Origin: Herpetosiphonaceae bacterium
Lineage (GTDB): Bacteria > Chloroflexota > Chloroflexia > Chloroflexales > Kallotenuaceae
Length of the DNA stretch: 64,000 bases
NCBI GenBank assembly: GCA_013821605.1
Contig: JACDGP010000009.1
Coordinates: 1 to 64,000, forward strand
Direction of reading: 5' to 3'
A program made the position numbers and the translations under genes. This document shows positions 1 through 64,000 of this stretch, piece after piece; within the stretch, counting starts at the first letter, position 1, and each line of letters starts with the position of its first letter. Under the pieces are notes generated by a model. That model made no database searches. It was given only the letters and a program-made list of their open reading frames with translations, and was not told the origin of the DNA.

Positions 1-365
1 TGGCGGATAGTCACCTGGTCGGTCGCCATCACGGTCGCAAGATCAGGAATTGTGAGCGCTTCATGGTAGCGTAGGAGCACGAGCGTACGCTCGGCGGGAT
101 CAAGCTGTTGCAGCGCGGACAGGAGCATGGCATGCTTGCCCTCGGGAGCGAGGGGTCGCACCAAAAAACCACGGTGCAGATAATCGCCTATCACCTCAAC
201 CGCTATGCGCCAGAATAGGAGATTGTCGTTATGGCTAGGCTCAACGCGTAAACAGACCACATTTGCGGCCTGGGCTGCCAGGGCCGCGTCTCCCAGCATC
301 TGATAGGCAAAGCCGAGGATGCGTGCATAGCGTGTGGTTATGTCTGGTAATCGCCCCAAGCTCAT
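1..365 (-). CDS. Sigma-70/ECF-like protein, N-terminal part (runs off the window)
   Basis: An open frame starts at an ATG at 365 and stays open to the window edge, giving 121 codons. The first part looks like sigma region 2 (a [12 protein letters not shown] stretch followed by alanine-rich helix). The second part looks like sigma region 4: [18 protein letters not shown], then a helix-turn-helix-like [15 protein letters not shown]. The segment between them is short, as in ECF sigma factors, but region 2 lacks the usual acidic core-binding signature, so it could be a sigma-like regulator rather than an active factor. It is divergent from the glycosyltransferase at 461. The C-terminus is outside the window. 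Seen: the open frame and HTH-like pattern. Inferred: function. Confidence 0.6.
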
Positions 366-435
366 GTGTTCAATTGTACCGCAATGACTACTCAACGTCA
401 GCAGCCTTGCTGCAAGTCACAGCAATATCCCATGG

Positions 436-456
436 TATCATGGCGGCACGAGGAGG
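436..456 (+). promoter_or_regulatory. Extended -10 promoter and strong RBS of the GT2 gene
   Basis: TG-G-TATCAT (TATCAT at 436-441) forms an extended -10 box. A perfect AGGAGG follows at 451-456, four bases before the ATG at 461. This RBS rules out the longer frame upstream, which would run through the promoter. Confidence 0.5.
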
Positions 457-460
457 CATT

Positions 461-1249
461 ATGCTACTGTCAGTGATTATTCCGTGCTATAACGAAGGAA
501 AGACGATCCACGAAGTATTGCGCGTGGTGCGGGCCACCACGCTCGATAAAGAAATTATTGTCGTTGATGATCACTCCCAGGATGACTCGTACTTGGTCGT
601 GCAGCGCGAGGCCGAGCATGACGACCGGCTGCACGTCGTGCGCCACCAACGTAACATAGGCAAGGGCGCGGCGATTCGCACCGGCCTACGTCAGGCACAG
701 GGTGATATTGTGCTCATTCAAGATGCCGATCTTGAATATGATCCCACCGATTATTATGAACTCGTCCGCCCGATCATCGAAGGCAAGGTCGATATCGTCT
801 TCGGCTCGCGCTTCCAAGGCCGGCATACCGGCATGTACTTCTGGAACGCACTCGGCAATCACTGCCTGACCTTTTTAACCAACCTCTTGTATAACGCCTG
901 GATCTCGGATATGGAAACCTGCTATAAAGTCATGCGCACCGACATCATGCGCTCGCTTGACTTGCAAAGCCGGGATTTCCGCATCGAGCCCGAGATCGCG
1001 GCCAAAGTATTGCAGCAGGGACATCGTGTTTTGGAAGTGCCGGTCTCGTACTTTGGTCGGACCTATGAGCAGGGTAAGAAAATTCGTAAAAGCGATGGTC
1101 TCAAAGCCATCGGCACGTTACTGCGCTGCCGGCAATGGCATGGTGCAGCCCCCGAGCTCCGGCCAATAAGCCGGACCACCGTTCGCGCTGCTCTTGATGC
1201 AATTGCGGATGCTGCCCGGCAGCGCTCGCTTAGCCGCGCTACCGTTTAA
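461..1249 (+). CDS. GT2 family glycosyltransferase (polyprenyl-phosphate sugar transferase type)
   Basis: 262 aa. The protein has the GT-A fold of the DPM1-like branch of family 2: an N-terminal [15 protein letters not shown] at 34-39 and the metal/nucleotide-sugar DAD motif at 88-90. The [10 protein letters not shown] stretch is typical of dolichyl/undecaprenyl-phosphate mannose or glucose synthases. These enzymes move a sugar from UDP or GDP to polyprenyl phosphate on the cytoplasmic face for cell-envelope glycans. No C-terminal membrane segments are visible, so it is a soluble or peripheral form. The start is set by AGGAGG at 451. It runs ahead of pepF (35 bp gap) but shares no obvious job with it. 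The sugar donor cannot be read from the sequence. Confidence 0.85.
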
Positions 1250-1284
1250 CCACGACCTTCCCAATTTGGGAGAAAGGATAGCCC

Positions 1285-3096
1285 ATGGCCGTTGCTGCCG
1301 CATTGCCCCGCCGTGATGAACTCGCGCAGGAGCAAACCTGGAATCTTCAAAGTATCTATGCTGATAATGACCAATGGGAAGCTGATTTCCAGGAGGTTGC
1401 GGCATTGCTGCCCGATCTCGCAGCGTTGGCCGGCACATTAGCCGCGAGTGGCGCGGCGCTCCTGCACGGTTTGCAGCTGCGCGATGCTGCCGACCTCATT
1501 TTGGGCCGGCTGCATGCCTATGCTCATATGCGCCGTGACGAAAACACTGCCGACCCATTTTACCAGGCCTTCGATGAACGCTGCACATCGCTGTGGGCAC
1601 GTATGGCTGCGGCCACCGCCTTTTTTGCGCCAGAAGTGCTCCAAATCGACGATGCCATGTTTGAACGATTTATGCAGACCACGGATGGCTTGGCGATCTA
1701 CCGCTTTTATCTCGAAGATCTCCGCCGGCAGCGTGATCACGTTCGCTCCACAGAGGTTGAAGCAGTGCTAGCCCAGGCCAGCGAGGCCACCCGTGCACCC
1801 AATACCATCTTTAGCATGCTGAACGATGCCGACCTGAAGTTTCCCACGATCAAGGATGAAGAAGGCAACCCGGTCGAACTAACCAAGGGCCGCTATATTC
1901 TGTTCCTCGAATCGAAAGATCGACGGGTGCGCCATGATGCGTTCGAAGGGGTCTATGGTAGCTATACTGCTTTGCGTAATACCATAGGTGCTACCCTCTC
2001 CGGCTCCATTCGTCGCGACATCTTCGATGCCCAGGTGCACGGCTACGGCTCTTCGGTGGAAGCAGCCCTCGATCCCGACGCCATTCCGCTGGCGGTGTAC
2101 CACAACCTTGTCGACACGGTCAACCGCAACCTCGATCTGTTGCATCGCTATACGCGCATTCGCAAGACAACTCTGGGCCTTGACCAGCTCCACATGTATG
2201 ATATGTACGTGCCGCTCACTCCCGGCAAAGCGCGCCGGGTCGACTACGACGAAGCGCGCGTAACGGTGCAGGCGGCTCTGACACCCCTAGGAGTTGAGTA
2301 TGGCGCAATCCTCCACAACGGGTTGTACCGTGACCGGTGGGTTGATGTGCCAGAAAATCAAGGCAAACGGGGGGGTGCCTATAGCTCTGGCTCCTACGCG
2401 ACGCAACCGTTCATTTTGATGAACTGGCAGGATAGCATCAACAGTATGTACACCCTGGCGCATGAGTTGGGCCACTCGATGCACTCCTTTTATACCCGCA
2501 AAGCTCAGCCCTATGTCTACGGCAGTTACACCATCTTTGTCGCGGAAGTTGCATCGACCTGCAACGAGGCTTTATTAACCGCTCATTTGCTCGCCACGAC
2601 GACGGATCGTGATCTCAAATTGGAAATCCTCAACCAGCAGATCGACGAATTCCGTGGCACGCTCTTCCGCCAAACGATGTTCGCCGAGTTCGAGCTTGAA
2701 ACGCACCGGCGCGCCGAAGCGGGTGAAGCTCTGACGACCGAATTGTTAAGCGAGATTTATCGCGAACTGGTCACTCGCTATCAAGGGCCGGATGTCGTGA
2801 TCGATGACCAGATCGCCCTCGAATGGGCCCGCATTCCGCATTTCTATAACGCCTTTTACGTGTACAAATACGCGACTGGTATCGCTGCAGCGACTGCTCT
2901 GTCACGCCAGATTTTGGATGAAGGTCAACCGGCGGTTGATCGCTATCTGCACTTTCTCCAGGGCGGTAGCTCACAAACGTCGATCGATCTGCTACGCGGT
3001 GCGGGGGTAGATATGACGACGCCGACCCCGGTTGAGCAGGCCCTGCAAGGCTTTGGTGAACTTTTAGACCAGTTCGAGGGGCTATTGAAGCGTTAA
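1285..3096 (+). CDS. pepF: Oligoendopeptidase F (M3 family metallopeptidase)
   Basis: 603 aa, the normal size for PepF. The zinc site is HELGHSMHSF at about 393-402, with the third ligand Glu in EVASTCNE about 25 residues later. The GSYATQPFILMNW segment upstream and the long helical N-terminus match the M3B oligoendopeptidase F group. It cuts short peptides of roughly 7-17 residues in the cytoplasm and has no signal peptide. GAGAAAGG lies 13-20 bp before the ATG. Chloroflexota commonly carry this enzyme. The assignment is firm; the physiological substrate is unknown. Confidence 0.95.
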   Translation: MAVAAALPRRDELAQEQTWNLQSIYADNDQWEADFQEVAALLPDLAALAGTLAASGAALLHGLQLRDAADLILGRLHAYAHMRRDENTADPFYQAFDERCTSLWARMAAATAFFAPEVLQIDDAMFERFMQTTDGLAIYRFYLEDLRRQRDHVRSTEVEAVLAQASEATRAPNTIFSMLNDADLKFPTIKDEEGNPVELTKGRYILFLESKDRRVRHDAFEGVYGSYTALRNTIGATLSGSIRRDIFDAQVHGYGSSVEAALDPDAIPLAVYHNLVDTVNRNLDLLHRYTRIRKTTLGLDQLHMYDMYVPLTPGKARRVDYDEARVTVQAALTPLGVEYGAILHNGLYRDRWVDVPENQGKRGGAYSSGSYATQPFILMNWQDSINSMYTLAHELGHSMHSFYTRKAQPYVYGSYTIFVAEVASTCNEALLTAHLLATTTDRDLKLEILNQQIDEFRGTLFRQTMFAEFELETHRRAEAGEALTTELLSEIYRELVTRYQGPDVVIDDQIALEWARIPHFYNAFYVYKYATGIAAATALSRQILDEGQPAVDRYLHFLQGGSSQTSIDLLRGAGVDMTTPTPVEQALQGFGELLDQFEGLLKR

Positions 3097-3172
3097 TCCA
3101 CACCAGAAAACAACTGACGGATCGAGGCTCGGTGGTGAAGGACCGGCCTCGATCTGTTCCCGTTAAGCAACT

Positions 3173-4945
3173 TCAGGCAAATGCCCGCTCGTCATACATT
3201 TGTACCTCATGCTGCCGCCAGCGCATCACGAGCTTGACCCCTTGGATAATGACAAAGCCGAGCGGTGGACCAAAGACGATCAGCGCTCGGTAGCGCTCCA
3301 GCAGCGTTGGCTCCGGCATAACGGGAAACATCGGGTACAGCAAAAGCACCAGCAGCGACAAGAGCAGGGCCCCACGTCCTGCCACGCGCCAGTCGAGCAG
3401 CGCCGCCAGAGCTACGAACCAGGTCGCATACCATGGCCAGACCCAGACTGCCGTTAGCGTGGCATACGTAAACAGGATCCAGGCGCTCGCCAGCAACATC
3501 GTCCGTAGATTACGCGTCAGCAGCACACCCGCAACACAAACCAGCCCAAATACAACCAACCCCAGCTGGCGTACCCGATCTTGTACCCCTTGCTGGAGAC
3601 CGATCACCTGATCACGGAGCTGCTTCTGCTCGCGTATATACTGGTTAAAGCGCTTTTCTTGTTGTGCCTGCCAATTACCCTGCTGAGTATCATCGTTGAT
3701 TGAGTTGCCGAATGCTGAAACGGTTGGACCCATATCAATGATCGCAGGGTTAGGCCATTTCCCAAGCTGGTACATCAGGCGACCATACTCGCTGGCCACC
3801 ATATCTCCGAGTGAGTTGATCAGACGCTTTTGCGGGGGCGCGTCAAATAAGACCCGCAGCGTATAGCGACCCCCTGGTTGATCCCAGCCACCACTTGCTT
3901 CCCAATACGGCGCGTATAAGACGACGCACAAGGTAGCGAACACCAGCGTTGACACCAGCGCATAGCGCACGCGCTGCCCCCAGTTCCGGCCCTGCCACAA
4001 CAGCAGAATGCTATACAGTCCCACCAGCGGCAGCGCGATCCATTTCGTGAGCACGGCCAGCGTGAGAGCTACCACGGCAGCAGGCCAATAACCGCGCAGG
4101 TGCAAGAGGATGGCGACGAGGATCAGGGTAATCATCAGCACATCGTTATGGCCGTTGCTGGCGAACTCGGTCAAGGCGAGCGGATTCAGGAGATAGAGAG
4201 CCGTCCCCCAGGCACGTTGCTCCGGTCGCCAGTAGCACAAAATGCGCCAAAGTAGCACGCCATTCAGCAAATGTAGACCAAGGGCCAGCAGCTTATAGGC
4301 CAGCACATAGGTGGCAACATGCGGTAGCGTGGCTTCAACGAGGGCCGTAACCACCATCGATAGATAGATCCAGGTTGGACCATACACCGATGGCACATTG
4401 ATCCAACCAATGAAGTGGAAATATGGATCCAATGGAAAGGCGGCCGGCGGATCAATGAAAGGATTGGCCCCATAAATTGCGGCAATGCGGCCAAAGCTGA
4501 TATAACTATACACATCACCCGACAGCAAGTTGGGCACCAGCAGCAAGGGTACGCTAAATAATCCGGCGAGTCCCAATAATACCCGTAAGCGTAGGCTTGG
4601 TGTAGCCCGGATGCGCCGTAGTAACGCAATAAAGGCTACCGCCATCACGAGCCAAGCTGCAATCTGGAGTGCGGGATGATGTGCCGCCAACTGCGAACGG
4701 CGCGCGGCAAAGACTTCGTCTGCTGAGAAAAAGATGCGGTAAAACCAACTCCAATACCCAGGGAACAGGTCAAGCACCTGCCCTGGGGCCCAGCCGACCG
4801 AGTGCAAGTGCAGCACCAGAAACCAACTTAGGTAGCCGAGGAAGTTCAGACCGGCAGCCGCAGCTAACAGCCAATTAGAGCGCTGCACCAGGACGGTCCC
4901 ATGCTGGCGAATACGCAACGTTCGAATATTCTCTCTCAAGGCCAC
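3173..4945 (-). CDS. GT-C type integral membrane glycosyltransferase (polyprenol-phosphate-mannose dependent type)
   Basis: About 590 aa from a GTG at 4945. An in-frame TTG at 4939 is a possible alternative, and the open frame extends far upstream through the promoter. There are about 10-12 hydrophobic segments. A NGHND motif near residue 263 in an extracytoplasmic loop, preceded by LLNPLALTEFAS, is characteristic of GT-C enzymes of the GT87/DUF2029/MptB kind, which use polyprenyl-phosphate mannose. The long loop around 410-460 is hydrophilic (QQEKRFNQYIREQKQL). The GT2 enzyme at 461 could supply a lipid-linked sugar donor, which is inference. A -10 box TATAAT sits at 4973-4978, about 28 bp ahead of the GTG. 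Confidence 0.75.
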   Translation of the reverse strand: MALRENIRTLRIRQHGTVLVQRSNWLLAAAAGLNFLGYLSWFLVLHLHSVGWAPGQVLDLFPGYWSWFYRIFFSADEVFAARRSQLAAHHPALQIAAWLVMAVAFIALLRRIRATPSLRLRVLLGLAGLFSVPLLLVPNLLSGDVYSYISFGRIAAIYGANPFIDPPAAFPLDPYFHFIGWINVPSVYGPTWIYLSMVVTALVEATLPHVATYVLAYKLLALGLHLLNGVLLWRILCYWRPEQRAWGTALYLLNPLALTEFASNGHNDVLMITLILVAILLHLRGYWPAAVVALTLAVLTKWIALPLVGLYSILLLWQGRNWGQRVRYALVSTLVFATLCVVLYAPYWEASGGWDQPGGRYTLRVLFDAPPQKRLINSLGDMVASEYGRLMYQLGKWPNPAIIDMGPTVSAFGNSINDDTQQGNWQAQQEKRFNQYIREQKQLRDQVIGLQQGVQDRVRQLGLVVFGLVCVAGVLLTRNLRTMLLASAWILFTYATLTAVWVWPWYATWFVALAALLDWRVAGRGALLLSLLVLLLYPMFPVMPEPTLLERYRALIVFGPPLGFVIIQGVKLVMRWRQHEVQMYDERAFA

Positions 4946-4972
4946 ACAACCTCTGTATAACACGAGCGCGGA

Positions 4973-4978
4973 ATTATA
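4973..4978 (-). promoter_or_regulatory. -10 box for the GT-C gene
   Basis: TATAAT read on the minus strand, within GGTATAAT. The expected transcription start is near 4966, giving a leader of about 20 nt that contains AGAGG before the GTG at 4945. Confidence 0.5.
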
Positions 4979-5119
4979 CCATTGCTGATTCAGGTAGCCT
5001 GCCCTCATGCGAGCAGCCGCTGCAGCAAGCACCGTACCGGCATATCCATGCATGCTTCGGTATTGCCTAACCGTTTGCCGGTATGCTATGCTCCTGCCAA
5101 CCACTCTATAGAGGATTGC

Positions 5120-6268
5120 ATGTACGGACGTAAGCTCGATCCACAACCACTGACCGGCGGCACCACGGTGCGTGACCTCGTTGACAATCACTTTTTCGCC
5201 TATAACTCGGCGCGCTTACGTGAGGCCTGCCAACTGCTGAGCAAGCGCATCCTCGAATCGGAAGCGACCGTGGGCGTGACGCTATCAGGGGCTCTAACGC
5301 CCACGGGCTTAGGCTATTCCGCCATGGTACCGTTAATTGATGCAGGACACGTCGATTGGATCGTGTCGACCGGCGCGAATCTGTACCATGATATCCACCG
5401 GTCACTTGGCTTTGAGCTCTTTGGAAGCTCGCCCTATGTTAACGACCTCGAACTGCGGGAAGGGCACATCATCCGCATCTATGACATCTTGTTCGACCAG
5501 GACGTGCTGCTGAAGTCTGATGCCTTTTTACGCCAGGTCTTGCAATCACCTGAGTTCCAGCGCCGCATGAGCACCGCCGAGTTGCACTACAACCTGGGGA
5601 AGTATGTCAGGGCCCGTGAGCAGGCGCTCGGCATGCACTACCGCTCGATGATCGGTGCAGCCTATGAAGCCGGCGTGCCAATCTATACCTCGTCGCCCGG
5701 CGACTCAACGATCGGGATGAATGTGGCTGCGATGGCTTTGGGCGGCTCGCAGCTCCAGTTCGATGTCGAAGCCGATGTCAACGAGACCACCGCCATTGTG
5801 CATGCCGCCAAGCAAGCAGGACAGCAATCGGCGGTCGTGATCTTCGGTGGTGGCTCACCCAAGAACTTTATTTTGCAAACAGAGCCCCAGATTCAAGAGA
5901 TCATGGGTATTCCCGAAAAGGGCCACGACTACTTTATTCAGATCACCGATGCTCGCGTCGATACCGGCGGTCTCTCGGGTGCGACGCCAAGCGAGGCGAT
6001 GACCTGGGGCAAAGTCGATCCAGAGCAGCTCCCCGATACCATCGTTTGCTATACCGACTCGACGATTGCCATGCCCATCATGGTCGCCTACATTCTGGAC
6101 GGCTGTGCAGCGCGGCCCTTGAAGCGGCTCTACGACCGGCGCCCGCAGATGCTTGAAGCATTGCGTCAGGCCTATCTGCAGCACGCGCCCATAGACGAGC
6201 CGTTGGAGCATACGCCCGGCAGCGGCGGGACTGCCGTCGGACGCGGTACACCTCATCCAGAAGGCTAG
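5120..6268 (+). CDS. Deoxyhypusine synthase family protein
   Basis: 382 aa from an ATG at 5120 with GAGG five bases upstream and a TATGCT -10 about 25 bp upstream. It has the NAD-binding deoxyhypusine synthase fold: VGVTLSGALTPTGLG near the N-terminus, VSTGANLYHD, SPGDSTIGMN and FGGGSPKNF. SGATPSEAMTWGK places a lysine at 298 where eukaryotic DHS has its catalytic lysine (the WGK motif). In eukaryotes and archaea the enzyme moves the butylamine of spermidine to eIF5A. Bacterial homologues usually act on small polyamines or have unknown targets. No eIF5A gene is visible here. Family firm, reaction open. Confidence 0.85.
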   Translation: MYGRKLDPQPLTGGTTVRDLVDNHFFAYNSARLREACQLLSKRILESEATVGVTLSGALTPTGLGYSAMVPLIDAGHVDWIVSTGANLYHDIHRSLGFELFGSSPYVNDLELREGHIIRIYDILFDQDVLLKSDAFLRQVLQSPEFQRRMSTAELHYNLGKYVRAREQALGMHYRSMIGAAYEAGVPIYTSSPGDSTIGMNVAAMALGGSQLQFDVEADVNETTAIVHAAKQAGQQSAVVIFGGGSPKNFILQTEPQIQEIMGIPEKGHDYFIQITDARVDTGGLSGATPSEAMTWGKVDPEQLPDTIVCYTDSTIAMPIMVAYILDGCAARPLKRLYDRRPQMLEALRQAYLQHAPIDEPLEHTPGSGGTAVGRGTPHPEG

Positions 6269-6368
6269 CCAAGTCAACTCTGAAGATCAACGTCGCACGA
6301 ATGCGACGAACAACCGATGGTCTGCTCCTGCACCAAGCTTAGTTTCCGGCTCCGTAAGCGCTAAGGCC

Positions 6369-7538
6369 TTAAGGAGTAGCGGTCACCGCTATAGGCATAG
6401 TTGCCGTGGGCGAAACAATCCTGAGCATGGAGGTAGGGGAAGCGCTAGCCGTTGGTTTGGAGGTAGGGGAAGCGCTCGTCGTAGCCTTCGTCGGTGTTGG
6501 TGGAGCAGCGGTTGGGGCGGTGGTAGGCGTAGCAAGTGGACGGGTTGGTGATGGTGAAGGCGGCGGTGAGGTCGCTGTCGGCGCAACCGTCGGCGGCACA
6601 GTTGCCGTCGGCGGCGCAGTGGTTGGTGGAGGTACCGTCGGTGGTGGTGCCGTCGGCGGTGGTATAGTTGGTGTTGCTGGTACCGGGCTCGGCAGCACCG
6701 TTGGTCGTGGAGTGGAGGTCCGCGATGGCGCCACTGTTGATGACGGAACGGCCGTCGTTGAGGTTGGGGGTGCTGATGTCACGGTTGGGGGCTGAACAGT
6801 CACCGTAGGTATGGCAAGCGTCGCGGTTATGGCAGGCGTTGTTAACGTGGCTGTCGGTGTAACCACCATAGTTGGGCTTGGTGTATAGGTAGGCGGAACC
6901 GGTGAAGGTGATGGAAGCGCTGTCGGCGGCAGAATGACGCGGATCGGTGTAGCCGTCGTAGTAGGGCTAATGGGTGACGAGGTCGGGACGGCCGTCGTTG
7001 GAGCGCTTGCCGAAGCGGTGAGCGCAGCGGTCAGGGAAGGCGTGATAGGGAAGACAGTCGGTGGAGCTGCAACGACCGGTACGGTGGAGGCCGGACTGGG
7101 TGACAAGGTCGCGATAGGTTCGGTCGTCATGCTCGTTGCAGTACGCGGGGTCGGCTGTAGGCCACCATTCACAGTCGGTCCGCCACCACGCTGGCTGCGT
7201 GTATAGGCAACACCAATCCCAATCCACACCAGTACAATCAATGACAGTAGGCCGATGATCGCATAGATAAAGGTACGATCACGAGGTGCGACCGCTGCAA
7301 GACCACGTGTTTGCTGCGGAATCGTGATCGCAGGCCCCTCGGGGATCGAGGCGACCCACTGCCCTGTGTATAATGGGCAGGAAACGTGATTCGCGCTCAA
7401 GCAAAAGTTTTGCTGATCAACGGGAATCACCACCGATTCGCCATTGCGAAAGCAGCGATGTTCGGGAGTCGACGCAGCAAAACGGATTGCCCGGTTCTGC
7501 CGCAGCCCAAGATAGGGACAATGCGTCGGGTGGCTCAC
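6369..7538 (-). CDS. Single-pass membrane protein with Cys-motif N-terminus and Pro/Thr/Ser-rich exterior
   Basis: 389 aa. The N-terminal ~60 residues carry a cysteine pattern: CPYLGL at 7, HRCF at 29, FCLSANHVSCPLY at 46-54. This is plausibly a small zinc- or disulfide-stabilised domain. One membrane helix follows at about 90-112. The remaining ~270 residues are almost entirely Pro, Thr, Ser, Ala and Val in PTxTP-type repeats, as in glycosylated surface stalks. The N-terminal domain is therefore probably cytoplasmic and the stalk outside. I recall similar CPYLGL N-termini in Chloroflexota proteins, but cannot verify it here. The valine/glycine-rich open frames on the other strand come from the biased composition and are not genes. 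Confidence 0.75.
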   Translation of the reverse strand: MSHPTHCPYLGLRQNRAIRFAASTPEHRCFRNGESVVIPVDQQNFCLSANHVSCPLYTGQWVASIPEGPAITIPQQTRGLAAVAPRDRTFIYAIIGLLSLIVLVWIGIGVAYTRSQRGGGPTVNGGLQPTPRTATSMTTEPIATLSPSPASTVPVVAAPPTVFPITPSLTAALTASASAPTTAVPTSSPISPTTTATPIRVILPPTALPSPSPVPPTYTPSPTMVVTPTATLTTPAITATLAIPTVTVQPPTVTSAPPTSTTAVPSSTVAPSRTSTPRPTVLPSPVPATPTIPPPTAPPPTVPPPTTAPPTATVPPTVAPTATSPPPSPSPTRPLATPTTAPTAAPPTPTKATTSASPTSKPTASASPTSMLRIVSPTATMPIAVTATP

Positions 7539-7662
7539 GTAGCTCTCAAAGCTTGTCCGATTGAGTTAACGCGTTTAGAATGCAGCATTCTCGCTGCGAT
7601 CTTGTGTACACCATAAGTATAGAGGAGCGACGTAGCAACGTCAATCTCGCAAGGTTACAACA

Positions 7663-8391
7663 ATGCGCATCGTGCTGGTCTCAGACATCCATTCCAACGC
7701 AGTCGCTTTAGACGCCGTTCTCGCTGCTGCACCGCAGTATGATCAACTCTGGTGCATCGGTGATACGATCGGCTATGGTCCACAGCCCAACCTCTGCCTC
7801 GCTCGCATGAGCACGCTGGCGACGCATGCCTTAACCGGGAATCACGACTTGGCGTGCCTAGGCCTTGTATCACTCGCCCAATTTAACCCGGTCGCTCGCA
7901 CAGCCAATCAATGGAACAACGAACAACTCGAACCTGAGATGCGTGAGTGGCTCCAAGCTCGACCGGCCCGTCAGGATTTGCCTGACGTCACGCTCGCACA
8001 TGCGAGCCCCCGCGATCCGATCTGGGAATATATTCTAGACGTCGAAACCGCCGACGCCAACCTCGATCACTTCACGGCGCCCCTGTGTATCGTGGGTCAT
8101 TCGCATGTACCGTTGATCTTCGCGCACCACGCTGAGGGCAACGAGGAGTTCCGCCACGTTGAATCCGGTCAGTCAGTCCAGCTCAAGCCTACAACCCGCT
8201 ATATCTTTAATCCGGGCAGCGTTGGCCAACCACGTGACAATGATCCGCGAGCAGCTTATGCTGTGTGGGACACCGAGTCCAATACCCTGCGCTTGAATCG
8301 CGTGCCTTACGATATCAGTGCAACGCAGAAAATGATCCGGGATGCCAAGCTACCAGCAGTGCTCGCTGACCGGCTGGCCGTTGGTCGCTAA
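7663..8391 (+). CDS. Calcineurin-like metallophosphoesterase (YfcE/DUF2437 type)
   Basis: 242 aa. The dimetal motifs are in order: SDIHSN (D8, H10), GDTIGYGP (D34), GNHD (60-63) and VGHSHVPLI about two-thirds along. The C-terminus has the short NPGSVGQPRDNDPRAAYAVW block of the YfcE/phosphodiesterase subgroup. It probably hydrolyses a phosphodiester or phosphomonoester in the cytoplasm; the substrate cannot be read. It is convergent with the Uma2 gene, only 9 bp away. The start ATG follows an AAGGTT stretch and is the first in frame. Confidence 0.88.
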   Translation: MRIVLVSDIHSNAVALDAVLAAAPQYDQLWCIGDTIGYGPQPNLCLARMSTLATHALTGNHDLACLGLVSLAQFNPVARTANQWNNEQLEPEMREWLQARPARQDLPDVTLAHASPRDPIWEYILDVETADANLDHFTAPLCIVGHSHVPLIFAHHAEGNEEFRHVESGQSVQLKPTTRYIFNPGSVGQPRDNDPRAAYAVWDTESNTLRLNRVPYDISATQKMIRDAKLPAVLADRLAVGR

Positions 8392-8400
8392 AGCAGGCAG

Positions 8401-8946
8401 CTAGGCAAAGAGATCAGCAACGGCACAAGCAAAGCCGGGCAAGACCTCGGAATTGGTCAATGTACTGTGCTCACCATATTGCGTCGCAGTTCCATCCGGC
8501 AGATATGCGATGACCTCCCGGCTTGGCGGATACACAACCCATACCAGGCGCGCACCGGCCTGCAGATACTGCCTTATCTTCTCGCGCACCGCCATTGCAC
8601 TGTCACCCGGCGAGACCACTTCCACCGCCAAATCAGGTGCACCTTCCCAATAACTGCGCGGCTGGCCCACTGCCTGGATCCGCGCAGCACTGATATACAA
8701 TACGTCCGGTGCAAACAAGATATCAGGGTTGCGCGCTACCAGACAACCTGTTTCGGTTCCAACGTAGCCGCCCGGACCGGCTTTTGCCCAAGGCGCAATT
8801 GCCACAAGCAAATTTGCTACGACCGCTCCATGGGGCCAACCTACCGGACTCATCTCGACCAACTGCCCATTATAGATTTCACGTTGCTCGTCCTCCGGCA
8901 GGAGTGCCATTTCTTCTGCAGTAATCAGCTTTGTTGCAGTCGCCAT
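8401..8946 (-). CDS. Uma2 family (DUF820) predicted endonuclease-like protein
   Basis: 181 aa, typical for the family. It shows EEMALLPEDEQREIYNGQL at the N-terminus, PHGAVVANL, the central PDLAVEVVSPGD with the PD-(D/E)XK-type acidic residues, and KIRQYLQAGARLVWVVYP. Uma2 proteins are very numerous in Cyanobacteria and Chloroflexota, usually as stand-alone genes. Their role is not established; nuclease activity is predicted from the fold. There is no partner gene, and the gene stands alone between convergent and divergent neighbours. Confidence 0.88.
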   Translation of the reverse strand: MATATKLITAEEMALLPEDEQREIYNGQLVEMSPVGWPHGAVVANLLVAIAPWAKAGPGGYVGTETGCLVARNPDILFAPDVLYISAARIQAVGQPRSYWEGAPDLAVEVVSPGDSAMAVREKIRQYLQAGARLVWVVYPPSREVIAYLPDGTATQYGEHSTLTNSEVLPGFACAVADLFA

Positions 8947-9056
8947 AATTATTCCTTGTCGTCCCTACCCAACATATTGTATCGCACTACGCTCCGCAGC
9001 TTATGGCTCGATTATGCGCCATCCGTAAAGAATAAAAACAGCTTAATTGGGATAAA

Positions 9057-9095
9057 TTGACCTTTCACAAGCACTATGTTAAACTAGTGCTTGTG
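9057..9095 (+). promoter_or_regulatory. suf operon promoter with overlapping perfect palindrome (probable SufR operator)
   Basis: TTGACC at 9057-9062 and TAAACT at 9080-9085, 17 bp apart, form a promoter. Two 11-bp arms, CACAAGCACTA (9066-9076) and TAGTGCTTGTG (9085-9095), are perfect reverse complements with an 8-bp spacer. They cover the spacer, the -10 box and the start site. A repressor bound here would block RNA polymerase. SufR autoregulation is known for the family in cyanobacteria and actinobacteria; that SufR binds this sequence is inference. Confidence 0.75.
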
Positions 9096-9818
9096 GATAA
9101 CATTGTCGATACAACCGCACTACTATGGAAGCAGGATAGTCCATCAAGCACGATCTTACGCGTGCTTCAGCAGTATGGGCCGTCCAGCGTCAGGCAGCTT
9201 GAACAGACCGTCGGAGTCAGCACGAATGCTGTCCGCGAGCAACTCGTGCAACTGCAGGCGGCTGCACTTGTGCAGGTCACGAAGCAATCACATGGTGCTG
9301 GTCGCCCGCTTCATCTCTACTCGCTGACACCACGCGCTCAGCACCTCCTGTCACAAGGCTATGACACTCTGTTGAACTTGTTGTTCGCGGAGATCCTAGA
9401 TCAGGATGGTCCTGCCAAACTACAAATCCTCCTGCACGGTGTTAGCGAGCGTCTGGCCGGCGAATACGCCGCCGATCCCATGAGGGTTGCAGCCGATGGT
9501 CACCTGAGTGCCATGCAACAGGCGTTTGCACAGCACAACATGCCGCTAACCGCCGTTGAGCACGATGGCGAGCTGCGGCTTCACACCTGGAGTTGTCCTT
9601 ATATCGATGTCGCCAGCGAGCACCGTGGCGTGTGCGACATGGAAACAGATATGCTTACCCAGGTCTTCGGGCAGCGGGTCCATCTCGAAGAGCGAATCGT
9701 TGATGGTGCCACTGGCTGCTGTTTTGTTGTCGATCACTACCCGTCATCCGCAGTACAACACAATATATCATCACCCATCCCTTATGAGGAGCAGCATGCC
9801 CAACCAACAGTCGAGTAA
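9093..9818 (+). CDS. sufR: SufR-type Fe-S cluster-sensing transcriptional regulator
   Basis: About 241 aa if started at the GTG at 9093. The frame is open further upstream, but those codons lie inside the promoter. The N-terminus is a winged helix (ILRVLQQYGPSSVRQLEQTVG then STNAVREQLVQLQAA). The C-terminal half has spaced cysteines in SCPYID, GVCDME and TGCC, which fits the C-x12-C-x13-C type cluster ligands of SufR. SufR represses suf genes when it holds a 4Fe-4S cluster. The expected transcript start is near 9092, so the mRNA may be leaderless. The gene overlaps sufC by 23 bp, so regulator and operon are co-transcribed. Confidence 0.85.
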   Translation: MDNIVDTTALLWKQDSPSSTILRVLQQYGPSSVRQLEQTVGVSTNAVREQLVQLQAAALVQVTKQSHGAGRPLHLYSLTPRAQHLLSQGYDTLLNLLFAEILDQDGPAKLQILLHGVSERLAGEYAADPMRVAADGHLSAMQQAFAQHNMPLTAVEHDGELRLHTWSCPYIDVASEHRGVCDMETDMLTQVFGQRVHLEERIVDGATGCCFVVDHYPSSAVQHNISSPIPYEEQHAQPTVE

Positions 9819-10605
9819 CCTCGAAATCCGTGATTTGCATGTGCGGATCACGGGCGAAGATCGAGAAATCCTGAAAGGCATCAACCTCACGGTTGAGGCC
9901 GGTAAAATCCATGCGATCATGGGGCCGAATGGCTCGGGCAAATCTACCCTTGCCTACACCCTCGCCGGCCACCCGCGTTACGAAGTCATCAGCGGCGAAG
10001 CGCTTTATCACGACGAAAACGTGCTGGAGCTTGCGCCCGAGGAGCGTTCGCGGCTGGGCCTCTTCCTGGCCTTCCAATATCCGGTTGCCGTGGCAGGCGT
10101 GAGCGTTGCCAATTTCTTACGCGCGGCTGTCAATGCCCATCGCGGCGAAGAAGGCAAGGATCCTAAGACGACGGCGATGCCGATTGCGCAATTCCGTAAA
10201 ATGATGCAATCCCAGATGCAGTTACTGGAGATGGCACCTGAGTTCCAACGGCGTTACCTGAACGAAGGCTTCTCCGGTGGTGAGAAAAAGCGCCTCGAAA
10301 TCTTGCAAATGGCGATGCTCCAGCCCAACATGGCGATCATGGACGAGACTGACTCGGGCCTCGACATCGACGCCCTCCGCATCGTAGCGAACGGGGTCAA
10401 CACCGTCAAGGAACAGAACCCCGAAATGGGTGTGCTGGTCATTACGCACTACCAGCGCCTGCTCAACTACATTAAGCCAGATCGCGTCCATGTGCTGATG
10501 GATGGCCTAATGGTACGCGAAGGCGGTCCCGAACTGGCGCTGGAGCTCGAATCCAAGGGCTATGACTTCATTCGTGAAGAGGTTTTCGGCAATGCAAGCT
10601 TATAA
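9796..10605 (+). CDS. sufC: SufC, ATPase of the SufBCD Fe-S scaffold
   Basis: 269 aa from ATG 9796, preceded by GAGGAG. ABC-type ATPase: Walker A GPNGSGKST at 43-51, the SufC signature FSGGEKKRLEILQM, and Walker B followed by DETDSGLDIDAL, which is diagnostic for SufC. In the cytoplasm it drives rearrangement of the SufB-SufD pair during cluster assembly. The start lies inside the end of sufR and the stop lies inside sufD, so the three are translationally coupled. Length and motifs are normal. Confidence 0.96.
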   Translation: MPNQQSSNLEIRDLHVRITGEDREILKGINLTVEAGKIHAIMGPNGSGKSTLAYTLAGHPRYEVISGEALYHDENVLELAPEERSRLGLFLAFQYPVAVAGVSVANFLRAAVNAHRGEEGKDPKTTAMPIAQFRKMMQSQMQLLEMAPEFQRRYLNEGFSGGEKKRLEILQMAMLQPNMAIMDETDSGLDIDALRIVANGVNTVKEQNPEMGVLVITHYQRLLNYIKPDRVHVLMDGLMVREGGPELALELESKGYDFIREEVFGNASL

Positions 10606-11767
10606 TGCCCCGCAGAATGGCGCAGCTGTAGTTGAGCCGCAGGATAGCACGGCCTTAAGCACTGACCAGCAGGTAGCGCTGGAGCAGGCGCGCGGCTTGC
10701 CGTTGCCGGTATGGAAGCGCACACGGCTCGATGGCCTGGAGGTTGATACACTATACCCGACCTTCGGTGCGGTGGAGATTGATGCTCCCGTCACCCCGGG
10801 ACTGTATGTTGCGGATCTCCAGACCGCCCTGCGCGAAAAGCCCGAGCTGGTTGCCAAGTATCGCGGCGAAGCGGTGGTGGATGATAAAAATAAGTTCGTC
10901 GCGTACAACGCTGCGTTGGCCCGCGATGGTGTGGTCGTTTATGTACCCCGCAACGTCGAAGTTACCGAACCCATTCGTGTAACCTATCGTGTACCGCAGG
11001 CTGGGGCAGCGATCTTCCCGCGCACGCTGGTGATTGCCGAGGCGAACAGTCATGTGACGGTGATCGAAGAATTTACCTCCGGCTTATTGAACAACCAAGC
11101 ACTCGTGATCCCAGTTAGCGAAATCTGGGCGAATGATGGTGCGCATGTGCGCTTTATGAGCCTGCAAACCCTTGATCCGCATGTTAGCTTGCTAGGCGCA
11201 CAAACAGCGATTGTGGATCGCGACGCCAGCATCTTCTGGATGTCCGGCGCCGTCGGGGCGGATGTACAGCACATGGATATGGCCGTACGTCTCGCCGGCA
11301 ACGGCTCGGCACTGGACTGGCTGGGCTTCACCTTTGCAACTGGCAAGCAGAATCTGCTGTGGGCTCCGACAGTTAATCATGTTGGCCTGAGTACGACGGC
11401 CCAAATCACCTGGAAGACCGCCGTCGCCGATACAGGCTACGCGATCTTCGATGGCATGATCAAGATCGATCATTCGGCCCAGGGCACAAACTCTGACCTA
11501 CGCGATCACGTACTGCATCTTTCGCCGGCTGCGCGCTCTGACTCGATTCCTGGCTTGGAAATTGATGCGAACGAGGTCAAGGCCGGCCATGGCTCGACTA
11601 GTGGGCAGGTCGATGAAGAACAGCTCTTTTATCTGCAGGCGCGCGGCCTTAACCGCCGAGAGGCCCTACGTATGATTGTGCTAGGCTTTTTCGCTTCCGT
11701 CATCGAGCGTGTGCCGTTGGAGGACGTGCGTGACCGTGTGTTGGAGTTGATCGACGGTAAGCTCTAG
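10592..11767 (+). CDS. sufD: SufD, Fe-S scaffold subunit
   Basis: 391 aa from ATG 10592, overlapping the sufC stop by 14 bp. The C-terminal half is the right-handed beta-helix of SufB/SufD proteins. It ends with EVKAGHGSTSGQVDEEQLFYL and RGLNRREALRMIVLGFF, the SufD/SufB C-terminal signature that contacts SufC. The divergent N-terminus (LEQARGLPLPVWKRTRLDGL) is typical of SufD rather than SufB. It pairs with SufB to build and hand over 4Fe-4S clusters. Confidence 0.95.
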   Translation: MQAYNAPQNGAAVVEPQDSTALSTDQQVALEQARGLPLPVWKRTRLDGLEVDTLYPTFGAVEIDAPVTPGLYVADLQTALREKPELVAKYRGEAVVDDKNKFVAYNAALARDGVVVYVPRNVEVTEPIRVTYRVPQAGAAIFPRTLVIAEANSHVTVIEEFTSGLLNNQALVIPVSEIWANDGAHVRFMSLQTLDPHVSLLGAQTAIVDRDASIFWMSGAVGADVQHMDMAVRLAGNGSALDWLGFTFATGKQNLLWAPTVNHVGLSTTAQITWKTAVADTGYAIFDGMIKIDHSAQGTNSDLRDHVLHLSPAARSDSIPGLEIDANEVKAGHGSTSGQVDEEQLFYLQARGLNRREALRMIVLGFFASVIERVPLEDVRDRVLELIDGKL

Positions 11768-11803
11768 GGCACACAGGACCGTTGTGTAGCAAAGGAGGTG
11801 GGC

Positions 11804-12199
11804 GTGGACGAGGCACGCGAGAATATCCTGGACCATTACGAATTGCCACGTCATCGCAGCCCGTTAGTGGATGCGACTGTGGTCCAGCGCCAGGATAATC
11901 CGCTATGCGGAGATCGCGTCGTCGTCTACCTGCAGGTAGTGGACGACAAGGTCGCGGCAATCGGCTGGGAAGGCCGGGGTTGCACCATCTCCCAGGCTGC
12001 CGCATCAATGCTCAGCGAGGAACTGTTGGGCAAGTCCGTCGCCGAGGCCTGCGCGCTTGACGAGCAGTTTATGGTCGATCTGATCGGCACCCGCCTTAAT
12101 CCGGCGCGCATGAAGTGCGCCACATTGAGTTTGAAGGCAGTTCAATATGGCCTAGAGAGCTGGCAAAACCGATCTTTAGACCCCGCGCATACGTACTAA
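11804..12199 (+). CDS. sufU: SufU/IscU-like protein, copy 1
   Basis: 131 aa from GTG 11804. AAGGAGG at 11792-11798 is five bases upstream and decides against the GTG at 11798. Ligand motifs: NPLCGD (first Cys and Asp), GRGCTISQAAASM (second Cys), ARMKCATLS (third Cys). The sequence around the ligands is SufU-like. However, the distance between second and third Cys is 44 residues, close to IscU (42 in E. coli) and far from B. subtilis SufU (61), so the usual SufU insertion is absent. SufU accepts sulfur from SufS through a bound zinc. No sufS lies in this operon. A second copy lies at 14087. Confidence 0.88.
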   Translation: MDEARENILDHYELPRHRSPLVDATVVQRQDNPLCGDRVVVYLQVVDDKVAAIGWEGRGCTISQAAASMLSEELLGKSVAEACALDEQFMVDLIGTRLNPARMKCATLSLKAVQYGLESWQNRSLDPAHTY

Positions 12200-12247
12200 C
12201 TTAGTAACTACCTGCGGCCAACAACATGACCGCACCAGGAGGCAGCG

Positions 12248-13666
12248 ATGACTACCGCTCCTAAACAGCAGATGGATTTCGATTATTCAAAGTACGGTTT
12301 TCGTGACGAAGAGCACTATCAATACAAATCGTCCAAGGGCTTGAACGAAGAAACCGTACGCATTATTTCAAAAATGAAGAATGAGCCTGAGTGGATGCTC
12401 AAGCGCCGCTTAAAGGCCCTCGACATTTTCAACCAGAAGCCTTTGCCGGTCGAAGGCATGTGGGCCAACCCTAAGCTGGCCGAACTCGACTTCCAGGACA
12501 TTTTCTATTATGTACGCCCCGGCGAAAAGTCCGAGAAGTCGTGGGACGACGTGCCGGATAACATTCGCAACACCTTCGAGAAGTTGGGCATTCCTGAGGC
12601 CGAACAGAAGTTCCTGGCGGGTGTGGGCGCGCAGTACGAAAGCGAGTCGGTCTACCACTCGTTGCGCGAGGAGTGGACCAAGCTGGGCGTAGTTTTCCTC
12701 GACATGGACGGTGCTCTACGCGAATATCCCGAGATCGTGAAAGAATACTTTGGCACGATCGTGCCGGCGGCCGATAACAAGTTTGCGGCCTTGAACACGG
12801 CGGTCTGGTCGGGTGGTTCATTTGTGCATGTCCCGAAGGGTGTCAAGGTCGATATCCCGCTTCAGGCTTACTTCCGGATTAATGCCGAAAACATGGGCCA
12901 GTTCGAGCGCACGTTGATCATCGTGGAGGAGGGTGCTGAAGTCACGTATATCGAGGGCTGTACGGCACCGGTCTATACCAGCAACTCATTGCACTCTGCG
13001 GTGGTTGAGATCATCGTCAAAGAAGGCGGTAAGTGCCGCTACACCACGATCCAGAACTGGTCAAACAACATCTTTAACCTCGTAACCAAGCGCGCCGTCG
13101 CGTACAAGAATGCTTCGATGGAATGGGTCGATGGTAACATCGGTTCGCGCCTCACCATGAAGTATCCATCGGTGTATATGTTGGGTGAAGGCGCGCGCGG
13201 CGAAGTTTTGTCGGTAGCTTATGCCGGGGAAGGTCAGCATCAGGATGCCGGGGCCAAAATGGTCCATGCGGCGCCCAATACGACCAGCCGCATTACTAAC
13301 AAATCGGTTTCGAACAAGGGCGGTCGCACGACCTACCGCGGCCTTGCGAAGGTACTGCCTGGAGCGACTGGGGCGAAGATCAATGTCGTCTGTGACGCTT
13401 TGATCTTGGATGATCGCTCGGCCTCGGATACGATTCCCTATATTGAGATCGAAGAAGATCAGGCGACGATGGCCCACGAGGCGACCGTTGGCAAGATCGG
13501 CGAAGAGCAGTTGTTCTACCTGCGTAGTCGGGGTCTGAGCGAGGCCGAGTCCTTGTCAATGATCGTGCTCGGCTTTATGGAGCCGTTCACCCGCGAGTTG
13601 CCCATGGAATACGCGGTTGAGCTCAACCGCTTGATTCAGATGGAGATGGAAGGCTCGGTCGGCTAA
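12248..13666 (+). CDS. sufB: SufB, Fe-S scaffold subunit
   Basis: 472 aa, normal for SufB. It starts eight bases after AGGAGG. The N-terminal [13 protein letters not shown], the central beta-helix with [20 protein letters not shown] and [13 protein letters not shown], and the C-terminal [19 protein letters not shown] are all classic SufB blocks. SufB carries the cysteines on which the cluster forms with SufC and SufD. It is separated from sufD by sufU copy 1, a less common order. Two hairpins follow its stop codon. Confidence 0.97.
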
Positions 13667-13719
13667 TAACTCTTGGCCGTTATTAGGGTAGGCGATATGC
13701 TCCGGCATGTCGCCTACCC
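13663..13719 (+). promoter_or_regulatory. Two tandem hairpins in the suf mRNA after sufB
   Basis: CTAATAAC and GTTATTAG (13663-13686) pair over the sufB stop. Right after, GGGTAGGCGA and TCGCCTACCC (13686-13719), extended by one U-G and ATGC/GCAT pairs, form a 15-bp stem closed by a C(UCCG)G loop of the very stable UNCG class. No T-run follows, and the RBS of the next gene comes immediately after. It is therefore more likely a processing or stability element, or a partial attenuator, than a terminator. Confidence 0.6.
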
Positions 13720-13742
13720 CGCTATATGGAGGAAGCTGTTGC

Positions 13743-14060
13743 ATGTCCGAGTTTTTCCCTGTTGCCACCGTTGACCAACTACCACCCGGTACGATCCTGG
13801 CATGTATGGTTGGCGGCAAAGAGATCGCGGTTGTCAACTGTGACGGCACGCTCTACGCGATCAGCAACGTCTGCTCCCATGAATATGCTCAGCTATCTGA
13901 GGGCGAGCTTGATAGCGATGATTGTACGATCGAGTGTCCTCTCCACGGTGCCATCTTCGCGTTGCGTACCGGCAAGGTACGAGCGCTCCCTGCAACCGAG
14001 CCAATCCCGGTCTACGCAGTCAAGGTCGTTGACGATACCGTACAGATCGCGGTATCCTGA
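13743..14060 (+). CDS. Rieske-type 2Fe-2S ferredoxin
   Basis: 105 aa. The Rieske ligands are C44-S-H46 and C65-P-L-H68, separated by 18 residues. It is a small soluble single-domain protein of the NirD/dioxygenase-ferredoxin type, with no membrane anchor and hence distinct from the respiratory Rieske protein at 59910. GGAGGAAG precedes the ATG at 13743. Its place between sufB and sufU copy 2 suggests electron supply to cluster assembly or simply a client protein; similar genes occur in suf operons of many phyla. Confidence 0.9.
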   Translation: MSEFFPVATVDQLPPGTILACMVGGKEIAVVNCDGTLYAISNVCSHEYAQLSEGELDSDDCTIECPLHGAIFALRTGKVRALPATEPIPVYAVKVVDDTVQIAVS

Positions 14061-14086
14061 GCATAATAGGTGGGATGGAATAACAA

Positions 14087-14530
14087 ATGGATCGCCAGGA
14101 ACAAATCGAATTTATTTTGGACCACTACCAGCAGCCCCGGCAGCATGGTAGCTTGGAGCCGGCCGACGTGACCATGCCTGGCGGCAATCCGGGCTGCGGC
14201 GACGTCATCACGGTCTATCTGAACGTTGACCGCGCCAATGACCAGATCGCCGATGTGCGGTTCGAGGGTGAGGGTTGCACGATCTCACAGGCCGCTGCTT
14301 CGATTTTGCTAGAAAAAATGAACGGTCAGCCACTCGACGCGGTCGATGCCCTCGATTATAACGAGATGATCGAGGAGTTAGGCCGCGATGTCGTTTCGAC
14401 GCGACCACGTTGCGCAACGCTGGCTTTAGGGACACTCAAGGCTGCGGTCAAGAAATACCGCATTGATCGTCGCCGCGAATCAGGCGAAATGCATGAGATC
14501 GACTTCGCACTGACCGAGTTCCAAATCTAA
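14087..14530 (+). CDS. SufU/IscU-like protein, copy 2
   Basis: 147 aa. Ligand motifs: NPGCGD, GEGCTISQAAASI and RPRCATLAL. As in copy 1, 44 residues separate the second and third Cys, so the usual SufU insertion is absent. It has a C-terminal tail of about 20 charged residues (KKYRIDRRRESGEMHEIDFA) that copy 1 lacks. The two copies are clearly paralogues but far from identical, so this is an old duplication and the two may have split roles (sulfur acceptor versus scaffold). It follows the Rieske gene by 26 bp. Confidence 0.87.
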   Translation: MDRQEQIEFILDHYQQPRQHGSLEPADVTMPGGNPGCGDVITVYLNVDRANDQIADVRFEGEGCTISQAAASILLEKMNGQPLDAVDALDYNEMIEELGRDVVSTRPRCATLALGTLKAAVKKYRIDRRRESGEMHEIDFALTEFQI

Positions 14531-14542
14531 TGCGAGGACTGT

Positions 14543-14818
14543 ATGGCAGTTACTATCCTGTTGCCGAACGCACTCCGTCCGTTTGCTGCTTTTAATGATC
14601 GTGTCGCACTTGATGCAACCACGGTCGCTGAGGCGCTGAAACAGTTGATCGAGCGCTATCCTGAACTGATGGCCCATGTACCGTCCGATCCTGGAGCTAT
14701 GCCCGTTGGGGGCGGCGTGTATCGCGGCGGCATGGATATTCGTCGATTGCAAGGCGGAGCAACGCCGCTACAACGAGATGACATCCTGACGCTGATTGTG
14801 CCGTCAGGTGATTTATAG
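14543..14818 (+). CDS. MoaD/ThiS-like ubiquitin-fold protein lacking a terminal GlyGly
   Basis: 91 aa. The pattern is that of small ubiquitin-like sulfur carriers: VTILLPNALRPF, then TVAEALKQLIERYP, and a C-terminal LQRDDILTLIVP strand. Such proteins normally end in GG, which is adenylated and thiocarboxylated. This one ends in SGDL, so classical sulfur carriage would need trimming or does not happen. Its position in a suf operon fits a sulfur-transfer or regulatory role, but that is inference. CGAGGAC lies upstream of the ATG. Confidence 0.7.
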   Translation: MAVTILLPNALRPFAAFNDRVALDATTVAEALKQLIERYPELMAHVPSDPGAMPVGGGVYRGGMDIRRLQGGATPLQRDDILTLIVPSGDL

Positions 14819-14861
14819 GGATGACTGGGGCAACTATGCTGCCGGCCAATGGAGGTTTCCT

Positions 14862-15179
14862 ATGGTTAACGAAGATATGATACGTGCGGCACTTAAGAAC
14901 GTGGTTGATCCCGAAATCGGGTTGAACGTGGTTGATTTAGGTTTGATCTATGGTGTCGATGTGGCCAACGAAGGCAAGAGCATCAATATTAACATGACCT
15001 TAACGACCCCGGCCTGCCCAGCTGGACCCGAGATTATTAGCCAAGCCAAGCAAGAGGTGACGAGCCTGCGCTCCGTGTATCCCGAGATCGAGGATATCAA
15101 GATCAACCTGGTTTGGACGCCGTTTTGGAATCCGTCGCTGATGAGTGAAGATGCCAAAGCTGAGTTGGGCTACTTTTAG
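14862..15179 (+). CDS. sufT: SufT/MIP18 (DUF59) family Fe-S maturation factor
   Basis: 105 aa from ATG 14862, preceded by GGAGG at 14851; earlier in-frame codons overlap the previous gene. The family signature is complete: NVVDPEIGLNVVDLGLIY and TLTTPACP with the conserved Cys at 52. MIP18/SufT proteins help insert clusters into target proteins. It is the last gene of the suf operon, 43 bp after the MoaD-like gene, and is followed by a strong terminator. Confidence 0.92.
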   Translation: MVNEDMIRAALKNVVDPEIGLNVVDLGLIYGVDVANEGKSININMTLTTPACPAGPEIISQAKQEVTSLRSVYPEIEDIKINLVWTPFWNPSLMSEDAKAELGYF

Positions 15180-15237
15180 GCCACCATCAGATTCGTAGCG
15201 TTGCTGGCACATCAGTTGCTCGGGTGAGAGCACTTGT

Positions 15238-15326
15238 AAACCCCGACAACGAGGGGAGAAGACGCTTACGGGCGAGTTTTCGGGGTTTGTTCGCCCGCAT
15301 TGCTCCAAACAATGCGGGCGATTTTT
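15238..15326 (+). terminator. suf operon terminator with upstream alternative pairings
   Basis: TCGCCCGCATTG (15291-15302) pairs perfectly with CAATGCGGGCGA (15310-15321) and is followed by TTTTT: an intrinsic terminator for the suf operon. Upstream, AAACCCCGA (15238-15246) pairs with TCGGGGTTT (15280-15288). CGGGCGA at 15269-15275 could instead pair with the 5' arm of the terminator. The upstream part looks like an anti-terminator arrangement, although no plus-strand gene follows. Confidence 0.8.
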
Positions 15327-15329
15327 CGT

Positions 15330-15830
15330 CTACAGTGTCCAGCCCTCACCGATTTCCAACTGCCCTTCGGCCTTCAGGCCCGCATCCCGAAACCAGGCCC
15401 ACAGCACATCCTCGGTGGCAGTATACAGCCACAGATCGTTAACCTCATGCGCATCAAGCAGCCGCCCAAGTGTTGTTGGAATGAAGGTAATGCGCCGCAG
15501 CTTACGACTTGGGATGGGACGCGGCAACGCGATTAATGGCCCGAGTTCAATCACATAATACGCTTCTGCAGCCCGTGGATGGTCGGGCGCAGCGGGTAAA
15601 ATCTCGCGGCGGGTCGCCTGACGGTAGCGTAGTACCGGCGCATAATAGCGAATCGCCCAGGCCTCCCTACCAAACTTCTTTGTCTGGTAAAAAGCCAGAA
15701 ACGAGGTCGCAACTTGCACTGGGGCATGTTTGAGGGGGATGCGATACCAGTGATCCACCCAGATATGTTGCCAGTCGGCCTCGTTATTCACAACGGCGAC
15801 CAGTGCCGGTAACGCGCGTTCAGCATTCAT
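15330..15830 (-). CDS. Uncharacterised protein paired with UvsE
   Basis: 166 aa from ATG 15830, with GAGGGAA just upstream on the minus strand. The start overlaps the uvsE stop by 11 bp, so the two are translationally coupled. Seen: an N-terminal VVNNEADWQHIWVDHWYRIP, then FLAFYQTKKFG, an AIRYYAPV strand, a YYVIELGPL strand and RRITFIPTT. The mix of short strands and aromatic residues is reminiscent of PUA/ASCH-like RNA- or DNA-binding folds, but I cannot support this beyond resemblance. Coupling with a UV endonuclease suggests DNA handling. Function unknown. Confidence 0.7.
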   Translation of the reverse strand: MNAERALPALVAVVNNEADWQHIWVDHWYRIPLKHAPVQVATSFLAFYQTKKFGREAWAIRYYAPVLRYRQATRREILPAAPDHPRAAEAYYVIELGPLIALPRPIPSRKLRRITFIPTTLGRLLDAHEVNDLWLYTATEDVLWAWFRDAGLKAEGQLEIGEGWTL

Positions 15831-16803
15831 CGTTCCCTCGCCGATCATAGAGCCATTGGGCAACGTCCGGCACGTAGCGTGTCAGATCATCCCGTAGTCG
15901 CAACACCGCGACATCGCTCGCCTTCGCCTCCAGCAGCACATCGAACTCGCGGCAATGCCCTGCCACTTCGACAAAGTGCGCGAACTCCCAGGGATGCACA
16001 AAATCGCTGTGGTGGCCAGACCGGGGTGGGGCGAGCAGCCAGCGCCGGCGGCGCGTAGCCCCGTCGGACTTCAACACGGCCCGTAGTTCGGTGCGTGGTG
16101 TGGCGAAATGCGCTTTGGGGCGAACATGGGGCGGCCAGGTAGCCAGAGCTGCATCTAACGCTTGAGTCAAGTCATACCCTTCTGGATTATGCAGCAGCCA
16201 GTGCAGATGATCGAAGACGACCGGCACGCCCGTCGCTGCATGAATACGTAACACCAGCGCAAGGCTTGCTCCATGCTCGTCATGTTCGAGTGCGAGGCGG
16301 GCTTGGGTTGCAGCCGGTAACGTTTCCCAAGCACGCAGCCAGCGCTCAATCGCCGCATCGGCACCGCCCACGAGGCCGCCCATATGAACGACGACGACCG
16401 CTTCAGGACCAAGCGCCATCCGATCAAGGACCCCCGCCAGCACATTCAACCGCAGCCGCGCCTGCTCGACTCCTTCAGGCATGATCGTAGCTAGAGCCAC
16501 CGAGGCCGGTGCATGAAAAGACAAGCGCATGCGCTGCTGTAGTACCCACTGTCCAAGCTCTGCCAACTCGTTACCGCAGTCATCCAGCTGATGATGGAGT
16601 TGAGGGTAATCGGGATGCGTCGCATAGGGCACCAGCTCAGCAGCCATCCGATACATCCTGATCTCATGCTCGAGAAGATAGTGCAGGACCGCGCGGAGAT
16701 ACACCAAGCTCACGCTTAGGTGTGGCGCATGCTGGCCACGTCGCCCATCATAACTATGTAAACCAGGCTTGCCAAGCACCTGAGCACCACAGCCAAGCCG
16801 CAT
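15820..16803 (-). CDS. uvsE: UV damage endonuclease UvsE/UvdE
   Basis: 327 aa. AGGAGG on the minus strand precedes the ATG at 16803 by nine bases, which fixes the start; an open frame extends upstream without support. TIM-barrel motifs of UvsE are present: MRLGCGAQV, IRMYRMAAELVPYATHPDY, MRLSFHAP, VVVHMGGLVGG, LALEHDEHG and VVFDHLHW. These carry the metal-binding His, Glu and Asp residues. The enzyme nicks DNA 5' of pyrimidine dimers and other lesions. It lies upstream of an unknown, translationally coupled gene. Confidence 0.9.
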   Translation of the reverse strand: MRLGCGAQVLGKPGLHSYDGRRGQHAPHLSVSLVYLRAVLHYLLEHEIRMYRMAAELVPYATHPDYPQLHHQLDDCGNELAELGQWVLQQRMRLSFHAPASVALATIMPEGVEQARLRLNVLAGVLDRMALGPEAVVVVHMGGLVGGADAAIERWLRAWETLPAATQARLALEHDEHGASLALVLRIHAATGVPVVFDHLHWLLHNPEGYDLTQALDAALATWPPHVRPKAHFATPRTELRAVLKSDGATRRRRWLLAPPRSGHHSDFVHPWEFAHFVEVAGHCREFDVLLEAKASDVAVLRLRDDLTRYVPDVAQWLYDRRGNDEC

Positions 16804-16875
16804 AGCCCCTTGCCTCCTCATGATCACTATTGTATGTGACAGCATCATCTCGTACAAATGTACCTTTGAGCCGTG

Positions 16876-16889
16876 GCATATCGTATGCT
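16876..16889 (+). promoter_or_regulatory. Promoter region of the stress-protein cluster
   Basis: A TATGCT -10 box (16884-16889) lies in an inverted repeat GCATA-tcg-TATGC. Shortly upstream (16852-16863) is GTACAAATGTAC, another imperfect palindrome. These could bind a regulator between uvsE and the stress gene at 16967. Low certainty. Confidence 0.35.
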
Positions 16890-16966
16890 CCAACAATAAA
16901 CAGGATGCGCAAAGCAGCGCAGAGCGAAGCAAGTAAAGCTGCTTCGTACACGGGAGGTTTACGTAT

Positions 16967-18652
16967 ATGGCAAGTAAGCAAGTCGTTGGACTATTTGACA
17001 ACATGGACGAAGCGCAGCGTGCCGTGCAGGCACTCCGCGACGCTGGGTTTGCGGGCAACGACATCAGCCTTGTGGCAAATAATACCAAAGCTCGGATCTA
17101 TGGTGGTGATACAGCTACCGCTGAGACTGGCGATCATACCGATACCACCGAAGCTGCCGAAGGTGCGGGTGCCGGTGCGACTGCCGGCACAATCTTAGGT
17201 GGTCTGACCGGTCTGCTAGTCGGTTTGGGCGCGCTGGTCATCCCCGGTATTGGTCCAGTCATCGCAGCGGGTACGATCGCGACTGCCCTTGGTTCGGCTG
17301 CTTTAGGTGCGGGTATTGGTGCAGCATCGGGTGGTCTGTTAGGCGCACTCGTCGGTGCCGGTATTCCCGAAGAAGACGCCAATGTTTATGCGGAAGGGAT
17401 TCGGCGTGGTGGCGCATTGCTGACGGTACAGGCCGACGATGCGAACGCTGAGCGTGCCGCCGATATCATGGATCAATACGGCGTGGTTAATATCGACCAG
17501 CGCGGTCAAGACTACCGTCAGGGCGGCTGGTCACGCTTCGACGAAAGCGCCGGTGAACACACCTCTACTATGGGCACGCCTACCGGCTCTACATCTGGAA
17601 GTGCGACTGACGCCTACGGTAGCTCAAGCAAGATCGGTACGGTCGGTGGTGGTGCTACGGGTGCCATGACCGGGGCAGCCATCGGCGCAGTCGGCGGACC
17701 CGTTGGCGCAGCCATCGGTGGCGTCGCTGGCGCACTTGTGGGCGGTACTGGTGGTGCAGCGGCTGACACTGCTGGCAAAGAACTCCAAGACCATACGACT
17801 GGTGCCTCAGGCAGCACGAGCCATGATTATAGCAGCACGGGAAGCGACTATAGTGCATCGGCCACTCCGCGTAGCATGGGTGATGACTATAGCAGCGCAG
17901 GTTCCTCGGTCAGCACCAGCAGCAGTTCTAACACAATGGGTGATCCCGCCAAACTGGGCAGTGCTTCCAGTACGACCGCTAGCACAGGTAGTGACTACAG
18001 CACAACTGGTTCGGGCAGTGGTGGCCATGATTACACCACACGTACAATTGATACTACAAGCTCGACCAGTGGCGCTGGTGGTGGTCTAGACCTAGATCGC
18101 GGTAACGATGTTGAACAAACCGGCTCACAGCGTGGTGAAGGTCTCTTCCGCCGACTAGACAATGATGTATCGAGTGCTGGAACGCGCACATCGCATACTG
18201 GTATGAGTGGCACTGGCGAAAGTGCGACCGAAGCCTACGACGATTCGAGCAAGCTTGGCACAGTGGGTGGTGGTGCCGCCGGTGCCATGACCGGCGCTGC
18301 TATGGGTGCGGTAGGCGGGCCGGTTGGTGCACTGATCGGCGGTATCGCGGGTGCAGTTGTCGGTGGGACCGGCGGCGCTGTAGCCGATACAGCCGGCAAG
18401 GAAGCCGAAGATCACACGACCGGCACAACCGGCAGCAGCTATACCAGTGAGCCCGGCTATACTGGACGGACCGGCTCGGCGGGCCATGCGAGTGACAGCC
18501 GTGGCAGTGGTGAGCCAACGACTGGTGTTATGGGCAGCGATACACTGGATGACGGTGGTCTAGTTGACCGCGACGCTTCTGGTATCGAAGGCAATATTCG
18601 CCGGGCGACTGATCCCGCCTTGGATACGGGAAACCCCGACAATAATATCTAG
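16967..18652 (+). CDS. YflT-domain (general stress protein 17M) protein with glycine-zipper repeats
   Basis: 561 aa, preceded by GGGAGG. Residues 1-45 form the YflT/GSP17M-like domain (KQVVGLFDNMDEAQRAVQAL). A Gly/Ala-rich hydrophobic zipper (about 65-130, GLLVGLGALVIPGIGPVIAA) and a second alpha/beta part follow (EEDANVYAEGIRRGGALLTV). Then come two near-identical Gly-zipper modules (about 212-278 and 419-485) separated by a Ser/Thr/Gly/Tyr-rich linker. YflT domains are linked to heat and general stress. Glycine zippers pack in or against membranes. The role here is inferred to be envelope or stress protection. A terminator follows at 18669. Confidence 0.75.
   Translation: MASKQVVGLFDNMDEAQRAVQALRDAGFAGNDISLVANNTKARIYGGDTATAETGDHTDTTEAAEGAGAGATAGTILGGLTGLLVGLGALVIPGIGPVIAAGTIATALGSAALGAGIGAASGGLLGALVGAGIPEEDANVYAEGIRRGGALLTVQADDANAERAADIMDQYGVVNIDQRGQDYRQGGWSRFDESAGEHTSTMGTPTGSTSGSATDAYGSSSKIGTVGGGATGAMTGAAIGAVGGPVGAAIGGVAGALVGGTGGAAADTAGKELQDHTTGASGSTSHDYSSTGSDYSASATPRSMGDDYSSAGSSVSTSSSSNTMGDPAKLGSASSTTASTGSDYSTTGSGSGGHDYTTRTIDTTSSTSGAGGGLDLDRGNDVEQTGSQRGEGLFRRLDNDVSSAGTRTSHTGMSGTGESATEAYDDSSKLGTVGGGAAGAMTGAAMGAVGGPVGALIGGIAGAVVGGTGGAVADTAGKEAEDHTTGTTGSSYTSEPGYTGRTGSAGHASDSRGSGEPTTGVMGSDTLDDGGLVDRDASGIEGNIRRATDPALDTGNPDNNI
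17600..18424 (+). repeat. Two in-frame copies of a ~204-bp glycine-zipper module
   Basis: The stretch at 17600-17803 recurs at 18221-18424, exactly 621 bp (207 codons) later. Both start with a Ser-Ala-Thr-x-Ala-Tyr block, run through SSKxGTVGGG and GGPVGA blocks, and end in DHTTG. Differences are mostly silent or conservative, so this is an internal duplication kept under protein-level selection. Confidence 0.8.
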
Positions 18653-18668
18653 CTCGTTGACCCTGTAT

Positions 18669-18707
18669 GACGCCCCCTGGACTAATCCGGTGGGGCGTCC
18701 TTTTTTT
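18669..18707 (+). terminator. Intrinsic terminator after the first stress gene
   Basis: GACGCCCC (18669-18676) and GGGGCGTC (18692-18699) pair, followed by a cytosine and seven T. This separates the 16967 gene from the DUF2382 gene as different transcription units. Confidence 0.88.
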
Positions 18708-18766
18708 CGTCACCTTCTGGCACGTGGGTTGCACTACTGTGGTAGAGAACATATCAAGGAGATGCT

Positions 18767-19459
18767 ATGGACGTACAACGTGGAATGATTGTCGCGGGTC
18801 CTGACGGTCGTATCGGGGTCGTAAGCGACGTCGTGTACGAAGCCGACAGCACCCCGGCCCGCATCATAGTTCAGCGCGATGATGGGCAAGCAATGGTGCT
18901 CCATCCCGGTAGCTACCATGTCGATGCCGGTGTCGTGCGCCTTAACGCCTTACAGGAAAGCACCAGTGGCACAATGACTCAGCCGATTCCGGCCCGTAAT
19001 ACCGGCTACGAGACCCGCAGCTTTGCGACGACCGATGTCCAGCATGTTCAGGCCGGCGGCGAAGTCGTCATTCCGGTTATTCAGGAAGAGATCAATGTTG
19101 CAAAGCGCCAGGTCGAGGGTGGTGGCGTGCGGGTCAATAAGCGGATTGAGGAGCACGAAGAAACCGTTGAGCAGCCGATCTTCCGCGAAGAAGTTACCGT
19201 CGAGCGCGTACCGATCGGTCGGACGATCGAAACGGCACCCGAGGCTCGTCAGGAAGGTGACACGCTCATTATTCCTGTCGTTGAGGAGATGCTGGTCGTT
19301 GAAAAGCGGCTCGTCTTGAAGGAAGAAGTGCGCGTGCAGAAGCGTCGCGTCCAGGAAACCGAGCAAGCCCGTGTGGTGGTCCGAGCCGAGAAGGTGGATA
19401 TTGAGCAGATCCCGGATCCTACCCTGCACCGCACGGTCGGGGATCAACCCGTGGCATAG
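18767..19459 (+). CDS. PRC-barrel-like plus DUF2382 (YsnF) stress protein
   Basis: 230 aa; AAGGAG precedes the ATG. Residues 1-65 form a beta-rich PRC/DUF2171-like barrel (GRIGVVSDVVYEADSTPARI). Residues ~100-215 are a DUF2382 domain: VVIPVIQEEINVAKRQVEGG, then repeated charged segments such as LIIPVVEEMLVVEKRLVLK. DUF2382 proteins such as B. subtilis YsnF belong to general stress regulons; the biochemical role is unknown. The same DUF2382 domain is fused to a YflT domain in the next gene, so these genes probably act together. Confidence 0.85.
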   Translation: MDVQRGMIVAGPDGRIGVVSDVVYEADSTPARIIVQRDDGQAMVLHPGSYHVDAGVVRLNALQESTSGTMTQPIPARNTGYETRSFATTDVQHVQAGGEVVIPVIQEEINVAKRQVEGGGVRVNKRIEEHEETVEQPIFREEVTVERVPIGRTIETAPEARQEGDTLIIPVVEEMLVVEKRLVLKEEVRVQKRRVQETEQARVVVRAEKVDIEQIPDPTLHRTVGDQPVA

Positions 19460-19540
19460 TGCTTGCGGTATGAGTGTCAGGAAACGTTAGCCGCCAACCA
19501 TAACAGGGTTGGTGGCATAATCAGGAGGTATGAGCGAATC

Positions 19541-21220
19541 ATGGCAGCGAAGCAAGTTGTAGGTCTCTTCTCAAGTATGAACGATGCACAGGCGGCTGTG
19601 CAGGATCTGCGTGATGCGGGCATCCCTGGCAATGATATTAGCTTGGTTGCACGCAACACTCAAGGTAGCGGTACGACCACGACGACCGGCGAAGGCAGCC
19701 GTGTGGGTGAAGATGCTGGTAAAGGTGCCGTTACCGGTGGTGTATTAGGTGGTTTGGGTGGTCTACTGGTTGGTCTGGGCGCACTGGCCATTCCCGGCAT
19801 CGGCCCGGTTATTGCCGGCGGTACATTAGCGGCAGCCTTAGGTACAACGGCAGCCGGTGCTGGCATTGGTGCGGCTTCGGGTGGGTTGATCGGTGCGTTG
19901 GTAGGTGCCGGTGTTCCGGAAGAAGACGCCAATGTCTATACCGAAGGCGTTCGCCGTGGTGGTGCCTTAGTCACGGTCCAAACAAACGATGATGCAATGG
20001 CCAGTCAGGCAGCTGATATCATGGATCGTCACAACGTCCAGGACATCGACAATCTGGGTCGAGATTATCGTTCGTCGGGCTGGTCGCGCTTTGATGCGGG
20101 TGCTGGTGATTACAATAGCGGCACTACCACCACCCGTGATGCTTCATACACGGGTGACCAAACCAGTAGCCCCGAGGGCAGTGGTCTGGGTACGGGTGTT
20201 GGTACCTTGAGCGGTGCTGCTACCGGCGCGGCGATTGGCTCGGTTGGTGGTCCGATTGGGACGGTTATCGGCGGTGTTGCGGGTGCCTTAACGGGCGCAG
20301 GCGTTGGCAAAGCTGCTGACAAGGTCGGCGCGGAAGTAGCTGGTGATAGTGGCGACTATAGCACTGCCACTCCCGGCACAACAACCCACGATACCTCACG
20401 TATTGGCTCCGTCACCGATACCAGCTATAGTACACCGGGTATGACCGAAACGACCCGCACGACCGACACCAGCTACACCGGTTCAGCCCCGGTGAATGCT
20501 GATACGAACCGCACAACCGAGACAACCAACACCGGCAATGCTGGCTATGTAGGCGTCGCCAAGGACAATGGCGAGTTCGTTGTGCCGGTGGTCGAAGAGC
20601 AAATCAACATCGCCAAGCAGCAGGTCGAAGGCGGTGGTGTGCGTGTACAAACGCATGTCACCGAGACGCCCGTGAACGAGCAAGTCAGCTTGCACGAAGA
20701 ACAAGTGCACGTCGAGCGTCGCCCAGTGAACCAGCCGGTGGATGGTGCGCGGATTGACCAGTTGCGTGAAGGCACCTTTGAGGTCCGCGAGATGTCCGAG
20801 CAAGCAGTTGTCAGCAAGCAGGCTCGGGTCGTCGAAGAAGTGGTCATCAACAAGGAAGCCCACGAGCGTACCGAGAACATCCAGGACACAGTGCGCCGCA
20901 CCGATGTCAACGTGGAGGAACTCCCCGCTGAGATGCGGCCGACGGGCTACACAGAGACCGTCAACACCTCGACGAGCAGCACGCAGGGTATGGGCTACAA
21001 TACCACGAGCCGCTCAAGTGATGTTGCTGATAGTGGTATGAACCGCGCTGAGAACGCTGCAGCCAGTGGCATGGGACAGGCCGAGAATGCTGCCTCACGT
21101 ACTGCGAATGCAGCAGGCAACGTGCTTGACCGGGCAGCCGGAGCCGTTGAGCGCGGTGCCGAGGATGTGACCGGTAGTGACCTCAACAAGAGCGGTGGCG
21201 TAGGTGACCACAACGTCTAA
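19541..21220 (+). CDS. YflT domain, glycine zippers and DUF2382 fused in one stress protein
   Basis: 559 aa from ATG 19541; AGGAGG at 19523 is 12 bases upstream, a little far. The N-terminus (KQVVGLFSSMNDAQAAVQDL) and Gly-zipper are paralogous to the 16967 protein. The middle has a second Gly-zipper. A Ser/Thr-rich linker leads to a DUF2382 domain (FVVPVVEEQINIAKQQVEGG, at about 348-480) paralogous to the 18767 protein. The last 70 residues are Ala/Asn/Gly-rich amphipathic repeats (NAAASGMGQAENAASRTANA) like those in LEA-type or apolipoprotein-like stress proteins. It joins in one chain what its two neighbours hold separately. Confidence 0.8.
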   Translation: MAAKQVVGLFSSMNDAQAAVQDLRDAGIPGNDISLVARNTQGSGTTTTTGEGSRVGEDAGKGAVTGGVLGGLGGLLVGLGALAIPGIGPVIAGGTLAAALGTTAAGAGIGAASGGLIGALVGAGVPEEDANVYTEGVRRGGALVTVQTNDDAMASQAADIMDRHNVQDIDNLGRDYRSSGWSRFDAGAGDYNSGTTTTRDASYTGDQTSSPEGSGLGTGVGTLSGAATGAAIGSVGGPIGTVIGGVAGALTGAGVGKAADKVGAEVAGDSGDYSTATPGTTTHDTSRIGSVTDTSYSTPGMTETTRTTDTSYTGSAPVNADTNRTTETTNTGNAGYVGVAKDNGEFVVPVVEEQINIAKQQVEGGGVRVQTHVTETPVNEQVSLHEEQVHVERRPVNQPVDGARIDQLREGTFEVREMSEQAVVSKQARVVEEVVINKEAHERTENIQDTVRRTDVNVEELPAEMRPTGYTETVNTSTSSTQGMGYNTTSRSSDVADSGMNRAENAAASGMGQAENAASRTANAAGNVLDRAAGAVERGAEDVTGSDLNKSGGVGDHNV

Positions 21221-21237
21221 CCTTTAGCTCCATAGCA

Positions 21238-21274
21238 AGTAAAGAGCCCGGCGCATCGCATCGGGCTCTTTACT
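21238..21274. terminator. Bidirectional hairpin between convergent genes
   Basis: AGTAAAGAGCCCG (21238-21250) and CGGGCTCTTTACT (21262-21274) are perfect reverse complements with an 11-nt loop. T-rich 3' arms on both strands (CTCTTTACT) make it a likely two-way terminator between the stress gene and proC. Confidence 0.7.
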
Positions 21275-21283
21275 GTATATGCT

Positions 21284-22096
21284 CTACTTGCCCAACTCAT
21301 GTGCTCGCTCATACGCTGCCCATATGCCATCGGCCAGAACCGTTCGCAGCCCACCCCGCTCCATGGCATGCAGGGCAGCTGCAGTCGTACCACCCGGCGA
21401 GGTCACCATATTGCGTAGCTCCGCCAGATGTTTGCCAGATTGCAGTGCAAACATTGTCGAGCCCAGCATCGTTTGTAAAACCAGCTCCTCGGCCACCCGC
21501 CGTGGAAAGCCCAGATGCACGCCCGCGTCAACCATCGCTTCCAACAGCAAAAAGCAGTAGGCCGGTCCCGTTCCCGAAAGCGCCGTTGCCATATCGAGGT
21601 ACTTCTCGTCCGCAACGTAGTGCTCATGACCTAGCGCACCTAGGATCAGTTGGACCTGCTCCCGCTGCGTTTCCGTCACCGCCTCGGTTGCCGTCCAGAC
21701 CGTCATCCCTTGCGCGATCTGCGCCGGTGTATTAGGCATGGCCCGGACGATGGCTGCATGACCCAAGGTGTCCCGGAAGGTCGCGATCGTCGCGCCCGCA
21801 ATAATTGATAGTACCAAATCTCCCGGTCGCAGTGCCCCGCGCAACGTCGGCAAGACTTTGGGGACGGTCTGCGGCTTCAAGGCAAAGACTACCACATCAG
21901 CCGCGTGCGCTGCCTCGCGGTTATCGTCGGTTACCTGAATACCATACACCTCGGCCAGATGGCTGCGCCGTTCAGTCCGAGGACCGGTTGCAATAATTTG
22001 CTCGGCGGGCACAAGCTGTTCACGCAACAGGCCAGCGATCATGGCCTCGCCCATCGTACCTGCCCCAATAAAAGCAATCGTCAACTTCTCGAGCAT
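21284..22096 (-). CDS. proC: Pyrroline-5-carboxylate reductase
   Basis: 270 aa from ATG 22096, with GAGGAA nine bases upstream; the frame extends 18 codons further but without an RBS. Rossmann motif IAFIGAGTMGEAMIAGL at the N-terminus, VVFALKPQ, AMPNTPAQIAQGMT, and the C-terminal ALSGTGPAYCFLLLEAM and VTSPGGTTAAALHAME signatures of ProC. It reduces pyrroline-5-carboxylate to proline with NAD(P)H in the cytoplasm. It lies 75 bp downstream of rho on the same strand and is probably co-transcribed. Confidence 0.95.
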   Translation of the reverse strand: MLEKLTIAFIGAGTMGEAMIAGLLREQLVPAEQIIATGPRTERRSHLAEVYGIQVTDDNREAAHAADVVVFALKPQTVPKVLPTLRGALRPGDLVLSIIAGATIATFRDTLGHAAIVRAMPNTPAQIAQGMTVWTATEAVTETQREQVQLILGALGHEHYVADEKYLDMATALSGTGPAYCFLLLEAMVDAGVHLGFPRRVAEELVLQTMLGSTMFALQSGKHLAELRNMVTSPGGTTAAALHAMERGGLRTVLADGIWAAYERAHELGK

Positions 22097-22171
22097 ACGC
22101 CGTTCCTCTTCATTAACCAACAATGGGGCCGGCGTTCCCGCCCGCCCCATCAGCTCGCTTCCTATCTCGCA

Positions 22172-23419
22172 TCACATATTTCTGCCCAGTGTTTGTAGGA
22201 ACTCTTCGTTCGAGCGGGTCTTAGCCAAACGCGTGAGCACCAGTTCGGTACCTTCGTTATCGTTCAGCATGTTGACCATGCGGCGCATCGTCCACACCTG
22301 GCGCAGAATGTCCGGCGACAGCAGCAGCTCATCGCGCCGTGTTGACGAACGGTTAACATCGATCGCTGGGAAGATACGCTTTTCGGCCAGTCGACGCTCC
22401 AGCACCAGTTCGGAGTTACCTGTGCCCTTGAACTCTTCGTAAATCACATCATCCATGCGCGAACCGGTGTCAACGAGGCAGGTCGCGATAATAGTCAGCG
22501 AGCCACCCTCCTCAATATTACGTGCGGCACCGAAAAAGCGTTTGGGTGGGTAAAGGGCAACTGGATCTATACCGCCCGACAATGTACGGCCTGAGGGTGG
22601 CATATCAAGGTTATAGGCCCGCGCGACACGCGTAATCGAGTCCATCAGGATCGCTACATCCTGACCGCCTTCGACCAGGCGCTTCGCCCGCTCCAGCGTC
22701 ATCTCGGTCACCTTGGTTTGATCTTCGACCGATTCGTCAAAGGTGGAGGAAACGACCTCGCCCTTAACCGAGCGGCGCATATCGGTGACTTCCTCCGGTC
22801 GTTCGCCGACCAGCAGCACCATCAAATGCACGTCCGGGTGGTTACTAGTGATCCCGTTCGCGATGGCCTTCATCAGCATCGTTTTGCCTGCTTTCGGCGG
22901 CGAAACAATCAAGCCACGTTGGCCACGCCCGATCGGTGCAACCAGATCAACGACACGCGTCGATAAGATGTGTGGATCGGTCGCTAGATTCAACATCGTA
23001 TTAGGAAAGATCGGCGTTAGCTGCTCGAAATGCGGTCGGTTACGCGCGATCTCCGGATCGATACCGTTCACTAGTTCAACCCGTAGCAAGCTAAAGTAGC
23101 GCTCATTTTCTTTAGGGGCGCGCACCTGTCCGGCCACCCGGTCACCTGTGCGCAGCCCGAAGCGACGAATTTGCGACTGCGACACATACACATCTTCAGG
23201 CCCCGGTAACATCCGGTCCGAGCGTAAAAAGCCAAAGCCATCCGAAACAACATCTAAAATACCCGAGCTAAAAACATTACTTTGCTGCTCCGTTTGGGCA
23301 TGCAGCAACTTCATGATCAAGTCGGGCTTCCGCAAGCGGACATAACCCGGCATATCCAATTCTTTGGCTAAGTCGTGCAGCTCGCTTAGGGGTTTGGTTT
23401 CAAGTTCAGCAACATTCAT
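22172..23419 (-). CDS. rho: Transcription termination factor Rho
   Basis: 415 aa, GGAG just upstream of the ATG. N-terminal Rho_N helix bundle ([20 protein letters not shown]), the CSD-like RNA-binding domain ([10 protein letters not shown] to [17 protein letters not shown]), Walker [10 protein letters not shown] at 173-181, and the hexamer ATPase core with [14 protein letters not shown] and the Q-loop region LSGGIDP. It uses ATP to translocate on nascent RNA and end transcription. Length matches compact Rho proteins without large insertions. The unusually long 5' region may carry autoregulation. Confidence 0.97.
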
Positions 23420-23855
23420 TTGTTTTCTCCGCCGTCACCGGCACTTGCTAAGTGAAAATAAGTGGATTAAGGTGCAACTAACCCGGCTGTGGAGTGCTCA
23501 GGCCTGTCCATAAGCGTTCATCTCCGTCAGCGACGGAGAAACCTGCTCAATCAACTGCAAAGATGCTTTCTGGTGAAGTGATGTACGCGCTAGCGGCACT
23601 CAGGGGGACGGTTTGGCGCTATCTGCCAAACGCACCGACGATAGGACGGGGCTATATATCGCTCAGTCTTCAAACTACGGTAAAGTCTACCATAGAACGG
23701 CTGTTTCTGCAATATCCGTGCCGCAAAGCCGCAAATCGCTCATCCACCTTTCGGCTCCCAGGCAAGCTGGCATTTACTGCCCTGTTCCCCCGGCAGCTAC
23801 ACCCCTTTTGCTTGACGCAGTCGAGCACCTGATCTGCATATCCGTACTCGAATGA
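23420..23855 (-). other. 436-bp gene-free region upstream of rho, with hairpins
   Basis: No credible gene; the open frames have no RBS or recognisable sequence. Two hairpins are clear: TCTCCGTC/GACGGAGA with a 3-nt loop (23521-23539) and GTTTGGC/GCCAAAC (23611-23631). Rho genes are often autoregulated through long leaders, so this may be a rho leader, but I see no known riboswitch pattern. Confidence 0.4.
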
Positions 23856-24680
23856 TTAATCGCCGGCAACGGTGGCAGTAATCGCGACCACACCCCAGCG
23901 CCACTGCGCCCAACGCTGCAGACCCGCACGCTCAAGCTGCTGGTTGAACGTTTCAAGCGTGGGAAAAGCCACTCCACCTTCGGCCAACACCCGTTGCAAC
24001 GCACGACCCCGGCCACTGCTGGCCTGCAGCAGATTCATCGACACAAATCGTCCGTCTGGCGCAAGCAGCCGCCGGATCTCGCGCAGCGCGCCATCCGCAT
24101 CGCCGATCTCATTCAGCGAGCCGCCCATTCCCACCCCTGTGGCGCTTGCCGCTTGAAACGGTAAGGCTTGCGCAGCCGCGCGTACCAGTGAGATGGGTCT
24201 GGGAGCCTCGAACGAGCGGCGACGTGCCTCGCGCAGCATCGCCCACGAATGATCGACTCCGATTAGTAGCGTATCAGGCGGCGTGCTGGCGCTCCACGAA
24301 CGAGCATACAGCGCCGCAGAGCAGGCTACATCGATCAAGACGCCGCCACGCTCGGGCTCAAGGAGCGCCTGGACCAGCCGGAGTTCCCGTCGTAGTGGAA
24401 AATGTTCACCCGTAAGCAGCGACAGCGACTGCCAACGCCACAAGCGCTCGTAGCCCCAGGCTGCAGGTGAGAGGTAATTAGTGAGTTGGGCGCCGGTCAA
24501 GGCTACCGGCGCATCGCCCAAGGCGTCAACGATGCCTTCACGAATCGCCGTTTGCCGCCCACAATGCTCGCAATGGAGCGTCCCTTGCTCAACCTCCGCG
24601 AACAGATCATCCGTCACCAACTGCAACGGTGCATAGGCACAGGTTGGACATTGCAGCACCTCTAGTAATCTACGTTGCAT
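23856..24680 (-). CDS. SAM-dependent methyltransferase with N-terminal Trm112-like zinc ribbon
   Basis: 274 aa from ATG 24680; the start overlaps the lysA stop by 11 bp, so the pair is coupled. Residues 1-45 hold two CxxC pairs, CPTC and CEHC, in a Trm112p-like ribbon (MQRRLLEVLQCPTC). The rest is a class I methyltransferase: GGVLIDVACSAALYARSW (motif I region, with CSAALYA in place of the usual glycine-rich loop), LIGVDHSWAMLREAR, and a MGGSLNEIGDADGALREIR block. The substrate is unknown; similar proteins methylate quinones or small metabolites. The coupling with lysA has no obvious metabolic logic. Confidence 0.8.
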   Translation of the reverse strand: MQRRLLEVLQCPTCAYAPLQLVTDDLFAEVEQGTLHCEHCGRQTAIREGIVDALGDAPVALTGAQLTNYLSPAAWGYERLWRWQSLSLLTGEHFPLRRELRLVQALLEPERGGVLIDVACSAALYARSWSASTPPDTLLIGVDHSWAMLREARRRSFEAPRPISLVRAAAQALPFQAASATGVGMGGSLNEIGDADGALREIRRLLAPDGRFVSMNLLQASSGRGRALQRVLAEGGVAFPTLETFNQQLERAGLQRWAQWRWGVVAITATVAGD

Positions 24681-26019
24681 GCTGGCTCCGCACCTTCCAC
24701 GGCAGCTCCCGATCCCGGCTAACCAAGTCATCGACGGTCTCGCGCCGCTGCAACAGATAGCTCACGCCATCCGCCACCAGCACCAGTGCCGGACGTGCTA
24801 CCTGGTTATAATTCGAGGCCATGCTCAATGTATAAGCTCCGGCCTGCGCCAGCGCCAGTAGATCCCCCGCCACCAGTGGTGGCAAGGACGCGTCACGCAC
24901 CAGCACATCGCCGCTTTCACAATAACGCCCCACCACTGTCGCCGGCTGCAACTCCTGATCCAGTCTCGCACTCGCCCTACGCACGGTATAGTGCGCATCA
25001 TACAGCGCCGGACGCAGGTTATCGCCCATGCCGCCGTCGACTGCTGCATAGGTCCGAACACCGGGAATTGCCTTGACCGCCAACACTTCGTACACTGCCA
25101 CCATCGCGCGGGCGATCAAGGAGCGTCCCGGCTCAATCACCAGCCGTGGCAAAGCGAGCCCAACCTGTTCACACTGTGCCACCACCGCCTGGCTCAAGGC
25201 CTGCGCATACACTTCTATGCTCACCGTCGGATCACCTGCCTGGTAGGCAACTGCCAGCCCACCACCAGGGCTCAGATCCTCAATGGTCCAGCCAAAGTCG
25301 TCTCGGACCTGTGCCGCGAAGGCAAGGAGCCGTTCAACGCCCAGTTGCAGGACATCAAGCTCCGTAATCTGTGATCCCAGGTGGGCATGGATACCGACCA
25401 GCTTGAGTTCCGGTACGTTCCGTAGCAGATCGAGCGCCGCTCGTGCCATGCCGTTAATGATTGGGAGACCGAACTTGGAATCAAGCTGACCGGTCTGAAT
25501 ATGCGCGTGGGTGTGAACGTCGATCCCCGGATTGAGCCGTAGCCAGATGGGATAGGGGGTGGCGCGCTCGCGCGTTAACTCACGCAGCAACCGTAGCTCA
25601 TCCAAGCTATCGACGACGATCCGTCCCACGCCGTGCATCAGTGCTTGTTGCAGTTCATGCGCTGGTTTAGCATTGCCATGCAAATGCAGCTCCTGCGGAT
25701 CGAGACCCGCCCGCAGTGCGATCTCCACTTCGCCCAGCGAGACACAATCCAGCCCCAGCCCGGCATCGGCCATCAGTTGTGCTACTGCCGTGTTAAGCAG
25801 TGCCTTGCTGGCATAATGGATCGAGGTCGTGGCCGGGTAGTGCTCGGCAAAGGCCGTACGATAACGGCGTGCAGTTCGTTGAAGCGTGAGGAGATCGAGT
25901 ACGTACAGCGGCGTACGATAATTGTGAGCTAGGTCGGGAATACTGCAGCCGCCCACCTGCAGGCTACCATCGGCAGCAAGCCTAGCCGTCGCGGGCCATA
26001 GCTGAGGTTCAAGCTCCAT
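24670..26019 (-). CDS. lysA: Diaminopimelate decarboxylase
   Basis: 449 aa. Fold type III PLP enzyme. The PLP lysine is in SIHYASKAL (K72). HAHLGSQI, LSPGGGLAV, the IEPGRSLIA phosphate-binding block and CESGDVL (active-site Cys from the partner subunit) follow in order. It turns meso-diaminopimelate into lysine in the cytoplasm. It could also be an ornithine/arginine-type relative, but GGGLAV and CESGD favour LysA. It lies 50 bp after the McrB-like gene on the same strand. Confidence 0.92.
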   Translation of the reverse strand: MELEPQLWPATARLAADGSLQVGGCSIPDLAHNYRTPLYVLDLLTLQRTARRYRTAFAEHYPATTSIHYASKALLNTAVAQLMADAGLGLDCVSLGEVEIALRAGLDPQELHLHGNAKPAHELQQALMHGVGRIVVDSLDELRLLRELTRERATPYPIWLRLNPGIDVHTHAHIQTGQLDSKFGLPIINGMARAALDLLRNVPELKLVGIHAHLGSQITELDVLQLGVERLLAFAAQVRDDFGWTIEDLSPGGGLAVAYQAGDPTVSIEVYAQALSQAVVAQCEQVGLALPRLVIEPGRSLIARAMVAVYEVLAVKAIPGVRTYAAVDGGMGDNLRPALYDAHYTVRRASARLDQELQPATVVGRYCESGDVLVRDASLPPLVAGDLLALAQAGAYTLSMASNYNQVARPALVLVADGVSYLLQRRETVDDLVSRDRELPWKVRSQHAT

Positions 26020-26069
26020 AGGTACTCAGCATACCTGGAAAGCCCTGCGCTGTCGAATAACGCTGCAGG

Positions 26070-27740
26070 TTAGCTACCATAAAAGTCGGTGAAACCCTCC
26101 GATTGCAGCCGTTCCAGCATGCGCGTGACCTTCGCCGTCGCTTCGGGAAAGCGCGGCTGATCCCCTCCAGATCCGACCAGTAACTGCCGGAGCGCCGTTA
26201 AAGCTTGCCGTAGCCGTGGGCTATCTTCACCACGGACCTTCGGCAAAATCTTTTGCTTAATCTGCAGATCAAGTGCCTGTTCTGGCCGTAAAATCGTTCG
26301 GGCATTGGCGACATAGCGCAGCATCTCGGTGATGGTGCGATAGCCAAAGGGCTGACTGACCCCTGTTAACAGGGCATGAATCTCCGCAATCATCGCCCAA
26401 GCCAATGGATCGACCGGGCCCTGGTACGTGCGCCGGAAGGCATCCAGGTCGACTTCCGTCAACTCGATCACATTCGCGCGGTCCAGCAACTTATCCGACA
26501 GTCCAAAGGTTGATTCATCGACATTGACCGTGCCGGTAATAGCCACATTCAACGGCAACCGGAAGGGATTCGTCAAGGTCTCGCCGTCCACCGTCTGCAC
26601 ACTGGGGCCTGGCGTATTCAAGTCGATCAGATGCTCGGTCGTTTCCAGGGCCGACAGCAACGGTGCGAGATAATACTCCGGTCGCGCCAGATTCATCTCA
26701 TCCAGCCCCACATAATATTGCTGTTCGGGATCACCAGCCGCCCGGTGCAAAAAGCGCAAAAAGGCAGTGGGATGAAATGTGCCAGTCAGCGCGTTATAGT
26801 AGCCGAGCAAATCCTTAGCGTTATGCCAATCGGGCTGTACTGCCACCAGCAAATAATACGGGTTGTCGCCGTTGGACGCGACGTTATGCACCGCGTCGGC
26901 ATACAGCCGTGTAAGTCGCGTTTTTCCGGTGCCTGAGATGCCGGGCAAGATCACGAGCGGCTTGGTTTGGAGCGCCACATGGTACGAGCGCACCACTGCC
27001 TCAGGATATGCAAAGCCACTGGCAGCGATCCGCCGCACCACCTCTTCCGCTGCCGGTAATGCCGCTGGGATATTATATCCACCCGGCTGCTCACGCAATT
27101 CCCGGGTCCAGGCACGTGCTTCAGCCTCTTCCATCACCGCTTCGACCAGCGGCAGCAGCCGCAGCACATCTGCGATTAAGGTATCCCGAAACGCCAGCGC
27201 GTACACCTGTGGGTCATCCCAGCTATAGCGGTACCCGGCCCACAGATACTGGGCGCTTTTGCTGGCGACATAACGCTCGATCCACAGCTGGCCATCCGTC
27301 TGACCGTCGCGCTCCACGCCCGCGAACCGTACCTCGGTTAAACCCTCGATCAGCGGCTGCCAGACCGCACGTCCCGCTTCCCAGACCCGTTGCAACTCCG
27401 CCTTGCGCTTACCCGAGACCGTCAGCCCCACCAACACGGCCCGCTCGTCCCCACTCGCGCCAACATACACACCCGCCCCGCGGGGCGGCCGGTCAACGGC
27501 GAAGTGATATTCATTAATCGGCTCACGCCCGCCCCGCCCACGATTGAACGAGCGCGCAGTTTTCCACGAGCTCTCATACATCGGCCAGATGCGCGGCTGT
27601 GCTGATCGTCCGGCCTCGTCCAACCCTTCAACCACCTCGGCCAGGATCGGTTGGAGCTGTTCCTGGACCGCAGCCCAGCGCTCCGAAATTCCCGGCACAA
27701 GCAACGTATCCAGCACATCGCGAGAGAAAACTACCATCAT
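26070..27740 (-). CDS. McrB-like AAA+ ATPase/GTPase without McrC partner
   Basis: 556 aa. Residues ~1-230 form an unassigned N-terminal domain (NRGRGGREPINEYHFAVDRP). An AAA+ domain follows: Walker A GISGTGKT at 267-274, VAVQPDWHNAKDLLGYYN and DEMNLARPEYYLAPLLSALE, the McrB-family signature, and then NVAITGTVNVDESTF. In McrBC the GTPase translocates DNA and McrC cuts. No mcrC or other nuclease is adjacent, so this is an orphan AAA+ protein, perhaps with a nuclease activity in its N-terminal region. No clear RBS precedes the tandem ATG at 27740. Confidence 0.8.
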   Translation of the reverse strand: MMVVFSRDVLDTLLVPGISERWAAVQEQLQPILAEVVEGLDEAGRSAQPRIWPMYESSWKTARSFNRGRGGREPINEYHFAVDRPPRGAGVYVGASGDERAVLVGLTVSGKRKAELQRVWEAGRAVWQPLIEGLTEVRFAGVERDGQTDGQLWIERYVASKSAQYLWAGYRYSWDDPQVYALAFRDTLIADVLRLLPLVEAVMEEAEARAWTRELREQPGGYNIPAALPAAEEVVRRIAASGFAYPEAVVRSYHVALQTKPLVILPGISGTGKTRLTRLYADAVHNVASNGDNPYYLLVAVQPDWHNAKDLLGYYNALTGTFHPTAFLRFLHRAAGDPEQQYYVGLDEMNLARPEYYLAPLLSALETTEHLIDLNTPGPSVQTVDGETLTNPFRLPLNVAITGTVNVDESTFGLSDKLLDRANVIELTEVDLDAFRRTYQGPVDPLAWAMIAEIHALLTGVSQPFGYRTITEMLRYVANARTILRPEQALDLQIKQKILPKVRGEDSPRLRQALTALRQLLVGSGGDQPRFPEATAKVTRMLERLQSEGFTDFYGS

Positions 27741-27771
27741 TCATTTGTACCATGCCCCGCCAAATTCGGCT

Positions 27772-27809
27772 ACAAACAAAAGCCCCTCTCCTGGAATGCC
27801 GGAGAGGGG
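27772..27809 (-). terminator. Intrinsic terminator of the 27837 gene
   Basis: On the minus strand, CCCCTCTCC and GGAGAGGGG (27783-27809) pair and are followed by C, then TTTTGTTTGT. It ends the transcript of the unknown gene at 27837-28544. A similar element ends the bc operon at 56518. Confidence 0.85.
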
Positions 27810-27836
27810 TACGTGCCGGGCTAATGGAGCTTGTGT

Positions 27837-28544
27837 TTAGGCGGTTGGTGGCCGTAGATAAATGCGATCCTCATCGGATTCGAGCACCATTGGCAGCGGT
27901 GACTCGTCGCTGCCTTCAACCAGCTTGGCGTTGCCGGTAAAGCGCTGAGTCAGCGCATGTAACAAGTCGCGGGCTTCTGTACAGGCCTCTTCGAGCACAT
28001 CCTCCAGGCCATCCAGATCATGTAGTGCATCGCCAATCGTCCAGACCTGGCGGGCCTTGAGCCGCCGCACCTGCATTTCGCCGTTAACGACCTGGACATC
28101 GGCGTCCACTTTGACCAGGTTCTTATGATCGACCATGCCACGATGGAGTTCTTGAATGCTACGCGTTACCCGCGCCAGCAGTTCCGGTTCGTCCTTGAGT
28201 TGTAAGGTCAGCGGCAAAGCATATGCGACCTCCAACGCCAAGGCCGCTTCGTATGCACACCCGGTCAGATCATGTGCACACCCCACGTTTTCGCCGTGGT
28301 ACAGCTTGCAAATCGCTTCGGTGCCGATCGTTGAGATTGCAGTCATCGCCGCATCCCAACGAAAGCTCATCGTCGCTTGCAAGGAGCTGGGGCGTGGCGC
28401 CGTCTGGCCTGGTGGCAAACAAGTAAGGGTAAACGTGCGTAGCAGCGTGTGCGGATCGAGTTGCTCATCCGACTGCCATACATTCAACCCCACTTCTTCG
28501 GCACTATCCAGTAGCGCATCAGAGATGGTTTCATACGAGAGCAT
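27837..28544 (-). CDS. Uncharacterised 235-aa protein
   Basis: 235 aa, start ATG 28544 with GGGAGGGA five bases upstream and an extended -10 (TG-T-TATAAT, 28571-28576) further up, so it is a real, independently expressed gene with its own terminator. No signal peptide or membrane segment. Two cysteines sit in VGCAHDLTGCAYEAA in an Ala/Leu-rich helical middle. Charged helices follow in the second half (LDGLEDVLEEACTEARDLLHAL). I do not recognise the family. The short spacing of acidic residues and the helical character suggest a small regulatory or binding protein. Confidence 0.7.
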   Translation of the reverse strand: MLSYETISDALLDSAEEVGLNVWQSDEQLDPHTLLRTFTLTCLPPGQTAPRPSSLQATMSFRWDAAMTAISTIGTEAICKLYHGENVGCAHDLTGCAYEAALALEVAYALPLTLQLKDEPELLARVTRSIQELHRGMVDHKNLVKVDADVQVVNGEMQVRRLKARQVWTIGDALHDLDGLEDVLEEACTEARDLLHALTQRFTGNAKLVEGSDESPLPMVLESDEDRIYLRPPTA

Positions 28545-28570
28545 AATGTCCCTCCCGGAACGTCAAGAGA

Positions 28571-28579
28571 ATTATAACA
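28571..28579 (-). promoter_or_regulatory. Extended -10 promoter of the 27837 gene
   Basis: Read on the minus strand: TG-T-TATAAT. The start site is expected about 20-25 nt ahead of the ATG at 28544, with a strong RBS in between. Confidence 0.6.
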
Positions 28580-28684
28580 TGGTCCCTCATTAAGAGGGGT
28601 CCACCGGCCTATAATTGCGCTCGTGTCAGCTCCACAATAAGAAGCACAAGTGTTTGTATCTGAACCGCATCTGAGTTCATTCTG

Positions 28685-28714
28685 TGGTATAATACGAACC
28701 AAATGATGCATCAT
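28685..28714 (+). promoter_or_regulatory. Extended -10 promoter and start-codon palindrome of a probable leaderless gene
   Basis: TG-G-TATAAT (TATAAT at 28688-28693) is only nine bases before the ATG at 28703, so the mRNA should start at or within about three bases of the start codon. The first 12 bases of the gene, ATGATGCATCAT, are a perfect palindrome and could be an operator. Confidence 0.6.
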
Positions 28715-29686
28715 AATGCCGTAAAAACCGATCGACCCCCTTCGATCATTTCGACCATCAACACAGGCTTCCAGGCCCTGAATCGCCATTGGTGGCTGAT
28801 CGTGGTCCCACTGCTGGTTGACCTTTTTTTGTGGACTGCACCGCGCATTTCGCCACAACCCCTGGTCGATAACGTTGCCCACCAGCTGAATAATGTTGAT
28901 CTGAACGCCTCGTTGCAAGGCTACGTGAGTCAGTGGCGTGAGCTTGGGATTCCTTTTGATCTGCGCATCCGTGGCAACGCGCTTAATTTATTAGGCTCGT
29001 TGATCGGCACCGTCGTGACGCCACCTTCGCCGCTGGGCCAGGGCACCTGGCACATCGGCAGCCTGGGTCTTCTGCTAGGGACGCTCCTGCTGGTAAACAT
29101 CGCCGGGCTGGCAATCAGTTCGATCTACCTCCTGTTGCTTGGTGATGCCATTCGGCAGCAAGGGCGGCAGCAAGGGCTGTGGCGGGGTGTTAAAGTCTTC
29201 ATTAAGATGCTGGGCGTGACGCTCGTCTGGTGTGGTGTGGCGCTCGCTATCTTAATCCCCTTTCTGCTGCTTGGTGGTCTACTGACTCTCTTCAGCACCG
29301 TGCTGGGCTACACCGTCATGTTCTTTGGCGTAGCCGGGGTGCTGTGGATGTGGTTTACGGCCCGCTTTGCCTTCGCCGCCGTTGTGATGAGCAATGCCAG
29401 CGCGCCGCGCGCGCTCCTCGGGAGTGTGCTGGTTGTGCGCCGCTGGTTCTGGAGCGCGATCGGCTTGTTTCTGCTTAGCTACGTCATCATGAGTGGCATG
29501 GCCGTTATCTGGCAAGGGCTGGCACATTTGGGTCTGATTGGACTGGTGATCGCCATGATCGGCAGCGCCTATATCAGTGCAGGCATGAGTGCCGCGCATC
29601 TCGTTTTCTATCGCGACCGCATGCAATCGAGTGATCGTACGGCTGGTTCCGCTCGTGTCTATTCTGTCGGGCCAAACAAGAGTTAA
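28703..29686 (+). CDS. Multi-pass membrane protein of unknown function
   Basis: 327 aa with about seven hydrophobic helices, beginning WWLIVVPLLVDLFLW and ending LGLIGLVIAMIGSAYIS; Gly and Leu rich. The N-terminus (STINTGFQALNRHWWLIVVP) is a common start of Chloroflexota DUF-type membrane proteins related to glycerophosphoryl-diester-phosphodiesterase membrane domains. It ends 16 bp before gyrB and is probably co-transcribed with it. Translation probably starts on a leaderless mRNA. No catalytic motif is visible, so no function can be given. Confidence 0.75.
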   Translation: MMHHNAVKTDRPPSIISTINTGFQALNRHWWLIVVPLLVDLFLWTAPRISPQPLVDNVAHQLNNVDLNASLQGYVSQWRELGIPFDLRIRGNALNLLGSLIGTVVTPPSPLGQGTWHIGSLGLLLGTLLLVNIAGLAISSIYLLLLGDAIRQQGRQQGLWRGVKVFIKMLGVTLVWCGVALAILIPFLLLGGLLTLFSTVLGYTVMFFGVAGVLWMWFTARFAFAAVVMSNASAPRALLGSVLVVRRWFWSAIGLFLLSYVIMSGMAVIWQGLAHLGLIGLVIAMIGSAYISAGMSAAHLVFYRDRMQSSDRTAGSARVYSVGPNKS

Positions 29687-29693
29687 TGCATAA

Positions 29694-31622
<1,929 letters not shown>

Positions 31623-31665
31623 GCCAAGGGTGTTTTAGCTCACGGTTATAATTCGTAACGAGAAG

Positions 31666-31705
31666 ATAGCAAACTGGCCTACGATATTGTAGGCTAGTTT
31701 GCTAT
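31666..31705 (+). terminator. Hairpin after gyrB
   Basis: Two 17-nt arms (31666-31682 and 31689-31705) beginning ATAGCAAACT and ending AGTTTGCTAT pair with a single G-U. It lies 44 bp after the gyrB stop. No long T-run follows, so it may be a terminator or part of an attachment site. A hairpin with the same CAAACTGG core follows the second gyrB tail. Confidence 0.55.
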
Positions 31706-31749
31706 GTGTAAGATTGCGGTTTGACACGTTCAGCTTCTGAGGATCTCGT

Positions 31750-33150
31750 ATGAATTTGCAAGCACTAACAAGTCTCGTTGCCCAGGGTGAGTCTGATCAT
31801 TTAGAGCTCAAAAAGTCAACCGGGCAACGCTCCGATGCTACTAAAACAGTGTGCGCAATGCTCAACGGTTTGGGCGGATTTGTGCTATTTGGGGTAGCTG
31901 ATGATGGCATGATCCTGGGACAGCAAGTTGCAGCAGGCACACTCGATGATATATCTCATGAGATGTCCCTCATCGAGCCACCAGCATTTCCCGATATAGA
32001 ACTGGTCGTACTTGAAAACGGACGCTCGGTCATTGGGTTGCGCGTTCCAGGGGGCGGTGGCCCATACACATATCAAGGACGTCCTTACATGCGTATTGGC
32101 ACAACGACTCGTCCAATGCCACGAGAACGTTATGAACGCTTACTTCTAGAGCGCATGCATGCATCACAGCGCTGGGAAAATCAACCGGCACCTAACATTG
32201 CTATTGACGATTTAGATCACGTCGAGCTTGTCCGGACTATCGAGGAAGCTATTCGTCGAGGACGACTAGAAGATCCCGCTACGCGTGATCCTCGGGAGTT
32301 ACTGCTTGGATTGAATCTAATTCATGAGGAACACCTACTCAATGCAGCAGTTGTACTATTCGGCAAATCGGAGCGATTACTACCGAACTATCCTCAATGT
32401 ATTCTTCGTATGGCACGATTTCGGGGTCGTGATAAAACGGAGTTTATTGACAATCGTGTGGAGGTAGGTCACGCCTTCGATTTATTAGTGCGCGCCCAGC
32501 GCTTTTTTCGAGAGCACCTGCCAATAGCCGGTCGAATCGTCCCTAACTTGTTTGAACGTGTTGATGATCCGCTTTATCCACCCGCCGCTCTTCGCGAAGC
32601 ACTTGCCAATGCCCTATGTCACCGAGACTATAGTGTTGGTGGTGGGGCGATTAGTATTGGTATTTATGATGATCGCCTTGAAATCTCAAGCACCGGCACG
32701 CTCCCATTTGGTCTGACACCCGAGGATTTGGGACAGCCCCATCAATCACGTCCCTGGAATCCGCTTGTTGCTCATGTATTTCATCGCCGTGGGATTATCG
32801 AAAGCTGGGGCCGTGGTACGCTCAAAATAATCGAACTGACTGAACAGGCCGGTTTGGCACGTCCCGAGTTTGAAGTCAGCAGCGGTGAAATGCTGGTTCG
32901 CTTTCGACCAACGACATATGTTGCGCCTATGCGAATTAATCATGATCTGAGCTCATTACAACGTGAATTACTTGAGATTCTAGCAAGTACTCGCCTAGCG
33001 ACGTTGGCTGACATCCGTGCAGTACTGCAAGCGACGGCAGCAGATCGGACGATCCAAGAAAATCTCGGCCTCTTGCGGCATCTAGGTATGGTTGAGTCGA
33101 TAGGACGAGGTCGTGGGGCACGGTGGTTCCTCAAGGGAATAAAGCAGTAG
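31750..33150 (+). CDS. AlbA_2/Schlafen-like ATP-binding transcriptional regulator-type protein
   Basis: 466 aa. N-terminal AlbA_2 (Schlafen AlbA-2) domain: ESDHLELKKSTG, VCAMLNGLGGFVLFGVADDG, then YMRIGTTTRPM. The middle has a GHKL-like HATPase_c_4 part: REALANALCHRDYSVGGGAI, and IESWGRGTLKIIE. The C-terminus is a winged helix (LLEILASTRLATLADIRAVL). This layout is annotated as RecG-like/COG2865 proteins, common in mobile islands; Schlafen-type AlbA domains are linked to RNA cleavage and phage defence. It sits alone between the intact gyrB end and the second gyrB tail, as the cargo of a separate insertion. Confidence 0.85.
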   Translation: MNLQALTSLVAQGESDHLELKKSTGQRSDATKTVCAMLNGLGGFVLFGVADDGMILGQQVAAGTLDDISHEMSLIEPPAFPDIELVVLENGRSVIGLRVPGGGGPYTYQGRPYMRIGTTTRPMPRERYERLLLERMHASQRWENQPAPNIAIDDLDHVELVRTIEEAIRRGRLEDPATRDPRELLLGLNLIHEEHLLNAAVVLFGKSERLLPNYPQCILRMARFRGRDKTEFIDNRVEVGHAFDLLVRAQRFFREHLPIAGRIVPNLFERVDDPLYPPAALREALANALCHRDYSVGGGAISIGIYDDRLEISSTGTLPFGLTPEDLGQPHQSRPWNPLVAHVFHRRGIIESWGRGTLKIIELTEQAGLARPEFEVSSGEMLVRFRPTTYVAPMRINHDLSSLQRELLEILASTRLATLADIRAVLQATAADRTIQENLGLLRHLGMVESIGRGRGARWFLKGIKQ

Positions 33151-33167
33151 CCTGCCCAGAAGTGCTC

Positions 33168-33208
33168 CGCGCTATTCCGCGCTATTCCGCGCTATTCCGC
33201 GCTATTCC
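33168..33208 (+). repeat. 10-bp tandem repeat, four units
   Basis: The unit GCTATTCCGC is repeated in perfect tandem, about 4 copies, directly between the AlbA_2 gene and the second gyrB tail. It has no coding content and may mark a recombination junction. Confidence 0.9.
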
Positions 33209-33224
33209 TTTTGCATTTGCAGGC

Positions 33225-33341
33225 ATGAAAGACGCCCAACTCGCCGCCGAAACCTTCACCATGCTCATGGGTAATCTCGTGCCGCCGCGCAAGAAGTTCA
33301 TCCAGACCCACTCACTAGAGGTCGAGAACGTCTACGTGTAG
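33225..33341 (+). pseudogene. Second copy of the gyrB 3' end (fragment)
   Basis: 117 bp matching gyrB 31506-31622 codon for codon: 38 codons plus stop, in frame, with 15 base differences, eight of them in silent codon changes. The protein reads [16 protein letters not shown] and so on, with [16 protein letters not shown]. The rest of gyrB is missing. The excess of silent changes suggests it diverged while part of a functional gyrB, in this or another strain, before being displaced. Confidence 0.9.
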
Positions 33342-33360
33342 GCCAAGAGCGACGGTGGGC

Positions 33361-33405
33361 AGCAGGAATCCAGTTTGCACGTATCGTGTAAACTGGATTC
33401 CTGCT
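33361..33405 (+). terminator. Hairpin after the second gyrB tail
   Basis: 20-nt arms AGCAGGAATCCAGTTTGCAC (33361-33380) and its near-perfect complement (33386-33405) with a 5-nt loop and one G-U pair. It sits 19 bp after the gyrB-tail stop, in the same place as the hairpin after the intact gyrB. Confidence 0.65.
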
Positions 33406-33479
33406 TTCAGCTTACTATAACCGGCACACAGGTTATCAATGACATATTATGATATCCCTAAGTAATGTGGGGATGGGCG

Positions 33480-33662
33480 ATGGCAACAATTAAGCCTAAG
33501 AAACAGACAGAAGCGACACCGACACAAAAGACGCCTCGGTCTACTCGCAGAATTACGATCGTAGAGGCGAAAAGCGTTGTGGCAAAGAATAGTGTGATGG
33601 CTGCAATTCTTGCTCCCCACGACGGTCTTGTTGCGGGGTCAAAAGGCGAGTCTAAGCGGTAG
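33480..33662 (+). CDS. Small basic hypothetical protein
   Basis: 60 aa from ATG 33480 (another ATG in frame at 33465). Lys/Thr/Ser/Ala rich (KPKKQTEATPTQKTPRSTRR), no membrane segment, weak RBS. It lies in the second cargo block between gyrB tails B and C, 76 bp ahead of the UPF0175 gene. It may be a real small island gene or chance; no family recognised. Confidence 0.4.
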   Translation: MATIKPKKQTEATPTQKTPRSTRRITIVEAKSVVAKNSVMAAILAPHDGLVAGSKGESKR

Positions 33663-33738
33663 GCTTTCTCTCCCTATACTATGAGCGAAGCTCAGAGCAT
33701 CGTCTCCTTAATTAGTATTAATCGAAAGGCATGAGCAT

Positions 33739-34008
33739 ATGGGCTTACATAAACTCGAACTGCCAGAAGATGTGTTGCGGCACGCAAAAATTCCCCGTCA
33801 ACAGTGGGACAATGTGCTCAAGCGTGAGTTAGCTCTCCAACTCTACCGCGAAGACATGTTGTCCTTCTCTCATGCTCGTCGCTTGGCTGACATGGAAAAG
33901 TTTGACTTCCACATGCTCCTCGGAGAACGTGGTATTCCGCGCCAATATAACGTCGAAGACTATGAGCAAGATGTAGCGAATATAGCTACCTGGCGATCAC
34001 AATCGTGA
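33739..34008 (+). CDS. UPF0175 family HTH protein (antitoxin-like), partner missing
   Basis: 89 aa. The family pattern is clear: ELALQLYREDMLSFSHARRL, ADMEKFDFHMLLGERGI, then a short acidic tail (YNVEDYEQDVANI). UPF0175 proteins are usually the antitoxin/HTH half of a pair with a downstream PIN-domain (DUF3368) toxin. Here the gene is followed at once (6 bp) by the third gyrB tail, so a toxin gene is absent. It was either lost when the next segment inserted or never present. Confidence 0.8.
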   Translation: MGLHKLELPEDVLRHAKIPRQQWDNVLKRELALQLYREDMLSFSHARRLADMEKFDFHMLLGERGIPRQYNVEDYEQDVANIATWRSQS

Positions 34009-34014
34009 TCGTAG

Positions 34015-34098
34015 GCTATGCTGATCGGCAATCTCGTGCCGCCGCGCAAGAAGTTCATTTAGACTCAGTCGGTGGATGTTAAGAACCTGGACTGGTAG
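34015..34098 (+). pseudogene. Third, decayed copy of the gyrB 3' end (fragment)
   Basis: 81 bp from the ATG at 34018 align to the last 27 codons of gyrB, with 14 base differences, a TAG where gyrB has CAG, and a decayed end. Several bases (AAT for Asp, CCG, TTC) are shared with the second copy but not the intact gene, so copies B and C are related to each other. It is shorter and more decayed than copy B, consistent with being the oldest. Confidence 0.82.
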
Positions 34099-34290
34099 AC
34101 CTTTAATTTACCGTAGTTTTTGTGCCATCATCCTAAATTTTGGGGCTATGCCGTATATCATTGATTAGACTTTAGCTTCACCACCCAACATATATTTATT
34201 GTGCCTAATTGGTTCATATCGTAACCGTGCACGAGGCACAAGACACGTTCCCTGAAGTTGCAGGCCATCCAACTCAGCTAAGAGGTTTCT

Positions 34291-36906
34291 GTGATCGAAG
34301 AAAATAATCCAATTCTTCAAATGTTTATTGACTCACGGCAGTTGCCCGATGATGTCCGGAAAAATCTGCTGGCTATGGGGGTCGCAGAAGCAGCGGTACA
34401 GCAGGCATACAACGAGTTTCGCCGGTTTACCGGGCGACGAAAGTGGCTAACCCCGCCACCAATGTTGGTTGGGAATCGCAACGAAGAAACCAACTGGTAC
34501 CCTGGCGCGGATAAAATTACTGGTGCTCGCTTCTGGCCGAAGCTTAAGGAGCATCTCCTCGACAAGAAGCGGTGGACTTTAGAGGCCATCGGCTCCATCG
34601 ATGATGCCTCTGACAAGATCGTTTCCTGGCTTGATTCACCATGGGCAGCAAATATTCAGACGCGTGGGCTTGTGGTTGGGTATGTACAGAGCGGCAAGAC
34701 GGCTAATTTCACCGCTGTTATTGCAAAAGCAGCGGACGCGGGGTACCGATTCTTTATTGTACTTTCCGGCACCAAAACAAATCTCCGCAGCCAAACACAA
34801 CAGCGCCTTGACCGAGAACTAGTCCAGCTTAACCGCGACCGTTGGCATGGACCACCCAACGACTCTGATTTCGACCTGACAGGCAACGTCGACTTTTACC
34901 TATCAGCAACTGAGAAGGACCACCGTGTACTATTCGTAGTGAAAAAGAATACGAAGGTCCTCCAGAAACTCATTAAGTGGCTCGGTGGAGCGTCACCGAA
35001 CTTACGTGACCGCTGTCCATTCTTGATTATTGATGACGAGGCGGATGAAGCGAGCGTGAATACTGCTCGCTACCAAGCGAATGCTACGCCGGAAACGACC
35101 GGCCGCACGGCTATCAATAAACATCTTATCAAGCTGCTCGCGTTACTGCCTAAGGCAGCTTACATCGGCTACACGGCGACGCCGTTTGCCAATGTTCTGA
35201 TCGATCCTCGCCCCGGCGACCTGTACCCACGCGATTTTATCGTCGCCTTACCAAAGCCTGCCGATCATTTCGCTACCGAGCAAATCTTTGGACGGGAGCG
35301 TTTAGTTGACGAGACTACCGACGAGGAATTCTTTGGCATCGATATGCTCCGTGACGTACCGACAGAGGAGGTGCCATTGTTGCGGCCCGTAGGCAAAGAT
35401 CCAGCCTTCATCCCCATGGTCACCCCGAGTCTGCAAGATGCCTTACACTACTTCTGGATGGCAACCGCCGGTCGTTTTGCTCGTGGGCAAAGTGACCAGC
35501 ACGCCACAATGCTGGTCCATACAACGCAAAGCGTACCTGTGCATGTTAATACGACTGACCAAATTCGTATGTATCGACAACGTATACTGGCTGAATTACA
35601 TGGATCACAACGCGTAGCGCTATTACAGACGTGGCAAATCCAGTGGGATGACGAGCAAGAAAAGGTCGACCCCACTGTATTCGGGCAGCAACCTATCCCT
35701 TTCACTGCTCTCCTTCCATACTTGGACACAGTCGTTGAACAAACAATCGAGGTAACAGACAATTCGCAGAGTCGTGCGCGACTCTCTTTTGATCAGCCGC
35801 CTAAGATTCAGATCGCCGTTGGCGGCAACACGCTCTCACGTGGCCTCACACTCGAAGGCCTTCTAGTAAGCTTCTTCGTTCGAGCAGCTGGAGCATACGA
35901 CACCTTGTTACAGATGGGACGCTGGTTCGGATATCGACGGGACTATGGCGACCTGCCACGCATGTGGATGACGTCAGAGCTCGAAGGCCAATTCCGGGAC
36001 CTAGCAACTATCGAAGCAGAGATTCGGCAGGACATCGCACGCTATGCCCAGCAGCGCATGACTCCAGCTGAGTTTGGTGTTCGTATCCGTACTCATCCTG
36101 CTCTCAGCGTCACAGCTGCCCTCAAGATGCAACACGCAGTGGCTGCCCATGTATCGTTTGGTGGCAAACACCATCAAACGACAATGTTTGAGCACAAGAA
36201 TAGCAAGTGGCTGCAAACTAATATTGGGGCGACGGAGCGCTTCATTGAGGCGCTCCTGGCAATGGGGTTGGTGCCGGAAGAGAAGAATGGACACACGGTC
36301 TTCTATAAAGTGCCGGCCAAGGAGGTAATTAAGTTTATTGGCGAGTATCAATTCCATCCGAACATGACGCCCTTACAATCAGGACCTCTACGAGCATATA
36401 TCCGTGCGCAACAAGTGCATGGCAAACTGTACGACTGGAACATAGTCATTCGCAGCTTACAACGCGAAAAGAAGCTTGGCACGATCAAATTAGGCGGCAT
36501 TACAGTTCCACTCGTCGAGCGTGCCCGGCGCAAGGAACCTAGTGATTATGCCCACATTGGCAGTTTGATGTCGAAGGGTGATGTTGCTTTGGACCTGCGC
36601 CGCTCCGACAAGGAGTTGCGGGGGAAGCAAACACCTGATCTGATTAACCTCCGTGCTCAGGATATGCCTGACATCGGGCTTTTAGTCATTTATCCCATCG
36701 CCCACGACTCTAAGCCGACCCAGAAGGCATCGATCGCTACACGGAGGCCGCTCGACGCTGTTGCCGACGTGATTGGCTTGGGTTTTGTGTTTCCCGAACC
36801 CGCTGGTCCATCGCGTGGTGAACAAGATTACGTAACGGTTGACCCAGCGAAACTTATTGGCACCGACGTTGAGTGGGATGAGGCTGACGAGGACGAAGCA
36901 CTATGA
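34291..36906 (+). CDS. Z1-domain P-loop ATPase (helicase-like) of a restriction-type system
   Basis: 871 aa from GTG 34291, AAGAGG five bases upstream. P-loop GYVQSGKTANF near 130-140, Walker B IIDDEADEAS with the acidic pair at 248-250, YIGYTATPFANVL, and a GGNTLSRGLTLEGL block near 510. This is the Z1 (PF10593) arrangement, a superfamily-II-like ATPase. Z1 proteins occur beside MORC/MutL-like ATPases, PD-(D/E)XK nucleases and C5 methyltransferases in predicted restriction systems, where they probably remodel or move along DNA. First gene of a five-gene run joined by ATGA/TAATG overlaps. Confidence 0.9.
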   Translation: MIEENNPILQMFIDSRQLPDDVRKNLLAMGVAEAAVQQAYNEFRRFTGRRKWLTPPPMLVGNRNEETNWYPGADKITGARFWPKLKEHLLDKKRWTLEAIGSIDDASDKIVSWLDSPWAANIQTRGLVVGYVQSGKTANFTAVIAKAADAGYRFFIVLSGTKTNLRSQTQQRLDRELVQLNRDRWHGPPNDSDFDLTGNVDFYLSATEKDHRVLFVVKKNTKVLQKLIKWLGGASPNLRDRCPFLIIDDEADEASVNTARYQANATPETTGRTAINKHLIKLLALLPKAAYIGYTATPFANVLIDPRPGDLYPRDFIVALPKPADHFATEQIFGRERLVDETTDEEFFGIDMLRDVPTEEVPLLRPVGKDPAFIPMVTPSLQDALHYFWMATAGRFARGQSDQHATMLVHTTQSVPVHVNTTDQIRMYRQRILAELHGSQRVALLQTWQIQWDDEQEKVDPTVFGQQPIPFTALLPYLDTVVEQTIEVTDNSQSRARLSFDQPPKIQIAVGGNTLSRGLTLEGLLVSFFVRAAGAYDTLLQMGRWFGYRRDYGDLPRMWMTSELEGQFRDLATIEAEIRQDIARYAQQRMTPAEFGVRIRTHPALSVTAALKMQHAVAAHVSFGGKHHQTTMFEHKNSKWLQTNIGATERFIEALLAMGLVPEEKNGHTVFYKVPAKEVIKFIGEYQFHPNMTPLQSGPLRAYIRAQQVHGKLYDWNIVIRSLQREKKLGTIKLGGITVPLVERARRKEPSDYAHIGSLMSKGDVALDLRRSDKELRGKQTPDLINLRAQDMPDIGLLVIYPIAHDSKPTQKASIATRRPLDAVADVIGLGFVFPEPAGPSRGEQDYVTVDPAKLIGTDVEWDEADEDEAL

Positions 36907-37919
36907 TTGCGCTCAATGTCATTCAGCGCATCTGGAGCCTTGTGGAGCAACCACAGCAAAGAGAAGGGCATATCGCTGCTCAGGAACTGCACGCCATCAC
37001 GACCCCAGCGGGGCATCCACTCCTCGTGATTGATGCGGACCAGCATCGGCATCTGCTTATTCCGATCAATCTGCGCGGTTTAGCGGAGGAGGACACCCAG
37101 AGCGCTGGAATTCACCTTCGTATTAACCGTTGGGGCGATGGCACGGCGCAACACGATTATGTAGACGTCGTGTGCCACAAGCCACACCTCAATGATCTCT
37201 TCGATCTCGTGATCTTTGAGATTGTACAGGCACTTGCAACGAGCACCACCCATCCAGCTGTAATCTGTCGGCGCGTCCTCAATCAATGGCGTGAATTGCT
37301 GGGCCGAGATAGCACGAAACTGCCCGACAAAACTCTCCTGCTCGGAGTCTTCGGAGAATTGTGGATACTCCGAGAGCTGACACGCTATAGCCCCAGTGCT
37401 GTGCAGACGTGGATGGGGCCGCAGGGTGGCCGTTACGACCTGTTTACTGGCACGCTTGGCATCGAAGTGAAGTCGTCGCTTCAGCGCCACGGGCGGACGG
37501 TGACAATTCATGGGCACGACCAGCTTGACCCACCCCCGACCGGTGCGCTGTACTTGGCTGCACTCCGCATGGAGGAGATGCCAGCAGGTGGTGAGTCCGT
37601 TGGGGAACTCGTTGATGCACTCGTCACACTTGGATGTGAGCGCTACGCACTATTTATGCGGTTAGCGCATGTTGGATTGACACCAGTTGTTCTGGCACAG
37701 CTACAAGACATTCGCTTCGCCGTCCGGGAACATCACGTCTATCACGTTGATGATGCGTTTCCCCATATAACCAAGGCAAGCTTCATTGGGAACAGCTTGC
37801 CCAACGGTGTTCTGTCCCTGACGTATCAAATCGATATCAGTAGTGCACCACCCTATCCGTTGTCAGCCGAAGCAGTGGCAACACTCTTCCAGCAATTTGT
37901 TCAGACTAGTAGCATATGA
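36903..37919 (+). CDS. PD-(D/E)XK motif nuclease (DUF4420-like)
   Basis: 338 aa; starts in an ATGA overlap with the Z1 gene. The catalytic core reads GVFGELWILREL, then D179 in GRYDLF, then E188-V-K190 in GIEVKSS, the D-x8-ExK layout of this nuclease fold. The DUF4420 family is annotated as PD-(D/E)XK motif proteins and is a steady neighbour of Z1 ATPases. It is presumably the DNA-cutting subunit of the module. The C-terminal half is unassigned beta-rich sequence. Confidence 0.88.
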   Translation: MIALNVIQRIWSLVEQPQQREGHIAAQELHAITTPAGHPLLVIDADQHRHLLIPINLRGLAEEDTQSAGIHLRINRWGDGTAQHDYVDVVCHKPHLNDLFDLVIFEIVQALATSTTHPAVICRRVLNQWRELLGRDSTKLPDKTLLLGVFGELWILRELTRYSPSAVQTWMGPQGGRYDLFTGTLGIEVKSSLQRHGRTVTIHGHDQLDPPPTGALYLAALRMEEMPAGGESVGELVDALVTLGCERYALFMRLAHVGLTPVVLAQLQDIRFAVREHHVYHVDDAFPHITKASFIGNSLPNGVLSLTYQIDISSAPPYPLSAEAVATLFQQFVQTSSI

Positions 37920-39997
37920 AGCTGTACCATGACGCTGAGCGCGTGAACCCAACCGGGAATATTGCCTCTGCCGGTATTCTCAATCAACTTGGTCGACCGC
38001 GTCTCGATACGCTTGCCGTGCTCGTCCGTGAAGCCGTACAAAACAGCTGGGATGCACGGCATGCAGCAGCTGGCTCTGTACGCTTCAGCATAAATGGCTC
38101 GACCCTTTCGCCGGGACAACGTGCGGTTCTCACTTCCTGCGTGTTTGCGGATTGTCCGCCAGCTGCGACCTTATCCCTTGCAGCATGTCTCCAATCGTCT
38201 CAGGAGGTGCAGGTACTCACAATTTCAGACCGTGGTACGACAGGCTTGACAGGTCCGACCCGTGCTGACATAGCAACCCCCGATGGCGAACCGCGCGACT
38301 TTGTTGATTTCTTGCGTGATGTGGGGCAGGTACATGACCGCCAATTCGCGGGCGGCACGTATGGGTATGGCAAGACGGCCTTTTACCGCACTAGTCAAGT
38401 GCGTACACTATGCGTCTACACACGCTGTCGTAGCAGTTTGGGCCTAGAAAGTCGCTTTATTGCGGTCGCTCTCGGTAACTCATACACCGCAAGCAATATC
38501 CGCTTTACTGGACGCCATTGGTGGGGCCGCCAGAGTAATATGTTGGCTGAGCCACTCCTCAACGGAGATGCTGATACTCTGGCTTCCCAGATCGGTCTGC
38601 CGGGCTTTAGGAACGACGAGTGTGGTACTACGATCATGGTGGTTCAGCCCCTGCTCACCGAGGTGATACGGCATGACTTATTGAGCCCCGCCCAGGCCGA
38701 CCAAGCCACGCGTACCTTACACCAAGCATGTCAGTACATTGCTGAGTGTCTACTGTGGTATTGCTGGCCCAAAATGCTCTCCTATGATACTAAGGCGCCG
38801 CCGATGCAGTTTGTGGTGGCCTGCCAGGGCGAACCGATACTCCTCCCTGATCCCCGGACATTTCCACCATTGCAGGGGTTTATGCAAGCGATGTCACACC
38901 TCAAGGGGCAGACAGGCCGAACAAGCCCTTTTCGACATACGATTGTTTCTATCGAGTCCCAGAGGCCCACGAAGTATCTAGGCAAGCTCACACTGCAGTT
39001 GTTTCCAACGAGTACCGAGCAACCGTTTGATACCGGCAGTGACGAGCTGCTGTTCCAGAGCCTCACTCATCATACAGCGGTAATGCGACAACCAGAGCTA
39101 GTCGTCAAGTATGTAGCCGGGCCGGCCTTGCCGAACGAGCAGCTAGGATACAGCGGTGTGTTCGTTACTGCTCCCGAAGTGGACGCAATCTTTGCTGGGG
39201 CGGAACCACCTACACATGATACATGGATACCACAAGCCTTGACGGAACGCTCACAACGGACGTACGTAAATGTGGCGTTACGCAACATTGAGCAGGAGAT
39301 GACGCGGTTCGCGCAGCCGGCAACTGTTATTGGCAAGCCTACTGATATCATCCCGCTTGGTGCTTTCGCCAACAGATTAGGCGACTCGTTGCTGCCGCTT
39401 ATTCCTGGTCCTACGGCACGTTCAGACGTCTCAAGCATCAGTCAAGGGCAGATCAATACTAAACTTAACGATCCACCAATAAGTACAGATGCGCAATTGG
39501 CAGGGGGGGAATCGTCCCTTGCCCTCCTGCCTTCCGATACTGCATGGTTAGCAGAACCGGGAGCAACTCCACAATACACTCCGTTGCCAAATACTCAACC
39601 TCCTGCATTTGATACGCCATTGAGCACCAATCGCCTTCCGTTAGTAGGGCGCGCTCATGTGCGGATGCTCTCTGAGGGAGAACTCATTCTTATCGATGGT
39701 GCTCCAGCCTTACGCATCACATTCATAGTGACACCCGGCTCAGGCACGATTGACACGCAGGTGCATATAGAGATTGCAGCAGTGTTAGATGGCAACCAAT
39801 GGGAAACTGAGCCCCCTATTGGAGGCAGTCGTGCTTACGTACTCCAGTGGATTGCACCAGAAGGCACTACCTACCCCGGCATGCCGAGCATCAATGTGCC
39901 AGCACACAGCAACGGCAATTGGCAGGTACACATCAGTGTTCCTGGCGATATGGTTCTGGCGGTTGAACTAAGGGCAACGGCTGGAATACAAGCATGA
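37916..39997 (+). CDS. GHKL (MORC/MutL-like) ATPase
   Basis: 693 aa; ATGA overlap with the nuclease gene. Residues 1-200 show the GHKL ATP site: N-box REAVQNSWDA (E39, N43), G1 box ISDRGTTG at 103-110, and G2 lid GGTYGYGKTAFY at 146-157. The middle (about 290-430) could be the S5-like transducer. After a low-complexity linker (about 500-560) there is a beta-rich C-terminal domain of Ig-like appearance (GSGTIDTQVHIEIAAVLDGN). In MORC-type restriction systems the ATPase probably clamps DNA and gates nuclease action; that is inference for this one. Confidence 0.85.
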   Translation: MKLYHDAERVNPTGNIASAGILNQLGRPRLDTLAVLVREAVQNSWDARHAAAGSVRFSINGSTLSPGQRAVLTSCVFADCPPAATLSLAACLQSSQEVQVLTISDRGTTGLTGPTRADIATPDGEPRDFVDFLRDVGQVHDRQFAGGTYGYGKTAFYRTSQVRTLCVYTRCRSSLGLESRFIAVALGNSYTASNIRFTGRHWWGRQSNMLAEPLLNGDADTLASQIGLPGFRNDECGTTIMVVQPLLTEVIRHDLLSPAQADQATRTLHQACQYIAECLLWYCWPKMLSYDTKAPPMQFVVACQGEPILLPDPRTFPPLQGFMQAMSHLKGQTGRTSPFRHTIVSIESQRPTKYLGKLTLQLFPTSTEQPFDTGSDELLFQSLTHHTAVMRQPELVVKYVAGPALPNEQLGYSGVFVTAPEVDAIFAGAEPPTHDTWIPQALTERSQRTYVNVALRNIEQEMTRFAQPATVIGKPTDIIPLGAFANRLGDSLLPLIPGPTARSDVSSISQGQINTKLNDPPISTDAQLAGGESSLALLPSDTAWLAEPGATPQYTPLPNTQPPAFDTPLSTNRLPLVGRAHVRMLSEGELILIDGAPALRITFIVTPGSGTIDTQVHIEIAAVLDGNQWETEPPIGGSRAYVLQWIAPEGTTYPGMPSINVPAHSNGNWQVHISVPGDMVLAVELRATAGIQA

Positions 39998-40890
39998 GCA
40001 TCATTCGACGACGGCCTTATGCCACACCCACGTCTGAACATGTCAAGATTGGTGCATGGAACATCATGAACGGCGACGACATGCACCAACTGCCAGCATT
40101 TTTGCCGGATTGGGACCCGGCCGTGGTTATTCATGCAAGCGTACCAGTGAGAGTCGACTATGCTGGGGTATTAGCCGATTGCCATCTCGGACCAGATGCC
40201 CGTCTACGTCTTGCCGCCATTTGGACTTCCCCGGGTACAGGCTTACGTGATCATGGGGACCTCATAGACCTTGATTCACAGAACATCAACGACCAATTTT
40301 ACGCCTCAGTACGTATCGATGGGACCTTGGTTTCACACGAGGTACAGCTGACGACACAACTTGTTTTGCTCAGTCCTGGTAAGTCGGCACACCCTTTGGC
40401 ACCCAAACTACCTGGAAGCATCGTTGTTGCACAAACCCAAACCCTTCAGCTTGAGGGCAAAGGTTCTCGTTTCCCTGTAGAGGTTATTGACTTTGCTTCC
40501 ACCTACTATCCTGACCGAGCTGCCTGGGTCCTTTACTGGGATGAAGAGGACCTGCACCAGACTGTTCTAGGGCACATGTGCCTGTACATCAATGCACGTC
40601 ATACGCGGGTAATGCGGGCAGTCTCGCAACTGCAATTAGAAGATGTCGGTATTCGTGAGGCGATTCGCTTGGATGTTGCCCGTACGCTACTGCTTGGTGC
40701 CCTCAATCATGACGAGTTCTTGCACAGACCGCAGGTATTTGCCGAAGGATCGGTTGGGGCAGCCATTTATGCGATGACGCAGCTGTATTTTCCAGGCACA
40801 TCTTTGACGCAACTCGGCTATGAGGCTGCGCATTCTAGCCTTTTTGAACCTAAACTCCAGGCGACTTTACAAGCGTTTTGGGACATCTAA
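39994..40890 (+). CDS. Uncharacterised component of the Z1/MORC module
   Basis: 298 aa; ATGA overlap with the GHKL gene and TAATG overlap with the next, so its level is tied to the complex. Seen: an N-terminal HVKIGAWNIMNGDD, many short beta-strand-like stretches in the first 170 residues (AVVIHASVPVRVDYAG, LRLAAIWTSPGTGLRDH, HEVQLTTQLVLL), then a helical C-terminus (VLGHMCLYINARHTRVMRAV). No catalytic motif. It resembles a beta-sandwich adaptor plus helical domain. I do not recognise the family; position implies a structural or target-recognition subunit. Confidence 0.8.
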   Translation: MSIIRRRPYATPTSEHVKIGAWNIMNGDDMHQLPAFLPDWDPAVVIHASVPVRVDYAGVLADCHLGPDARLRLAAIWTSPGTGLRDHGDLIDLDSQNINDQFYASVRIDGTLVSHEVQLTTQLVLLSPGKSAHPLAPKLPGSIVVAQTQTLQLEGKGSRFPVEVIDFASTYYPDRAAWVLYWDEEDLHQTVLGHMCLYINARHTRVMRAVSQLQLEDVGIREAIRLDVARTLLLGALNHDEFLHRPQVFAEGSVGAAIYAMTQLYFPGTSLTQLGYEAAHSSLFEPKLQATLQAFWDI

Positions 40891-41666
40891 TGTACCGCCT
40901 CTATCCCCGCCTGCCATTACCACTCGCAGCCGACCTTGCCATATCATATGCTGCCCGTCCTTTAGAAGAACTCCTAGCTGCAAGTGACTGCTTACATGCT
41001 GACGCTCAGTTCGCTCCCACCGGTGGGAATAGAGCTTCGAATCAAGATATGCTTACGCTACAGCATTTGGTGCGAACGTGTGCAAACCACCATGGGTATC
41101 CAAGCCCGCTTTCTGCAGACAAGGGACGTGCCTTTGACACGGCCTGTGGTATCACTTTGTTGGAACATATGTATCTTCATCCGTCCGAAGCATCCCACCT
41201 TGAGATGTGGGCGTTTATGACCTGTGTGCTAGTTCCCAACATCGTGCGTTGGCGCTTTATGGGCACTAGCACCACGATTGAGCGTTTCATTGGTAGCGAT
41301 CGAGGTTTGCGTCGCAACACCTTTGGTCGCCTCTGGTGGCGCACCTATTTATTACAGCAGCCACACTTAGAACACCCTTATCAACTATTCAATTTATTGA
41401 CGGAAGATGATTTAGTGCAAGTGACTGAGCGCACCGGTATTGCGGCCAGTTCCAATTTGGCCACTGCGTTTTGCACCGCATTCCTACGCGCAGCACAACA
41501 ACATGAAGCACTGTCCCGTCGGACGTTGTTGCGTGAAGCCATCAAGCGTCTGCAACGGCTCTTGGCGATGTTGTCGTTCACTGCTCTAGACAGAATCACC
41601 CTCGACCAAACACTCGATACGGTGTTTGCACAAACTGCACAGGCACTAATTGCCTCGACGGAATAA
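40890..41666 (+). CDS. DUF6339-like protein of the Z1/MORC module
   Basis: 258 aa from ATG 40890, overlapping the previous stop in TAATG. Mostly helical. The central RNTFGRLWWRTYLLQQP followed by LLTEDDLVQVTERTG fits what I recall of the DUF6339 family, which occurs with Z1, PD-(D/E)XK and C5-methyltransferase genes. The role is unknown. Last gene of the operon; it converges on the methyltransferase gene, with only a 20-codon open frame between. Confidence 0.65.
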   Translation: MYRLYPRLPLPLAADLAISYAARPLEELLAASDCLHADAQFAPTGGNRASNQDMLTLQHLVRTCANHHGYPSPLSADKGRAFDTACGITLLEHMYLHPSEASHLEMWAFMTCVLVPNIVRWRFMGTSTTIERFIGSDRGLRRNTFGRLWWRTYLLQQPHLEHPYQLFNLLTEDDLVQVTERTGIAASSNLATAFCTAFLRAAQQHEALSRRTLLREAIKRLQRLLAMLSFTALDRITLDQTLDTVFAQTAQALIASTE

Positions 41667-41671
41667 CAGTC

Positions 41672-41731
41672 ATGTTACTGGAAGCAGTTGAACTCTTACA
41701 GCAAGAGCTTGGAAGTGGTGATGTTACGTGA
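41672..41731 (+). other. 20-codon open frame after the DUF6339 gene
   Basis: ATG to TGA encoding an amphipathic 19-residue peptide (LLEAVELLQQELGSGDV). No RBS of note. It lies in the convergent gap between the operon and the methyltransferase. It may be the broken start of a lost gene or a chance frame. Confidence 0.25.
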
Positions 41732-41783
41732 CGTATTGCTGCTTCTACCGCATAAGCCACCACAGTGCGGTCCCCAATGGAAC

Positions 41784-43469
41784 CTACAGTAGTGGACCCA
41801 CGATAATGCGTCCATCTGTCAGTTCTGTTGAGTAACGCCCATCTGCGAATGATGCGAACATACTCGCTGTCCGCCCGACCCAAATATAGGGGGACCGCGT
41901 ACTGCTAACAGTAACCATCAATCCGTTATGCCGTTCGGCCGGCAACAGCGTCAGCACATTGTCAGCATACTCAATACGCAGCCAACGAGGCTGATTGAGC
42001 GCATTCCAAATGCCGCGTCCAAGGCGGAGTACAAGATACGTTCCTTTAGGTGCCGGTCGGCGCTCAACTCTCAGAAATGTACCTGGCCGACGACCAACCC
42101 TTCGTACAGCGGTTTTCGCCACCATTTCTTCATCACTTGTACCTGCCACCTCCAGACTGCTCGGCTCTGCTTCCAGAAGCCCAAATAGTGTTGGTTGATC
42201 GGTGCATAGAGGTTGTAGTTGGAACTCTGGCAAATCACAATGATCATGCCAAAATGCCGCAATAGACCAAGCAACGGCCGCAGCAAGGCGAGGTGGCACA
42301 GCATTCGCGAGTTGCTGCTGACGGTCGTCGCTGTAGCCCTCGAAGCGAAACCAGTCGGGAAAAGATTGGAGGCGGCATGCTTCACGGAACGACAATCCGC
42401 GGTGTTGGGTAGGATGGATAGTCATTGATTTTCGGTAGTGACTTACGGTGTGTGCCGGTCGACTACCGACGAGTCGCCGGTAAATGTTGCCATGCGTACG
42501 TTCAACATCCTTATATGTCGTAAGCATTTCCCGGATATTTTGCCAGTTGCCGCCTTCTGGGATATGCTTATACCGCTCAATGACCTCTGGTAAATGCTTG
42601 GTCGTGACGTGATCGAACAAAACGTCGTCCGTCATAAACTGGCGCAGCCACATAAGATAGGGTTCTTGACTTGGAACGTATTGGTGGCCTTCCCAACACT
42701 GCCCATTTTCGATTGGAGGAAGGTCTCCGATCGCCTCTGTCACACTAATCAGCGTGATATCTCGTCTCTCTTGTAAGTAACGGGACAAGCTTACCTCTAC
42801 CTCAGGTACGAGATCTTCCTGTATTCCAAAGAGGAAAAATCGCAAGCGGTGTTGCGGGACCTGAAAGCCAGCCGCATCAAGAATGTCATGCCACACGCGG
42901 TAGCCTAACTGTTTCGCTGCTCGACTTAAAAACTCGCGTACATCCGAAGGTGCTGCCTGCAAATCCGAGAACAAGCTGAGTTGCGACGTATCGACCTGCA
43001 TTGCCTCAGTGGGCGGCGTCCAGCGTACCCCCTGCACATTCTCGATCAAGAACATTTTGGGCTGAAAGGCTGCGATCTGGTTGAGAAAGGCGGTCACCAT
43101 GTTATTGAGTTCAACGCGCCGTTGGACACCCGACTTGCGGTTCGACGTTGAATAACCTTGGCAGGGCGGCCCTCCGATGAGCAAGTCTAGCACACCAGGT
43201 TCCAGATTTAGCAAACGCATGACGTCGTGGGCATTCAGTTGATCGACATTTTGCTTAAGGGTCTTTGGGACCTGCGGCAGAATGTGGGGAGCGTGCTCTG
43301 CGAGCCACCGCATATTCCTGTTATATGTTTTTAGGGCACTAGCATCTGTATCAACAGCAAAGAGTGGCTGGAATCGGATTTGAGGATGATCTGCTAGCAG
43401 AAAACCAAGTCCGAGGCCGCCTGCACCAGCAAAGAGTTCACCAGTTGTCAATGTTACTGTCGGCGGCAT
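41784..43469 (-). CDS. DNA (cytosine-5) methyltransferase with C-terminal extension
   Basis: 561 aa. Motif I ELFAGAGGLGLGF (11-23), motif IV GGPPCQGYS with catalytic C103, motif VI IENV (142-145), motif VIII QHRLRFFLFG, and motif X QQLANAVPP are in order. The target-recognition region is about 260-340. After motif X there are some 150 extra residues (RPGTFLRVERRPAPKGTYLV onward) that are not part of a standard C5 enzyme and look like a small beta domain. It marks the host sequence for the restriction module next door. The absence of a Vsr gene beside it is unusual for these systems. Confidence 0.93.
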   Translation of the reverse strand: MPPTVTLTTGELFAGAGGLGLGFLLADHPQIRFQPLFAVDTDASALKTYNRNMRWLAEHAPHILPQVPKTLKQNVDQLNAHDVMRLLNLEPGVLDLLIGGPPCQGYSTSNRKSGVQRRVELNNMVTAFLNQIAAFQPKMFLIENVQGVRWTPPTEAMQVDTSQLSLFSDLQAAPSDVREFLSRAAKQLGYRVWHDILDAAGFQVPQHRLRFFLFGIQEDLVPEVEVSLSRYLQERRDITLISVTEAIGDLPPIENGQCWEGHQYVPSQEPYLMWLRQFMTDDVLFDHVTTKHLPEVIERYKHIPEGGNWQNIREMLTTYKDVERTHGNIYRRLVGSRPAHTVSHYRKSMTIHPTQHRGLSFREACRLQSFPDWFRFEGYSDDRQQQLANAVPPRLAAAVAWSIAAFWHDHCDLPEFQLQPLCTDQPTLFGLLEAEPSSLEVAGTSDEEMVAKTAVRRVGRRPGTFLRVERRPAPKGTYLVLRLGRGIWNALNQPRWLRIEYADNVLTLLPAERHNGLMVTVSSTRSPYIWVGRTASMFASFADGRYSTELTDGRIIVGPLL

Positions 43470-43946
43470 GGCGTCCTTTACGTGCTACAGTGAACTCGGC
43501 ACATTCTACAAGCGGCACTAACTATGTGACACTGTAAACGAATCCAACAAGGCGCACAGTCTGCCATGAATAGGCGTTCCAGTGCGCCGCAACACGCGTT
43601 GGGCTCCTGCGGGCACAAATATAGTGCCTCATGACTTGAGAACGTATCATAGTAATAATCATTTGTCAAGCATGCCACGCAAAGGTCAGAGATGATCAAT
43701 AGCCGAGAAAACTCGCTTGTAGATCATGTTGCGCCGTTGCATGGCTCTCGTGCTCCAGTTCAACAAGATCCTTCTAAGGAGCGCGGTATGGCCGCTCGCG
43801 GGACGATTGAGAAGTATTGCCGAAGGGTCAAGTGTACTAACCTCTCCCATTCTCCTTCACTTAACCCCATCTTCCTAATTTCTTAACATTCCTCCCCTAC
43901 ACTTGTTTCGCCCGCCAAGAGTCCGGGCAATACTGGAGGGATAACC
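43470..43946. other. 477-bp region without a credible gene
   Basis: It lies between the methyltransferase start and the phosphodiesterase start. The open frames on both strands are short, cysteine- or serine-rich and lack RBS or known motifs. It should hold the methyltransferase promoter and the right edge of the accessory region. I find no direct repeat of the gyrB end here. Confidence 0.5.
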
Positions 43947-45461
43947 ATGCAGGTTCGACGGATTATTGCGCGGGCGATGCTCGCGGTGGTCATGCTAGGT
44001 GGTACAAGCGCAGCCGTGAGTTCTGCGCCAAACTCGGTCGATGCAGCTCGAGCGGTCAGCCGCCCCATCAGGCACGTGTTATTGTTAAGTATTGATGGCA
44101 TGCATGCTGTCGACCTCGCCCGCTACGGGCAGGAACACCCGAAATCGACGCTCGCCAGCCTGGTCGGCATGGGTGTCACCTATACTAATGCGGTGACGGC
44201 TAGTCCCTCGGATTCGTTTCCCGGCCTGCTTTCCATCGTTACCGGCGGCTCGCCGCGTTCAACGGGCGTCTGGTATGACGACTCGTATGATCGGCAGCTT
44301 TCCCCGCCCGGCTCCGACTGCAAAACGGTTGGCACAGAGCTGGTCTATGATGAATCGATCGACAAAAACGCCGATGCGCTTGATGGTGGCGGTGGGATCG
44401 ATCCGACGAAGCTCGCGCTTGACCCGTCCAAGGGCTGCACCCCGGTTTATCCGCATAGCCTGTTGCGCGTGAACACGATCTTTGAAGTGCTGCGTGGCCT
44501 TGGTCGGCACACCGCCTGGGCCGACAAGCACCCTGCCTACGACTTGGTGAATGGACCGTCGGGCAAGGGCGTTAGTGATCTATATACGCCCGAGATTGCG
44601 GCTGGTGGAACGACCGACAGCGTCGCGAAGACCGAAGCATATGATGATCTCAAAGTCCAAGCCATCATTAATGAGATCGATGGCAAAGACCACAGCGGCA
44701 CCACCCAATCCGTTGTCCCAGCCCTCTTCGGCATGAACTTTCAAGCGGTCAGTGTGGGGCAAAAGCTTGCCGGCAATGCCTACGTCGATGCCCTCGCCAC
44801 GCCGAGTGCTGGCCTCCTTGATGCCTTCAATCATACCGACGCGTCGCTCGGTCGCATGGTGAGCGAATTGCGCAGCAACGGGCTGCTTGCCTCAACCATG
44901 ATCATCGTAACCGCCAAGCATGGCCAATCCCCCATCGATCCGGCGCGTCGTCAGATCGTTGACAGCAAGCTGATTCCCTCGCTCGTTAATAGTGTGCAGC
45001 CTGACCTCGCGGCTCAGGTAACGCAAGACTCCGTCAGTATCATCTGGCTGCGTGACGCGAGCCAAACGGCGAACGTCGTCGCCAAACTTGCCGCCAACCA
45101 GCAACAGGCTCAGATTCAGGATATTCTTGCCGGTACGTCGCTGACCTTGCGCTTCAATGACCCCAAGACCGACTCGCGCACCCCAGATATTATCGTCATC
45201 CCCAATCAGGGCGTCATCTACACCAAGCCGACCGCCACCAAGACCGCCGAGCATGGCGGCTTCAGCCGGCAGGATACTAATGTCCCCATTCTGATTGCTA
45301 ATCCTGGCTTAACGCCCAGCACCATCAAATCTCCGGTCGAGACCACCCAAATTGCACCAACGATTCTCGAAGCGCTCGGCGTGAATCCCCAGCGCCTCAA
45401 GGCAGTCCAGATGGAGCAAACCGTGGACCTGCCTAACCTGGCGATCCGCCCGCAGCGTTAG
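43947..45461 (+). CDS. Secreted alkaline-phosphatase-superfamily phosphodiesterase
   Basis: 504 aa; GGAGGG precedes the ATG. An N-terminal signal peptide (RRIIARAMLAVVMLGGTSAA) exports it. The metal site begins with LLLSIDGMHAVDL (D50). The nucleophile region is ASPSDSFPG at 85-93, where nucleotide pyrophosphatase/phosphodiesterase relatives have Thr/Ser. TAKHGQSPI and AEHGGFSRQDTNVPILI supply the later His/Asp ligands. It probably removes phosphodiesters or phosphonates outside the membrane. The substrate is not evident. Confidence 0.85.
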   Translation: MQVRRIIARAMLAVVMLGGTSAAVSSAPNSVDAARAVSRPIRHVLLLSIDGMHAVDLARYGQEHPKSTLASLVGMGVTYTNAVTASPSDSFPGLLSIVTGGSPRSTGVWYDDSYDRQLSPPGSDCKTVGTELVYDESIDKNADALDGGGGIDPTKLALDPSKGCTPVYPHSLLRVNTIFEVLRGLGRHTAWADKHPAYDLVNGPSGKGVSDLYTPEIAAGGTTDSVAKTEAYDDLKVQAIINEIDGKDHSGTTQSVVPALFGMNFQAVSVGQKLAGNAYVDALATPSAGLLDAFNHTDASLGRMVSELRSNGLLASTMIIVTAKHGQSPIDPARRQIVDSKLIPSLVNSVQPDLAAQVTQDSVSIIWLRDASQTANVVAKLAANQQQAQIQDILAGTSLTLRFNDPKTDSRTPDIIVIPNQGVIYTKPTATKTAEHGGFSRQDTNVPILIANPGLTPSTIKSPVETTQIAPTILEALGVNPQRLKAVQMEQTVDLPNLAIRPQR

Positions 45462-45575
45462 CGCACGTGGGGTGACGGGCAGCGACCCACGCCGCTCACT
45501 GCCCGCGTGCCCCTGAACCAACTAAATGTCCAACTTTAACATCTGGTAAGATGGGGCGACTATAAGGAACGACCT

Positions 45576-46193
45576 ATGCCGCTCCAACCAACCATTATTA
45601 CCACCGATCTTGAAGGCGTGCTCGTCCCCGAAATTTGGATTGCGGTTGCCGAGCGCACCGGCATTGACGCCTTGCGGCTAACCACGCGCGATCTCCCGGA
45701 CTATGATCAATTAATGCAGGGCCGCTTACGTATCCTTAGGGATAACCAACTTAGCCTTGCGGATATTCAGGCTGTGATTGCGACGCTACAGCCGCTGCCC
45801 GGTGCACCTGCCTTCTTAGACTGGCTCCGTGAGCAAGTGCCCTGCACCATCGTCTCGGATACCTTCTACGAATTCGCCGCGCCCCTGATGGTGCAGTTGG
45901 GCTATCCAACCCTGCTCTGCCATCAACTAGAGATCGATGGGCAGGATCGGGTGATCGGCTACCGCTTGCGACAGCCCAACAGCAAGCGGCGCGTCGTGGA
46001 AGCATTCCAGGGTCTCGGCTTTCGCGTCATTGCCATCGGCGATTCGTACAACGATACCGCGATGCTGACCACAGCCGATAGTGGTATTCTTTTTCGTGCC
46101 CCCGAGGCCGTCTGCCAGGCCTTCCCGCAGTTGCCGGTCGTATACGACTACTCTGCGCTCCAAGCTGCTATCGCAGCATATCTGCTCTCCTAA
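45576..46193 (+). CDS. thrH: ThrH: phosphoserine phosphatase/homoserine phosphotransferase
   Basis: 205 aa. HAD-family enzyme whose sequence closely follows what I know of the Pseudomonas ThrH: TDLEGVLVPEIWIA with the nucleophile D11 and E13, RTGIDALRLTTRDLPDYD, SDTFYEFAAPLM, and GDSYNDTAML with the second aspartates. ThrH can dephosphorylate phosphoserine and move phosphate to homoserine, a bypass in threonine synthesis. It stands alone here, 114 bp after the phosphodiesterase. Confidence 0.92.
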   Translation: MPLQPTIITTDLEGVLVPEIWIAVAERTGIDALRLTTRDLPDYDQLMQGRLRILRDNQLSLADIQAVIATLQPLPGAPAFLDWLREQVPCTIVSDTFYEFAAPLMVQLGYPTLLCHQLEIDGQDRVIGYRLRQPNSKRRVVEAFQGLGFRVIAIGDSYNDTAMLTTADSGILFRAPEAVCQAFPQLPVVYDYSALQAAIAAYLLS

Positions 46194-46306
46194 ATCATCC
46201 ACACTGGTACACTGGTAATGCAGGGGACAGTCATGCCGCTCATGTGTCATGGCAGGCCGGTGGCCCTGCTTTATACATGGCTTAACGAATAGGAAACCAG
46301 AAGCAC

Positions 46307-47881
46307 ATGACGACCATAGCTGTTCCAGCTCAGGAGCGTATCGACTACGCCGCAACCTTATCAAGCCGCACCAAGGGATTTATCCTCGCCGGCGTGCTTT
46401 TGGGACTGTTCCTTGAAGCCCTTGATCAAACGATCGTGGCGACCGCATTACCGGCTATCGTCCGCCAATTCCAAGGCATCGACCTGCTCGCCTGGGTCTC
46501 GACCGGCTACTTGCTGGCCAGTACTGCCCTGGTCCCGGTTTATGGCAAGCTTTCGGATATCATCGGGCGCCGCATCATCGTGGTCTGGAGCATCTCGGTC
46601 TTTTTGCTCGGCTCAGTGCTGTGCGGCTTGTCAGGCAGCATGCTCCAACTCGTGATCTTTCGCTTCGTTCAAGGCATCGGCGCGGCGGGCCTGGGCTCGA
46701 CGGCCTTCGCCATCCCCGCCGATCTCTACCCGCCGGCCGAGCGCGCCCGTCCTTCCGGCTTAATCGGTGCTGTCTTCGGGATTGCCAGCATCATCGGTCC
46801 CTTCATCGGCGGCTTTTTAACCGACACCTTTTCATGGCGTTGGGTGTTTTATGTCAATATTCCGTTCGGTGTGCTGGCCCTGGCCTTGATTGTATCGCAG
46901 ATGCCGAAGCTCGACAGTGGGCAGCGCGAACCGATCGACTGGCTCGGCAGTGGACTACTCCTGGTTACTGTGGTACCGCTCCTCCTAGGCCTATCGCTCG
47001 ACAAGACACGCTTTCCGTGGAGTTCGCCATTGATCATTGGTTTGTTCGTCGTGTCAACAGTTGCCCTAGTGTTGTTGTTGTTGGTTGAACGTCGCGCCGT
47101 AGCACCCATCATTGCCCTGCAATTATTCCGCAATCGCAGCTTCGCGGTCGTTATCCTGCTGGCGCTTCTCAACGGCTTCGCGTTCCTGCCGACGATCTTA
47201 TTCTTGCCATTGTTTTTGGTGAACGTCGTCGGTGTCTCAGCCACAGCTGCCGGGACATCGCTGATCCCACAAACACTAGCGGTGGTCGTGGCAGCAGTCG
47301 GGGGCTCGGTGATCGTGCAGCGCACCGGCCGCTATAAACCAATCCTGTTGTGCGGCCTAGCTTTGGCGATCGTCGGCTTTACCTTGCTGGCATTAATGCC
47401 GGTTGATGTGACGCGTTGGGGCGTAACCTGGCGCATCATGCTGCTGGGCTTCGGTTTGGGTTGTGTTGTTCCACTCCTGAGCTTGATCGCCCAAAACGCC
47501 CTAGATCATCGCTACGCTGGTAGTGCAACGGCCAATGTCCAGTTTTTCCAACAAATTGGCGGTGTCGTGGGCGCGGTGATCTTCGGTGCTGTCGTATCAG
47601 CACTCTTGTCAACCCAGTTCTCCACCCGCGTCGCACCCGCTGTCAGCCAACTTCCACCGGCGGTCCAGCGCAGCATCGATCTCAGCCGGCTACGCAACGG
47701 CAGCAGCGCTCAGGATGCAGCCGGACCGTCCGGGGCTGCACCACCGGTTGCTCTTGCAACCCAGATTACCCAGTCCGTCGCCGCAGATTGGGACCACCAG
47801 CGCACGCTGGTTATCGCGGCCCTGCGCGACAATAACGTAGCTGCCCAGAACGAGTTGCGCGCGAACCCCGAAACTCCGTAG
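46307..47881 (+). pseudogene. DHA2-type MFS multidrug transporter, cut by an in-frame TAG (N-terminal part)
   Basis: 524 codons. A 14-TM DHA2/EmrB-type transporter: LDQTIVATALPAIVRQF and WVSTGYLLASTALVPVYGKL, GRRIIVVWSISVFLLGS (motif A region) and motif C-like sequence. The frame hits TAG at 47879-47881. Six codons later the same frame continues as a plausible fourteenth helix (47900-48181). A single CAG-to-TAG change would explain this. The gene is therefore either disrupted, read through, or works as two chains. All earlier motifs look intact, so the loss would be recent. Confidence 0.8.
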
Positions 47882-48181
47882 CAGATCAAGCAACTGTTCA
47901 TGCCCAACGCGAACGCGGGGGCGGACCGCAGCCAACAACTGAATCAGGCCCTCCAACTCATTGATGCAGCCAAAGGTCAAGCAGTTCAGGCGGCACAGGG
48001 CCAAGGGCAGCAGGTGCAGGTGGCCGTCAAACAAGCTTTTGCCACCAGCATTACCAGCATCTACCGTTATGTCATCGGGCTGATTGCGATAGCGTTATTG
48101 GTTGGCTTCGCCCTGCCAGAACTACCACTCCGCAAAAGCAACACCGAGGAGCCAGGTTTGGAAGGCGTGCCAGCGACCTAA
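47882..48181 (+). pseudogene. C-terminal part of the same MFS transporter, in frame after the TAG
   Basis: 100 codons in the same frame as the 46307 gene. It continues the extracytoplasmic loop (Gln/Ala-rich), then AFATSITSIYRYVIGLIAIA and ELPLRKSNTEE, the usual last helix and tail of DHA2 transporters. An ATG at 47900 exists but has no RBS, so independent translation is unlikely. Confidence 0.78.
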
Positions 48182-48367
48182 ACATCGCTGCCTACCTGTG
48201 CCCAGCAGCAGGTCCAGGTAGGTGCAGTCGCGAGGTGGCAGCTACCTGTGGGGCGACGCAAAGTTGACAACGTTTGTGCAAGACGGTACGCTTAGCATCA
48301 AGCAGTGGTCCAGTCTCCATACTAACAACATATCCCCCGCCAACGTGCTAAGCAAAGGAGCAAAGCA

Positions 48368-49855
48368 ATGAAACGTGATGGCACAAACCGCCGGCTCTCC
48401 CGACGCGACTTCCTATGTCTAACCATTGGTGGCAGCGGCGCCACCTTGCTGGTAGCATGTGGGGCAAGCCCTGCAACCTCCACCTCTACGACAGCTGCTC
48501 CCGCAGCCACCGGTGCGCCTGTCGCTGGTGCTGCTACGGCCGGTGCGGCTGCAACGAGTGCGGCGACGCCTACGGCCCTGGTATTGCCTAAAGGTGCCGC
48601 CGGTAAGCTGACGGTCATTCACCGAACCGAATACTTCGAGGCCGTTCAAACCAAGTTACGTGATGCGGTCACTGGGTACGCAAAAAATCAAGGCATCACG
48701 CTCGACATCTCCACCGCCAATCCAGAGGCCTTTGGCGATTTCATGGCCAAGATGCAGGCTGCGGTCCAAGCCGGAAACCCACCTGATCTCGCCTATCATA
48801 CTCTCAGCATCGCCCAGATGCAGTCGCTTGATCTGGTTGAAGATGTCAGCGATCTGGTCACAGAGTTCGTGAAAAACTACGGCGATGTCGTGCCGGTCAC
48901 CGCCGCAAAGAACGCCAAGTTTGATGGCAAGTGGTGGGCCGTGCCGTTTCAAAGCAACAGTGGCGCATGGTTTGGTCGCAAAGATGCCTTCGATGCTGCC
49001 GGCATCGATCCACAAACGCTGGACACCTTCGACAAACGCCGCGACGCTGCGCTCAAAATCTCCGACCCGTCCAAGAAGCTGTGGGGCTGGGGCCTGACGA
49101 TCAACAAAAGCGGTGACGGCCACGGCCTGATTATGGATGTAATCCAGGCTTTCGGCGGCAGCATCACCGACCAATCCGGCAAAAAGGTCACCTTTAATTC
49201 ACCCGAGACCGTCGCTGCCGTCCAATGGCTCAAGGAAACCTACGCCAGCGACAAGTACAAGCCGATGTTGCCGCCCGGGATCGAAAGCTGGACCGACTCT
49301 AGCAACAACGAGGCTTACCTGGCCGGTACAGTCGGTCTGACGCAGAATGCCTTCAGCATCTACGCCAAAGCCAAGAAAGACAACAATCCTGTGCTTGGCA
49401 AAACCGCCGTGATGCATAAGCCTAAGACCAAAGACGGGAAACTCTTGGAGGCGGGCGGTAATGGCTGGCTGACGATCTTCAAAGGCTCCAAGAATATCGA
49501 CGCGGCCAAGCAGGTGATCCGCCACCTGATCGATCCCCAGACCTTTACCCCCATGGTGCAAGCGGGTGGTGGCTTGTTTCTGCCGGCGTATAAGAACCTT
49601 TGGACCGACGACCTGCTCAAGATCGACCCAAATTTCGCCATCCTCAAAGAGATTATCTTCAACCCGACGGCCTATACTGGCACCTCCTACCCCGCCGATC
49701 CGAGTGCGACAATTGATAGCATCCTGGCTGTAGCCATCCCCAGTCAGATGATGGCCAACGTCACCACTGGCAAGATGAGCCCTGAGGAAGCCGTCAAGGA
49801 TGCCCACGCCAAGATCGTCCAGATCTTTGAAGAGGCCGGTCTCAAGCAGAGCTAA
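48368..49855 (+). CDS. ABC sugar-binding lipoprotein (family 1 extracellular solute-binding protein)
   Basis: 495 aa. The N-terminus combines a twin-arginine-like SRRDFL (11-16) with a lipobox LLVAC (Cys31), so it is exported and lipid-anchored. A Thr/Ala-rich linker leads to a type 1 solute-binding fold (LTVIHRTEYFEAVQTKLRDA, then NPPDLAYHTLSIAQMQSLDL and FQSNSGAWFGRKDAFDAAGI). AAAGGAG precedes the ATG. It is followed by the fused permease and a glucarate-dehydratase-like enzyme, so a sugar or sugar-acid ligand is likely. Confidence 0.9.
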   Translation: MKRDGTNRRLSRRDFLCLTIGGSGATLLVACGASPATSTSTTAAPAATGAPVAGAATAGAAATSAATPTALVLPKGAAGKLTVIHRTEYFEAVQTKLRDAVTGYAKNQGITLDISTANPEAFGDFMAKMQAAVQAGNPPDLAYHTLSIAQMQSLDLVEDVSDLVTEFVKNYGDVVPVTAAKNAKFDGKWWAVPFQSNSGAWFGRKDAFDAAGIDPQTLDTFDKRRDAALKISDPSKKLWGWGLTINKSGDGHGLIMDVIQAFGGSITDQSGKKVTFNSPETVAAVQWLKETYASDKYKPMLPPGIESWTDSSNNEAYLAGTVGLTQNAFSIYAKAKKDNNPVLGKTAVMHKPKTKDGKLLEAGGNGWLTIFKGSKNIDAAKQVIRHLIDPQTFTPMVQAGGGLFLPAYKNLWTDDLLKIDPNFAILKEIIFNPTAYTGTSYPADPSATIDSILAVAIPSQMMANVTTGKMSPEEAVKDAHAKIVQIFEEAGLKQS

Positions 49856-49902
49856 CGACGGAGACACACCTCAGGTGGTTAGCGATTGCAAAGGGAGCAG
49901 CT

Positions 49903-51855
49903 ATGGCGAAACGAGCAAGTCCTAGTGTCGGGGCACGACTGATCCCGCAGGCACATGTCGCCCGCTCCCGGCGCAGGGAGGCATTTCTGGGCCGCGATTG
50001 GCGTGTAGCACTACCTTTTATCCTGCCGATGGTCGTCATTATGGTGGGGCTGATCCTGTGGCCCTTTGTCAACGCCATTGGGCTCAGCTTCACGGTACGC
50101 TCGGTCGTCACGAAGAGCGACCGGTTTGTTGGCCTAGCGAACTACGTGCGGTTATGGCAAGACGCCGATTATCGTGGTGCAGTCGCCAACACCGTCTTGT
50201 TTACGGCAGCCTCGATTACCTCCAAGCTGATCGTCGGCATGACCATTGCCCTACTGCTTAATAGCCGCCTCCCATTGCGCAACGTACTGACCGGCCTCAT
50301 GCTCTTGCCCTGGATCGTCCCCGAGGTCGTTACCGCCATGGCCTGGCGCAGCATCTACGATCCGATCTTCGGTGGTTTGAACCCCATCCTTCAAGGGCTC
50401 GGCCTGATCAACCGCCCGATTGCTTGGCTCGCCGAGCCAAAACTGGCCATGCCTAGCGTGATCGCCGTCAATATCTGGAAGGGTATTCCATTCTATACCA
50501 TGCTGCTGCTCGCAGGGCTCAAAGCCATCGACCGCGAGCTTTATGAGGCAGCCGAGGTCGATGGCGCGAGCTTGATCCGCCGCTTCCGCCATATTACCTT
50601 ACCGGGCCTCAAATATGTCATGATCGTGACGGTGCTGCTGTCAACGATTTCGACCTTCAACACCTTTGGTTTGGTATATCTGATGACCGGTGGTGGCCCC
50701 GGTGGTGCCACGCGGCTGTATTCAATCCTGGCCTATGAGCGAGCGATCATTGGACTGCGCTTCGGCCCGGGTGCCGCCGTCGCGCTGAGTCTGGCACCGG
50801 TGCTCGGACTATGTATCCTGGTGCTGGCGCGCTTTATGCGCCCCGACGCGGCAAGCCGTGCTAACGATAGCATGGTGGATCACGCTTTGGCCTGGGTTGG
50901 CAACGGCCTTACGATGTTGATCGATATCGTGCTGTGGCCCTTCGCCCTCGTTGCGACCGCTTTTGGTCGCATAACGGCCACCTTACGGTCACGACGTAGC
51001 GATGATCGCCCATTGTTGACACGCTCAAGTCGAGCGCGGCTCGGCCTGCTCGTGCGTATCCTACTCTTGCTCCCGCTGCTGGTCTTCGTGCTCTTCCCGT
51101 TCTATTGGGTCATTATCACGGCCTTCAAGAGCGAGCTGCAGATCCAGCAATTCACTTCTATTTACTGGCCGCAGCCTTGGACCCTCGACCAGTTCCGCAC
51201 GCTCCTGCTCCACACGCCCTACCTGGTTTGGTTTCGCAACACCGTGATTGTCGCGACCCTGAGCACAGTGATTGCGGTCACCCTCGCGGCCTTGGCCGGC
51301 TATGCGCTGGCTCGGCTGAAGTTCATCGGTGCCAATGCCCTCACCACGCTGCTGCTGATCACCTACCTGTTGCCCAGTTCCCTGTTGTTTATCCCGCTCT
51401 ACCGCATCCTGACCAATCTAGGCATTATCAACACCTATGCCGCACTGATCGCTACTTATCCCACTTTCCTGATGCCCTTCGCCACCTGGGTCATGCTCGG
51501 CTACTATCGCTCGATTCCCGAAGACCTGGAGGAGGCAGCCATGATCGACGGCGCCAGCCGCTTGCTGGCCTTTGTTCGCATCACCCTGCCGCTCGCCGCA
51601 CCGGCCCTGCTGTCGGTCACGCTCTTCGCCTTTACCAATGCCTGGAATGAATTTTTATTCGCCTTTGTCTTCATTACCAGCGAAAACCTCAAGACACTGC
51701 CCGTCGGCCTCCAGTTGCTCGTTTTCGGCGACATTTATCCCTGGGGCCAACTCATGGGCGCCTCGCTCCTGATGGCCATTCCGGTCGTCGTCATCTATAT
51801 TTACGCCCAGAAATATATGGTCGAGGGGCTCACGGCCGGCAGCGTGAAGGGCTGA
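49903..51855 (+). CDS. Two carbohydrate ABC permeases (MalF- and MalG-type) fused in one chain
   Basis: 650 aa with about 12 helices. Residues ~30-315 are a MalF/UgpA-type permease with its EAA loop at 215-223 (EAAEVDGAS). Residues ~380-650 are a MalG/UgpE-type permease with a second EAA loop at 543-552 (EEAAMIDGAS). The linker of about 70 residues includes an extra hydrophobic stretch. These are normally two separate genes; here they are one open frame without a frameshift. It follows the lipoprotein by 47 bp; the nucleotide-binding subunit is not encoded nearby. Confidence 0.93.
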   Translation: MAKRASPSVGARLIPQAHVARSRRREAFLGRDWRVALPFILPMVVIMVGLILWPFVNAIGLSFTVRSVVTKSDRFVGLANYVRLWQDADYRGAVANTVLFTAASITSKLIVGMTIALLLNSRLPLRNVLTGLMLLPWIVPEVVTAMAWRSIYDPIFGGLNPILQGLGLINRPIAWLAEPKLAMPSVIAVNIWKGIPFYTMLLLAGLKAIDRELYEAAEVDGASLIRRFRHITLPGLKYVMIVTVLLSTISTFNTFGLVYLMTGGGPGGATRLYSILAYERAIIGLRFGPGAAVALSLAPVLGLCILVLARFMRPDAASRANDSMVDHALAWVGNGLTMLIDIVLWPFALVATAFGRITATLRSRRSDDRPLLTRSSRARLGLLVRILLLLPLLVFVLFPFYWVIITAFKSELQIQQFTSIYWPQPWTLDQFRTLLLHTPYLVWFRNTVIVATLSTVIAVTLAALAGYALARLKFIGANALTTLLLITYLLPSSLLFIPLYRILTNLGIINTYAALIATYPTFLMPFATWVMLGYYRSIPEDLEEAAMIDGASRLLAFVRITLPLAAPALLSVTLFAFTNAWNEFLFAFVFITSENLKTLPVGLQLLVFGDIYPWGQLMGASLLMAIPVVVIYIYAQKYMVEGLTAGSVKG

Positions 51856-51863
51856 TTAGCCAT

Positions 51864-53153
51864 ATGAAAATTATCGACTACCGGGTAACGCCGATTGCTT
51901 TCGCCGATCCGCCCCTACGTTCTGCCTTCGGTCTGCACGCGCCCTATGCGCTCCGCACGATCATCGAACTGGTGAGCGATGACGGCGTGAGCGGCATCAG
52001 CGAGACGCATGGTGGGGCCGCTGTCGTCGCTGACCTTGAAGCCGTGCGCGATCTCGTTGTAGGCCGTGATCCGTTCCAACTCGCCCAGCTTGAGCATAGT
52101 ATTTTGTCGAGTGGCACATCTCTAGGCAGGGGTGCAGGTAAAGCCCTGTGGGAAGGCAAGCTCCAATCGCCGCCGCGCACCTTCGGTGCGATCGAAGTTG
52201 CTTGCCTGGACATGATCGGTAAAGCCCTGGGACGTCCGGTCTGCGACCTGCTCGGTGGCCGCGTCCGCGACCATGTCCACTTCTCGGCTTACCTCTTTTA
52301 TAAGCACGCCGGTGCCGGTGGTTCACTTGGTTTCGACACCGATCCGTTGGCCACGGGCTGGGCGTTAGCCCGGCAACAGGCCGCTTTGGATGGCGAAGCG
52401 CTCGTCCGCCAAGCCCGCACTATGGTCGATGCCTTCGGCTTCGGCTCTTTCAAACTCAAAGGCGGCGTATTGCCGCCACCCGTAGAAGTCCAGACCATGA
52501 AGCTCCTGGCGGCGGCCTTCGGCACCGAAATGCCACTGCGCATCGATCCGAATGCGGCCTGGTCAATACCAACCAGCCTGCACTGCGCACGGGAGCTAGA
52601 GGGGCTCCTCGAATATTATGAAGATCCCACAGGTGGCCAGGCCGGTATGGCCGAAGTAGCCCAGGAGACGCGCTTACCACTCGCCACCAACATGTGTATC
52701 GTCAGCTTCGGCGATCTGCCTGAGGGCATACGCCTCGGCAGTGCACGCATTATCCTGGGCGACCACCACTTCTGGGGTGGTCTACGCGCCTCTATCGAGT
52801 TGGCACGCATTTGTAGGATATGGGGACTTGGCCTTTCTATGCACAGTAACAGCCATCTTGGCATCTCCCTCGCCGCGATGACCCACCTCGCCGCAGCCGT
52901 GCCCAACCTTGCCTATGCCTGCGATACACACTATCCCTGGCAGGCGGAGGAGGTCATTGTAGGTGGCAAGCTCCACTTCGAGGATGGTATGCTGCCCGTT
53001 TCGAACGAGCCTGGCTTAGGCGTAACCCTGGATCACGCTGAGCTTGCGCGCATGCACGCCCAATACCTGGCCTGCGGCCTTACCTACCGGGACGACGAGC
53101 TTGAAATGCAGAAAGTCGAGCCGGGCTGGAAGTACGTACAGCCGCGTTGGTAA
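51864..53153 (+). CDS. Glucarate-dehydratase-like enolase superfamily enzyme
   Basis: 429 aa, starting nine bases after the permease stop. Enolase-superfamily layout: capping domain, FGSFKLKGG (the KxK base pair), DPNAAW and YEDPTGG metal-site regions, TNMCIVSFGDLPEG, DHHFWGG and SMHSNSHLG with the catalytic His. These blocks are those of D-glucarate/idarate dehydratase. It removes water from a six-carbon aldaric acid. In this operon it gives the transporter a likely role in sugar-acid uptake. A related acid-sugar dehydratase cannot be excluded. Confidence 0.87.
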   Translation: MKIIDYRVTPIAFADPPLRSAFGLHAPYALRTIIELVSDDGVSGISETHGGAAVVADLEAVRDLVVGRDPFQLAQLEHSILSSGTSLGRGAGKALWEGKLQSPPRTFGAIEVACLDMIGKALGRPVCDLLGGRVRDHVHFSAYLFYKHAGAGGSLGFDTDPLATGWALARQQAALDGEALVRQARTMVDAFGFGSFKLKGGVLPPPVEVQTMKLLAAAFGTEMPLRIDPNAAWSIPTSLHCARELEGLLEYYEDPTGGQAGMAEVAQETRLPLATNMCIVSFGDLPEGIRLGSARIILGDHHFWGGLRASIELARICRIWGLGLSMHSNSHLGISLAAMTHLAAAVPNLAYACDTHYPWQAEEVIVGGKLHFEDGMLPVSNEPGLGVTLDHAELARMHAQYLACGLTYRDDELEMQKVEPGWKYVQPRW

Positions 53154-53174
53154 TGGGTGCATCCCAGCTTCGCC

Positions 53175-54878
53175 TCAAAACTCGCTGGCGTTACCTAAGC
53201 GTAGCCGTTCGATCAAGGCGAAACTGATCGCCGTTACCAGCATCAGCAAGGTGCTCATCGCTAACGCCTGGCCGTAGTCCTCGATACCCGGTCGACCGAG
53301 ATAGCGAAAGATCAGCACCGGCATCGTCGGGTAGTTCGGAAAATTCAGCAGCAGCGTCGCTCCGAACTCGCCTAGCGATATGGTGAAGGCAAAGACGGCT
53401 GCGACCAAGGTCGTCCTGAACAGCAGCGGCACATCTACTTCCCACCATACACGGCGTGGCGATGCGCCAAGCACTGCTGCGACTTCGCGTAAGCGTGGAT
53501 CAAAGCTGCGCAATACCGGCAGGATCGTTCGCACGACCAACGGAAAAGCGATCAAGGCATGCGCCAGCGGAATCAGCAACGGCGACGCTCGTAGGTTCAG
53601 CGGCGGCTTATCCAGCGCGATAATGTAGCCAAAGCCTAGCGTGACCGCCGAGGTCCCTAACGGCAGCATAAAGACTGGGTCAAGCATCGCCCGTAACCGC
53701 TTGTGAGGTGTTGTCAGCAGATACGCCGCCGGCACGCCCACCAGCAATGCAATCACGGTCGCCAACACTGCGAAGAGCAGCGAGTTGCGGATCGCAGTGC
53801 TTGGCGGGGCGAAAAAGTACGAGTTGGTGCGGTTCTGGCTCAACAGTTGAAAGAAATGCAGACTCCACCCACCGCCGAGAGTCAAAGCCCGCGTGGCCAG
53901 TGCCAGTAGCGGCGCACCCAACAGCAACAGCATCCCGCCAACCACCATGCTCAATAGGACCCACCGCCCGCCGCTAACCGGCAACTCAAGGGACCGCTGT
54001 GCCCGGCGATCGAGTGGCACACTAGCACGCTCTTGGATGCGCGTATAGACTACCGTTAGGGCAAGCGAGGCCAGGATCTGAAGCAGTGACAGGGCGGCAG
54101 CGACCGGCAAATTAAACAGATCGACCGCCTCGCGGTATATTTGCACTTCCAGCGTGGCGTCACCCGGTCGCCCCAGGATCAACACTGTACCAAACGCTGC
54201 GAAGGTAAAGATAAAGACCAGCAAGGCTGCGGCCCCAATAGCTGGCAGCAATAATGGCAGGGTGACTTCGCGCCAGACACGCCAGCGGCTTGCCCCTAAT
54301 ACCGCGGCCGCCTCCTCAATACGCGGATCAAGATTGGCCCAGAAGCCGCCCACGATCCGCAAAACCAGGGTGAAGTTATAAAACACGTGCGCCAGCAGCA
54401 GCCCAACCAACGTCCTGTCTAGTAGGAGCACCGGCCGGCCACCGTTCAACGGAGCAAACAAGCTGTTGATCAGCCCCTTCTCACCTAGCAATGCGCCGAA
54501 GGCCGTCGCGACAACGACCGTGGGTAGCACGAAAGGCACGGTGGCCAGGGTGCGCAGCGCCGTCTTACCCCGGAAGCGATAGCGCGCAACCACATACGCC
54601 GAAGGCAGTCCCAAGCCCAACGTCAAGAGCGTTGAAAGCGTAGCCTGCCACACCGAGAAGAACAGCACCTGCCGGTAGCGCACCCGCGTAAGGAGCACCC
54701 GCAGCGGCTCCCACACAATCGCCCCCTGTGGCAGCAAGCTAAGCTTGAGAATCGCCAGCAGCGGATAAAAGTACAAGATCATCAGAAAAACGACTGGCAG
54801 CGCGTAGACAAGGGACGAGGGATGAGGGATGAGGGATGAGGGGGCAGCCCTCAAACCCTCTTTATTGCCCGACCGCAT
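53175..54878 (-). CDS. thiP: Thiamine-type ABC permease (two transport domains in one chain, ThiP-like)
   Basis: About 567 aa from ATG 54878; a GTG at 54905 is possible and the choice is open. About 12 helices and two EAA loops (EEAAAVLGASRWRVWREVTLP and REVAAVLGASPRRVWWEVDV blocks). Such doubled permeases occur in ThiP and FbpB. The preceding riboswitch-controlled binding protein makes thiamine the likely substrate. The N-terminus holds a short tandem repeat from a DNA minisatellite (54811-54840). It overlaps the binding-protein stop. No ATPase gene follows. Confidence 0.85.
   Translation of the reverse strand: MRSGNKEGLRAAPSSLIPHPSSLVYALPVVFLMILYFYPLLAILKLSLLPQGAIVWEPLRVLLTRVRYRQVLFFSVWQATLSTLLTLGLGLPSAYVVARYRFRGKTALRTLATVPFVLPTVVVATAFGALLGEKGLINSLFAPLNGGRPVLLLDRTLVGLLLAHVFYNFTLVLRIVGGFWANLDPRIEEAAAVLGASRWRVWREVTLPLLLPAIGAAALLVFIFTFAAFGTVLILGRPGDATLEVQIYREAVDLFNLPVAAALSLLQILASLALTVVYTRIQERASVPLDRRAQRSLELPVSGGRWVLLSMVVGGMLLLLGAPLLALATRALTLGGGWSLHFFQLLSQNRTNSYFFAPPSTAIRNSLLFAVLATVIALLVGVPAAYLLTTPHKRLRAMLDPVFMLPLGTSAVTLGFGYIIALDKPPLNLRASPLLIPLAHALIAFPLVVRTILPVLRSFDPRLREVAAVLGASPRRVWWEVDVPLLFRTTLVAAVFAFTISLGEFGATLLLNFPNYPTMPVLIFRYLGRPGIEDYGQALAMSTLLMLVTAISFALIERLRLGNASEF
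54811..54840 (+). repeat. 7-bp tandem repeat inside the permease N-terminus
   Basis: About four units of GATGAGG-type sequence (first unit GACGAGG). On the minus strand it encodes the Ser/Pro/His/Leu/Ile-rich start of the permease ahead of the first helix. The segment is not conserved in such transporters and looks like a slipped or inserted repeat. Confidence 0.8.
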
Positions 54879-56295
54879 CAGTCCATTGCTGAATCCAGCG
54901 GTCACGATTCTTCGCGATCACATCGGGTGCGATCACGGCCGGCTGTTGCGGTACCGGTGCGTACTGCTTGTACACATCCGGAAGCGTCGCCGAGGGTACT
55001 ACCGGGTAGACCACCATCTGCGGCATCACATCGTTTTGTACGTCCGCGCTCAACATGTAATCGACCCACTTGCGCGCGAGATCGACGTGCTTGCTTCCTT
55101 TGAGCACACCCACGAACTCAATTTGGCGAAAGGCACCGTTGGGCGGCACCATATTGCCGGTCGGGGGCTCTTTCAGTTTGCCCGCCGAAGCATCCAACTC
55201 ATAGGCCGGTGAGGTGCCATAACTGACCACAATCGGCTGCACACCTTTGCCGGCCGAGCCACTGAAATTTTTGTTATAGGCCGTGTCCCAGCCATCAACG
55301 ATCTGCACATCATTTTTGTGCAAATCTTTCCAGTAATCGACCCAGGTATACGACCCCGTCTCGCCGAAGGTGGCAATCGTCGCCAGCATAAACGCCAATC
55401 CGGTTGACGATGTGGCCGGACTCTCCGCTACCAACTTGCCCTTATACTCAGGCTTAACCAAATCGCGCAGTGTTTGCGGAAGGGGCAGCTTGCCGGCGCC
55501 GAACGCGGCTACATCATAATTCAGATTCACGAAACCATAGTCCACCGGTATCAGACGATTCTGTGGATCGAGCTTAAAATCGCTCGGAACCGCCTGTAAA
55601 GCCGCCGGTGTGTAGGGCGCGAAGATATCGGCATCGATCGCCCGGCTAAAAAACGTATTGTCCACACCAAAAAAGACATCGGCTAGTGGGTTATTCTTCG
55701 CTAGGATCGCTTTGTTGAGTGCTGCCCCGGCATCACCCGCCTTTAAAAACTGGAGGGCAACCCCGTTGGCCTGCTCAAACTTCGTCACAACATCCTTGCT
55801 CAACACAAAGTTATCATGCGACATGATCGTCAACGTACCATTTGGCCCCGGCGCAGCACTCGTGGTCGCACCGGCATCTGCTGTCGGACTAGCACTGGTT
55901 GCAGGAGTGGTCTCGGTCGTCGTTGCTGCTGCCGTACTCGTTGTCGCAACTGCTGCCCCGGTCGTTGTTACTGCCGCAGTACTACTCGCGCTGCCCTCTG
56001 TTGCCATGCCGGTGGTCGTGCTCGCCTCTGCGGTACCCGCACTCGTCGTTGCATTCGTCTCACCCACGACGGTAATTCCCGCACCGGCGGTGACCTGTGG
56101 CGCCGCTGTTATCGCGTCCTTCTTCAATTCCGTTCCACTAGCAGCAGGCGGCGTTTGATCGATCGGTATGCCAGTAATGATTGGCTGCACCGCTGACGTT
56201 GCCTTAAAATTCGTCGCCGTCGCCCCACCACAGCTCGCCAGCACTGCGACGAGCACCAGCCATGACACAATGTGCAACATCCGGCGTGCCATCAT
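54862..56295 (-). CDS. thiB: Thiamine-type ABC substrate-binding lipoprotein (ThiB-like)
   Basis: 477 aa from ATG 56295, with AGGAG seven bases upstream. Lipobox VLASC near residue 22. A long Thr/Ala/Ser-rich linker (to about 145) tethers the binding domain, which begins LTIMSHDNFVLSKDVVTKFE. The domain resembles the ThiB/Fe3+-type family (NNPLADVFFGVDNTFFSRAI, VPVDYGFVNLNYD-like segment). The TPP riboswitch just upstream argues for thiamine. The linker is far longer than in E. coli ThiB. Confidence 0.88.
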   Translation of the reverse strand: MMARRMLHIVSWLVLVAVLASCGGATATNFKATSAVQPIITGIPIDQTPPAASGTELKKDAITAAPQVTAGAGITVVGETNATTSAGTAEASTTTGMATEGSASSTAAVTTTGAAVATTSTAAATTTETTPATSASPTADAGATTSAAPGPNGTLTIMSHDNFVLSKDVVTKFEQANGVALQFLKAGDAGAALNKAILAKNNPLADVFFGVDNTFFSRAIDADIFAPYTPAALQAVPSDFKLDPQNRLIPVDYGFVNLNYDVAAFGAGKLPLPQTLRDLVKPEYKGKLVAESPATSSTGLAFMLATIATFGETGSYTWVDYWKDLHKNDVQIVDGWDTAYNKNFSGSAGKGVQPIVVSYGTSPAYELDASAGKLKEPPTGNMVPPNGAFRQIEFVGVLKGSKHVDLARKWVDYMLSADVQNDVMPQMVVYPVVPSATLPDVYKQYAPVPQQPAVIAPDVIAKNRDRWIQQWTDAVGQ

Positions 56296-56311
56296 CGTCC
56301 TTCTCCTACAC

Positions 56312-56339
56312 AAAAGCCGCCACGTAAGGACGTGACGGC
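56312..56339 (-). terminator. Riboswitch expression-platform terminator
   Basis: On the minus strand GCCGTCACG (56331-56339) pairs with CGTGGCGGC (56316-56324; one G-U) and TTTT follows at 56312-56315. It lies between the TPP aptamer and thiB, so it is the off-switch when TPP is bound. Confidence 0.82.
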
Positions 56340-56343
56340 TCGC

Positions 56344-56446
56344 TGCCTTAACGCTTCCCTACGCTGGTATCACCCAGGTCAGGTTCAAAGGGTCCCTGGC
56401 ATTGCGGTCCAGTGTCTCAGCCGAACTCATTCGGCCCCCCTAGCAC
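56344..56446 (-). promoter_or_regulatory. TPP riboswitch (THI element)
   Basis: Read on the minus strand, the conserved aptamer blocks are in order: GGGGGGCC, GGCTGAGA, ACCCTTTGAACCTGA, TGGGTGATACCAGCGTAGGG and AAG. These are the diagnostic cores of the thiamine-pyrophosphate aptamer. It controls the thiB-thiP transport genes by the terminator immediately downstream, shutting uptake when TPP is plentiful. Confidence 0.95.
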
Positions 56447-56507
56447 ATAAATTGTGAGTGCTAGTGTAGCGCAGACGAGCATAGGTGTCAAACACCGCGC
56501 CCGAACC

Positions 56508-56546
56508 CAAAAACAAAGCCCCTTCTCTCTGTGTGGGAGAAGGGGC
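56508..56546 (-). terminator. Intrinsic terminator of the cytochrome operon
   Basis: On the minus strand GCCCCTTCTC (56537-56546) pairs with GAGAAGGGGC (56518-56527), followed by TTTGTTTTT. It ends the bc operon and is of the same kind as the one at 27783. Confidence 0.88.
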
Positions 56547-56568
56547 AGGGAATGAGGAGGCGCAAGCC

Positions 56569-57033
56569 CTACTGCTTCGGTGGCGCGGTCATATTGCCGC
56601 CGAAGCCCGTGACGAACATACCGATAAAGGCCAGTGTAAAGTACGCGAAGCCAACTGGGACCGAATAGGTCGGTATGTTATGGTAATACAGACCAATGGG
56701 CGAGATCGCCGTACCAAACAACAGCATGGCCGTACCAAAGCGCACCAGCACACTGCCTACCAGCCGACTACGGGATGTGGATGCCGTCAGTTTACGCCGG
56801 TCCAGCAAGAGAGACAGTACCGTCCAAACGACTACCACAGCCAGCAACAGGAACGTCAATACATATTTATTCGTCACCTGGCTTGGGCCAATGAGGAATG
56901 AACGCCATGTCATAGCTATTCCAAAGGTTATGAGCATGCCCACCAGCCAGAAGCCAATATCGAGAATGCTCAAACCCACATTGTTGAGCAAGCGGCCGGC
57001 CCTACCGGATGCAGGAACTGTATATTGTGTCAT
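56569..57033 (-). CDS. Four-helix membrane protein of the cytochrome bc operon
   Basis: 154 aa; its ATG overlaps the cytochrome c stop in ATGA, so it is translationally coupled. Four hydrophobic helices: ILDIGFWLVGMLITFGIAMTW, YVLTFLLLAVVVVWTVLSLLL (shown in part), then SRLVGSVLVRFGTAMLLFGT and VPVGFAYFTLAFIGMFVTG. No heme or metal motif. I recognise no family. The position as last gene of the Rieske-b-c operon suggests an accessory or assembly subunit of the complex. Confidence 0.75.
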   Translation of the reverse strand: MTQYTVPASGRAGRLLNNVGLSILDIGFWLVGMLITFGIAMTWRSFLIGPSQVTNKYVLTFLLLAVVVVWTVLSLLLDRRKLTASTSRSRLVGSVLVRFGTAMLLFGTAISPIGLYYHNIPTYSVPVGFAYFTLAFIGMFVTGFGGNMTAPPKQ

Positions 57034-58115
57034 GGCGTCGTCGTCCCTGTTGCTTGCGGCACCACTTGGCTCGTGCCACTGACCGACGTGGCCGACGAAG
57101 CAGGCTGGCTAATCCCACCACTGGCGGGTTGGTTAGCTGCGGCACTGGCTGCCGGCTGCGGCGTCGTAGCGGGCGTCGGCTTAAGTGTCCCGGCCTTCAC
57201 ACCGGGTGCCGCCGCATCCGCGCCGGGCTTAATCTTCCCGTCACGCCCATAGGCCTTCAAGTAGACCAGCAATTTGGTATATTCGGCATCAGTAATAGCA
57301 ATTGGCGGCATTACGCCATTTGCCAGATTAGCGGCAAGGTTGACATTGGTATTCAAGCCGACGTGTTTCTGGGGGAAGCCACCCGTGGCCTTACGAATCC
57401 AGTCCAGTACGTTGGCCTCGTTGACCGGATTGCCATTCGGCAAATTCGTACCATACGCTTCGGTACCGCCGGGATCGAACAAGCCACCCAGCCCCGGTCC
57501 CACCAACGTCACGTTACTGGTATTGTGGCAGCCTACACAACCTTTGGTTTGGAACAAAACCTTGCCACCACCAAAGGGCGTCGCACCAGGATCGGCCGTT
57601 GGCAGGCTAGCTGCGGCAACGGTACCAGCGAGTGCGACCGTCGAGGACGGCACATCGCCGTTCCATGATAGTACGTAGCTTGCAATATTCTCGATCTGGT
57701 CTTGCCGCAGGGGGCCACCGGCTTGTTGGCCCCAGGCCGGCATGGCTGCACCACGAATACCCGAGATCAGCGTGGCGATGATGTAGTTGCGGATCGTACC
57801 GTACTTTTCTTTGATTCCATATTGGCGACCATAGTCCGAACTGTTGAGATCCTTCGGATCCTGCAGCGCCATTTTGCGCTGAACAATGTTGTTGAGCTGG
57901 GGGGCGCCCGTTTCGTTGGCACCACCCTGGCCAGCCAATCCATGACAGCGCGAGCAGTACTGTTCGTAGTCGCGCGCGCCACGTTCGATTTGTGTCGCGT
58001 TTACTGCGGCACTGGCTGCGGGCATACGAGTCGTTTTTTCACCCAGGAAGATCACCAGGAGTGCGATCGCGGTGCCCAGAGTAAACAGTGTCGCTAACAA
58101 AACATTGCGGGTCAT
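57030..58115 (-). CDS. Membrane-anchored diheme cytochrome c of the bc complex
   Basis: 361 aa. An uncleaved N-terminal helix (LLATLFTLGTAIALLVIFLG) anchors two cytochrome c domains with CSRCH at 54-58 and CVGCH at 193-197. Met ligands are probably in AAMPAWG and GVMPPIA. The final ~70 residues are Pro/Ala/Ser/Thr rich (TPATTPQPAASAAANQP) and probably disordered. Its place after cytochrome b indicates the electron-accepting subunit, in place of cytochrome c1 or f. It probably sits on the outer membrane face. Confidence 0.9.
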   Translation of the reverse strand: MTRNVLLATLFTLGTAIALLVIFLGEKTTRMPAASAAVNATQIERGARDYEQYCSRCHGLAGQGGANETGAPQLNNIVQRKMALQDPKDLNSSDYGRQYGIKEKYGTIRNYIIATLISGIRGAAMPAWGQQAGGPLRQDQIENIASYVLSWNGDVPSSTVALAGTVAAASLPTADPGATPFGGGKVLFQTKGCVGCHNTSNVTLVGPGLGGLFDPGGTEAYGTNLPNGNPVNEANVLDWIRKATGGFPQKHVGLNTNVNLAANLANGVMPPIAITDAEYTKLLVYLKAYGRDGKIKPGADAAAPGVKAGTLKPTPATTPQPAASAAANQPASGGISQPASSATSVSGTSQVVPQATGTTTP

Positions 58116-58167
58116 ATCTATTCCTACGAGGCGGGAGCGGAGCCTGAATCTCCGCTCCCGTTACAGC

Positions 58168-59880
58168 TTACTGCTGGGGACGTGGCGGACTAGCATCGCT
58201 TTGCAAGCGAGCATCATGTGAGTCGCGGTCAAGGTAGCGGCTTTGCTGGAACAGCGACAGCGTCGTCTTGCCCTGTGCATCGGTAAAGTCCGTAACCTTG
58301 CCGTTAGCATCGACATTGGTCGTTGTCCAGTCCAAGTTAACCGTGGCCCGTTTCAGTTTGACAACCTTCGCACCCGCTCGGTCGACGATGATCTTTTGGG
58401 TCGTGTCGTCAGTCTCATAGGCGAACGGATCGAACGACAGCGTGCCGTGTGGCTGTCGAAACCGGGTGTCGAGCTTCTTCCATTTCTCGACATCGGCCTG
58501 GAATTGGGCAAATGCAGCCTGCATATCCGGTTTCAGATCCGCAAGCGCCGGCCCTTGCACTGTGGCTTTCTTGTCTGTGTCATAGACCACGCGTTGGTCA
58601 GGAATATCTTCCCACTTAATCGCGGTGTCTACAATGCCTTCGCCTTCGACCGGTACCCATTCCTGCGAAATCTCGCTCGCCGCCGTTTGCTGGATACCAT
58701 AGTTCGGTGAGCCAGCATTCGTGAGGTACACCATACCAATCAACGCGGCGATCGCGACGCCGATAGCTACCTTGCGGTCCTTGAAGCGTCGTGATGGATT
58801 ACGGTCAAGATACGGCAAAACCAACAGGCCCAGGATAATCACGGGCGGCCAGCCGATGCCAAACCACTGCTTGTCGCCAAACTTCAACATCCCCTGCAGC
58901 CACAAGAAGTACCAGGGTGCCTGGGTGTGATTTGGTGTCTGGGTAGGATTAGCATGCGACTCGAGCTGGGAGTTCCAGAAGTAGGCGTTGATGACCACAA
59001 AGGCAAAGGTCAGGAGCCCAATCACGGCGATTTCGAAGAAGACCTGGTCAGGCAAGAAGGGGATCTTGCGCCGGGTCGGGGGCTTGTTCTCGAACAGCTC
59101 ATGCAGGGGCGAGATGTCTTGCTTGCGGACGGCATAGTAGTGCACGCTGATCAGCAGCAAGGTCAACATCGGCAAGGCAAAAATATGCAGTAGGTAGAAG
59201 CGCAACAGCGCCCCGGCCCCAATGTCAACACCACCGCGCAACAGCAGGTTGGTCGCATTGCCGATAAATGGCGCGGCGTCGGCCATTGACGAACCGATCG
59301 TCACAGCCCAGTAGGCCAGCTGATCCCACGGCAATAAATAGCCGGAGAAGGACAGTACGGCCGTGAACAGCAACAAGATCACGCCCGTCACCCAGATGAA
59401 CTGGCGCGGCGCTTTATACGAGGCAGTGAAGAAGGTGCGCATCATATGCAGAAAGACGATCGCCACCATAAAGTGCGCGCCTAAACGGTGCATATTACGC
59501 ATCAACTGGCCCAGCGGTACGTCGCTAATGATCCGCAACATGTCGCTATACGCCTGGTCCGGCGAGGGCGTGTAATAGACCATCAAGACCATGCCGGTAA
59601 TAGCTTCCAGCACGAAAAAGAAGGCCGACATCCAGCCTAGACCGAAGGTGTAATACCAGGCAGTGGCCTCAAGCGGCAAAGCGCGCGGGCGGATGTGGTA
59701 CCAAAAGCTATTCGAGTTGACGCGCATCCGCGGATTCGGACGCGGGGCCGCTTCGCCACGGAGCACAGAGCGCCAATCGCGCCAGCCCATCGACGGAAAG
59801 AATGATCGCCCGGCCTCCACGACGGCACCCTTGAACCGCTGGACAACTCCTTGTGGGCGCTTGGCAGGCGTAGTTGCCAT
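58168..59880 (-). CDS. Cytochrome b subunit with fused N- and C-terminal domains
   Basis: 570 aa. The heme ligands are H131, H145, H232 and H247. The 15-residue step between the last two is that of cytochrome b6 rather than mitochondrial cytochrome b. The chain continues with a subunit-IV-like part; the quinol-site PEWY motif reads APWY at 321-324. From about 410 a soluble domain of 150 residues follows (VPVEGEGIVDTAIKWEDIPD and later) that standard cytochromes b lack. It oxidises quinol with the Rieske protein just upstream (30 bp) and hands electrons to the diheme c. Confidence 0.93.
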   Translation of the reverse strand: MATTPAKRPQGVVQRFKGAVVEAGRSFFPSMGWRDWRSVLRGEAAPRPNPRMRVNSNSFWYHIRPRALPLEATAWYYTFGLGWMSAFFFVLEAITGMVLMVYYTPSPDQAYSDMLRIISDVPLGQLMRNMHRLGAHFMVAIVFLHMMRTFFTASYKAPRQFIWVTGVILLLFTAVLSFSGYLLPWDQLAYWAVTIGSSMADAAPFIGNATNLLLRGGVDIGAGALLRFYLLHIFALPMLTLLLISVHYYAVRKQDISPLHELFENKPPTRRKIPFLPDQVFFEIAVIGLLTFAFVVINAYFWNSQLESHANPTQTPNHTQAPWYFLWLQGMLKFGDKQWFGIGWPPVIILGLLVLPYLDRNPSRRFKDRKVAIGVAIAALIGMVYLTNAGSPNYGIQQTAASEISQEWVPVEGEGIVDTAIKWEDIPDQRVVYDTDKKATVQGPALADLKPDMQAAFAQFQADVEKWKKLDTRFRQPHGTLSFDPFAYETDDTTQKIIVDRAGAKVVKLKRATVNLDWTTTNVDANGKVTDFTDAQGKTTLSLFQQSRYLDRDSHDARLQSDASPPRPQQ

Positions 59881-59909
59881 CCGTAAACTCCCTCTCTTAA
59901 GTGTACGTG

Positions 59910-60599
59910 CTAGTGTGTTTTGCCCGTGAGCTTGGTACCGGTATCAACAATGATCGAGCTATCACTGCCGACCGTGACCAGGAACTGGTCGAGATTACGT
60001 CCGGCCGGTCCACGCACCCACTGGCTATAACGCTCGAATGTCGAACCGTGACACGGGCAAATAAAGCGCTTCTCCGACTGGACATACGGGATCAAGCAGC
60101 CCAGGTGTGTGCAGACCTGGTAGATCGCGATCATATGCCCAGTGCTGTTATCGGGCTTCGGGTTCTGATCGGTGCCTGGATCTTTGTCTACCTTGGTCGC
60201 ATAGAACTTGCCGTTCGAGTTCAAATCAGGATCATCGGTCAGCGTATACTCGGTAGCCTTTTTCGTTAGCGTAAACTTGCCGCCAAATTGTCCGGCCTTG
60301 AAGCGCGGATATGCAAAACCGCCCGGAATAGCTGCCGCCAGATCCGGCGGCACAACCGTTTTGAGCAGCGGGTCGCGCTCGGGATCGGGGGCCGTAAGAC
60401 CCGCCGCCTCAACCCCTAACAGTAGTGCTGTAGAAGCGGCGAACGCATACGCCAGCGCTTCACGCCGCGACACTTTGATCTTAAAGCGTCGCGGTGGTGC
60501 CGGTGCCACTTCGGGATGCGCCTTCGCCTGGATCGCTTCTGCCTGCGCTTGCGTTATGACGCGGCGTCCAGCGTTTTTTGGTTCGGTCTCAACCGCCAT
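59910..60599 (-). CDS. Rieske iron-sulfur protein of the bc complex
   Basis: 229 aa from ATG 60599, AAGGAG seven bases upstream; an upstream in-frame start at 60737 is unsupported. A Tat-like SRREALAYAF (44-53) and a single helix (to about 70) anchor it. The cluster site CTHLGC and CPCHG has the two Cys and two His ligands and the two extra Cys of the respiratory Rieske disulfide. It takes electrons from quinol and passes them to the diheme cytochrome c. First gene of the operon. Confidence 0.95.
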   Translation of the reverse strand: MAVETEPKNAGRRVITQAQAEAIQAKAHPEVAPAPPRRFKIKVSRREALAYAFAASTALLLGVEAAGLTAPDPERDPLLKTVVPPDLAAAIPGGFAYPRFKAGQFGGKFTLTKKATEYTLTDDPDLNSNGKFYATKVDKDPGTDQNPKPDNSTGHMIAIYQVCTHLGCLIPYVQSEKRFICPCHGSTFERYSQWVRGPAGRNLDQFLVTVGSDSSIIVDTGTKLTGKTH

Positions 60600-60900
60600 A
60601 TTACGGCTCCTTAAAACAAATAACGCACACCACTCATCTCGGGATGGCGAATTCGGGGCTTTCGCACATGATATGTTATTGTGAGCTACCTTGTGCTTCA
60701 TTGTAGCATAGGGCAGTCCGTAGAACAATCGGATCATAACTGTAGGGTAAAGGTACTATAGCGTGCAACTTTCGCCCCGCGCGCCACGTCCTACCGCCCC
60801 CAGCACCTGCATAGAGACACCGCGTCGATCTTCGCCTTGAGGTCGGCAATGGAGATATTACGGTGCAATAGGCGCGGTTTTCGTGTGGTATGCTCCCTGC
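60600..60900. other. 301-bp divergent intergenic region
   Basis: It holds the promoters of the bc operon (minus strand: TATGCT and TACAAT near 60700) and of the Nudix gene (plus strand). No gene is seen. Confidence 0.5.
60886..60900 (+). promoter_or_regulatory. Extended -10 promoter of the Nudix operon, probable leaderless start
   Basis: TG-G-TATGCT (TATGCT at 60889-60894) sits only six bases before the ATG at 60901. The transcript should therefore start at the start codon. Confidence 0.55.
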
Positions 60901-61353
60901 ATGGAAACATTGATCACGCGCGATTGGGCCGCAACAACCTTTATTGTCCAGGAGCAGCGCACGCTGCTGCTGTTACATCGCAAGCTCAATAAGTGGCTAC
61001 CACCGGGTGGCCACATCGATCCACATGAATTGCCGGATGCCGCAGCCCTGCGTGAGGTCGCTGAGGAAACCGGCTTTAAAGTGGCGCTGATCGACGCCGG
61101 TGAAGCCCTGGGGGCGGTACAGCGCCTGGCCCAGCCGCTGTGTATCCTCCAAGAGCAGATTTCCCCCACCCATGAGCATATTGATTTAATCTATGTAGCT
61201 CGCGTCCTTGACGGCGACCTTAAGCTGGCAATCACCGAGCACGAGCAGTCGCGCTGGTATACCTGGGACGAACTCGATGCCCCCGAAGTTGCCCACGATG
61301 TGTGTTTGCTCGGGCGCAAAGCCATTGAGTTGGTCAAGCAGGCCACAGCATGA
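60901..61353 (+). CDS. Nudix hydrolase
   Basis: 150 aa. The Nudix box is complete: G-x5-E-x7-REVAEETGF, read in GGHIDPHE and AALREVAEETGF. The rest (WAATTFIVQEQRTLLLLHRK and IDLIYVARVLDGDL) is the ordinary alpha/beta/alpha fold. It hydrolyses a nucleoside-diphosphate derivative; the substrate is unknown. The start is the ATG at 60901 by the promoter spacing. Its stop overlaps the next start in ATGA. First gene of a three-gene coupled operon. Confidence 0.92.
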   Translation: METLITRDWAATTFIVQEQRTLLLLHRKLNKWLPPGGHIDPHELPDAAALREVAEETGFKVALIDAGEALGAVQRLAQPLCILQEQISPTHEHIDLIYVARVLDGDLKLAITEHEQSRWYTWDELDAPEVAHDVCLLGRKAIELVKQATA

Positions 61354-62150
61354 GCGAGTGGGACGAACTCACCACTTGGCTTCACTCTCGGCCCGGCCAC
61401 TACGGCGTCCAGGTCTGCACGCCTAGCGGGGAAGTGTTGTACAGCTACCATGCCGACGGCGTCCAGCCCGCCGCTAGTCTCATCAAAGTTCCAATCGCTC
61501 TCACCCTCGATCATTATGCCCGCTTAGGGGCGCTGCACATGACCGAAACCGTCGAGTTGACCGAGACGGCGCGTACTGCTGGCGACGGCACGGTCGATAC
61601 TGCAGCCGCCGGTACGCGCTGGAGTTACGCCACGCTGATCGAACACATGCTCCGCGAGTCCGATAACACAGCGTCGAATCTGCTCCTTACGCTGCTAGAA
61701 CAGCGCGGCCTGGGGATGGCAGCGGTCAACGCGCTTATGCAGGAGTTGGGAGCATTCAATACAAGGCTGCAACGCCGCTTTATGGACTTTGCAGCCGCTC
61801 AAGCCGGTCATGATAATCTAACGACCCCCGCAGATATGGCCCACCTGTTTGTGCATCTCGCTGTCAGCGTACAACCCACGACCCACGCCTTGCTCGAACC
61901 GTTATATCATACCGTCGTTCAAGAAAAGATCGTTGCTGGAGTGCCATATGGCACCCGGGTTGCTCACAAAACCGGCGATCTACCGGGCGTTGAGCACGAT
62001 GTTGGGCTGGTGCACGCTCCCAACGGTTCGTATATCATCGCACTGCTGGGGAATGTGATACCCGATCCCGCGACAGGACAGCATTCCCTTGCCCAGGCCT
62101 CCCATATCATCTACACAGTGCTGAACACAGGAGATCATCATGGAGCTTAA
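61350..62150 (+). CDS. Cytoplasmic serine hydrolase of class A beta-lactamase fold
   Basis: 266 aa; ATGA overlap with the Nudix gene. SxxK is S43-LIK46 (in PAASLIKVPIA), SDN is 104-106, and KTG is in AHKTGDLPG near 208. The region that in TEM carries ExxLN (Glu166) reads FMDFAAAQAG, without Glu, so the deacylation base of real class A beta-lactamases is missing. There is also no signal peptide. It may be a cytoplasmic peptidase, esterase or amidase of this fold rather than a resistance enzyme. Confidence 0.85.
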   Translation: MSEWDELTTWLHSRPGHYGVQVCTPSGEVLYSYHADGVQPAASLIKVPIALTLDHYARLGALHMTETVELTETARTAGDGTVDTAAAGTRWSYATLIEHMLRESDNTASNLLLTLLEQRGLGMAAVNALMQELGAFNTRLQRRFMDFAAAQAGHDNLTTPADMAHLFVHLAVSVQPTTHALLEPLYHTVVQEKIVAGVPYGTRVAHKTGDLPGVEHDVGLVHAPNGSYIIALLGNVIPDPATGQHSLAQASHIIYTVLNTGDHHGA

Positions 62151-62943
62151 AGTTGCAGTCGCACAGATCGACATTGCGCTCGGCGATGCTGAGGCTAATC
62201 TGCGGACCGTGCAAAACAGTGCAGCCGAAGCTGCGGCAAGTGGCGCACAGCTGCTGGTCTTGCCCGAGCTCTGGGGCAGCGGTTATGACCTAGGCCATGC
62301 CAACCATCTTGCTGACGAAATCAATACCGGCTTGTTCGGCAGCATGACCGCCCTGGCCCGCCATCACCGCCTGGCAATTTGTGGTTCGTTGCTCGAATGG
62401 AATCCCGAAACCGAGCAGGCCTATAACACCGCCTATTGGTACGACGCCGAGGGGGCCTTACGCGGCACCTACCGCAAGGTGCACCGCTTCGGGCTTATGC
62501 AAGAGGATCGCTTTCTGGGAGCCGGCGACAGCACGCCCTTGCTCAACCTGCCCTGGGGACCCACGGCACTGGCGATTTGCTATGACCTGCGATTTCCCGA
62601 ACTCTTCCGGCGCTATACACTGGATGGCGCACTCCTCGTTGTGATCCCCGCCGAATGGCCGGTCCAGCGCATCGCCCACTGGCGTACGCTGCTCCAGGCA
62701 CGGGCCATCGAAAACCAAATCTTCGTAGTTGCTTGCAATCGTGTCGGTAAAGATGCGGCGAATCAGTTTGGCGGCTGCTCGGCCATCATTGACCCGTGGG
62801 GGGCCGTTCTTGCTGAAGCCCACGACCACCCGGCGCTCCTGACGGCGACCCTCGATTTCAGTGTCGTTGAAGAGGTACGCAGTCGCATCCCCGCTCTGAT
62901 GGACCGCCGCCCCGAGATCTACAAGCTAGGCGATGAGCAATAA
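62140..62943 (+). CDS. Carbon-nitrogen hydrolase (nitrilase/omega-amidase type)
   Basis: 267 aa; overlaps the previous gene by 11 bp. The catalytic triad is E43 (LPELWG), K113 (YRKVHRFG) and C147 (ICYDLRFPE). The short loops resemble NIT2/YafV omega-amidases, which deaminate alpha-ketoglutaramate and similar repair products. The operon with a Nudix enzyme fits damage clean-up of metabolites, but this is inference. Confidence 0.92.
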   Translation: MELKVAVAQIDIALGDAEANLRTVQNSAAEAAASGAQLLVLPELWGSGYDLGHANHLADEINTGLFGSMTALARHHRLAICGSLLEWNPETEQAYNTAYWYDAEGALRGTYRKVHRFGLMQEDRFLGAGDSTPLLNLPWGPTALAICYDLRFPELFRRYTLDGALLVVIPAEWPVQRIAHWRTLLQARAIENQIFVVACNRVGKDAANQFGGCSAIIDPWGAVLAEAHDHPALLTATLDFSVVEEVRSRIPALMDRRPEIYKLGDEQ

Positions 62944-63006
62944 CCGGCCTTAACTGTTATCATTCACCCTTACAAAATTGTAACGATAAAGATTAGAACG
63001 AACGAT

Positions 63007-64000
63007 ATGGCGAATGTTCTTGTAGCAATGAGTGGTGGCGTTGACAGCTCCTTGACGGCTGCACTGCTCCATGAGGCCGGTCATCAGGTGACGGGCGTGA
63101 CGCTGCACCTGTGGGAAGGTGATGATGAGCGGCTGATGGAGTCGCAGTGCTGCTCGTTAGAGATGACTGACGGTGCCCGGCAGGTCTGTAACCAGATCGG
63201 CATTCCATATTATGTGTGGAACTACCAGCGTGAGTTCCGTAAGCATGTGATCAACTACTTCATTAACGAGTATGTGCAGGGCGCGACGCCTAATCCATGT
63301 CTAGCCTGTAACCGTGACTTGAAGTTTCGCTATATGCTCGAGCGTGCACAACTGCTCGGCTTCGACTACTTGGCAACCGGCCATTATGTACGTGTTGAGC
63401 AGGAAACAGTGGATGGCGAGTGGAGTGAGATTACGCCCCAGTCACTCCATCTCCCGCGTGATCTCCAGATGGCCTTCCGTATGCGGCGGTCGGTAGAGTT
63501 GCGCAAGGACCAGAGCTATGTGTTGTATATGCTCCAGCAGGACGAACTGGCGCGCTTGATCTTCCCGCTGGGGGGCCTGTCCAAGGCCGAGGTGCGTGCT
63601 ATGGCCGCTGAGCGAGGTTTGGCGACGGCGCACAAGCCCGAAAGCATGGATATTTGTTTTATTCCAGACAATGATTACCGCCGCTTCATCAGCGAGGAAG
63701 CTCCGCAGTCGTTGCAGCCGGGACCAATTGTTGACCGGCAGGGCGCGGTGCTGGGTCAGCACAACGGGCTCCCGCTGTATACGATTGGACAGCGGCGTGG
63801 CCTGGGAGTTACGAGCAGCATGCCGCTGTTCGTGATCGAGCTTGATACGGTCCGTAATCTGCTGATCGTGGGTACGCAGGATGAACTGCAACGTGCGACC
63901 TTGATCGCCGACAATTTCTCATTTGTGAGCGGCGCATGGCCGGTTGTGCCTTTTACGGCGCTGGCGCAGATCCGAGCGCACGCAACTGCGGTGCCAGCAC
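63007..64000 (+). CDS. mnmA: tRNA-specific 2-thiouridylase MnmA, 5' part (runs off the window)
   Basis: 331 codons to the window edge. PP-loop SGGVDSS at 9-15, the conserved NPCLACNRDLKF with the first catalytic Cys, KDQSYVLYML, SMDICFIP with the second Cys, and TIGQRRGLG. The enzyme adds sulfur to the wobble uridine of tRNA. Only the C-terminal beta-barrel end is missing. It lacks a strong RBS. It starts 64 bp after the amidase. Confidence 0.96.
   Translation, partial: MANVLVAMSGGVDSSLTAALLHEAGHQVTGVTLHLWEGDDERLMESQCCSLEMTDGARQVCNQIGIPYYVWNYQREFRKHVINYFINEYVQGATPNPCLACNRDLKFRYMLERAQLLGFDYLATGHYVRVEQETVDGEWSEITPQSLHLPRDLQMAFRMRRSVELRKDQSYVLYMLQQDELARLIFPLGGLSKAEVRAMAAERGLATAHKPESMDICFIPDNDYRRFISEEAPQSLQPGPIVDRQGAVLGQHNGLPLYTIGQRRGLGVTSSMPLFVIELDTVRNLLIVGTQDELQRATLIADNFSFVSGAWPVVPFTALAQIRAHATAVPA

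Follow-up and report, generated by a model that had tools for sequence, protein, structure and literature searches.

A Z1 ATPase, DUF4420 nuclease and GHKL ATPase cassette facing a C5 cytosine methyltransferase in a Herpetosiphonaceae bacterium: a candidate methylation-gated restriction system

Gene organization of the locus

The window, a stretch of 64,000 nucleotides (positions 1 to 64,000 of contig JACDGP010000009.1, assembly GCA_013821605.1) from a Herpetosiphonaceae bacterium, carries a cassette of five genes in the order Z1 ATPase, DUF4420 nuclease, GHKL ATPase, P4 and DUF6339 protein, together with a convergent gene for a C5 cytosine DNA methyltransferase (Table 1). The ORF coordinates bear out the gene overlaps described in a sequence-only reading of this DNA, with ATGA at three junctions and TAATG at the P4/DUF6339 junction; the methyltransferase gene that it had placed opposite the operon was found there intact. 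The start of DUF6339 was set at the ATG at position 40890, where the relatives align, in place of the upstream TTG at 40878 given by the ORF tool. Pfam searches confirmed the proposed Z1, DUF4420 and DUF6339 families, and returned no match for the GHKL and P4 proteins of the window. A promoter and terminator scan at the locus gave signals no more than in shuffled sequence.

Table 1. Genes of the cassette and the facing methyltransferase in the window
Feature	Coordinates	Strand	Remarks
Z1 SF2-type P-loop ATPase	34291..36906	+	871 aa, GTG start; Pfam Z1 2.8e-61; MzaC-like
PD-(D/E)XK nuclease, DUF4420 (Iyer's NRE; MzaD-like)	36903..37919	+	338 aa; Pfam DUF4420 1.1e-44
GHKL ATPase, assigned to paraMORC2 family	37916..39997	+	693 aa; PDC-M33A partial match
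P4, no family model in Pfam, NCBIfam or PADLOC	39994..40890	+	298 aa; always adjoins GHKL and DUF6339
DUF6339 protein	40890..41666	+	258 aa from ATG; Pfam PF19866 1.5e-14
C5 cytosine DNA methyltransferase	41784..43469	-	Pfam DNA_methylase 3.2e-44; faces five-gene cassette

Motifs and predicted folds of the cassette proteins

The Z1 protein possesses a Walker A motif (GYVQSGKT), a Walker B motif (DDEAD) and the Z1 motif DTLLQMGRWFG, all nearly invariant among 84 sequences. In the nuclease, the D179...E188-K190 residues noticed earlier are intact and E152 is present in addition; all four residues of this active site (E152-D179-E188-K190) are invariant in 80/80 relatives. The nuclease evolves fastest of the five proteins, with a mean distance between close pairs of 0.44, compared with 0.27 for Z1. 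Its divergence is evenly spread with no swapped block, and a recognition domain inside the nuclease was rejected on this basis.

The N, G1 and G2 boxes of the GHKL ATPase are intact (N box REAxQNSWDA) and conserved in all 84 sequences. The MORC-type label attached to this protein, however, has to be replaced. The MORC-specific motif GhXhhpXXRhl of the S5 domain occurs in only 1 of 84 GHKL sequences and is missing from the window protein, so that MORC proper was rejected, whereas the ExxxH motif of paraMORC2, situated after the GHKL domain (E430-x-x-x-H434), is invariant in 84/84. Judged by its motifs, the window protein is thus a paraMORC2 ATPase, with a putative placement of ExxxH in the S5 fold.

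The AlphaFold model of P4 (pLDDT 92.6, pTM 0.68) predicts a beta-sandwich plus a helical C-terminal part, and in a structure search its N-terminal sheet gave weak matches only, to Ig-like sandwiches. The DUF6339 model is all-helical (pLDDT 95.9, pTM 0.91), and Foldseek found no match to this fold among PDB or viral model structures. Searches of PDB sequences gave nothing significant for the Z1, GHKL, P4 and DUF6339 proteins. P4 had no match to PDC-M33B in the PADLOC profile search; hhalign placed P4 and M33B in a full-length collinear alignment (P 0.011, probability 1.7%), which is suggestive only, homology between the two being not demonstrable. A literature search on DUF6339, PDC-M33 and Z1/GHKL phage defence found no paper in the library covered.

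Co-inheritance of the five genes

Eighty-three comparison loci, separate from the window locus, were found by GHKL similarity. The order Z1-GHKL-P4-DUF6339 is kept in 83/83 of them, and the nuclease is also kept in 79, so the recurrence of the five-gene order, mostly with -4 overlaps, is far beyond chance. Furthermore, GHKL and DUF6339 adjoin P4 in 6/6 cases of an independent P4-seeded search. With pairwise-distance correlations among the five proteins of 0.96–0.99, sequence comparison shows the five genes to be tightly co-inherited; the complex of fixed proportions earlier read from the gene overlaps goes beyond this.

Exchange of the methyltransferase

The motifs of the window methyltransferase (GGPPCQGYST, ENV and QHRLR) indicate a catalytically intact enzyme. 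It contains a C-terminal extension of about 150 aa and is closest to betaproteobacterial cassette methyltransferases, at about 40%. Among the 83 related loci, a C5 methyltransferase lies at a distance of at most 5 kb in 79. On the cassette tree, at least 17 switches of methyltransferase type were counted; closely related cassettes can carry different types, as in a sister pair from Lentzea and Amycolatopsis. The methyltransferase clusters differ in length and sequence throughout the target-recognition region. The effect of methyltransferase type on the identity of the five cassette proteins is -0.005 to +0.002, and comparison of these proteins across methyltransferase types revealed neither a hypervariable recognition domain nor a matching change. 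Fusions of DUF6339 to a dead C5 methyltransferase occur in 32 loci; in the Streptomyces fusion, the catalytic Cys of motif IV is changed to Arg (PC to PR). Catalytically dead methyltransferases were seen in Streptomyces and Nocardia; the window cassette contains no dead methyltransferase and no DUF6339 fusion. Protection of an asymmetric target by two active methyltransferases, considered for the paired Streptomyces enzymes, was rejected, one of them being without the catalytic Cys. The repeated exchange without change in the five proteins, together with the dead-methyltransferase fusion to DUF6339, is new here. The absence of Vsr noted earlier extends to the whole genome of the window, yet Vsr is present in 67/83 related loci.

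One intact C5 methyltransferase is paired with an intact nuclease in the window and its relatives, and a nearby Vsr fits a stable 5mC site, as in ordinary restriction-modification, where the five-gene complex would read a fixed short target that different methyltransferases happen to protect. This explanation is rather unlikely, because methyltransferases that differ across the target-recognition region have been exchanged repeatedly and none of the five proteins shows an obvious candidate for a recognition domain. The different clusters could, however, share one target by chance, which would void the specificity argument.

The GHKL-P4-DUF6339 core and its distribution

Some cassettes have no nuclease, and the GHKL-P4/M33B-DUF6339 triad is also found without Z1 and nuclease; the nuclease is therefore not a fixed part, and gene content across the relatives points to GHKL-P4-DUF6339 as the strict core, with the nuclease outside it. 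The five-gene unit proposed at first accordingly holds for the recurring order (79/83), but not for fixed membership. Three nuclease-less Z1 cassettes adjoin the DISARM genes DrmA/DrmB, and from such neighbours the effector of the core seems exchangeable. Plasmids of lactococci, Ligilactobacillus and Priestia carry related triads without Z1 and nuclease in the company of further defence genes. These plasmid sister triads have no adjacent methyltransferase, and triad function may therefore need no methylation mark.

Such solitary triads and an exchangeable effector would also suit abortive infection, with GHKL-P4-DUF6339 sensing a phage event and triggering the nuclease on host DNA, and with the methyltransferase as a loosely linked neighbour. 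That reading is improbable, because 79/83 loci have a C5 methyltransferase no more than 5 kb away, fused methyltransferase homologues occur, and the GHKL-nuclease precedent VcSduA spares the host (PMC12137116).

In total, 319 relatives were confirmed among 84,980 species (one genome per species). The cassette occurs sporadically, in 6/397 Actinomycetota genomes, and DUF6339 is present in 5/400 genomes of the window's phylum. A DNA-repair or mismatch-linked (MutL-like) complex outside defence would agree with the GHKL ATPase and the Vsr association, but is most improbable given this sporadic distribution, the plasmid carriage, and the DISARM and other defence neighbours.

Proposed mechanism and significance

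The window system is probably a methylation-gated, ATP-dependent anti-phage restriction system that acts as one machine. The C5 methyltransferase would mark host sites, and foreign DNA with unmarked sites would be engaged by a complex with the paraMORC2 GHKL ATPase, P4 and DUF6339 as its core. The GHKL ATPase would serve as an ATP-closed dimeric clamp and Z1 as an SF2 motor or switch, while the DUF4420 nuclease would cut. The sequence comparisons establish gene content and order, co-inheritance, intact active sites, the repeated methyltransferase exchange and the fusion to a dead methyltransferase; that the proteins assemble into a complex, clamp DNA and cleave it, and that DUF6339 acts as the coupler, we infer from these.

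Target choice would most likely come from the methyltransferase via DUF6339, not from a recognition domain in the nuclease, and in Streptomyces and Nocardia the catalytically dead methyltransferase would supply it through DUF6339; as a source of target specificity, this route is proposed tentatively. For the window, the coupling model is an extrapolation from relatives, because its own cassette is without dead methyltransferase and fusion. A possible though doubtful extension is plug-in specificity, in which the GHKL-P4-DUF6339 core reads no sequence, the target is set by whichever C5 methyltransferase docks on DUF6339, the dead Streptomyces methyltransferase is a dedicated DNA reader, and outputs can be swapped between the DUF4420 nuclease and DISARM DrmA/DrmB.

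That GHKL (MORC-like) ATPases take part in restriction was predicted in 2008 and is still a prediction. The cassette is widespread, contains two proteins without known function, and allows a clean test of whether the restricted sequence follows the exchanged methyltransferase. The free methyltransferase swaps of the relatives and the dead-methyltransferase fusion hint at how self is discriminated from foreign DNA. If true, reading sequence with a dead methyltransferase would be an uncommon way of telling self from non-self, and defence families that are currently catalogued apart would be connected by a GHKL core common to Z1-nuclease and DISARM partners.

Comparison with known systems

Iyer 2008 predicted a third-type MORC/paraMORC operon comprising a Z1 helicase, the NRE nuclease, a GHKL protein, a C5 methyltransferase and Vsr (PMC2292703). 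The kinship to it that had been suggested stands for a restriction-type Z1/novel-nuclease operon with a C5 methyltransferase, but not for MORC, the GHKL protein being of paraMORC2 type. Both share the Z1 motif DThhQXuRhFG (here DTLLQMGRWFG), an E-D-ExK nuclease, a GHKL ATPase, here with the ExxxH motif of paraMORC2, and a nearby cytosine methyltransferase, which is frequent there. They differ in Vsr, frequent but not obligatory there and absent here; P4 and DUF6339 are not described as fixed partners in the text of that study.

The Z1 protein and DUF4420 nuclease are remotely related to MzaC and MzaD, with NCBIfam scores of 371.5 and 85.2 bits against equivalog cut-offs of 1500 and 420 bits. 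Membership in Mza was rejected because these scores are far under the cut-offs and the AIPR component has no match among the six window proteins; the GHKL partner in the window is also another one, and P4, DUF6339 and the methyltransferase come in addition.

CglI/NgoAVII, a precedent for the proposed mechanism, likewise combine a Z1-domain SF2 ATPase and a C5 methyltransferase with a nuclease that is a separate protein; there, cutting by the nuclease is driven by the Z1 ATPase and does not affect methylated sites (PMC4267653). However, that nuclease is a PLD enzyme with a B3 reader, and GHKL, P4 and DUF6339 are absent; no PLD or B3 domain was matched by Pfam in the window proteins, where the nuclease is DUF4420. 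VcSduA, a paraMORC3 Shedu protein, also couples a GHKL ATPase to a PD-(D/E)XK nuclease in phage defence, requires both activities and acts without killing the host (PMC12137116), but it is one protein of another paraMORC family with no methyltransferase. No PADLOC match to DrmA or DrmB was found among the six window proteins; the likeness to DISARM lies in a defence linked to a methyltransferase and in DrmA/DrmB adjoining the nuclease-less cassette relatives.

The PADLOC candidate PDC-M33 (GHKL-M33B-DUF6339) has related GHKL and DUF6339 proteins, the same order and similar protein lengths, but no Z1 or nuclease. Its profiles gave a partial match for A, a match for C and none for B on P4, short of the full A+B+C set. 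By these profile matches, the window cassette is partly in defence databases already, as MzaC/MzaD-like proteins and, through its sister triad, as candidate PDC-M33.

Composition and conservation of the cassette

The cassette encodes a Z1 ATPase, a PD-(D/E)XK nuclease (DUF4420), a GHKL ATPase, P4 (a 298-residue protein) and a DUF6339 protein, its gene junctions being ATGA three times and TAATG once. Together with the facing C5 methyltransferase (MTase) these make six proteins, among which Pfam matches Z1, DUF4420, DUF6339 and DNA_methylase; the same search gave zero matches for the GHKL protein and P4. Across 80 sequences the nuclease keeps E152, D179, E188 and K190 without exception. The GHKL boxes vary little or not at all in 84, and the Z1 Walker motifs and DTLLQMGRWFG are almost invariant. 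The AlphaFold model of P4 (pLDDT 92.6) is a β-sandwich with a helical C-terminal part, for which the structure search returned weak Ig-like matches and nothing else, while that of DUF6339 (pLDDT 95.9) is all-helical, with zero matches against the PDB and viral models. Inspection by eye found no conserved nuclease-like residue set in either protein.

Positions of the cassette and of features near gyrB in the window
Feature	Position	Orientation or remark
gyrB 3' end, first copy	31505-31628	
AlbA_2/HATPase_c_4 gene	31750-33150	
Tandem 10-base unit	about 33168-33207	unit like CGCTATTCCG
gyrB 3' end, second copy	33224-33347	
UPF0175 gene	33739-34008	
gyrB 3' end, third copy	33981-34104	
Five co-directional cassette genes	34291-41666	one strand
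C5 MTase gene	43469-41784	convergent to cassette

Recurrence and co-inheritance

With P4, GHKL and DUF6339 as tblastn queries against plasmids, the same three records are matched, the three genes being adjacent in each. Scanning genome contigs, one genome for each species, with a GHKL alignment yielded 319 relatives; the 80 best, which make up the closest quarter, were retrieved. The sequence-only reading had proposed counting how often the five-gene order recurs, and the count sustains it: Z1, GHKL, P4 and DUF6339 lie in this order on one strand in 83/83 loci, DUF4420 is present in 79/83, and the 4-base overlap is kept at most junctions. Because these loci were chosen via GHKL and ranked by similarity, a reverse test searched 397 Actinomycetota genomes with a P4 profile: GHKL and DUF6339 flank P4 in all six matches, one of them the genome serving as centre. 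For the five proteins, pairwise distances are closely correlated (0.96-0.99); the five genes move together as a single unit.

The gyrB region

The 3' end of gyrB occurs three times in the window, with copies 88% and 64% identical. These bracket the AlbA_2/HATPase_c_4 and UPF0175 genes, the third lies directly upstream of the Z1 operon, and the tandem repeat follows the AlbA_2 gene and precedes the second copy. Extra copies were found in none of 20 relatives examined, and the arrangement looks like repeated insertion at this end of gyrB. In Paraburkholderia, Nocardioides and Herbaspirillum (L037, L074, L091), too, a cassette or sister triad has gyrB no more than 10 kb away, hinting at an insertion spot common to these loci and the window. 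In six relative genomes (G034, G043, G078, G102, G309, G330), gyrB is interrupted inside one long open frame of about 800-1210 aa and matches in two pieces, as by an intein.

The core and its possibly exchangeable partners

Wider locus sampling establishes that Z1 and the nuclease are not obligatory. Locus L107 carries GHKL-P4-DUF6339 and an MTase, without Z1 or nuclease, and a sister triad, GHKL-M33B-DUF6339, which is PADLOC's PDC-M33, occurs with an upstream MTase (L091, L108, L111) or without its own (lactococcal, Ligilactobacillus, Priestia and Arthrobacter plasmids). On the Lactococcus, Priestia and Ligilactobacillus plasmids (L092-L094), the triad, lacking Z1 and nuclease, adjoins AbiG, AlwI, MutH/Sau3AI-type and other defence genes. 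Five Z1 cassettes are nuclease-less: two on near-identical rhizobial plasmids, and L016, L025 and L109, in which Z1-GHKL-P4-DUF6339 without DUF4420 adjoins DISARM genes. An ATGA overlap joins DUF6339 to the start of DrmA in L016, with DrmB next; DrmA-DrmB-MTase lies upstream on the same strand in L025; and in L109 a DrmB gene precedes the cassette and a DrmD-like gene follows it, again on the same strand. Near nuclease-bearing cassettes, DrmA/DrmB occur only in L018 and L033 of 79 retrieved loci, on the opposite strand. From these few loci, the output module may be exchangeable.

DUF6339 runs on into a C5 MTase domain in 32 loci, every one from Streptomyces or Streptacidiphilus (including L021); the Pfam match to this domain is 3e-37 in L035, which is a complete chromosome. 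Motif IV of the domain is GGLPRVK or similar, not GGPPCQ, with Cys replaced by Arg in 32/32. The same dead MTase gene is unfused in Nocardia (L060, L067, L081, L084, L089), and an unfused Streptosporangiaceae homologue retaining PC (L030, L031, L058) looks like the active ancestral state. The dead MTases mostly retain ENV, His often stands in place of their motif X Asn, and their target-recognition region is conserved no less than the rest (0.756 vs 0.704, one partner type). A second, active MTase lies near every fused locus except L047, where the contig ends; in the window, DUF6339 is unfused and the single MTase active. Since the fused protein retains its DNA-reading region and has lost catalysis, its sequence suggests that DUF6339 may be the link between a DNA reader and the ATPase core.

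Exchange of the methyltransferase

In 79/83 loci a C5 MTase is found no more than 5 kb away. Grouped by sequence similarity rather than by measured specificities, the 122 MTases form 13 groups, whose target-recognition regions are unrelated from one group to another. On the cassette tree, built by a fast method and with some long branches, the active-MTase type changes at least 17 times, the minimum for 11 labels being 10. Sister cassettes (L039/L070 and L019/L083) carry differing types, and among the window and its two nearest relatives no two share a type. With Z1 distance accounted for, a differing MTase alters the identity of the five proteins by -0.005 to +0.002, the largest effect in any 20-residue bin being -0.05, and no swapped, recognition-like block was found in any of the five. 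Were this an ordinary restriction pair, a change of methylase would be expected to bring a change on the nuclease side. Either the MTases would have a common target, or the complex would draw its specificity from the MTase; BREX is an established case of the latter, through PglX.

Proposed mechanism and comparison with known systems

In CglI and NgoAVII, a Z1 ATPase drives site-specific cleavage by a separate nuclease and methylated sites are spared (PMC4267653), and VcSduA, which unites a GHKL ATPase with a PD-(D/E)XK nuclease, gives phage protection that requires both active sites (PMC12137116). Joining these features gives the most economical model for the cassette, for which we infer complex formation, clamping, cutting and the coupling role of DUF6339: the MTase would mark self DNA, and a paraMORC2 clamp with P4 and DUF6339, helped by Z1, would license DUF4420 to cut unmarked DNA.

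The Z1 and DUF4420 proteins are nearest to MzaC and MzaD of the Mza defence system (NCBIfam, PADLOC), but score far under the curated NCBIfam cut-offs, and the GHKL and DUF6339 proteins come closest to the candidate system PDC-M33. The label MORC-type, given from sequence alone, needs narrowing: the MORC-defining motif is not present in the window's GHKL protein, whereas ExxxH is, the paraMORC2 motif of Iyer et al. (PMC2292703). The absence of Vsr extends to the window's whole genome, though 67/83 related loci carry it. The operon part of the assignment holds, the cassette agreeing with the helicase, nuclease and methylase set of the third operon type of Iyer et al., namely a DThhQXuRhFG helicase, an E-D-ExK nuclease and a cytosine methylase, often with Vsr.
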